The notes below the pieces were generated by a model, which saw only the letters and a program-made list of their open reading frames with translations, did not search any database and was not told the origin of the DNA. From a virus, in the IMG/VR virus record IMGVR_UViG_3300014914_000029, positions 1 to 28,618 of that record: a DNA stretch of 28,618 bases. One strand, written 5' to 3'. A program made the translations under genes and the position numbers. Each line of letters starts with the position of its first letter. Position 1 is the stretch's first letter. This document shows, in pieces, positions 1 to 28,618 of this stretch.

Positions 1-423
1 AGTGAAAGATACGCTGTCAGTACTCTTGTTATACATATAAAGCTTTTCAGCTTTATAGTGTGTTTTGAGTGTATCAACGACATGATGTCTTACTCTCAAG
101 ATAGTGCTTTTCAGAACGTCTTTACTCTTATTCAATTCACGTTTATGAAAGCAATCTTTAACATTAAGATTCTTAATGATGAATGTTGCAATCTGTGTGA
201 CAGTAAAGCTTTCAGACTGAGCGCTTGCGCAAGCAAGAGCGCTTTCAACTATAGACGTTTTACTGATTTGATTCTTGAATAACGTTCTTGTAATCTCAAG
301 AGTCTCACTAAAATCAGTCTTGAGATTAACTTTAAGATTGAAAGATTTTTTGTTAATAGTTGCTGATTTTGTTTCTGCTTTCACGATTGACTGATTGCTT
401 TCTTTGTTAGCGTCGTTAGTCAT
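1..423 (-). CDS. Unrecognised minus-strand gene, partial at left edge
   Basis: The minus strand is open from an ATG at 423-421 to the window edge: 141 codons without a stop, so the C-terminus is missing. The protein starts MTNDANKESNQS and has a polar, Lys/Ser/Thr-rich N-terminus, then a mostly helical-looking stretch (VTQIATFIIKNLNVKD, DVLKSTILRVRHHVVDTL). No motif identifies it. A purine-rich AAAGAGAG lies about 9 bases before the ATG and could be the ribosome site. It is transcribed away from the structural cluster, together with the 47-residue gene upstream, so it probably belongs to a separately controlled (early or accessory) operon. A 74-residue plus-strand reading frame inside it looks like an antisense shadow. 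The open frame is seen directly; function is unknown. Confidence 0.7.
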   Translation of the reverse strand, partial: MTNDANKESNQSIVKAETKSATINKKSFNLKVNLKTDFSETLEITRTLFKNQISKTSIVESALACASAQSESFTVTQIATFIIKNLNVKDCFHKRELNKSKDVLKSTILRVRHHVVDTLKTHYKAEKLYMYNKSTDSVSFT

Positions 424-460
424 TTTTACACTCTCTTTGCGCTTTGCGCTTTATAATTAT

Positions 461-480
461 AAGTGTGATTATTCACACTT
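461..480. repeat. Perfect 8-bp inverted repeat (possible operator)
   Basis: AAGTGTGA and TCACACTT flank a 4-base TTAT centre. The repeat overlaps the stop of the 47-residue gene and abuts a minus-strand TATAAT (461-456), for which no good -35 box is visible. This placement would suit an operator, or a small transcript hairpin between the two minus-strand genes. No U-run follows on the minus strand, so a terminator is unlikely. Confidence 0.4.
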
Positions 481-612
481 ACGTGTAGCTATTCTAATGA
501 ATTCAACTGCATCTTTGTAAGAGAAGTTCTTATGTGCATATACATAAATCTCATGATTAATCTGTTTTTCGCTTTTTGCAATCTCTGTTTTGTTTTGTTT
601 TTTGTTTTTCAT
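469..612 (-). CDS. Small unrecognised minus-strand protein, 47 aa
   Basis: A short minus-strand frame runs from the ATG at 612-610 to the TAA at 471-469. It encodes a lysine-rich protein beginning MKNKKQNKTEIAKSEKQ and containing HKNFSYKDAVEFIRIATRK. The second half could form one amphipathic helix. The upstream ribosome site (AAAAAGCGAG) is only fair. It sits 45 bases before the next minus-strand gene and its stop codon falls inside a perfect 8-bp inverted repeat (461-480). Co-directionality with the partial gene at the edge supports it as a real small gene, but size alone makes it uncertain. No family is recognised. Confidence 0.5.
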   Translation of the reverse strand: MKNKKQNKTEIAKSEKQINHEIYVYAHKNFSYKDAVEFIRIATRKCE

Positions 613-632
613 GATGCACTCGCTTTTTAAAA

Positions 633-707
633 TTAGTGTTTATACTCAATAGCTACGTAGTGACCGCACCTCATTTTATTTTCCATTTTGGGAACTTTTT
701 TCTCCAT
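633..707 (-). CDS. Possible 24-residue minus-strand mini-ORF
   Basis: A 25-codon frame (ATG at 707-705, TAA at 635-633) lies 20 bases before the 47-residue minus-strand gene. It encodes MEKKVPKMENKMRCGHYVAI followed by four residues. The nearest purine run (TAGGGA) abuts the first ATG, too close for a standard ribosome site. It could be a leader peptide or chance. It is listed because it is in line with the other minus-strand genes. Confidence 0.2.
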   Translation of the reverse strand: MEKKVPKMENKMRCGHYVAIEYKH

Positions 708-765
708 TCCCTATTAATTATTTTTTATGATTTTATACAGAACTCTTTTATACTCTTGAATGCAA

Positions 766-790
766 ATGTAGTACATTGATATTACTACAT
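766..790. repeat. 8-bp inverted repeat in the divergent region (possible operator)
   Basis: ATGTAGTA (766-773) and TACTACAT (783-790) are perfect inverted arms separated by 9 bases. Arms and spacing of this size fit a dimeric repressor or activator site placed roughly one turn apart. It lies about 100 bases upstream of the plus-strand promoter and just upstream of the minus-strand promoter-like sequence. Function is inferred only from position and symmetry. Confidence 0.35.
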
Positions 791-892
791 ATTTCCGTTT
801 TTCTTTTTACCTTTAATTGTTAGCTCCAATACGTCCCTGTATATTTGGTGGGATTCCTAAACACTCCACTCACGTAAAGAAATTCAAAAACC

Positions 893-921
893 TTGACACC
901 TCTCCTGATTTGAACTATCAT
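893..921 (+). promoter_or_regulatory. Sigma70-type promoter for the packaging/head operon
   Basis: A perfect -35 box TTGACA (893-898) is followed by a 17-base spacer and TATCAT (916-921), five of six matches to the -10 consensus. Transcription would begin near 928, giving a very short leader. The strong ribosome site AAAAAGGAG (930-938) serves the ATG at 944. It is the only good plus-strand promoter before the terminase genes. Confidence 0.75.
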
Positions 922-943
922 CCTTAATTAAAAAGGAGATCCT

Positions 944-1429
944 ATGAAAGATATCGGAGATATGACAATCTATAAAGGTAAACTGGGCGACGTCCAACTA
1001 ATAATGTGGGATGCTTTACCCGACTGTGTTGAAGAATGCCCAATCTATACTACTTGTCCTTATGCAAGTATGCAGAGACGGAGATTGAAATGCGAAATGA
1101 GGAGAAGGTATCTCGAATCAGTTATGGGTTCCCTGGAAAAGGGTGTCCAGAAAAAAGATGAAATGAGTTCTCTCACTATCGGACTTCTTACCGCTCCCTT
1201 GTTTAATCATCTTATTTCTTTTAAAATATTTGCCCATAGTTTACAACACTCCGTAATGTCAGGACGGAAAGTCCACCCGATATATAAGGAAATAAGAGCT
1301 ACCATAAAAGAAATAAATGGTTTGTTGAAAGATTTAGGATTAACAGCAGATGGGAAAAGAGGTAATTATTTGGACGGAGATTCCGATTATTATGATACCA
1401 TGATTCAGAAAGGACAAATGGTACAATGA
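944..1429 (+). CDS. Putative terminase small subunit-like protein
   Basis: This 161-residue protein is the first gene after the promoter and comes two genes before the large terminase, the usual place for a small terminase subunit. Its C-terminal third (HPIYKEIRATIKEINGLL, then KDLGLTADGKRG) resembles the end of P27-type small terminases, which have a helix followed by LGLTP-like residues. The N-terminal part has four cysteines (C28, C32, C38, C50) next to an Arg-rich stretch (QRRRLK, EMRRRY), which could bind a metal and DNA; that is not typical of P27 proteins. The start is supported by AAAAAGGAG 5 bases upstream. The stop overlaps the next ATG. The role is inferred from position and weak similarity; it could also be another packaging accessory protein. 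Confidence 0.55.
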   Translation: MKDIGDMTIYKGKLGDVQLIMWDALPDCVEECPIYTTCPYASMQRRRLKCEMRRRYLESVMGSLEKGVQKKDEMSSLTIGLLTAPLFNHLISFKIFAHSLQHSVMSGRKVHPIYKEIRATIKEINGLLKDLGLTADGKRGNYLDGDSDYYDTMIQKGQMVQ

Positions 1430-1635
1430 ATACAATTAATGGTGTAATTCATTTAGGATCGGAATTCGTTAATAAAGGTATGGATTCAATTGGTGTCCGA
1501 TATATTGGAGATACTTGGGATGGTATATTTGAACCGGTATATTTTAATCGGGAACTTCCTCCCGAATGTTTAGATAATGAGGTATTGCAATGCAAGAAAG
1601 ACCAAAACTTAAAAGAAGAAAGAAAGCACCTATAA
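1426..1635 (+). CDS. Small hypothetical protein, 69 aa
   Basis: Its ATG overlaps the stop of the previous gene (ATGA), a usual sign of translational coupling. Its last 46 bases overlap the start of the large terminase in another frame. The first 50 residues have ordinary composition (for example MDSIGVRYIGDTWDGIFEP); the overlapping tail is Lys/Glu-rich. No family is recognised. An AAAGGAC about 10 bases upstream is a modest ribosome site. Confidence 0.55.
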   Translation: MNTINGVIHLGSEFVNKGMDSIGVRYIGDTWDGIFEPVYFNRELPPECLDNEVLQCKKDQNLKEERKHL

Positions 1636-3434
1636 CCTATCAAAGTGGTGGTGAAGGTTTTATAAAGTGGGTGGAAGAGTTCGTCCGGATAAAGATTTAC
1701 ATTGATGGGATTGCTGTCTGGTGTCCTATGAATAAATTACCTACTAAGATTAATCCAGAAACTGGAAGATGTTCCAAGGATATGTGGGACTTCCAAAAAA
1801 CAGTAGCAATGTCTGCGCTTAAAATGAGTGATGGGAAGTTCATCAAAAGATTAATAGTTCTTTGTTGGATGCGAGGGGAAGGTAAATCCTTATTTGTTTG
1901 TCTTATTCAGTTATGGAAGTTTTTCAATTTCCCTGCGCAACAAATAATGCTTGGTGCTAACTCCAAAGATCAGGTTAAATTCGTCCACTATGATATTATG
2001 AGGGATATCATTCTTAATTCACCTAAGCTTGTTAAAGTTGTGGGAGAAAAGAATGTACAGGAGAAGGAAATTCGTCTCCGTAATGCTAAAGGACATATTG
2101 TCAGTATTATCAGGAGTATTTCAAGCTTTAGTGGTATTGTATCCAATATTACTGGTTACACTTTCTCTGAAATATTTGATATGAAGAATCCAAAGTTCTT
2201 TACTCAATTAGATGGATCAATAAGAAATATACCTAATGCATTGGGTGTAATTGATAGCACCGTATCTGCGAAAGATCACATCCTTTACCGATTGTTTGAT
2301 ACTTGGAGAAAAGGTTTAGATCGTTCTTTATTATTTTCCCATCGGGATTCTCCTAAAGCCAGTCATAAAGATTTTACTAATCCAGAAATGACCCAAGAAC
2401 AATTGAACTCTTATAAGGTTAAATTCCCTTCCAGAGAGTTCGCAATGTATTTCAAGAATACTTGGGATGCTGGTTCAAAGAAGATGTTTACGGAAGATAA
2501 GTTCTTGGCTACTAAATATATTGGATTCAGAAATTCTCTCGGGGAACAGAATAAAGTTATTGCCACTATTGAAGCTCACCTTAAAGCAAGAGAAGAAAAT
2601 AAAATACCATTCGATGAAGTATTTGAGGATACTACTTATGATCGGATGAATTCTGATCTCCAACCTATAGATCAAATATATGAGTTAAAAACTTCTTTCA
2701 ATCAACCCAGAAGTATTACAATGGATGAACTTGAAAAATTAGGTAGGGTATACAATACTGATTTCGCTTTACAAGTTGGAGTTGATAGGGCTGATCCGAT
2801 GAAACAAGATATTACACATGGAGCGAGGACTATTGTAACTTTGATAGCAAAAGGATTACCTGGTAGTAAGAATAATCCTGCTATTCTTCTTCAAGAAGAT
2901 ACAACAGTTATGAAGTACATGCATTTTCTTATAGCCTTAAAACATGTGGAACATAATGACATTAATACGATCAAAGAAATTATTGAAGGGTGGGTTGAAG
3001 ATTATGATGGTGTTCAATCATTATGTACTGAGCGGTGGGGTATGTGGGATATCGGAGACTGGTGTGAGGACTTAGAAATTAAGTTTTTTCCACTGACAGC
3101 ATCTTACCCCGTTCAGAGGGATGGATTCTCTGAACTCTTTGCTATTATTAACGAGGGAAGATTTAAGAGCCCTCCCCTTGTTGTTAGAGGTAGTAAGAAT
3201 GATAGTATTTTAGAAGAAGAAGTCTTGATTTTTGATCACGATCCTGTTAGAAAGTTCTATGGCAGTCCTGAAAAGAGAGAAAAGCTTGGTGTTCAGGATG
3301 ATACAATGTTTAGTATTAATTGGGGAATTTATGGAGGGAGGTTTCTTGGAGTTGATGATTTTATAAGTAGAAATGTTATCACTTCCCTTGGAGAATTCCA
3401 TGAAGATAAAAAATCACTTGTAGGGAGTTATTAA
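1590..3434 (+). CDS. terL: Terminase large subunit
   Basis: This is the packaging motor, which uses ATP to drive DNA into the prohead and cuts the concatemer. The 614 residues show the expected two-domain order. The ATPase has a Walker A variant WMRGEGKS at about 93-100 and a Walker B candidate (TFSEIFD, about 191-197). The C-terminal RNase-H-like nuclease has a first acidic site VGVDRAD (D399), a middle TERWG (E481) and a final VQDDTMFSINW (D570/D571). The ATG at 1590 has GAGGT 6 bases upstream, which supports this start despite overlap with the preceding small gene. The N-terminus is basic (KLKRRKK). It is directly followed by the portal gene (TAATG overlap), the classic packaging order. 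Motifs are seen; the catalytic assignment follows the family. Confidence 0.93.
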   Translation: MQERPKLKRRKKAPITYQSGGEGFIKWVEEFVRIKIYIDGIAVWCPMNKLPTKINPETGRCSKDMWDFQKTVAMSALKMSDGKFIKRLIVLCWMRGEGKSLFVCLIQLWKFFNFPAQQIMLGANSKDQVKFVHYDIMRDIILNSPKLVKVVGEKNVQEKEIRLRNAKGHIVSIIRSISSFSGIVSNITGYTFSEIFDMKNPKFFTQLDGSIRNIPNALGVIDSTVSAKDHILYRLFDTWRKGLDRSLLFSHRDSPKASHKDFTNPEMTQEQLNSYKVKFPSREFAMYFKNTWDAGSKKMFTEDKFLATKYIGFRNSLGEQNKVIATIEAHLKAREENKIPFDEVFEDTTYDRMNSDLQPIDQIYELKTSFNQPRSITMDELEKLGRVYNTDFALQVGVDRADPMKQDITHGARTIVTLIAKGLPGSKNNPAILLQEDTTVMKYMHFLIALKHVEHNDINTIKEIIEGWVEDYDGVQSLCTERWGMWDIGDWCEDLEIKFFPLTASYPVQRDGFSELFAIINEGRFKSPPLVVRGSKNDSILEEEVLIFDHDPVRKFYGSPEKREKLGVQDDTMFSINWGIYGGRFLGVDDFISRNVITSLGEFHEDKKSLVGSY

Positions 3435-5095
3435 TGAAACAATTATCCCAGGAAGAATTTAATGCAGCAATAGATGAAATGCCGGATGATGTAATTCAAT
3501 ATGCGGCACAAGCTTTTGCTCCGTGGCAATCACCAGTCAAAGAAAATGGAACAGAACTTGTGGATGAAGATGGTTTTGCCATCGGTGTTTCTGTTAATGA
3601 CTTTAAGCAGTTTCCACAACTTCAAAAATCATGTTGGGAAAAGTTTAATACGAATCCACATCTGAATTCTCATGTTCGAGATGTTATGGGAAATATTACA
3701 GGGTATGGGTGGGATACCGCTTCTGAGGTTGAGGCTATTGATGCTGTTATTTATGATGAAATGTATGATGTAAGGAATGAATTGTTCAAAAACATTCCCA
3801 AATACGTTGCAAGGAGTGAAATTGAAGGTGAATTATTCCTTGCTTTGACTGTTCATACTGATGGTTTTGTGGAAGTTGATTTTATGGACCCATCTTCTTT
3901 AAAAGGAGGCGGTGATTATGATTCTGGTATCTATTTTCATCCAAATAAGCTTACAATGCCACTTTTTTATTCATTTGAGATAAAGAATGGGACAAAAAAG
4001 GCAGAAACTCAACTTTTTCCGTCCATTTACATTGCTCATTACCCAGAATTTGCTAAATTAATTACAAAATCGAGCAAAATTACCAATAATATGTTAAGAA
4101 CAGCTCGTTCTGGGTCAAAAAAATACAAGTCTGTAGGGGGTTATAAGACGTTTATTGTTGCTTGGGATAGAGGTTTTCTTACTCCCAGGAATTTGTCACA
4201 TATATCCACAACTCTTGAATGGATTAATCATTACGTGAATTTAAAGAAATGGGAGATAGATCATAAAAAATCAGCTGGATCTTATCTTTGGGTAGTCAAA
4301 TTAACTGATACTAAGGCTTTTAGGACGTGGTTAAAGATGACTGATTCCCAAAAAGCAGACACTGGATTGACTGCTAAGAAGACTCCAGGTGGTACTTTAA
4401 TACTTCCACCCGGGGTTGAAATAGCTGTTGTTAATCCAAGTCTTCCAAATATCTCTGAACAAGATACTGATATCATGCATATGATAACTTCTGGGCTTAA
4501 TAGACCAGAAGATATGGTTACTGGACAAACGAAAGGTGATACTTTTTCTGGTATAAATGCATCCAGAGGGCCTCAAGCTGATCGTGGTCAACATGAAATA
4601 GCTTTTTTTGAACGATTTATTAAATATGATTTCTGGAGAAGTATATTTATACTTAAAAATAAGATAGATAATTTTCCTTTAAAGTATAAAGTAAGGAAAG
4701 CTTATGAATTCAAAGATAAGGAGGCTAAATTTAAGAATGTTATCTTTCCACCTTGGGAATTGATTGATTTTGATTTTCCGATGTCTGAAATTGGAGATGT
4801 TGAAGGAAAAGCCAGAGCTTATCTTGGTGTCAAGCACCCAAGTGTTGTTGAGGTTCTTGGTATACCAAGATCCATTATTGCTAAGAAACTTGGTTTTGCA
4901 AAATACATGAAAAATAGGTTGCAGTACGAAACAGAGGAAGAGGAATTACCTGATCTTCCATTGACTGCTGAATTAGATTCTATCCAAGAAGGTGCGCAAG
5001 AACCCACTTTACCAGAGAATCAAAATCAACCTGCAGATCCGAAGAAACCAGTGGATTCTGTTAAAAAAGTTCAGCTTAATAGGAGGAAAAAATGA
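3434..5095 (+). CDS. Portal protein
   Basis: The 553-residue product follows the terminase with a one-base stop/start overlap, and its size fits a phage portal, the dodecameric ring through which DNA enters and leaves the capsid. Portal-like features are an N-terminal segment where DNA-flanked residues are described as NPHLNSHVRDVMGNITGYGW, a central mixed region, and an acidic, proline-rich C-terminal tail (ETEEEELPDLPL, PENQNQPADPKKP) that is probably disordered. Position between the large terminase and the protease/scaffold gene is the strongest support. The ribosome site is GGGAG 7 bases before the ATG. Confidence 0.85.
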   Translation: MKQLSQEEFNAAIDEMPDDVIQYAAQAFAPWQSPVKENGTELVDEDGFAIGVSVNDFKQFPQLQKSCWEKFNTNPHLNSHVRDVMGNITGYGWDTASEVEAIDAVIYDEMYDVRNELFKNIPKYVARSEIEGELFLALTVHTDGFVEVDFMDPSSLKGGGDYDSGIYFHPNKLTMPLFYSFEIKNGTKKAETQLFPSIYIAHYPEFAKLITKSSKITNNMLRTARSGSKKYKSVGGYKTFIVAWDRGFLTPRNLSHISTTLEWINHYVNLKKWEIDHKKSAGSYLWVVKLTDTKAFRTWLKMTDSQKADTGLTAKKTPGGTLILPPGVEIAVVNPSLPNISEQDTDIMHMITSGLNRPEDMVTGQTKGDTFSGINASRGPQADRGQHEIAFFERFIKYDFWRSIFILKNKIDNFPLKYKVRKAYEFKDKEAKFKNVIFPPWELIDFDFPMSEIGDVEGKARAYLGVKHPSVVEVLGIPRSIIAKKLGFAKYMKNRLQYETEEEELPDLPLTAELDSIQEGAQEPTLPENQNQPADPKKPVDSVKKVQLNRRKK

Positions 5096-5430
5096 AAGTT
5101 TTTTCAAGAAATTATGTAATTAGGCAAGGTTCTGATTTTTTAGAAGAAATTTTATTATCTGATATTTATGTAACTTTGGATGAAGCTTTAACATATACAG
5201 TTGAAGGCGGAATGAAGCTGGCTGCGGATGATTCCGAGGTTGGAGTTATAACAGGAGTACTATCTTCTTCTAATACCATTCTTACACTTTCAATGCTTGC
5301 AGTAGATACAACAGCATTAACCAGTTCAGGAAATTATAATTATGCTATTGACATTACTAATGCCGGTGTTGTACAAACTGTTATTGAAGGTACTATTTTA
5401 GTAAAAGATGATGTATCAAAAACAACTTAA
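5092..5430 (+). CDS. Small beta-rich virion-associated protein, 112 aa
   Basis: It starts at the stop of the portal gene (ATGA overlap) with a strong AGGAGG ribosome site. The sequence is beta-rich, with alternating hydrophobic and Thr/Ser residues (VGVITGVLSSSNTILTLSML) and an end (YNYAIDITNAGVV, then EGTILV) like small Ig-like phage proteins. There is no catalytic motif. Its place between portal and protease suggests a capsid-associated or neck protein, but the role is not known. Confidence 0.7.
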   Translation: MKVFSRNYVIRQGSDFLEEILLSDIYVTLDEALTYTVEGGMKLAADDSEVGVITGVLSSSNTILTLSMLAVDTTALTSSGNYNYAIDITNAGVVQTVIEGTILVKDDVSKTT

Positions 5431-5454
5431 ATTTATTATGAAAGGAGGACACAT

Positions 5455-6828
5455 GTGAAAAAGTTTTTAGCTTCTTTACTTAATGAACCGTGGTTGGTTG
5501 AAGAAGCATGGCTTGAAATTATGGTTCAGAGTTTCTTGGGGGATGATCTTTCTATAGATCCAGAAGCCCTGCAAGTTTTAAAATCTGAACGATTACTTGG
5601 CACACGTTCTGCTCAAGTTAGAGGATCCAAAGCGCATGTTCCAATCCATGGACCTATATTTGCTAAACCCAATATTCTTACAGAATGGTTGGGTATTGGT
5701 ACTGTTCTTAGTGATGTGGTTGGAGACATCCAAGCGGTCCTTGACAATCCTGACATTGAATCCATCTTATTGGACATTGATAGTCCTGGTGGAACAGTTA
5801 CTGGAATAAATGAAGCCGCCAATTTTATCAAAGCGTCTTCTAAACAAAAACCAATTACAGCTTATGTAGGTGGTGTAGGAGCTTCGGCGGCATACTGGCT
5901 TGCTTCCGCAGCAGACGAAATTGTACTTGATGCCACTTCAAGAGTTGGAAGTATCGGTGTAGTTGTTGCTTACCCAAATCCCCAGGGTGACGATGATGGA
6001 TACGTGGAAATTGTTAATAGTGCAAGCCCGAATAAACGTCCAGATATATCGACTAAAGAGGGCAAAAGTGTTGTTACAAAAGAGTTGGATGATCTTGCTG
6101 ATGTTTTCATTGCTACGGTTGCAGAGAATAGAGGTGTGTCTTCCAATAATGTTGTTAGCAACTTTGGACAAGGTGGAGTTTTAGTAGGTCAGAAAGCCAT
6201 ATCGGCTGGGATGGCCGATAGACTTGGCTCTTTTGAGGAGCTTATGGCAGATAATGAAGAAACTAATAAAGGAGATTTCTCAATGAAATTGACTATCGAC
6301 AAGCTTAAAGCTGATCATAAGGATGTTTATGATCAGGTGGTAGCTTCCGTAAAGCCGGATACCACAGCGCTTGAAGCTTCTCATGCTGAGGAGATTACAG
6401 CAAAGGATTCTGAAATTGCGGACTTGAAAGCAAAACTTACAGCTTCCGAATCCAGTGCAAATGATCTAAGTGATCGGGTTGTAGCTCTTGAGAAAAGAGA
6501 TACTTTGCGGGATGAAGAATCCGCAAAAGAAAAAGCTGCAAGTATTATGACAGGAGCCCTGGTTGCTTCCACCCTTCCTGAAAGACTACATGGGAAAGTT
6601 ACACAGGTTGATTATAACAAACATATGACTGATGGCAAACTTGATGTTGCCGCTTATACCACTGCTGTAAATGCAGAAGTAAAAGATTGGGAAGATACGA
6701 TTGGTGCAGTAGTACCACCCGTTCAAGGTGTTTCGACTCCTCCCGCTCAAGAATCTTCTGAGGATATAGAAAGTTCGGAAGCGGCTGATCGGATGTTTGG
6801 TTATGTGCAGAAAAAGAAGGAGGCGTAA
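5455..6828 (+). CDS. Head maturation protease (S49/SppA type) with C-terminal scaffold domain
   Basis: Residues about 60-265 form a ClpP/SppA-type S49 protease: DIDSPGG (107-113), the nucleophile motif GASAAYW (142-148, Ser144), and SRVGSIGVV (162-170). This family cleaves scaffold and sometimes portal or capsid during prohead maturation. Residues 277-457 are a Glu/Lys/Ala-rich coiled-coil scaffold domain. The layout matches the lambda C/Nu3 arrangement. The start is GTG at 5455, because the ATG two bases earlier runs straight into TGA; AAAGGAGG lies 6 bases upstream. The scaffold domain also has its own internal start (separate entry). It precedes the decoration and capsid genes, as expected. 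Confidence 0.9.
   Translation: MKKFLASLLNEPWLVEEAWLEIMVQSFLGDDLSIDPEALQVLKSERLLGTRSAQVRGSKAHVPIHGPIFAKPNILTEWLGIGTVLSDVVGDIQAVLDNPDIESILLDIDSPGGTVTGINEAANFIKASSKQKPITAYVGGVGASAAYWLASAADEIVLDATSRVGSIGVVVAYPNPQGDDDGYVEIVNSASPNKRPDISTKEGKSVVTKELDDLADVFIATVAENRGVSSNNVVSNFGQGGVLVGQKAISAGMADRLGSFEELMADNEETNKGDFSMKLTIDKLKADHKDVYDQVVASVKPDTTALEASHAEEITAKDSEIADLKAKLTASESSANDLSDRVVALEKRDTLRDEESAKEKAASIMTGALVASTLPERLHGKVTQVDYNKHMTDGKLDVAAYTTAVNAEVKDWEDTIGAVVPPVQGVSTPPAQESSEDIESSEAADRMFGYVQKKKEA
6268..6285 (+). promoter_or_regulatory. Internal ribosome site and ATG for the nested scaffold gene
   Basis: AAAGGAG (6268-6274) is followed by 8 bases and an ATG (6283-6285) in frame with the protease gene. It is as strong as the ribosome sites of the neighbouring genes and lies exactly at the protease/scaffold boundary. 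Confidence 0.7.
6283..6828 (+). CDS. Nested scaffold protein (in-frame internal start)
   Basis: A 181-residue product can start at residue 277 of the protease gene, using the internal ribosome site at 6268-6274. It begins MKLTIDKLKADHKDVYDQ and continues with a predicted coiled coil (SEIADLKAKL, ASESSANDLSDRVVALEKRD). The end is proline- and Ser/Glu-rich and then basic (YVQKKKEA). The lambda gpNu3 scaffold is made the same way from within the C protease gene. It would form the internal scaffold on which the capsid protein assembles and then be cleaved by the protease. The ribosome site is seen directly; separate translation is inferred. Confidence 0.7.
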   Translation: MKLTIDKLKADHKDVYDQVVASVKPDTTALEASHAEEITAKDSEIADLKAKLTASESSANDLSDRVVALEKRDTLRDEESAKEKAASIMTGALVASTLPERLHGKVTQVDYNKHMTDGKLDVAAYTTAVNAEVKDWEDTIGAVVPPVQGVSTPPAQESSEDIESSEAADRMFGYVQKKKEA

Positions 6829-6831
6829 GCA

Positions 6832-7533
6832 ATGGCTATTAGATCCGATGCCCGCTTAGGCGGCGATATCCCTCAGATGAATAGAGTTCCCGAAGGTCTT
6901 GGGATTAAACCTCTATTTCACAGTGTCCGAGACATTGCTTTAATTCTTGATAAAACTCTCCAGAGTGGTTACGGTGTTCTTCGTATTGGTACCATGCTGG
7001 CAGTTAATGCTGTTACTGGACTTGCTGTCCCGTATATAACAGATGATCATCAGGATGCCAATGTCGGTCGGGCTTATCTTGTAAATGATGTGGCAAGTGC
7101 CGCTGATGTTTGCTATACCACACTTGAAGATGCTTATAAATTTCAGGTTGGTGATGAATTAATGCTTGTTAGAGATAATGGCGGTTCACCTGAGTATCAT
7201 GCCGGTGGTGCGATTACTGCAATTGATGTTACAACTTATGCCAATAGAGCAGAGATCACTTTTACCACTGCAATTGGTGCCGTTACAACATATTCACTTG
7301 CCAATGATGTTAATATTTATGTCAGTTCTGGAACTACCGGGAAATACAGTATTTGTAAGTATATCCTGGATAAAGATATTGATACAGGAACTGGCGAATT
7401 TGCTGCTGGAGCACTTACGTCAGTCGTTTTACACAATGCAGTACTTTACGAATCTTGTCTTGTTAACAATGATGCTCAGGCCCTTACTGACCTGGGTGCT
7501 GTTGAAGATGGGCGTTTCGTGATATTGAAATAA
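6832..7533 (+). CDS. Head decoration protein (gpD-like) with inserted beta module
   Basis: The gene sits between scaffold and major capsid, where lambda has gpD. The N-terminal (GVLRIGTMLAVNAVTGLAVPY) and C-terminal parts (ILDKDID, VLHNAVLYESCLV, DLGAVEDGRFVIL) resemble gpD-like decoration proteins, which trim the capsid three-fold axes. At 233 residues it is roughly twice the usual size, because a beta-rich module fills about residues 80-165 (FQVGDELMLVRDNGG, ITAIDV, RAEITF). Similar modules appear in the capsid protein and in a tail-tip protein in this window. The ribosome site is AAGGAGG before the ATG. The decoration role is a family and position inference. Confidence 0.75.
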   Translation: MAIRSDARLGGDIPQMNRVPEGLGIKPLFHSVRDIALILDKTLQSGYGVLRIGTMLAVNAVTGLAVPYITDDHQDANVGRAYLVNDVASAADVCYTTLEDAYKFQVGDELMLVRDNGGSPEYHAGGAITAIDVTTYANRAEITFTTAIGAVTTYSLANDVNIYVSSGTTGKYSICKYILDKDIDTGTGEFAAGALTSVVLHNAVLYESCLVNNDAQALTDLGAVEDGRFVILK

Positions 7534-7545
7534 GGAGGGTAACAA

Positions 7546-8772
7546 ATGAAAGGTTCTCAAGGCATCCCCTCTCTAAAACTGGAGACATTAAATAAGCTTA
7601 TATCTAAACTGGATAAAGCTCCTGATATGTTTTTCTCCAATTTGTTTCCGGTCGTTCAGTATGATTCGGATACAATTAGATGGGAAATTGAATATGGTTC
7701 TGCCGGAATGACACCGTTTGTTGCCCCTGGTTCTGTAGCTCCTGCTGTTGGAGTTGATGGTACTGGTGAAGCAAGCGCTAAGGCAGCTTTTTACAAAGAA
7801 AAAATGTACTTCGATGAAGAATTCCTCAATAACATGAGGGAACCAGGCTCCTGGGCTACTTATCAGGCTGCTGAAAGAAAATTGGCTCGTGGTACAACCA
7901 AACTGGATTATCGTATCCAGCGTAGGCGTGAATGGATGATGTCTCAAATGTTTATTGAGGGTACATTCTCTTACGTTCAGAAAGGTGGAACAAAGTTTAC
8001 TATTAATTATGGTATTCCCACTTCACATAAAGTTACTCTTACTGGTAATGATGCGTGGAATGTTGATCATGCTGATAGTAATCCTGTTGAAGATATTTTT
8101 GATGCAAAAAAGATTTTGGCTGATGACGCTGGAGTGTCTTCATTGACCGCTATGTGTAACAGTGAAGTTCTCAAAGTCTTGATGTTCAAAGATACTATAC
8201 AGGATCTTCTTTCAAAATCTGCATTCGGGAATGGTGATCTTTTTGCCCAACCCGCCCAGGTTCTTGGAACTTTATTGGGTGTAGGACCACTTGTGATTTA
8301 TGATGATTTGTATGAAGTGCCTGCTTATCTGACCGGGACTGTAACAGGTGGTGTTACTACTGTTATCCCTGTTGATGATGCTTCTGATTTTGAAGCTGGC
8401 GGAACTTTACGTTTCTACGACATGAGTGAAGTTAATACCTGGGAAGATTGCATAATTGGTTCTGTTCAGATTGAAGCTGGTACGGTAACAGTTGACGTTG
8501 CTCCAGTTGCTTCTTATGTTGCTGGTGAAGATAAAGTGACTATGAAGAAAAAGTTTATTGGTGACGATAAATTTTTCATGTTCAGCACTGACCAAGAAGG
8601 TGAAAAGGTTGCTGAATTTATGGAAGCGCCTTATGGCAATAATAGGCGTTGGGGCAAATTTGCAGATACTAAGGATGAATGGGATCCAGAAGGTGTTTGG
8701 TTAAGAATTCAGGATAAAGGTCTTCCTGTTCTTTACCATCCGGATACTACTTTTACTTATACTGTTTATTAA
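7546..8772 (+). CDS. Major capsid protein (lambda gpE-like)
   Basis: The 408-residue product has the features of the gpE family (HK97 fold): an N-terminal arm, an extended loop region (GMTPFVAPGSVAP, about 54-66), DEEFLNNMREPG (90-101), a long helix with RRREWMMSQMFIEGTF (126-141), an aligned DIFDAKKIL (183-191), and a C-terminal end (RWGKFADTKDEWDPEG). Residues about 262-333 look like an insertion of a small beta module, probably surface-exposed. The ribosome site AAGGAGGG is strong, in keeping with heavy expression. A 13-bp hairpin follows the stop. Order (protease, decoration, capsid) matches lambda-type head modules. Confidence 0.88.
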   Translation: MKGSQGIPSLKLETLNKLISKLDKAPDMFFSNLFPVVQYDSDTIRWEIEYGSAGMTPFVAPGSVAPAVGVDGTGEASAKAAFYKEKMYFDEEFLNNMREPGSWATYQAAERKLARGTTKLDYRIQRRREWMMSQMFIEGTFSYVQKGGTKFTINYGIPTSHKVTLTGNDAWNVDHADSNPVEDIFDAKKILADDAGVSSLTAMCNSEVLKVLMFKDTIQDLLSKSAFGNGDLFAQPAQVLGTLLGVGPLVIYDDLYEVPAYLTGTVTGGVTTVIPVDDASDFEAGGTLRFYDMSEVNTWEDCIIGSVQIEAGTVTVDVAPVASYVAGEDKVTMKKKFIGDDKFFMFSTDQEGEKVAEFMEAPYGNNRRWGKFADTKDEWDPEGVWLRIQDKGLPVLYHPDTTFTYTVY

Positions 8773-8790
8773 GTCGTATTTTTGGTTACT

Positions 8791-8821
8791 AATGGATGGG
8801 GCACAAAATGCCCCATCCATT
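8791..8821 (+). terminator. Strong 13-bp hairpin after the capsid gene
   Basis: AATGGATGGGGCA (8791-8803) pairs perfectly with TGCCCCATCCATT (8809-8821) around a 5-base loop (CAAAA). Only three T residues mark its 3' side before the next ribosome site at 8825, so it may be a partial terminator or an mRNA-stabilising hairpin that lets capsid mRNA accumulate above the neck genes. Confidence 0.65.
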
Positions 8822-8837
8822 TACAAGGAGGACAATC

Positions 8838-9170
8838 ATGATAGTTGTGAAATTAATGCAGACGTTAAAGGTTAGTGAATTAGGAAGATTGATTCCAATA
8901 GGAACAGTTTTTCGTGGTAAAAACAGAAAAGATTTCCCAAAGTGGTTACAAGCAGAAATAAAGTACTTTGAAGCTACCCCTAAACGTTCAACATTACTTA
9001 TCAAAGAAATGCTCGAAAAAGTAGCACCAATCGACTCCGATGCAGACAAAAAAGATGTTGATGATGTTGATGCTGTAAAAATAGAAGAAAATGATGTTCC
9101 CGACAAAGATCCTGAATCGGAATCGGAGAAAGAAAATTCCCCAACTTTGAATAAACGAAATAAGAAATAG
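8838..9170 (+). CDS. Small acidic neck-region protein, 110 aa
   Basis: The ATG at 8838 has AAGGAGG 6 bases upstream; an earlier in-frame start (8796) would lie inside the capsid hairpin and is rejected. Residues 1-65 form a small domain (VVKLMQTLKVSELGRLIPIG, PKWLQAEIKYFE). The rest is highly charged, with Asp/Glu runs and a Lys/Arg end (NKRNKK), likely disordered. It takes the position of lambda FI, after the major capsid gene, but similarity is not clear, so a packaging or connector role is only a possibility. Confidence 0.7.
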   Translation: MIVVKLMQTLKVSELGRLIPIGTVFRGKNRKDFPKWLQAEIKYFEATPKRSTLLIKEMLEKVAPIDSDADKKDVDDVDAVKIEENDVPDKDPESESEKENSPTLNKRNKK

Positions 9171-9178
9171 GGGTTATT

Positions 9179-9598
9179 ATGGCATTAGAAAATGAAGAGG
9201 AATTAGTAAGTTTTGTTAAAGACACCATGGGAGCTTCTTACGAGAAAGTTACAGATGATGGTTTTAAACGAGCTTCGTCCCAAGCTCAAGCTGAACTTCA
9301 TTGGTCTTTGCCATTGAATGACTCTTTTAAAGAATATTGGTTGGTTGAGCGGACTAAAAGATTTGTTACAAATATACTTCTTTTTGAATCCGCTCACAAA
9401 TTCCAATATAAAAAAATTAGTCTCCAACATAGATTTGCTCAGTATATTCAATTGATCAAATTGATGGATGATGAATTCAAAGCAGCATTAGAAGATAATC
9501 CTGATGTTTTTGATACTGGTGTATGGCCGAATCTTGCATTTTATCTTACTAATGGATTTCAATATGATACAGATGGTGAGGATTTAACTTACTTTTAA
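9179..9598 (+). CDS. Putative head-tail adaptor (connector) protein
   Basis: The 139-residue protein looks helical (ELVSFVKDTMGASYEKV, DDGFKRASSQAQAELHW, KFQYKKISLQHRFAQYIQLI) and follows the capsid region where adaptor proteins that bind the portal ring usually lie. A GGGG-containing ribosome site precedes the ATG. No unique motif is visible; the assignment depends on position, size and helical character. It is followed within 12 bases by another neck gene. Confidence 0.55.
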   Translation: MALENEEELVSFVKDTMGASYEKVTDDGFKRASSQAQAELHWSLPLNDSFKEYWLVERTKRFVTNILLFESAHKFQYKKISLQHRFAQYIQLIKLMDDEFKAALEDNPDVFDTGVWPNLAFYLTNGFQYDTDGEDLTYF

Positions 9599-9610
9599 GG
9601 GAGTTTACAT

Positions 9611-10228
9611 ATGGCAGGAATTGGCGGAGATATTAAAGATGTCTTACAAGAACTTGGAACTCCGTTTGTTCTTGTTAAACTTGATGGTTCAGAATTAACA
9701 GGAGAAAGTCTGGACTATGAAATGTATTATGAACAAAGTACGGAGTTCATTAGACAGTTTGCCTATTCTGGCGATTTTCAATATGATTCTCAAGTAGAAG
9801 GTGGAGATATGCTTGTTTTTGATAATAAGCATTTTTTGGTTATGAATGTCAAAAAGACTTTATTTGAGAATGAACCTGTAGACCATTCTAATTTTTTCAT
9901 TGAAACAAATACTCTCGGTAGAATTTCACGTGGTGGTGAAGTCAGAGATCCAATAACTAAAGAAATAGTTACCATTTGGGCAACTGTTCTTGATAATGTT
10001 TATGGCACAATGGTGTCACTTGCTACAGCAGATAATTCTATGGGAAGTGTTACTACAACTTTAGATAGATTTACGTTATTCATTCAAGGTTTTACTTCTG
10101 TTAGACCTGGTGATAGATGGTATCCGGATGTAACTGATCTTACAGAATATTATCAAATTATGGAGATTGATAAATATAGGTTTACCGGTTTGCTTACATT
10201 AAAACTTATTGAGGATGCTCGAAAATAA
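9611..10228 (+). CDS. Putative neck/head-completion protein, 205 aa
   Basis: A beta-rich protein with GTPFVLVKLDGSELTGES near its N-terminus, NKHFLVMNVKKTLFEN in the middle and a C-terminal segment typical of neck stopper or tail-joining proteins (DRFTLFIQGFTSVRPGDRW, then YYQIMEIDKYRF). It lies between the helical adaptor and the gp10-like gene, and its stop overlaps the next ATG by one base. The head-completion or stopper role is inferred from order. Confidence 0.55.
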   Translation: MAGIGGDIKDVLQELGTPFVLVKLDGSELTGESLDYEMYYEQSTEFIRQFAYSGDFQYDSQVEGGDMLVFDNKHFLVMNVKKTLFENEPVDHSNFFIETNTLGRISRGGEVRDPITKEIVTIWATVLDNVYGTMVSLATADNSMGSVTTTLDRFTLFIQGFTSVRPGDRWYPDVTDLTEYYQIMEIDKYRFTGLLTLKLIEDARK

Positions 10229-11088
10229 TGGCTCTTGATACAAATATGCTATTTTCTCTTAATGGGAAAGATTTTTTATCTTCTTACGGGAAGTTGGAAG
10301 AATCGTATAAGTATTTTAGAGGTACTGTTCAAACAATGGCTCATTGGAGTGCTACTTCTGGTGGTGGTCGTTTTACTAAATTAATAAGTCTTGATTTTAT
10401 ATCACAATTAAAGAAATGGATGATCCAAGAAAAATTTAAAAGTTCTGAACCGTACAATGAATATTATGGTAGAATGAAGAAAGATTTAGATTCACGGTTT
10501 TGGATGCTCCGTGGTAATGTGTATAAGAATATCAGTATTATTTATAGAGGTAAACATACACAGACTGTTGGAATTCGTCGGGATATAATGGTCCCCAGAA
10601 TTGGAATAGACGGTAAAGCGTATGGGACAATAAGCATTGCTGTATATGCCATGATTAATGAATTTGGTGGTAAGAATGTAAAAGCAAGACCATTGTTCCA
10701 ACCGGCAATGTTAGAATTTATCCAACACCATTTTCCACCAATGGCTAAAATGGTAAAAAAGGCTATTATTATAGCGGCTAAAAAAGAAGAAAAAAGAGTA
10801 ATCCAACGTACTTCTGCTAAAGGGGATATTAGTAATGTCATAAGTCAAGCTTCTTTAGGAGATATAGATAAAGTGGCTAATAAAAATATTGATCGTGATT
10901 TTAGTCAGGATGTTTTTGAAGGTGGTTTATCTATAACCGGTGGATCCAGTATTGGTCAGACTACTAAAGCACTTAATAAGAGTGGGGCAAGAATGTCCAA
11001 AAGAGTAAGTAAAGAAATGGTAGCATTTGCAAAGAGTAAAGGAATGTCCATTTCTGAACTGCAAGAATTTTTGAGTACAGGGGAATAA
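10228..11088 (+). CDS. Tail completion protein (HK97 gp10 / lambda Z-like)
   Basis: Residues about 140-160 contain YAMINEFGGKNVKARPLFQP and then AMLEF, closely matching the conserved stretch of HK97 gp10-type proteins (EFGG, RP, PA), which complete the tail end that joins the head. At 286 residues it is longer than most gp10 proteins, with a basic, Ser/Lys-rich C-terminus (KSGARMSKRVSKEMVAFAKS). It is coupled to the previous gene by a one-base overlap. Confidence 0.75.
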   Translation: MALDTNMLFSLNGKDFLSSYGKLEESYKYFRGTVQTMAHWSATSGGGRFTKLISLDFISQLKKWMIQEKFKSSEPYNEYYGRMKKDLDSRFWMLRGNVYKNISIIYRGKHTQTVGIRRDIMVPRIGIDGKAYGTISIAVYAMINEFGGKNVKARPLFQPAMLEFIQHHFPPMAKMVKKAIIIAAKKEEKRVIQRTSAKGDISNVISQASLGDIDKVANKNIDRDFSQDVFEGGLSITGGSSIGQTTKALNKSGARMSKRVSKEMVAFAKSKGMSISELQEFLSTGE

Positions 11089-11089
11089 A

Positions 11090-11305
11090 ATGGATTTAAT
11101 AGATGTTCAACCGAAAGAGTTTATGTTTATGTATGGCATAACTTTAACGGATCTTAAAAAATTAGAATTAATTCTGGATAATATGCAGTTCAATTATAAT
11201 AGTGCTTTACCAGAACACAATGAAGCAAAAGAATATTTAGAAACAAAATTTTACCCTGCTGTAAAAGAAGGTATAAAGATAGTAGGAGGTCCTGATGGCT
11301 CTTAG
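11090..11305 (+). CDS. Small hypothetical protein, 71 aa
   Basis: It begins two bases after the previous stop, with GGGGAA as ribosome site, and overlaps the next gene by 11 bases. The protein is helical and acidic (ITLTDLKKLELILDNMQ, PEHNEAKEYLETKFYPAV). Its position between the gp10-like and tail-terminator genes suggests a neck or tail accessory protein. No family is recognised. Confidence 0.6.
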   Translation: MDLIDVQPKEFMFMYGITLTDLKKLELILDNMQFNYNSALPEHNEAKEYLETKFYPAVKEGIKIVGGPDGS

Positions 11306-11759
11306 TGTTGTAAGTCGTGAATCAGATTTTAAAAGAAGTATTAAAAAATACTTTCTGGATAATTTAGAGACCACGGAAGGTTTAAAATTATTTTTTGAAA
11401 CTTTGGAAGAAACACCACTTAATGGTTCTGGTGCTCCGTATACTAAATGGGTAATTATTGATTTTGGAAGAAGGGATTTAGGTCCTGTATCAGAACAGTA
11501 TATTTCTATTGATATATACACCAGGAATGATAAAGAAGGAGATACACTTGCTAAATTGGTTGATACTGTTATGGATTACATTATTGATGAAGATGCAACG
11601 AATGGTCTTGTTACTATTCCTTATTACGATACTACTGGTGTTTGGAGTGTAGTTGGTGGAATAATACCATATCTTCAACAATCTTTTGGTAGATTAGAAG
11701 GTGTGGATAAAACTTTGTTTAAATCCATCAATATTTTGTGTAAGTGGGGTGGGAAATAA
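11295..11759 (+). CDS. Putative tail terminator protein (lambda gpU-like)
   Basis: The 154-residue protein has the order expected of a tail terminator: an N-terminal helix (SRESDFKRSIKKYFLDNL), a strand with KWVIIDFGRRDLGP (about 51-64), then YISIDIYTRNDKEGDTLAKL and helix LVDTVMDYIID, and an SINILCKW end. It stands after the gp10-like gene and before the tail tube gene (the tube is separated by the Com-like and HNH genes). The GGAGG ribosome site is strong. Such proteins cap the growing tail tube. Confidence 0.65.
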   Translation: MALSVVSRESDFKRSIKKYFLDNLETTEGLKLFFETLEETPLNGSGAPYTKWVIIDFGRRDLGPVSEQYISIDIYTRNDKEGDTLAKLVDTVMDYIIDEDATNGLVTIPYYDTTGVWSVVGGIIPYLQQSFGRLEGVDKTLFKSINILCKWGGK

Positions 11760-11968
11760 TGTTTATCTGTTGTGAAAAATGTGGAAAGAAGTTAATAGAA
11801 AGATTGCCTAATGGTTTATGGCGTTTTAAATTTGGAAAAAGAGAGGGAGGAGTTTCGGTTGTGGATATGGAAATTCACGGGTCAATAAAGATGAAATGTA
11901 TTAAACGGACTTGTGATCATATAAACATCTTGAATTACTTCCCTTCTGGAGGAACAAATGTTGTGTAA
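11759..11968 (+). CDS. Com-like small zinc-binding protein, 69 aa
   Basis: I chose the ATG at 11759, which overlaps the previous stop (TAATG) and follows GGGGTGGG; an upstream in-frame GTG at 11744 is less likely. The protein has a CxxC knuckle (CEKCGKKL, cysteines at 5 and 8) and a second pair in KMKCIKRTCDHINIL. This order resembles phage Mu Com, an RNA-binding zinc finger that activates translation of the mom DNA-modification gene, and many short Com-like proteins in other phages. Here the second pair is Cx4C rather than CxxC. No mom gene is in the window. Function is therefore unproven. Confidence 0.6.
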   Translation: MFICCEKCGKKLIERLPNGLWRFKFGKREGGVSVVDMEIHGSIKMKCIKRTCDHINILNYFPSGGTNVV

Positions 11969-12587
11969 ACTTTCAAATTGTTCTACCAAAGTATATGCTA
12001 AAAAATTATGTCGTAGGCATTACGAACAAATGAGGACTAAAGGATTTACAACAGATTTACCTAAAAATGAAAGAAAAATACAAAAATTCATTAAAAAAGG
12101 AAATACATATTTAATTGAATTATGTGGTAGGGATGGGAAAGTATTAAAATATGCTGTGATTGATGAACAGGATTATAACCTTGTTAAGAAATATAAATGT
12201 AATATTACTGGTGGAAAATATGTCCGTTGTTATTGCAAAGGAGAAGAAACAAAATTATTACATCAAATAATATTGGGGCATTCTTGGGTAGATCATAAAG
12301 ATTTGGATGGTTTTAATTGCAGACGTTTTAATTTACGACCGTGTACACCACAACAAAATCAGTTTAATAAACGAAGTTATAAAAATTCATCTTTTCTTTT
12401 TAAAGGAGTTCATCGTGTTAAAAGAAAAAAAGGGTATAGATTTATTGCACAAATACGGGTAAATAAGAAAAATATTCATCTTGGAATATTTGATTCAGAA
12501 GTCAAAGCTCATGAAGAATATTCCAAGTATGCAAATATTTATCATAAAGAGTTTGCAAATAAATCTGTTTCTGTTAGTATAAATTAG
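11958..12587 (+). CDS. HNH endonuclease with AP2 domain (free-standing homing endonuclease)
   Basis: Three parts are visible in 209 residues. The N-terminus has a finger-like C-x4-C-x9-C-x2-H motif (C3 to H21). Residues about 105-135 carry the HNH core: VDHKDLDGFNCRRFNL, then RPCTPQQNQ. Residues about 145-200 form an AP2-type DNA-binding domain (GVHRVKRKKGYRFIAQI, HLGIFDSEVKAHEEYSKYA). This combination is common in phage homing endonucleases, which cut related phage DNA and spread into it. The ATG has GGAGG 5-6 bases upstream. It is inserted between tail-terminator and tail-tube genes. The gene is rich in AAA/ATT codons compared with its neighbours. Confidence 0.9.
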   Translation: MLCKLSNCSTKVYAKKLCRRHYEQMRTKGFTTDLPKNERKIQKFIKKGNTYLIELCGRDGKVLKYAVIDEQDYNLVKKYKCNITGGKYVRCYCKGEETKLLHQIILGHSWVDHKDLDGFNCRRFNLRPCTPQQNQFNKRSYKNSSFLFKGVHRVKRKKGYRFIAQIRVNKKNIHLGIFDSEVKAHEEYSKYANIYHKEFANKSVSVSIN

Positions 12588-12595
12588 GAATTAAG

Positions 12596-12618
12596 AAATG
12601 GAAAGCCAGCCATTTTTT
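12596..12618 (+). terminator. Weak candidate intrinsic terminator after the first HNH gene
   Basis: AAATGG (12596-12601) and CCATTT (12610-12615) could pair around an 8-base loop, followed by T residues through 12618. The stem is short and poor in GC. No convincing promoter is seen between here and the tail tube gene, so the tube gene may depend on read-through. Confidence 0.25.
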
Positions 12619-12681
12619 ATACAATCCATTAAATGGAATGGGGAATGACTAAAATGAAATTTTTATTAAAGGAGACTTGAT

Positions 12682-13578
12682 ATGTCCCGTACGGGTCCTG
12701 TTACCAAAGATACCAGTACTGTTGCATTGGGGTTAGCCCAGATTAGAGTTGGTAGTGCAAGTGCTAATATAGCATTAATTGCACCTCAACTTGATTCGGA
12801 TGATTCCATCGGTGCTCTTGCATCAACAAAGTTTACTGGTACTGTTGACTATTGGAAGCTGGAATCAGGCTTTCCTATGCTGGAAGATTTGACTCTTCCG
12901 ATTAGGGAAGCGTCCATGCTTGAATGTGAATTTAAAGAAATAACACCTTATAACCTTGCGCTTGCTCGTGGTATTGATCCTCTGGATGATATTCCGGCAA
13001 CTGCAACCAAGGGAACTGTTGTAAGCACATCTGGAACAATTGTTGGTGACATTACTGTTACTGATGATGCCGGTCCAGTTACTGAAAATTACACCGTATT
13101 TTTTACTGGTGCAACTGCAGGTGATATTATCGGTAGTGTTTCTGGTCTTGTTGAATCATTTGTTGCTGTGACTGGTGCAATTGAACCAGATAATGGTGGT
13201 AATCCGTATTTCAGTCTACCTGCTAATTTTTTCAGTGGTACGTGGGCTGCGGATGACAGTTATACATTTAGCTGTACCGCTTTTGTTGCTGGAAGTTCTG
13301 CTTATACTGATCCTCATGCAGGAGAGATTAAACTTGGAGCTTTGACTGCACCTGCTTATGTAAGAATGGAAGCAGTATACACTTATCCTGATGGTTCAAA
13401 TACCATGACCATTATTTTCCCGAGAGCAAATTGTACAACTTCTGTTGAAATTGATTTGCAATCAGAGGATAATGCAAATGTTCCACTTACGTTTGAAGCC
13501 AAAAGAGCGGATTCAGAAACGACTGGTGGAAATGCTGTTTGGGATTCTATGACTTTGGGACGCATCGTATTTGCGTAG
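12682..13578 (+). CDS. Major tail tube protein
   Basis: The 298-residue protein lies in the lambda V position, before the tail chaperone genes, and ends just before a strong terminator. The framework matches a paralogue at 27472: N-terminal GLAQIRVG (16-23), FTGTVDYWKL (51-60), and C-terminal EAVYTYPDGSNTMTIIFP (230-247) and GRIVFA. Between residues about 104 and 212 there is a Gly/Thr-rich insertion (for example FFSGTWAADDSYTFS), probably an extra surface domain. Tube subunits of this type form hexameric rings around the DNA channel. The ribosome site is AAAGGAGA. Abundant-protein codon use and the terminator fit its expected high expression. Confidence 0.85.
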   Translation: MSRTGPVTKDTSTVALGLAQIRVGSASANIALIAPQLDSDDSIGALASTKFTGTVDYWKLESGFPMLEDLTLPIREASMLECEFKEITPYNLALARGIDPLDDIPATATKGTVVSTSGTIVGDITVTDDAGPVTENYTVFFTGATAGDIIGSVSGLVESFVAVTGAIEPDNGGNPYFSLPANFFSGTWAADDSYTFSCTAFVAGSSAYTDPHAGEIKLGALTAPAYVRMEAVYTYPDGSNTMTIIFPRANCTTSVEIDLQSEDNANVPLTFEAKRADSETTGGNAVWDSMTLGRIVFA

Positions 13579-13588
13579 AATATTTAAC

Positions 13589-13617
13589 TTGACAACATAG
13601 AAACTCCCTGTTAAATG
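13589..13617 (+). promoter_or_regulatory. Candidate promoter overlapping the terminator's left arm
   Basis: A perfect TTGACA (13589-13594) is followed 16 bases later by TTAAAT (13611-13616) or 17 bases later by TAAATG (13612-13617). Both -10 boxes are poor. If active, transcription would start near 13623 and miss the left arm of the hairpin that hides the ribosome site of the second HNH gene. Confidence 0.35.
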
Positions 13618-13651
13618 TTAGTAATAAAACATCGTAACAGGGAGTTTTTTT
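13601..13651 (+). terminator. Intrinsic terminator of the tail tube gene, containing the next gene's ribosome site
   Basis: AAACTCCCTGTTA (13601-13613) and TAACAGGGAGTTT (13635-13647) are perfect 13-bp arms. A 5-bp inner stem (ATGTT with AACAT) lies inside the loop, and T residues run from 13645 to 13651. The ATG of the second HNH gene begins at 13652, and its only ribosome site, GGGAG (13640-13644), is in the 3' arm. Confidence 0.85.
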
Positions 13652-14287
13652 ATGGCTAAAAAATATGTAAAAAGAATTTGTTATCATGAAGGATGTGAAA
13701 GAATTGCAGTACAGTCTTTTGAAAGTAAATGGTATTGCAATAAACACATATCAAGGTGTAGAAAATATGGTGATTCTTCTATTAATCGTAATCCTAAATT
13801 TATGGGAACTATCAAAGAACGTTTATTGCATAATGCCGTTGTTAATCCCAAGACTAATTGTTGGGAGTGGCAATTAAGTTTAGATAAAGGTGGTTATGGA
13901 AATATTTCTATTGGGAATATTCCTTACCAAGTCCATAGAGTTTCGTATGAAACATTTGTACATAAACTTGTGCCAAAAACGTTACATGTTTTGCATGATT
14001 GTGATAATCGAAGATGCATAAACCCAGAACATTTGTTTACTGGTACAAATTATGATAACATGCAAGACAGAAATATCAAAGGTAGACAGGCAAAAGGCAC
14101 TATGTTTTCTACTTCTAAACTTACTGAAGATAAAGTAAAAGATATTAAAAATCAATTTAAAGAATTTGTCCCTTTTGATGAAATAGGGTTTTCTAATCAA
14201 TGTGGATTAATTGCAGATAAGTACAACGTTAGTGGTAAATTAATTCGTAATATATACCATGGAACTGCTTGGAAACATGTTGATTGA
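13652..14287 (+). CDS. HNH endonuclease (free-standing homing endonuclease)
   Basis: The 211-residue product has an N-terminal C-x4-C-x13-C-x2-H finger (C10 to H32), a WEWQ-type start of the nuclease domain (CWEWQLSLDKGGYG, about 71-84), and the core HVLHDCDNRRCINPEHLF followed by TGTNYDNMQDR, a classic HNH_3 pattern. The C-terminus (KLTEDKVKDI, ADKYNVSGKLIRNIYHGTAW) looks like a helix-turn-helix that helps bind the target. It is inserted between the tail tube terminator and the promoter of the chaperone genes. Its start codon follows the terminator T-run directly, so expression is likely restricted. It is a different nuclease subtype from the first HNH gene, which carries an AP2 domain. Confidence 0.9.
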   Translation: MAKKYVKRICYHEGCERIAVQSFESKWYCNKHISRCRKYGDSSINRNPKFMGTIKERLLHNAVVNPKTNCWEWQLSLDKGGYGNISIGNIPYQVHRVSYETFVHKLVPKTLHVLHDCDNRRCINPEHLFTGTNYDNMQDRNIKGRQAKGTMFSTSKLTEDKVKDIKNQFKEFVPFDEIGFSNQCGLIADKYNVSGKLIRNIYHGTAWKHVD

Positions 14288-14299
14288 CATTTTTTTTGC

Positions 14300-14328
14300 T
14301 TGACATCTTCTTTCCGCCTTCGTATATT
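14300..14328 (+). promoter_or_regulatory. Strong sigma70-type promoter for tail chaperone and tape measure genes
   Basis: TTGACA (14300-14305), a 17-base spacer and TATATT (14323-14328) make a near-consensus promoter; a second TATAAT lies at 14332-14337. It follows the second HNH gene and a T-run, and leads into the AAGGAG ribosome site of the ATG at 14388. It would restart transcription after the tube-gene terminator. Confidence 0.75.
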
Positions 14329-14387
14329 GCATATAATCCATTATTGGAATTGTTTTAATTATTAATTTAATCTCTAAGGAGAAAACT

Positions 14388-14771
14388 ATGTCCGAAACAA
14401 ATATGAACCCAGATATCACGACCGTGAAGGTTGGCGTTCGCAAACTCAAAGAAATCACAATTTACCCATTGTCAATTGCCAGTCAATTATCTGCTACTGA
14501 ACTTATAGGAGAGATAGTTGCTAAATTTGCTTCTTTTGAAGATGTGGCGGAGGCTGAAGTTGTGCAGATATTCTTAGATATTTTAAAAGATAATGTTGGT
14601 AAATTACTGGCGTTCGTTACTGATGAAAAAATTGATCTTGAAGAATTAACAAATCCACAATTAGAAGCCATTGTTAATGTTATTTATGATTGTAACTATA
14701 GAGGAATTGTAAAAAACTCGAAGGACCTCATCGAAAAAGCGAAGCCACTTGTAGCCTCGATGAGGTCATAA
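14388..14771 (+). CDS. Tail assembly chaperone (gpG-like), zero-frame product
   Basis: This 127-residue protein directly precedes the tape measure region, as lambda gpG does. It is mainly helical and acidic (LSATELIGEIVAKFASFED, VVQIFLDILKDNVGKLLAF, LEELTNPQLEAIVNVIYD). Such chaperones coat the tape measure protein during tail assembly and are not part of the finished tail. Near its end (14711-14717) is an A AAA AAC slippery site followed by a perfect stem, so part of the ribosomes should shift to -1 and make the longer product. It has an AAGGAG ribosome site and its own promoter upstream. Confidence 0.82.
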   Translation: MSETNMNPDITTVKVGVRKLKEITIYPLSIASQLSATELIGEIVAKFASFEDVAEAEVVQIFLDILKDNVGKLLAFVTDEKIDLEELTNPQLEAIVNVIYDCNYRGIVKNSKDLIEKAKPLVASMRS

Positions 14772-15103
14772 CGGAGATTATACGTGAAACAAGTTACACA
14801 TTACTGGATTTTCACTTGCACACATATTTACAGGGCGGGCCAACCGTAAAACAAGTGTATGCTTTGTTTGAAAATATACAAAAATGTAAAATGCATGAGA
14901 TGACTTTTCAAGCTGGTATACACGGTGTAGATTTACAAGGTGCTAAAACACAATCAAAACCTTCCACCAATGCAGAGAGTGTAGTACCTCTCTTTGGTGA
15001 CCCAGAAGACTATGAAGAACTATCCAATGAAGAAAGAGAAGACTTAACAAAAACTATGTTAAGTAAGCATAGAAACTGGGCCAAGGGAGGAGTCTTAAAA
15101 TAA
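14388..15103 (+). CDS. Tail assembly chaperone gpGT-like, -1 frameshift product
   Basis: Joining 14388-14717 to 14717-15103 gives about 238 residues: the first 110 residues of the G-like protein plus 128 residues from the -1 frame. The -1 frame is open from 14702 to 15103 and reads sensibly before any start codon (SLDEVITEIIRETSYTLLDF, then HTYLQGGPTVKQVYALFENI). The only initiation codon near the track-like start at 14816 is a TTG without a ribosome site, so independent initiation is unlikely. In lambda the T domain recruits tail tube subunits to the tape measure complex. The stop overlaps the ATG of the tape measure gene. Frame and signal are seen; the exact slip codon is inferred. Confidence 0.8.
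14711..14767 (+). promoter_or_regulatory. -1 ribosomal frameshift signal
   Basis: The heptamer A AAA AAC (14711-14717) is in the right register (GTA AAA AAC in the zero frame). After 6 bases, GACCTCATCGA (14724-14734) pairs perfectly with TCGATGAGGTC (14757-14767), leaving a 22-base loop. The slippery site, spacer and 11-bp stem are the standard elements of programmed -1 frameshifting. Confidence 0.82.
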
Positions 15104-18100
15104 TGGCACAAGAAATAAATTTAAAATTTGGTGCTTCATTATCCGGTGGAGCGAAAGCTGTTTTTGCCTCATTGGCTAAAGGTTTAAAAGATGTAGCCAA
15201 AGGGATGCAAGTTGTCGCTAAAGAGCAATTAAAACTTGGAAAAAAAGATGCTGTTACGGCGTTAAATGAAAATGCAAAGGGTTTAAATAAACTTTCTAAA
15301 GAATTAAAAGGGGCGACCAAAGAGCAAAACAAGTTTTCAAAGAGTTCTGGTAAAGCAAAAGAATCTGTTAGTGGATTGAATAGTGTTTTTTCTTCTCTTG
15401 GTAAAAGTATTCAGACGTACTCACGCTATATGGTTGCATCTAATTTGATTCTTGGTGTTATTACCGGTTTTAAGGCTGGTACTGCCGCTGTTATAGAGTA
15501 TGACCAGGCTCTGCATGATTTACAAGCAATTACTCAAACAAGTTCTACCGGTGCATTACTCATGGGTGATGCGATAACCAAAGTTGCTGGTTTAACTAAA
15601 TTTTCAATGGGTGAAGTAGCAGGAGCGATGAAGAAACTGGGGCAAGCGGGTTTTAACGCTACTGAGATAACCAAAATGATCGGACCAATCGCACAGCTTG
15701 CCACTGGGTCTCTTGAATCTTTGGAAGTTACTGTAGGGCTTGTTAGTACTGCTATACGTGTTTTCCGTATGGATGTAGAAGACACTTCAAAAGTTGCTGA
15801 TATTTTTTCCAATGCAGTTACAAAATCTCGTCTTACTATTTCTGGTCTTAATACTGCATTTAATTACATTGGTCCAATTGCTTCTGCCACGGGTTTATCT
15901 TTAAAAGATACCAGTGCTTCCATGATGCTTCTTGCAAATTCAGGTCTTAGGTTTAGTACAATTGCTACAGGTCTTCGTAGAGTCATTGGTGGTTTAGGTA
16001 AACCAACCGGTGATTTTAAATCGGCAATAATTTCGGCAGGGTATTCAGTTGCCGATTTTAATCCCTTGTTGACTGACTGGCGTGATATTCTTGAAAATAT
16101 CCCAAAAGTTGTTAAGAACAGTACAGATGCTATTAGCTTCTTTGGATTGCGTGGGTCTTCTGTTATTTCGGCATTGTCAACTCAGGGTGTTTCTGAATAT
16201 GATAGGTTGCGTGCTTCCGTTGATAGTGTAGGAACTACTGCTGAAATGGCTGTTGAACAGATGCGTGGTCTCCAGAATGCTATCAAGAATATAAAAGATA
16301 GGTTTGGTGTTCTTGCAAAAACATTATCAGAAGGTGGTACCCTTACCGTTTTTAAATTTTTTGTCCAAGCAGTTCGTGATTTGCTTTCCGTTCTTATAGA
16401 GTTTGCTGGTACTGTTACTGGGCAAACAATAGTAACCCTTGGATTACTGGGTACAGCTTTTACAGGTGTCACAGCCGCAATACTTGCTTTTACAAGTATT
16501 AGTTTAGGTACTATATTAACTGGTTGGGTATCAAGTATAGTTGCCGTTACAGCTGGAATTACCGGTATTGGTATGGCTTCTTTTACGGCAACTGCGGGTG
16601 TTGTAACCTTGCGTAGTGCATTTAGTGGGTTGATAGTTACTGCTACTGCTTTTTTCTTGACGAACCCCATAGGTATGGCAATAGGCGCCATAGGGCTTGC
16701 ACTTGCTGGTTACTTGGCTGCTTCTACAGCTACGCAAAAATCGTTCAGGAAAATGGCCATTGAATCTGAAAAATATGCTCAATCTTTAGATAAAACTATT
16801 TCTAAATTAAGTACAATGCAACAGGCAATAGCTGAACAGGGTAAAAATTCTGATGAAGCTAAAGATGCTGCTAAAGTACTGCGGGAGGACGTGATTGCTT
16901 TAGGTAATGAATACGAAGAGCTTGTTCCCGCACTTGAACAATTTACAAAAGAAGTTGATAAAAATACTGGTGTGATAGATGTTAATTACAATACTATGTC
17001 TGATTTAAGTGATGTTTTAAATGGAGAATATAGAAAATCTATACTTGATGGAATTGCTGCCACTGAGGCATTGACTAAAGCAACAGATAGTAATAGTGTA
17101 ATTATCCGGGCTTGGGATAGTATTTTAGGTGGTTTACTTAATAAATTTGAACAGTTAGCTAAATTTGAGCATCTTCTTATTACGGTTTTTGGTGGTAAGC
17201 TGTCTACCGATGTATTAGATAAGTCAGGACTTATTGATGGTCTCAATGATTTAATGGATTTAAAATATAAAATTGAAAAACAAGATGATAAAGCTATTGT
17301 CAAAAATAAGAAGTTACGAGAAGGTGGTGTACAATTATACAATCTTCTACTCAAAACTGGTAAAACTAAAGAATATTTAGCTAAATTAAGTGACTATCAA
17401 ATTTCTCAAGAAATACTGGGTATGAAGGGTTTAACTTATTCCCAAAAAATGGCTGCTGCTTCGTTATATGAGCTTTTACAACAGAAAAGAAAATTATGGT
17501 CACCAGAAATAGCGAAAATGGAGAATGAAGCTAAGACTTTAGCTGTCACTAAAGAACTTTATGAAGCTTTTGGATTGTCTTTAACTGATGTTTCGGTAGA
17601 ATTAAAAGAAATGTTAGTTCAGTTCGGAAAACTAAGTACCATAACAGGGAAACATAAGTTAACAACTTCCGAACTCATTGATTCTTTTGAAAAAGTTGGA
17701 GAGTCTGTAAAAACAGCCGCAGATTTCAAAGCGTTTCTTGCCGCACTTGATACGTTGAAAAAGAGTAATAAATTTTCTATTACTGATTTACAAAAATTGG
17801 GGATGGTTGTTGGTCGTGTTTTTGAGAAAGTTAAAGATAAAACAATAGAAATAAATAAAAAAATAGCTGAATCAGAGAAGAAATTGGCTGATGAAAAAAA
17901 AGATCATATCAAGAATGAAGAAAAAAATAGAAAGAATGCCAATAAAAAATTATTAAAACTTGCTGATGATTATAACGATAAACGGATAGATATTGAAAAA
18001 GATTTAGCAAAGGCTTTAAAAGAAATTGATGATGCTATTGCCGCAAATAGAAGGGAAGCAGAGCAAGATATAAAATCTCTTGAGACTTCTACTGAAGAAA

Positions 18101-19683
18101 AAATACGTGGCGTCCGTAAAAAAGGAATGTCTGAAAAAGGGCAGGAAGCTTCTGATGAATATGCTGCTCAAAAATATATGCGGGAAGGTGTTGAGTTATT
18201 AAATAAAGCAGAAAAAGAAGGCGATGAAAGCAAACTTGCTCGTGGTTTAGAATTAGTCCAATTATCAGAATCGCTTGCTACTGGTTTAGCAAATCGTAGG
18301 ACTGCCGTTAATTTATTAAATAAATCCCTTGAAGCTTCAAAGAAAGCACGGAATATAGAAGCGCATTTAAAAGAACTTGAATTAATTAGAAAGAAAGAAG
18401 AGGAAATTAAAAAGGCTGCGGAAGATCAGACAGCCCTGGAAACAGCGTATAAAAATAAAGTTATAACTGCCAACACTGCAATTGATGAAATCATTATGAA
18501 AGAAAATGAACGTCATAAGAATGTGATGGATAACCTTGAGAAGGAGCGGCAAAAATATAGAGGTAAGTTCAAGTATGGTACTACTGAGGATGAGGATGTG
18601 GGGAGTGAAAATACAGTCACAAGAACTAAAGAACAAATGGAGCAAGCTAAAGAAATTGCTCGGAATGGTTATAGGGTTATTAAAGAAGATGGGGTAAAAA
18701 CGTTTACAAATTTAATTGATGGTGAACGGAAAACGGTTAAACAAATACAGCAAGAAATATCCAGTACCAAGGACGTTCTCTATAAGTCAATAAACAAAGA
18801 AGGCATTGCAACTTATTCAAATATTAAAACTGAGGGTGCGAAAGTTTTTAGTGATTTTGAGGAAAAGGTAAAGGGAGCAAAAGAAGAAGCTGGAAAAGTG
18901 ATGGATGATGCAAATATCGCTCTTGATGACTGGCATAAAAATATTGAGGATATTGGTGATTCTGCCATAATAGATATAGATAATTCTAAGTTGGAAGAAA
19001 CAACAAAATTTGTGGATGATATAAATTCAACACCCATTATAACAAAAGTTGAGCCAACTGAATTTGAAAAAGTAAAACAAGTTAAGACGGAATTACAACA
19101 TATTAAAGAAATAGTTTCCGATGCATTTGAAGTTATGTTAGACATTTTAGGGTGGAAAGAACTTGTTGCTTTGAAAGATTTGCTTGTTGACTTGACATCG
19201 AAAGTACACCAAGTAAGGGTACATACTACGTACACATCAAGCGGAAAAAAGCCATCTACTTCAAGTTCATCCAGTTCTGCATCTGGTAGTTCTGCATCTG
19301 GTCGTTCTACATCTGGTCGTTCTACATCTGGTCGTTCTACATGGCGGAGTATGTCCGATGGTGGAAAATTACTTGGTTTTGGTGGTGGTGATAGACGGCA
19401 TATATTGGGTGAAGATGGTGAATGGATCATTAATAAGTATGCATCTAAAAAATACGGGGATGCGTTTATGTCACAACTTAATAATATGGCACTACCCAAG
19501 TTTGCTGGTGGGGGTAAGATTGGTGAATCTTCTGAACATAGTGGTTCTTCCGAAACATTAATTGTTAGATTCCAAGCTGGTGGCGTGGAAGCTCCTATTA
19601 AAATTACTGACCCTGATTCAAGAACAGCTATTAAAGGTATGGCTAAGGAATTAACAAGAATGCGTTTGGTTTACGCAAAGTAA
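15103..19683 (+). CDS. Tail tape measure protein (TP901-type core)
   Basis: At 1526 residues this is the longest gene. The N-terminal 100 residues are Lys/Ala-rich and helical. Residues about 125-400 match the TP901-type tape measure core (VIEYDQALHDLQAITQTSS, KVAGLTKFSMGEVAGAMKKL, LGQAGFNATEI, ANSGLRFSTIATGLRRVIGG). Hydrophobic segments follow at about 430-545, which may form a channel in the host membrane. Residues about 850-1180 are highly charged coiled coil (SEKKLADEKKDHIKNEEKNR). A Ser/Gly-rich repeat stretch (about 1391-1413) precedes the GEDGEWIINKYASKKYGD region near the C-terminus. At about 0.15 nm per residue the tail would be roughly 200-230 nm. It starts at the stop of the chaperone frame (TAATG). 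Confidence 0.93.
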   Translation: MAQEINLKFGASLSGGAKAVFASLAKGLKDVAKGMQVVAKEQLKLGKKDAVTALNENAKGLNKLSKELKGATKEQNKFSKSSGKAKESVSGLNSVFSSLGKSIQTYSRYMVASNLILGVITGFKAGTAAVIEYDQALHDLQAITQTSSTGALLMGDAITKVAGLTKFSMGEVAGAMKKLGQAGFNATEITKMIGPIAQLATGSLESLEVTVGLVSTAIRVFRMDVEDTSKVADIFSNAVTKSRLTISGLNTAFNYIGPIASATGLSLKDTSASMMLLANSGLRFSTIATGLRRVIGGLGKPTGDFKSAIISAGYSVADFNPLLTDWRDILENIPKVVKNSTDAISFFGLRGSSVISALSTQGVSEYDRLRASVDSVGTTAEMAVEQMRGLQNAIKNIKDRFGVLAKTLSEGGTLTVFKFFVQAVRDLLSVLIEFAGTVTGQTIVTLGLLGTAFTGVTAAILAFTSISLGTILTGWVSSIVAVTAGITGIGMASFTATAGVVTLRSAFSGLIVTATAFFLTNPIGMAIGAIGLALAGYLAASTATQKSFRKMAIESEKYAQSLDKTISKLSTMQQAIAEQGKNSDEAKDAAKVLREDVIALGNEYEELVPALEQFTKEVDKNTGVIDVNYNTMSDLSDVLNGEYRKSILDGIAATEALTKATDSNSVIIRAWDSILGGLLNKFEQLAKFEHLLITVFGGKLSTDVLDKSGLIDGLNDLMDLKYKIEKQDDKAIVKNKKLREGGVQLYNLLLKTGKTKEYLAKLSDYQISQEILGMKGLTYSQKMAAASLYELLQQKRKLWSPEIAKMENEAKTLAVTKELYEAFGLSLTDVSVELKEMLVQFGKLSTITGKHKLTTSELIDSFEKVGESVKTAADFKAFLAALDTLKKSNKFSITDLQKLGMVVGRVFEKVKDKTIEINKKIAESEKKLADEKKDHIKNEEKNRKNANKKLLKLADDYNDKRIDIEKDLAKALKEIDDAIAANRREAEQDIKSLETSTEEKIRGVRKKGMSEKGQEASDEYAAQKYMREGVELLNKAEKEGDESKLARGLELVQLSESLATGLANRRTAVNLLNKSLEASKKARNIEAHLKELELIRKKEEEIKKAAEDQTALETAYKNKVITANTAIDEIIMKENERHKNVMDNLEKERQKYRGKFKYGTTEDEDVGSENTVTRTKEQMEQAKEIARNGYRVIKEDGVKTFTNLIDGERKTVKQIQQEISSTKDVLYKSINKEGIATYSNIKTEGAKVFSDFEEKVKGAKEEAGKVMDDANIALDDWHKNIEDIGDSAIIDIDNSKLEETTKFVDDINSTPIITKVEPTEFEKVKQVKTELQHIKEIVSDAFEVMLDILGWKELVALKDLLVDLTSKVHQVRVHTTYTSSGKKPSTSSSSSSASGSSASGRSTSGRSTSGRSTWRSMSDGGKLLGFGGGDRRHILGEDGEWIINKYASKKYGDAFMSQLNNMALPKFAGGGKIGESSEHSGSSETLIVRFQAGGVEAPIKITDPDSRTAIKGMAKELTRMRLVYAK
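19273..19341 (+). repeat. 15-bp tandem repeat in the tape measure gene
   Basis: Four complete copies and one partial copy of a 15-base unit lie in frame: two AGTTCTGCATCTGGT, two CGTTCTACATCTGGT, then CGTTCTACAT. They encode a five-residue unit (S/R)S(A/T)SG, residues about 1391-1413 of the tape measure protein, a flexible linker before the conserved C-terminal part. Copy number may vary between related phages. Confidence 0.85.
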
Positions 19684-19695
19684 AAAGGTATTATT

Positions 19696-20145
19696 ATGGC
19701 TGATAAATTTAGAATATTTTCAACAGAGATTGCAGCTACTTTAGATCCAGATAATGCTGGCCCAGCTCCTGCAACAAATATTGTGTTTGACCAAGATCCA
19801 CATCATGGAGTTTATGAGCAGATTTCATCTGCTAATGATAGAGGTTCAGTTATTCAAACTTTGGGTGGCTCTATCATTCAAGATTTTGGTACTAACATTC
19901 AGGATAAAATTATTTCTTTTTCGGATACTGATGCTTTACAACAAGCAACAATAACTGATTTAATTGCTGCCTACGCTATTGTAGATGAAGAATGGTATTT
20001 TACAGATGGTTATGGGTGTTGGACAGTGCAATTTAGCAGGTCACCAAGTGGATTTGTTTACTTTAGAAATTTATTATTCTCGGAACAAGATTTGCATGTT
20101 TTTAGTTATTCAATTAATTTATTAGTACGTAGTCAGGAGATATAA
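19696..20145 (+). CDS. Putative distal tail (Dit / minor tail)-type protein
   Basis: This 149-residue protein is the first gene after the tape measure, where distal tail or lambda gpM-type proteins lie. It has a pattern seen in such beta-rich proteins: SVIQTLGGSIIQDFGTNIQD (about 52-71), a short helix (DALQQATITDLIAAYAI) and YGCWTVQFSRSPSGFVYF. It would form the ring at the tail end of the tube and connect to the hub. Position is the main support; sequence similarity is only suggestive. Confidence 0.6.
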   Translation: MADKFRIFSTEIAATLDPDNAGPAPATNIVFDQDPHHGVYEQISSANDRGSVIQTLGGSIIQDFGTNIQDKIISFSDTDALQQATITDLIAAYAIVDEEWYFTDGYGCWTVQFSRSPSGFVYFRNLLFSEQDLHVFSYSINLLVRSQEI

Positions 20146-22812
20146 ATGCCACTTGATTGGGACGTAAAATTAGACGCTGTATCAATACGAGACGAAATTG
20201 CGAGCTTTACTATTCGTGAATCTAAAGGCTCGTATGTGCGAGAGTTAACTCTATTCTCCGCTAACCCGAATTTTTATGATTTATTTGGGTACACTGCTTT
20301 GCCTACTCCCAGAATTGAGGTTCTCACTAAAGTAGATGTTGATTGGGTATCTCAGGGATTTTTCTTTATTGAAAATCCTGCATTACGAGTATCTCCAGCA
20401 CAAATGATTAGTCCGAGTGTGTGGGGTCGTTCAATTACTGCTAAAGCAGGTCCTCCCTTTGCTTCAAAAATAACGCAATATTACGAAGAAGATACTAATT
20501 TTTTAGATGTGGTAACAGACATGGCGAGTAGATGCGGGCTATCTATTACTTCAGAATTACTTAATTACGGCATTATTGCAAATACATACGTTATAGATGA
20601 AAAATATCCAATTGATGTTATTACTGAATTAGCAGAGTTTGCTGGTGGTTATGTAACTTGTACATTAGATGGGGAATTGCTTGTTAAACATAATATTTTT
20701 CATCCAGTTACGGCAGATTATACTTTTACTGATTCAGTTATTGCAAATATTTCTGAAAATATAATTCTGCCAGATTTTGGTAATCGAGTTCGTATAAGTG
20801 CCATTGGGGGCGTTGGTACTGGGTATCAAGTGACAGTGGTTGCTGTAGGTGACGGTGCTTGTTTAGCCGCGGATAATGTAGCACAGGGAACTTTATTGGC
20901 TTTTGTTTCTGATACTAATAATAATGCGGTACCAGATAATACATTAGTTGAATGGTCAACTGAATCTGGTGTTACTTTAGATGTTCCCATATCGAATACC
21001 GGTAATTTTTTATTAAATAACCAAAAACATAATGCAAATGATTATTATTCTGTTGATGTTGATTTCCCAATTATTGATGTAATTGGTATTTGGGCATATG
21101 CTGATGGTAATAATCGGGTTAATTTTTGGGATCCAACTACTGGTTCAATAAATGAAAAAACCATTACAATTGGTCGGTCGTTTTCTTTTTGCGATCAAGC
21201 ATTAAGAATTTCGTATATTACCGGAGGTTGCGCTGTAAATGTAATAACTGCTGGATTCAATGCTAAAGATGTAGAAGTTAAAGCTTCAGTTGAAGGTGCT
21301 GAAGGTACACTTGATGTTAAGTTAGGAAATACTTGTGCATGTGGGTCAAGTTTAAGTGCCAGGATAAACCCATCTGATCCTATTTGTTTAGGAAATATGG
21401 CTTATATTTTAATTTGGGGCACTATGAATAATAAGCCCGCTGAGGGGTATTCCGTTACTGTTAGGAAGACTATCGGTTGTGGGGAATTATCAAGTGAAAA
21501 TAAAATACTTAAACGGGCAAGCATAACCAATGAATCCAGTTATGTTAAAAATATAGTTTCGGGTGTATCTCAGGTTGAAACTACGATACACCCTTCACCT
21601 TTAGCAATCCCGGCAGTTTACTTACAATCTGATGAGACAAAAAGTAATAATTTGTATCAATCACATTCTGGTCTGGTGATTGATTTAGATACAATTCTTT
21701 CAACTGGAACTGAAGTCGGTATTGATTACGTTGCCGCTGGTGCCAGTTTGGTGTCATGGCGGACTATGGATGCCATTGCAGATTGTGAGGCTGAGATTGT
21801 AATTACTATGGCAGACGGGACTGAGGCCGGCTTACGGCAGGTATTAAATATGTCTGCCAAAGATTGCACTGTGCCTGATGATATACCAGATTATAATGAA
21901 GATGTTTCAGATTTCGACCCCGATTCGTTTGACGGTGGCGACAGTAATAGTGGAGGTTTTAGAGATTCTGGTAGTAATCAATCTGGTAGTAATCAAGCGC
22001 CATTTGAAACAGGGAGTGTGCCATTAGATCCTTGTGCTGTCACAATTGTAGAACGTGTTGTTAATATGGATAATGCTGGGAGTGACAATGAGCGGGATGC
22101 TTGGCGATTTGGGACACACAGTGCTCCTTCTGATTGCCCTGAAGAGGGGGAAGATGAGTGCAGTTGTAGTGAATTATGTCAGTCGGAAATTGATTATAGT
22201 GGCGGTACATATGATAATTCACAAACAATTCATGAAATTGTAACGGAGGAAGGTTTTGAAAAAGATACACCAGAGTATAATGAAGCGTTTGAAACCGAAA
22301 AACAAGCACAATTAGCAACTTGTCATGAGACGTGTAATGAAACACGAGAAAGGGATTGTGGGGATTGTGAGCCAGCTACAGAGCCGGTAGATTTGGTATT
22401 AACACCTGGTGATTCAATGGAAATTGTATGCCCAGATGGTACTACCGGTATTATTGAGATGCCAGAAGGAGCATGTGGAACCCAGACATTTACAGTAGGA
22501 TGCTGTACGTTTGAAGTTCGTTCTACCGATGGTCAATGGGTTCAAACGTACTCAGCGGGAATAACCAAATGTTATGTAGCAGTGAACGGACCAACTGAGG
22601 AAAACTGTGTTGGACAAGATTCTGGTGGAACCAGATGGGCTAATACTACTTGTGGTTGTTTACCCGACAATCCGTATGAGCCTGGTTCCCCTCCACCCGC
22701 ATCGGATTGTAGTGAAATGCGTTGTGGGATGGTATTAAGTCAACAACATATAGATCAAGGGTATTCTTTATTTTGTCAAGCGTACCAAACGTATGAGTGG
22801 CAATGTATTTAA
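20146..22812 (+). CDS. Tail-tip hub-like protein with Ig-like middle and cysteine-rich C-terminus
   Basis: Residues 1-220 resemble phage baseplate hub proteins: ESKGSYVRELTLFSANPNFY (25-44), ISPSVWGRSITAK (88-100), FLDVVTDMASRCGL (119-132), YPIDVITELAEFAGGYV (154-170). From about 222 to 400 there is an Ig-like segment (GTLLAFVSDTNNNAVPDNTL, then VEWSTESGV), typical of surface-exposed phage domains. After a Ser/Gly/Asn/Gln linker with a doubled SGSNQ (608-617), roughly the last 260 residues hold about 21 cysteines in pairs such as CSC, CHETC, GCC and CGC. At 888 residues the protein is larger than a simple hub. It may be exposed at the tail tip and contribute to host contact; that is inference. 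Confidence 0.65.
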   Translation: MPLDWDVKLDAVSIRDEIASFTIRESKGSYVRELTLFSANPNFYDLFGYTALPTPRIEVLTKVDVDWVSQGFFFIENPALRVSPAQMISPSVWGRSITAKAGPPFASKITQYYEEDTNFLDVVTDMASRCGLSITSELLNYGIIANTYVIDEKYPIDVITELAEFAGGYVTCTLDGELLVKHNIFHPVTADYTFTDSVIANISENIILPDFGNRVRISAIGGVGTGYQVTVVAVGDGACLAADNVAQGTLLAFVSDTNNNAVPDNTLVEWSTESGVTLDVPISNTGNFLLNNQKHNANDYYSVDVDFPIIDVIGIWAYADGNNRVNFWDPTTGSINEKTITIGRSFSFCDQALRISYITGGCAVNVITAGFNAKDVEVKASVEGAEGTLDVKLGNTCACGSSLSARINPSDPICLGNMAYILIWGTMNNKPAEGYSVTVRKTIGCGELSSENKILKRASITNESSYVKNIVSGVSQVETTIHPSPLAIPAVYLQSDETKSNNLYQSHSGLVIDLDTILSTGTEVGIDYVAAGASLVSWRTMDAIADCEAEIVITMADGTEAGLRQVLNMSAKDCTVPDDIPDYNEDVSDFDPDSFDGGDSNSGGFRDSGSNQSGSNQAPFETGSVPLDPCAVTIVERVVNMDNAGSDNERDAWRFGTHSAPSDCPEEGEDECSCSELCQSEIDYSGGTYDNSQTIHEIVTEEGFEKDTPEYNEAFETEKQAQLATCHETCNETRERDCGDCEPATEPVDLVLTPGDSMEIVCPDGTTGIIEMPEGACGTQTFTVGCCTFEVRSTDGQWVQTYSAGITKCYVAVNGPTEENCVGQDSGGTRWANTTCGCLPDNPYEPGSPPPASDCSEMRCGMVLSQQHIDQGYSLFCQAYQTYEWQCI
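21967..21996 (+). repeat. Two-copy 15-bp tandem repeat in the hub-like gene
   Basis: TCTGGTAGTAATCAA occurs twice head to tail, in frame, encoding SGSNQ twice. It forms a flexible linker between the hub/Ig part and the cysteine-rich part of the protein. Confidence 0.8.
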
Positions 22813-22845
22813 AATGTAATATAGATGTTTAAAAGGAGTTATTTT

Positions 22846-23313
22846 TTGAAAACACAAGATAAAAAAATCATTATGATGTTAGAAGCTTTTTCACAAGAAG
22901 CAGTTTTAAAAGCTTTTGAATTATATACAATTGGCATTTCCGATGCTTTTAAACAGACTAAATCTGAGTTACGTAAGGATGGGTGGCACCCCTACGATAG
23001 TAAACCAATTGGGAAAGAGTCTTATTTTATTCAAGGGCAGTATTGGATTCAAAACCCTGAAATGAGAGCAAAGCAAATTCAAGAGCAATTAGAGGAACAT
23101 AACAGGATCAGAGAAGTTCAAGAAGATAGTAAAAAGGCAAATAAAAAATATACGGGACAAAAAATGAATTTAAAAAAAGTGGGTATTAAATGTCCTAAAT
23201 GTAATGCAGGAATGTACAAACAATCCATTTGTGGAGGGTGTAAAGAGGGTAAACGAGGGTATAAAATCAGATTGATTTGTGAAAATAATCCTGATCATGA
23301 AGTTTTACTATAA
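22846..23313 (+). CDS. Zinc-ribbon protein in the tail-tip cluster, 155 aa
   Basis: I place the start at the TTG at 22846, because AAAAGGAG sits 7 bases before it; the in-frame ATG at 22825 lies upstream of that site and has no ribosome site. The N-terminal part is helical (EAFSQEAVLKAFELYTIGI) and contains GWHPYDSKPIGKESYFIQGQ. The C-terminus carries a zinc ribbon: KCPKCNAGM, ICGGCKEGK and LICENN (CxxC, CxxC, then C). Zinc ribbons are unusual among tail proteins, so it may be a late regulator or assembly factor rather than a virion part. No family is recognised. Confidence 0.7.
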   Translation: MKTQDKKIIMMLEAFSQEAVLKAFELYTIGISDAFKQTKSELRKDGWHPYDSKPIGKESYFIQGQYWIQNPEMRAKQIQEQLEEHNRIREVQEDSKKANKKYTGQKMNLKKVGIKCPKCNAGMYKQSICGGCKEGKRGYKIRLICENNPDHEVLL

Positions 23314-23329
23314 AAGGAGAATAAGTATT

Positions 23330-24370
23330 ATGGCTTACGCAAATTTAGTAAATATCACATGCACTGATAAAGAAGAGTTCTTCCAACGATTACGTGATTT
23401 TGTTTGTAAACGGAATGGCACTTATGATTATTCTTCTACTGGTATTGGATGGACTCTTCATGATTCGGTTTATGCAACAGATGAAGATAATTGCGCTATA
23501 AATGACTATTTTGTAATTTATTCTCCAGGGGAAGGTGGGGATGATGATTTATATTTTAAAATTGTGTGGACAACTAGTTATATAAAATGTTACGGTTACC
23601 AATCATGGGATAATTCTACCCATACCGGTGGAAATGTATATGCATATAATGTAAGTAATTTTATTGTGTCTGAGACTGGCACCTATATTTTATGGATCTA
23701 TGGGAATTTAAACGCATTACTTTTCCTTAATGATTTAATGAGTACAGACTGTCGTGGGGTGAGTTTTGGCAGAATGGATAAAGGGTACGATGATCTCTCG
23801 GAAACGGTAGCAACTTGCTCCACAACTTTAACTGCTGGTTCAGATGTATCCATTGTTGTTGACGCTGTACCATCAAATTGGGCAGTGGACAAAGAAATTT
23901 ATATTCGTACCACTCATGATGATGCTATATCCACTGTTAAAATGGAAAAGATAACTATAAAAACACTTAGTGGAACTACTCTTACGGCTGATTTAACAAA
24001 TAGTTATACAACTGGCAGTAAGCTTTCTGATTTTGTAGGTTACTATGCGGAGGCTGCAACTACACTTTTTACGGCAGGCTACACAATTATTGGTCCAGAT
24101 GGAACCTTAAATTTAGCGTATACTACAGGTGTGTATTTAGGTTTGAGTACTACGGCACACGATCCAGACGAATACGAAGAGAGGTTTTATATGCTGGAGT
24201 ATGTCTGTTCCAGTTCTGTTGGTTTGGTCGGGAAAATTCCATTGATAAAACGAGTGCCATCTTTTGTATCCGGTTTTGCAATTGGTGATATATTAGAGGA
24301 TGTTGATGGCGTAAATTGGAGATGTTTTATGGGATATTCAACACAGTACGCATGTGTTAAGGAGGTTTAG
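23330..24370 (+). CDS. Putative tail-tip structural protein, 346 aa
   Basis: The ATG at 23330 follows AAAAGGAGA and is preferred over an earlier in-frame start inside the preceding gene. The protein has aromatic, beta-rich composition (YFVIYSPGEGGDDDLYFKIV, NVYAYNVSNFIVSETGTYIL). Residues about 165-232 contain a small beta module (IVVDAVPSNWAVDKEIYIRT, EKITIKTLSGTTLTADL, YTTGSKL) resembling the insertions in the decoration and capsid proteins. The C-terminal region has several cysteines. Location suggests a tail-tip or baseplate component; precise role unknown. Confidence 0.65.
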   Translation: MAYANLVNITCTDKEEFFQRLRDFVCKRNGTYDYSSTGIGWTLHDSVYATDEDNCAINDYFVIYSPGEGGDDDLYFKIVWTTSYIKCYGYQSWDNSTHTGGNVYAYNVSNFIVSETGTYILWIYGNLNALLFLNDLMSTDCRGVSFGRMDKGYDDLSETVATCSTTLTAGSDVSIVVDAVPSNWAVDKEIYIRTTHDDAISTVKMEKITIKTLSGTTLTADLTNSYTTGSKLSDFVGYYAEAATTLFTAGYTIIGPDGTLNLAYTTGVYLGLSTTAHDPDEYEERFYMLEYVCSSSVGLVGKIPLIKRVPSFVSGFAIGDILEDVDGVNWRCFMGYSTQYACVKEV

Positions 24371-24372
24371 AC

Positions 24373-24651
24373 ATGGCAACTCATACTGGTAGAAAAGTAA
24401 GTACGCCTATAAAATCGGGCAAATTGCGTACAATTAACTTTAGTGGAACTGTTAAATTAGATGGATCTGGTGTTGTTCGTACTATTATAGGTTACAAAAA
24501 TATAAAACCAGAAATTTTATTTACAACTGAATCGGATAGTTCAGGTGATTGGGTATTGCCTATGTTAGGCGGACCCAATGAGAAGTTTAGAATAATAGCC
24601 GTAGGAATAGATGGTGAGAACTCTGAGATTTTTGATGGTTTAACAGGATAA
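24373..24651 (+). CDS. Small beta-sandwich-like tail protein, 92 aa
   Basis: It begins two bases after the previous stop, with AAGGAGG inside the upstream gene. The protein is beta-rich: RTINFSGTVKLDGSGVVRTI, then DSSGDWVLPMLGGPNEKFRI and VGIDGENSEIFDG. This order resembles carboxypeptidase-regulatory-like or Ig-like beta sandwiches found as small modules in tail fibres. It may be an accessory domain encoded as a separate gene. No catalytic residues are seen. Confidence 0.6.
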   Translation: MATHTGRKVSTPIKSGKLRTINFSGTVKLDGSGVVRTIIGYKNIKPEILFTTESDSSGDWVLPMLGGPNEKFRIIAVGIDGENSEIFDGLTG

Positions 24652-24657
24652 TTATTT

Positions 24658-25461
24658 ATGTCATATACTCCCCCAACATATAATAATATTAATTTCGTAG
24701 TAGACGATTCATATACGCCACCTACTTACAATGCGATTAATTTTGAGCTTGGATCTGGTGGCGAGGCTCTGCATGATATGGCATTAGATATTATTGCTTT
24801 TCGTCAATCTTTGACCGGCGTGTCAGTTGATGTTGAGGCTTATTTTGTGACTTTATCGGATACTAAACTTGATTTAGTTGTTTGGCAAGATTTTATAGAA
24901 AAGTTAAAATTAGATATTAAGGTCTCAAATGTAGTTACAGAAGATGGTCAACTTGATTTGGCTACGTATTACCAGTTTAAAGATAATCTAAATTTGGATT
25001 TTGCAGCGTTGGGTGAAATAATAAATAATATTCCATTAGATTTAATAGTAGCATCTTTAATTTTGGAAGATGGTAAATTGGGATTAGCTGCTTATTATCA
25101 ATTTTTAGAAAGTATGTCACTTGATATTGTGTTGTGGCAAGATTTTGTTGAACCTATTATATTAGATTTGAAAGTAGCTACTTGGACATCTCAAAATGCA
25201 ATGTTAGATATAAATGCCACAATTACAACGTTGGAAACAATGGAGATGACTTTGCAGATTGTAGGTTCTATAGTAGAAGGCATACCTCTTGATTTAGTTT
25301 TATCAGATGGTACACTATGGCAAGATATGAAACTTGCTTTGAGTGTTTCTGATGGGTTTAAAGTACAACCTTGTAAAATAGATATTTCCGCAGTACAATT
25401 AGTACCTATTTTTAAAGCCGTGTACGCTTTACATTTACAAAGTGCGATTAAGGAAGTTTAA
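24658..25461 (+). CDS. Repeat-rich tail/fibre protein with exact 14-residue periodicity
   Basis: Residues 1-30 contain two copies of SYTPPTYNxINF, separated by VVDD. Residues 43-211 form a regular repeat: a hydrophobic residue followed usually by Asp and Leu/Ile/Phe recurs every 14 residues at 43, 57, 71, 85, 99, 113, 127, 141, 155, 169, 183, 197 and 211, then after 15-residue steps at 226 and 241. Higher-order similarity is visible, for example VVWQDFIEK (73-81) and IVLWQDFVEP (157-166), and ATYYQF against AAYYQF 42 residues apart. The pattern suggests a beta-solenoid or similar rod. Location near tail-tip genes suggests a fibre or connector; no family is recognised. Confidence 0.75.
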   Translation: MSYTPPTYNNINFVVDDSYTPPTYNAINFELGSGGEALHDMALDIIAFRQSLTGVSVDVEAYFVTLSDTKLDLVVWQDFIEKLKLDIKVSNVVTEDGQLDLATYYQFKDNLNLDFAALGEIINNIPLDLIVASLILEDGKLGLAAYYQFLESMSLDIVLWQDFVEPIILDLKVATWTSQNAMLDINATITTLETMEMTLQIVGSIVEGIPLDLVLSDGTLWQDMKLALSVSDGFKVQPCKIDISAVQLVPIFKAVYALHLQSAIKEV

Positions 25462-25496
25462 GTAATTTTTAATATATTTAATAGGAGGGTTTGACA

Positions 25497-26156
25497 ATGG
25501 CACAACCAAATACTTATTGGTTATTTAACGACACATCAAATGATGGTGTTAATTCTGGAAATGCAACTGGTGGGGCAGGTGGCTCCTCATCTAATTGGGT
25601 TGTGATTGATTTAACAAATGATGCTTTATGTTTTTGTTCGGAGCAACAAACTGATGGTGATGCTATAAGTGGAACAAGATATCCTATAGTTATTCCGGCA
25701 TCTGGTGATAATGAAGCTGAAAAAACATTTATTAAAGATAATTCAACAACTTTTTACGCCCAAGTTCCTTTGGCTGGTACGACTGCTGGCGAGCAGGATG
25801 GTGGTAATACCAGGTATGTTTTTGCTATTTATTTTGACGGTGAGACTGCGGGTATTCCTTATTTGGAAGCATGGGATGATGATACACATACAAGTTCTGA
25901 CCATAATTTTTTGGGGGGCGGTACTCCTGCTGACTCAAGTTTAAAAGGTATAACAACTACTAATGCTGTTCCCGGTTCAGCTACATGGGCAGGTACAGCA
26001 TTGGCAGGAACTAACAGTAGATTAAGTCTGGATAGTGCAGCATTGACTGGAGCACAAAATCTTTACTTCAATATTAAACAGTTAATTGAGGAAGGAACTC
26101 ACTCTCCAGGCAGTACAACTGATTTAGTTTTAACTTTAAGATATTTATATTCCTAA
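25497..26156 (+). CDS. Putative virion/tail-fibre structural protein, 219 aa
   Basis: The ATG at 25497 is 8 bases after GGAGG, whereas the in-frame TTG at 25491 is only two bases from it, so the ATG is preferred. The protein is rich in Gly, Thr, Asp and aromatic residues (NATGGAGGSSSNWVVIDL, TRYVFAIYFDGETAGIPYLE, SSDHNFLGGGTPADSS). It ends with a beta stretch (TDLVLTLRYLY). This composition fits an exposed tail protein. It follows the repeat protein in the same direction. No family is recognised. Confidence 0.6.
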   Translation: MAQPNTYWLFNDTSNDGVNSGNATGGAGGSSSNWVVIDLTNDALCFCSEQQTDGDAISGTRYPIVIPASGDNEAEKTFIKDNSTTFYAQVPLAGTTAGEQDGGNTRYVFAIYFDGETAGIPYLEAWDDDTHTSSDHNFLGGGTPADSSLKGITTTNAVPGSATWAGTALAGTNSRLSLDSAALTGAQNLYFNIKQLIEEGTHSPGSTTDLVLTLRYLYS

Positions 26157-26214
26157 TATTTGTAGAATAGGTGCAAGCCGATGTCGGCATAATAATAATA
26201 CGGAGAAAATAGTA

Positions 26215-26619
26215 ATGTATTATACAATAAAATTTAAAGATGGTATAATTTACAATTCACCAGATATTAGGACAACAGATCCTGGTTGGTCGTCTGAAAA
26301 CGGTGCCAAATTAGTTGGTATAGAAGAACTTTCCATTTTGTCACCAAATGGACAGACTTTAATTTTGCGTGGTTTTGAAAAGTATAATTTCTTTGTAGAA
26401 GCTTCACAAGGATTCGGTAAAACTAATGCTCGGATTGAAGCCTTTTTCTTTTGCGGAGCATACAGAGGATACGTTGTTTCTTGGGAAATTAATTATCGTA
26501 CCAATCAGATTTTAAAACGAATGGCTAAAGAAGGCATGGAATATAATGGCGCTGGTACCCGTGGCTGGCGAATGGGTTTAATTGGCGAAAAAGCGGAGAG
26601 TGGATTACATGGCACATGA
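26215..26619 (+). CDS. Hypothetical tail-region protein, 134 aa
   Basis: The ATG follows a CGGAGAAAA-type ribosome site. The protein has a beta-rich start (MYYTIKFKDGIIYNSPDI), a middle (NGQTLILRGFEKYNFFVE) and FFFCGAYRGYVVSWEINY, then a basic end. It overlaps the next gene by 11 bases, suggesting coupled translation and a shared function. No family is recognised. A small palindrome (GCCGATGTCGGC, around 26177-26188) lies upstream but is too short to interpret. Confidence 0.6.
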   Translation: MYYTIKFKDGIIYNSPDIRTTDPGWSSENGAKLVGIEELSILSPNGQTLILRGFEKYNFFVEASQGFGKTNARIEAFFFCGAYRGYVVSWEINYRTNQILKRMAKEGMEYNGAGTRGWRMGLIGEKAESGLHGT

Positions 26620-27187
26620 GATTGCAGATTGGAACATAAATCCAAATAAATTATGGTTTGTTAAAGTGTCTATTGTTGATGAAACTTATAGGTCTGTCGA
26701 ATTGTTTTTAACTTTGGCTGATTCGATAGCAGATACAAATCGACAAGCTTTTAATCTGCTGGTTCCTTATGGGGATAATGTTTCTGTTATTTTAATTGCT
26801 GAGGAGGGGATTGACCTTTCTTATTTTAATAGTGATTTATCGTATCATTTAAAAGTTTCGGGTGTTTCCAGTTCTGGGGTTACCTTGAAAGTTAATCCCT
26901 TTGTAGACTTGCCCGATATTAATAATGGTATTTATCGGATATCCGATCTCATTCAAAAGAGGGCCATTTATGAAATTAATAAACATACCCATATACAAAT
27001 AACACGAGATATCGATATTGGTAGGCACACACCACTTTTGAAAGTTGGTGAAGTTTGTCAAATAGATTCAACTCTCCGGAGTCTTGATATTTTATGTACT
27101 ATTACTGAAGTAATTACCACTGGCACTGTTAATTCGTTAACTAATACAATAGGGACAGTAGAATATACTGATTTAGATTATGAGTAA
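26609..27187 (+). CDS. Hypothetical tail/baseplate protein, 192 aa
   Basis: I choose the ATG at 26609, with CGGAGAG about 8-9 bases upstream; an earlier in-frame TTG at 26582 has no ribosome site. The protein has alternating beta stretches (LWFVKVSIVDETYRSVELFL, NVSVILIAEEGIDLSYF, GVTLKVNPFVDLPDI) and a region resembling baseplate binding domains (HIQITRDIDIGRHTPLLKVG, then EVCQID). The latter could be part of a hub- or tip-like domain. It overlaps the next gene by 8 bases. The role is inferred only from the company it keeps. Confidence 0.6.
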   Translation: MAHEIADWNINPNKLWFVKVSIVDETYRSVELFLTLADSIADTNRQAFNLLVPYGDNVSVILIAEEGIDLSYFNSDLSYHLKVSGVSSSGVTLKVNPFVDLPDINNGIYRISDLIQKRAIYEINKHTHIQITRDIDIGRHTPLLKVGEVCQIDSTLRSLDILCTITEVITTGTVNSLTNTIGTVEYTDLDYE

Positions 27188-27461
27188 TTTAATTTTAGAT
27201 CAATTTGGATTAGCGACTGTTCCAAAAACTTATGAGTTCGGAATAGTAATTGAAGTTAAAACCAATTATATTTACGTGGTTGAAACTTTTAAAGGACTAA
27301 AATTGATCATTCAGGATGCAGATGTTACTTATGCTGTTGGTGATTCTGTTTTATTAGGTTTGCTTGATGGGACTGTTAATAATGCTTTTATTGTTAAAAG
27401 AAGTAATACTAAACTAAACCCATTGGCTGAAAATTTTATTGTTACTAATGGTTTAAATTAA
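27180..27461 (+). CDS. Small OB-fold-like tail protein, 93 aa
   Basis: The protein is a compact beta-rich domain: FGIVIEVKTNYIYVVETFKG (20-39), LKLIIQDADVTYAVGDSVLL (40-59), then GLLDGTVNNAFIVKRSN. The alternation of strands with a GD before a valine-rich strand is like small OB or SH3-type barrels found in phage tail tips (gpV/gp5-type N-terminal domains). It overlaps the previous gene. The fold is a guess from pattern; no catalytic motif is visible. Confidence 0.55.
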   Translation: MSNLILDQFGLATVPKTYEFGIVIEVKTNYIYVVETFKGLKLIIQDADVTYAVGDSVLLGLLDGTVNNAFIVKRSNTKLNPLAENFIVTNGLN

Positions 27462-27471
27462 AGGTGGTATG

Positions 27472-28020
27472 ATGATAGGAACTAAACTTGTTGAAACAGA
27501 GTCGTTGTATTTTGGATTAGCTCAATTGTATCTTGGGGATAGTGGAACACATGAATCTTCCGTAATTGCGGTACTTTCTGATTCTGATTATTTTGGTTGT
27601 TCTGTCAAAGTATCGTTTGATATAACCCGTGATTTACAAGAGCATTATATTTCTCAAGGTGGTGTTAAAGTTTTATCAGATATCCTTTTAAGTGCTTCAG
27701 GATTGGTTGTCAATACTGAGTTTGTTGAATTAACTGAAAAGAATTTTTCTTATTCTTTAGGAGGAGATGGTTCCGATACAAATATTTTAATTAATTTATT
27801 AACACAACCATCGGCGTTACGAGCAGAATTGGTTTTTACGTACCCTAATAAAGTCAATACCATGACATTGATATTGCCAAAAGTTAAAGTTGGAACTACA
27901 TCAATCCCATTTGTTTTTCAACCAGAAGAACCAATGGAAGTGCCCGTAAAATTAACTGCTTTGAAAAGCACACATGCTAATTGGGATGCTGAACCATTTG
28001 GTAAGATAATATTTGAATAA
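27472..28020 (+). CDS. Tail tube-like protein (paralogue of the major tail protein)
   Basis: Of two adjacent ATGs (27469 and 27472), the second leaves better spacing to AAGGTGG. The 182-residue protein aligns along most of the major tail protein framework: GLAQLYLGDS vs GLAQIRVGSA, ELVFTYPNKVNTMTLILPKV vs EAVYTYPDGSNTMTIIFPRA, EVPVKLTALKS vs NVPLTFEAKRA, FGKIIFE vs LGRIVFA. It lacks the roughly 110-residue insertion of the major protein. A second tube-fold protein near the tail-tip genes could be a distal tube, hub or adaptor ring. It has no strong terminator after it. Similarity is seen directly; role is inferred. Confidence 0.75.
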   Translation: MIGTKLVETESLYFGLAQLYLGDSGTHESSVIAVLSDSDYFGCSVKVSFDITRDLQEHYISQGGVKVLSDILLSASGLVVNTEFVELTEKNFSYSLGGDGSDTNILINLLTQPSALRAELVFTYPNKVNTMTLILPKVKVGTTSIPFVFQPEEPMEVPVKLTALKSTHANWDAEPFGKIIFE

Positions 28021-28110
28021 AATGGCTTTAATCTTGCTTTTGATTAAACCAAATGTTATTACTGATTTAATTGTACTTAGGTGTAAATAATTTTTGATTA
28101 GGATTTTATT

Positions 28111-28602
28111 ATGTCAACTGATAAATTTGAATTAAATTTACTATATGATTCGGAAGATCGGATTGAGTACGTTCAAAAAGCAGAACCGGGGACAAGAACA
28201 GATGCTCCAGATTGGCAAATATTGAAATTAGTTTATGAAGGTACTACCAGTAAAATATTAACCTTGTCTTATGCCAATAACAGCCCTTTGTTCCAGTTTG
28301 TAGCTGATGATTATTTAGGGTATAAATACACACCAATACTTACAACTATAATTATACCATCAAAAAAGTTATCTGCCGGTTCTGTTTTTGATCTTAGTGG
28401 TTCAACATCTGAATACACGATACAAGGTGATACTGCGGATTTGCTTGTTTCAGAAGCTTTGTTTAATAATGCAGACTTTATCACTATAAAACGAGGAAAC
28501 GAAGAATTTCGCAAAGAAATTGAAGCGGTATGGCAATCACAGACAACTATTTTATTCAATAAGAGTGTAAAAAAAGATGAAAGTATTTTAATTACAAGTT
28601 GA
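28111..28602 (+). CDS. Hypothetical tail-region protein, 163 aa
   Basis: The ATG follows AGGA about 7 bases upstream. The protein is beta-rich (SKILTLSYANNSPLFQFVAD, KYTPILTTIIIPSKKLSAGS, TTILFNKSVKKDESILIT) and has no known motif. It is separated from the tube paralogue by 90 bases without a clear promoter. A role in the tail tip or a fibre is possible. After its stop only 16 bases remain, containing AAGGA, which suggests the next gene starts just beyond the edge. Confidence 0.6.
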   Translation: MSTDKFELNLLYDSEDRIEYVQKAEPGTRTDAPDWQILKLVYEGTTSKILTLSYANNSPLFQFVADDYLGYKYTPILTTIIIPSKKLSAGSVFDLSGSTSEYTIQGDTADLLVSEALFNNADFITIKRGNEEFRKEIEAVWQSQTTILFNKSVKKDESILITS

Positions 28603-28618
28603 AGTATAAGGATTTGAT

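Follow-up and report, generated by a model that had tools for sequence, protein, structure and literature searches.

The segment at positions 13589-13652 of the window, the whole 28,618-nucleotide stretch of viral DNA that was analysed, probably acts as a read-through shield for the HNH endonuclease gene that follows it. The anatomy of this leader, its recurrence, its enrichment in front of HNH genes, the co-variation of its arms and its placement behind virion genes were all observed. From the sequence we infer promoter activity, a translation block, termination, timing and a selective reason. RNA reading through from the upstream tail tube gene would hold both arms of a 13-bp hairpin, which would form and cause most of this RNA to end at a T-run; in RNA that passed the T-run the HNH ribosome site would be buried, and no nuclease would be made from tail-tube transcripts. 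The spacer between the -35 and -10 elements of a putative sigma70-type promoter, with a start near 13623, overlies the left arm. Because the left arm lies within this spacer, RNA from the nested promoter would lack it, would carry neither the terminator nor the lock on the ribosome site, and would be translated. The HNH gene would then be expressed at a modest level and from its own promoter alone, independently of the strong transcription of the essential gene beside it.

The two genes that flank the leader were identified by homology. The tail tube protein gene (12682-13578, + strand), the proposed source of the read-through RNA, had 55 relatives in viral contigs and a weak match to Pfam Phage_TTP_17, and is followed at a short distance by the tape measure gene. 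The HNH homing-type endonuclease gene (13652-14287, + strand) encodes 211 amino acids, with matches to Pfam HNH_3 (PF13392, 3e-8, above the cut-off) and to a PHROG endonuclease family (9e-28); the catalytic motif residues were conserved, and an N-terminal zinc finger and a C-terminal HTH are likely. Consistent with mobility, the HNH gene was missing from the same slot in most relatives of the tail tube gene. When viral contigs were searched with the HNH protein as a single sequence, no close relatives were found; alignment-based searches recovered relatives there instead. The window has another HNH-type endonuclease gene (11744-12587, or 11958-12587), which belongs to PHROG 99 and whose C-terminal part looked AP2-like by eye; it overlaps its upstream gene and the hairpin device was absent from it. 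In the window and in contigs L017, L018 and L042, a PHROG 99 HNH-type gene that lacks the device directly precedes the tail tube gene, and in the window and L018 the tail tube gene has HNH genes on both sides. A shorter protein encoded at 27469-28020 is similar to the C-terminal region of the tail tube protein, with a match of 36% over 83 amino acids (E 8e-15), and is possibly a tail tube paralogue.

The gap between the tail tube and HNH genes is 73 bp. From the sequence and its calculated fold, the left arm of the hairpin, AAACTCCCTGTTA, was placed at 13601-13613 (+ strand), inside the promoter spacer, and the right arm, TAACAGGGAGTTT, at 13635-13647 (+ strand). The arms form 13 Watson-Crick pairs followed by an extra G-U pair (13600/13648), and an inner 5-bp helix (13615-13619/13628-13632) is located within the 21-nt loop; because of the length of this loop, the hairpin was overlooked by a terminator scan. 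The ribosome site of the HNH gene, (A)GGGAG (13639-13644, + strand), is in the right arm. The stem is followed by a T7 run (13645-13651, + strand), which makes the hairpin terminator-like, and then the ATG (13652). The preliminary description of a 13-bp stem with GGGAG at its end, a T-run and an ATG immediately after it was therefore accurate.

The 121-nt region folded at -26.2 kcal/mol, compared to -16.1 kcal/mol in shuffles (z -3.4), and only 1 of 200 shuffles was its equal, which established that the window hairpin is better than chance without help from relatives. The calculated cost of opening the ribosome site fell from 19.4 to 8.1 kcal/mol when the RNA began at the nested start, a saving of approximately 11 kcal/mol; by fold and opening energy, the site is predicted to be sequestered in RNA initiated upstream. 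The GC-rich stem and T-run also make the window hairpin a predicted intrinsic terminator, as had been proposed. This part of the proposal held for the window but was not general: a T-run followed the stem in the window, L089 and L336/L333, and was absent from L014, L018 and L029.

A candidate promoter had also been proposed near 13589, and here the evidence from the window was mixed. The -35 element TTGACA (13589-13594, + strand) was present, but the -10 element was weak: an extended TGT-TAAATG (13609-13617, + strand), with the TG at 13609-13610 and TAAATG at 13612-13617 after a 17-nt spacer, matched the consensus poorly (3/6). An alternative, TTAAAT (13611-13616, + strand), has a 16-nt spacer. 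The start predicted from the -10 position (13623-13624, + strand) is in the hairpin loop. Among + strand pairings in the window, TTGACA ranked 47th with TAAATG and 24th with TTAAAT, as scored with a generic promoter matrix; the site also failed a stricter promoter scan. The two sigma70-like sites that scored best on the + strand were those at 893-921 (TTGACA-17-TATCAT), before the terminase region, and at 14300-14328 (TTGACA-17-TATATT), before a tail gene. The nested promoter of the window may be weak or dead, and from the window alone it is not beyond chance, so that a comparison with relatives was needed.

In most relatives of the tail tube gene the slot contained no HNH gene, only a plain hairpin and then the next tail gene. 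An HNH gene was found behind a homologous tail tube gene in five contigs, namely the window, L014, L018, L029 and L089, and all five shared one layout: TTGAC[A/T] and a TA-initial -10 separated by 17 nt, a promoter spacer that covers the left arm, and a right arm that contains the ribosome site. In the four contigs other than the window the -35 element was TTGACA or TTGACT, the spacing was exactly 17 nt and the -10 elements were TATATA, TATGGT, TATTTT and TATTTC; the left arm was mostly within the spacer, the predicted start was in the loop and the ATG began 0-2 nt past the right arm. By this spacing and left-arm register, RNA from the candidate promoter would lack the left arm in every one of the slot genes. 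In Markov shuffles the TTGAC[A/T]-17-TA pattern occurred by chance in 0.3-1% of such leaders, and the product of these frequencies over the five leaders was 1.6e-12, a value that ignores common ancestry.

The arms of the slot leaders were aligned on a CTG/CAG core, which gave 13 anchored pair positions. Ten of these were paired in all five leaders and the remaining three in four of the five, and two or three pair types occurred at 10 of the 13 positions; the arms differ between phages but co-vary. Furthermore, L029 and L089 have an additional, separate hairpin upstream of the one that hides the ribosome site. Since these two contigs have a second hairpin and no T-run follows the stem in three of the five leaders (L014, L018 and L029), what the five have in common is the hidden ribosome site with its nested promoter, not termination.

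Further observations were made at this slot. A T8 run (14290-14297, + strand) directly 3' of the HNH gene in the window was similar to the T-run that belongs to the resident tail-tube terminator of L001, which has no HNH gene; this similarity suggests that insertion of the HNH gene displaced the old terminator stem and brought a new one. The resident promoter of the next tail gene (gene 14388-14771; promoter TTGACA-17-TATATT, 14300-14328, + strand) had counterparts in L001 and L003. In L012, an inverted repeat (CCTTCTGAGTGAGAT/ATCTCACTCAGAAGG) was located after the tail tube gene, at 5983-6076, just before a very short ORF, and is possibly the leftover leader of a lost HNH gene.

The survey was then extended to other phage genes. 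HNH loci were collected from viral contigs with HNH alignments, and one procedure was used for all genes across 385 loci; a promoter was counted as placed when its predicted start was past the midpoint of the left arm. Among 167 HNH genes, 24 had a stem of at least 12 bp that hides the ribosome site; among the 1427 others, 27 did. Such a stem together with a placed promoter was found in 19/167 HNH genes compared to 1/1427 others (p = 2e-18), in samples whose HNH and control genes are phylogenetically non-independent and include a few near-duplicate HNH rows. With an earlier version of the scanner, a control matched for intergenic gap gave 17/146 versus 2/932, loci that were collected once the pattern had been noticed gave 7/113 versus 1/383 (p = 2e-4), and dinucleotide shuffles of the HNH leaders gave 2.1 expected stems of at least 12 bp compared to the 20 observed. 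When the best inverted repeat was taken without requiring a ribosome site, its right arm coincided with the ribosome site in half of the HNH genes (23 of 46), compared to 26 of 235 other genes (p = 1e-8).

Further examples of the leader, from genes whose proteins were mostly less than 50% identical, were found in L139, L156, L167, L173, L185, L224, L277, L279, L317 and L336. In most of the other cases, RNA from the nested start likewise had a lower calculated cost of opening the ribosome site, by 10-30 kcal/mol; there was no such switch in L195 and L361, and no good promoter was found at the stems of L222, L297 and L377. The close relatives L333 and L336 differed by two compensatory double substitutions in the arms and one change from G-U to A-U, with the -35 element and the spacing unchanged. 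In L392 (449-502; GenBank MW202691, a metagenome podovirus from Manatee Spring), the HNH gene follows a P22-type coat gene and TATAAT is inside the left arm of the hairpin that hides the ribosome site. Approximately 85% of the HNH genes were without the device, and it was absent from the T7-like HNH genes of cultured phages, which are packed in operons.

The genes in front of leader-bearing HNH genes mostly encode abundant virion proteins: a P22-type coat in L173, L185 and L392; an SU10-type capsid in L277, L279, L333/L336 and L339; other capsids in L155 and L317; a tail fibre in L139 and L156; and the tail tube in the five slot contigs. In a uniform test that excluded the tail-tube set, leaders were found in 8 of 18 HNH genes behind capsid-like genes and 7 of 111 behind others (p = 1e-4), with the capsid-like set defined by capsid queries taken partly from leader-bearing loci, a bias that favours this result. 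A blind sample free of that bias gave 7/15 versus 3/50 (p = 8e-4). Of 50 sampled HNH genes without a scanned stem, three were located behind a capsid gene; a hairpin was seen on folding in two of them. Folding revealed a few more leaders behind capsid genes that the scanner had not detected. Judged by the assigned genes, the device accompanies neighbours with presumed heavy late transcripts, namely the major capsid, tail tube and tail fibre genes.

It is unlikely that the hairpin is an intrinsic terminator of the tail tube gene alone, with the ribosome site overlap a by-product of tight HNH insertion and TTGACA present by chance. The 13-bp stem with T7 and the lack of a second hairpin at this place in the window agree with that explanation, as does the hairpin found directly after the tail tube gene in most relatives without an HNH gene, with a T-run in some (L001, L003). 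The explanation is largely refuted by the retention of the stem over the ribosome site and of the promoter in the three slot leaders that have no T-run; in addition, L029 and L089 have a separate upstream hairpin, and unrelated phages have the overlap and the nested promoter as well.

Still less probable is a DNA operator, in which the endonuclease or another protein would bind the inverted repeat and block the promoter. The repeats do overlap promoter elements, and I-TevI represses itself through an operator that overlaps its late promoter (PMC2988022). However, the arms differ greatly in sequence and the loops in length (3-37 nt), and an operator would not need the right arm to be on the ribosome site, as it was in half of the HNH repeats compared to 11% of the others. 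The repeat could be an operator in addition to hiding the ribosome site. An RNA thermometer or ligand-controlled leader, in which a signal melts or switches the hairpin and exposes the ribosome site, would also account for a site hidden by a stem, but is highly improbable: thermometers need stems less stable than those of 12-20 bp, the leader had no match in Rfam, and the placement of the promoter removes one arm, which makes a signal unnecessary.

The read-through shield resembles leaders known from T-even phages. In T4 I-TevI, I-TevII and I-TevIII, a stable hairpin hides the ribosome site on RNA from upstream promoters, and RNA from a nearby promoter lacks the left part and leaves the site free (PMC2988022). 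These genes are carried by introns of early or middle genes, have T4 middle or late promoters and are switched on late; in contrast, the window has a sigma70-type promoter whose spacer is over the arm, and its endonuclease gene is free-standing and follows a late virion gene. The T-run in some of the present leaders is a further difference. The free-standing genes mobE (HNH) of the Aeromonas phage Aeh1 and segB of T4 also have a hairpin that hides the ribosome site and a promoter of their own (PMC2988022, PMC3014915). Unlike the window, they belong to T-even phages, have late promoters and have nrd or tRNA genes as neighbours, and these reviews report no association with genes for capsid or tail tube proteins. 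In the leaders of T4 genes e and soc a hairpin blocks read-through RNA, as proposed here, and in gene e late promoters inside the hairpin remove the left arm; however, these are ordinary non-mobile phage genes with T4 late promoters. The window had a sigma70-like TTGACA-17 arrangement in place of a T4-type late (TATAAATA) or middle promoter with late expression. By its predicted fold and layout, its leader works like those of I-TevI, segB and mobE, yet it is not a T4-type member. No report of this layout outside the T-even phages was found in open-access papers, the scope of the search.

The proposal that the ribosome site is hidden in read-through RNA and free on internally started RNA, which would keep the endonuclease quiet beside a late gene, was supported at the level of sequence by the layout common to all five slot genes, the HNH enrichment and the position behind major virion genes. 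If transcription of the late genes needs other signals, the nuclease would be made early and shut off late, in the opposite order to T4. However, good sigma70-like sites of the window are also found in front of the terminase region (893) and of the tail gene that follows (14300), so that either order of timing may apply. That a nested promoter-hairpin shield is widespread for HNH genes behind the strongest virion genes of diverse phages, with timing opposite to that of T4 (early on through host sigma70, late off), is a tentative generalization, to which we give slightly less than an even chance.

The device looks like a common means of keeping endonuclease genes quiet beside the busiest genes of a phage. 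If this is true, hairpin-timed endonuclease expression, known in T-even phages, would be a general solution that works on ordinary sigma70 promoters, and its layout would be a sequence signature by which further cases could be found and tested. Such leaders would also be compact natural parts, in which a single short DNA segment serves as promoter, terminator and translation lock. Selfish endonucleases could then settle beside the most transcribed essential genes of a phage, and the shield would explain how HNH genes tolerate such neighbours.
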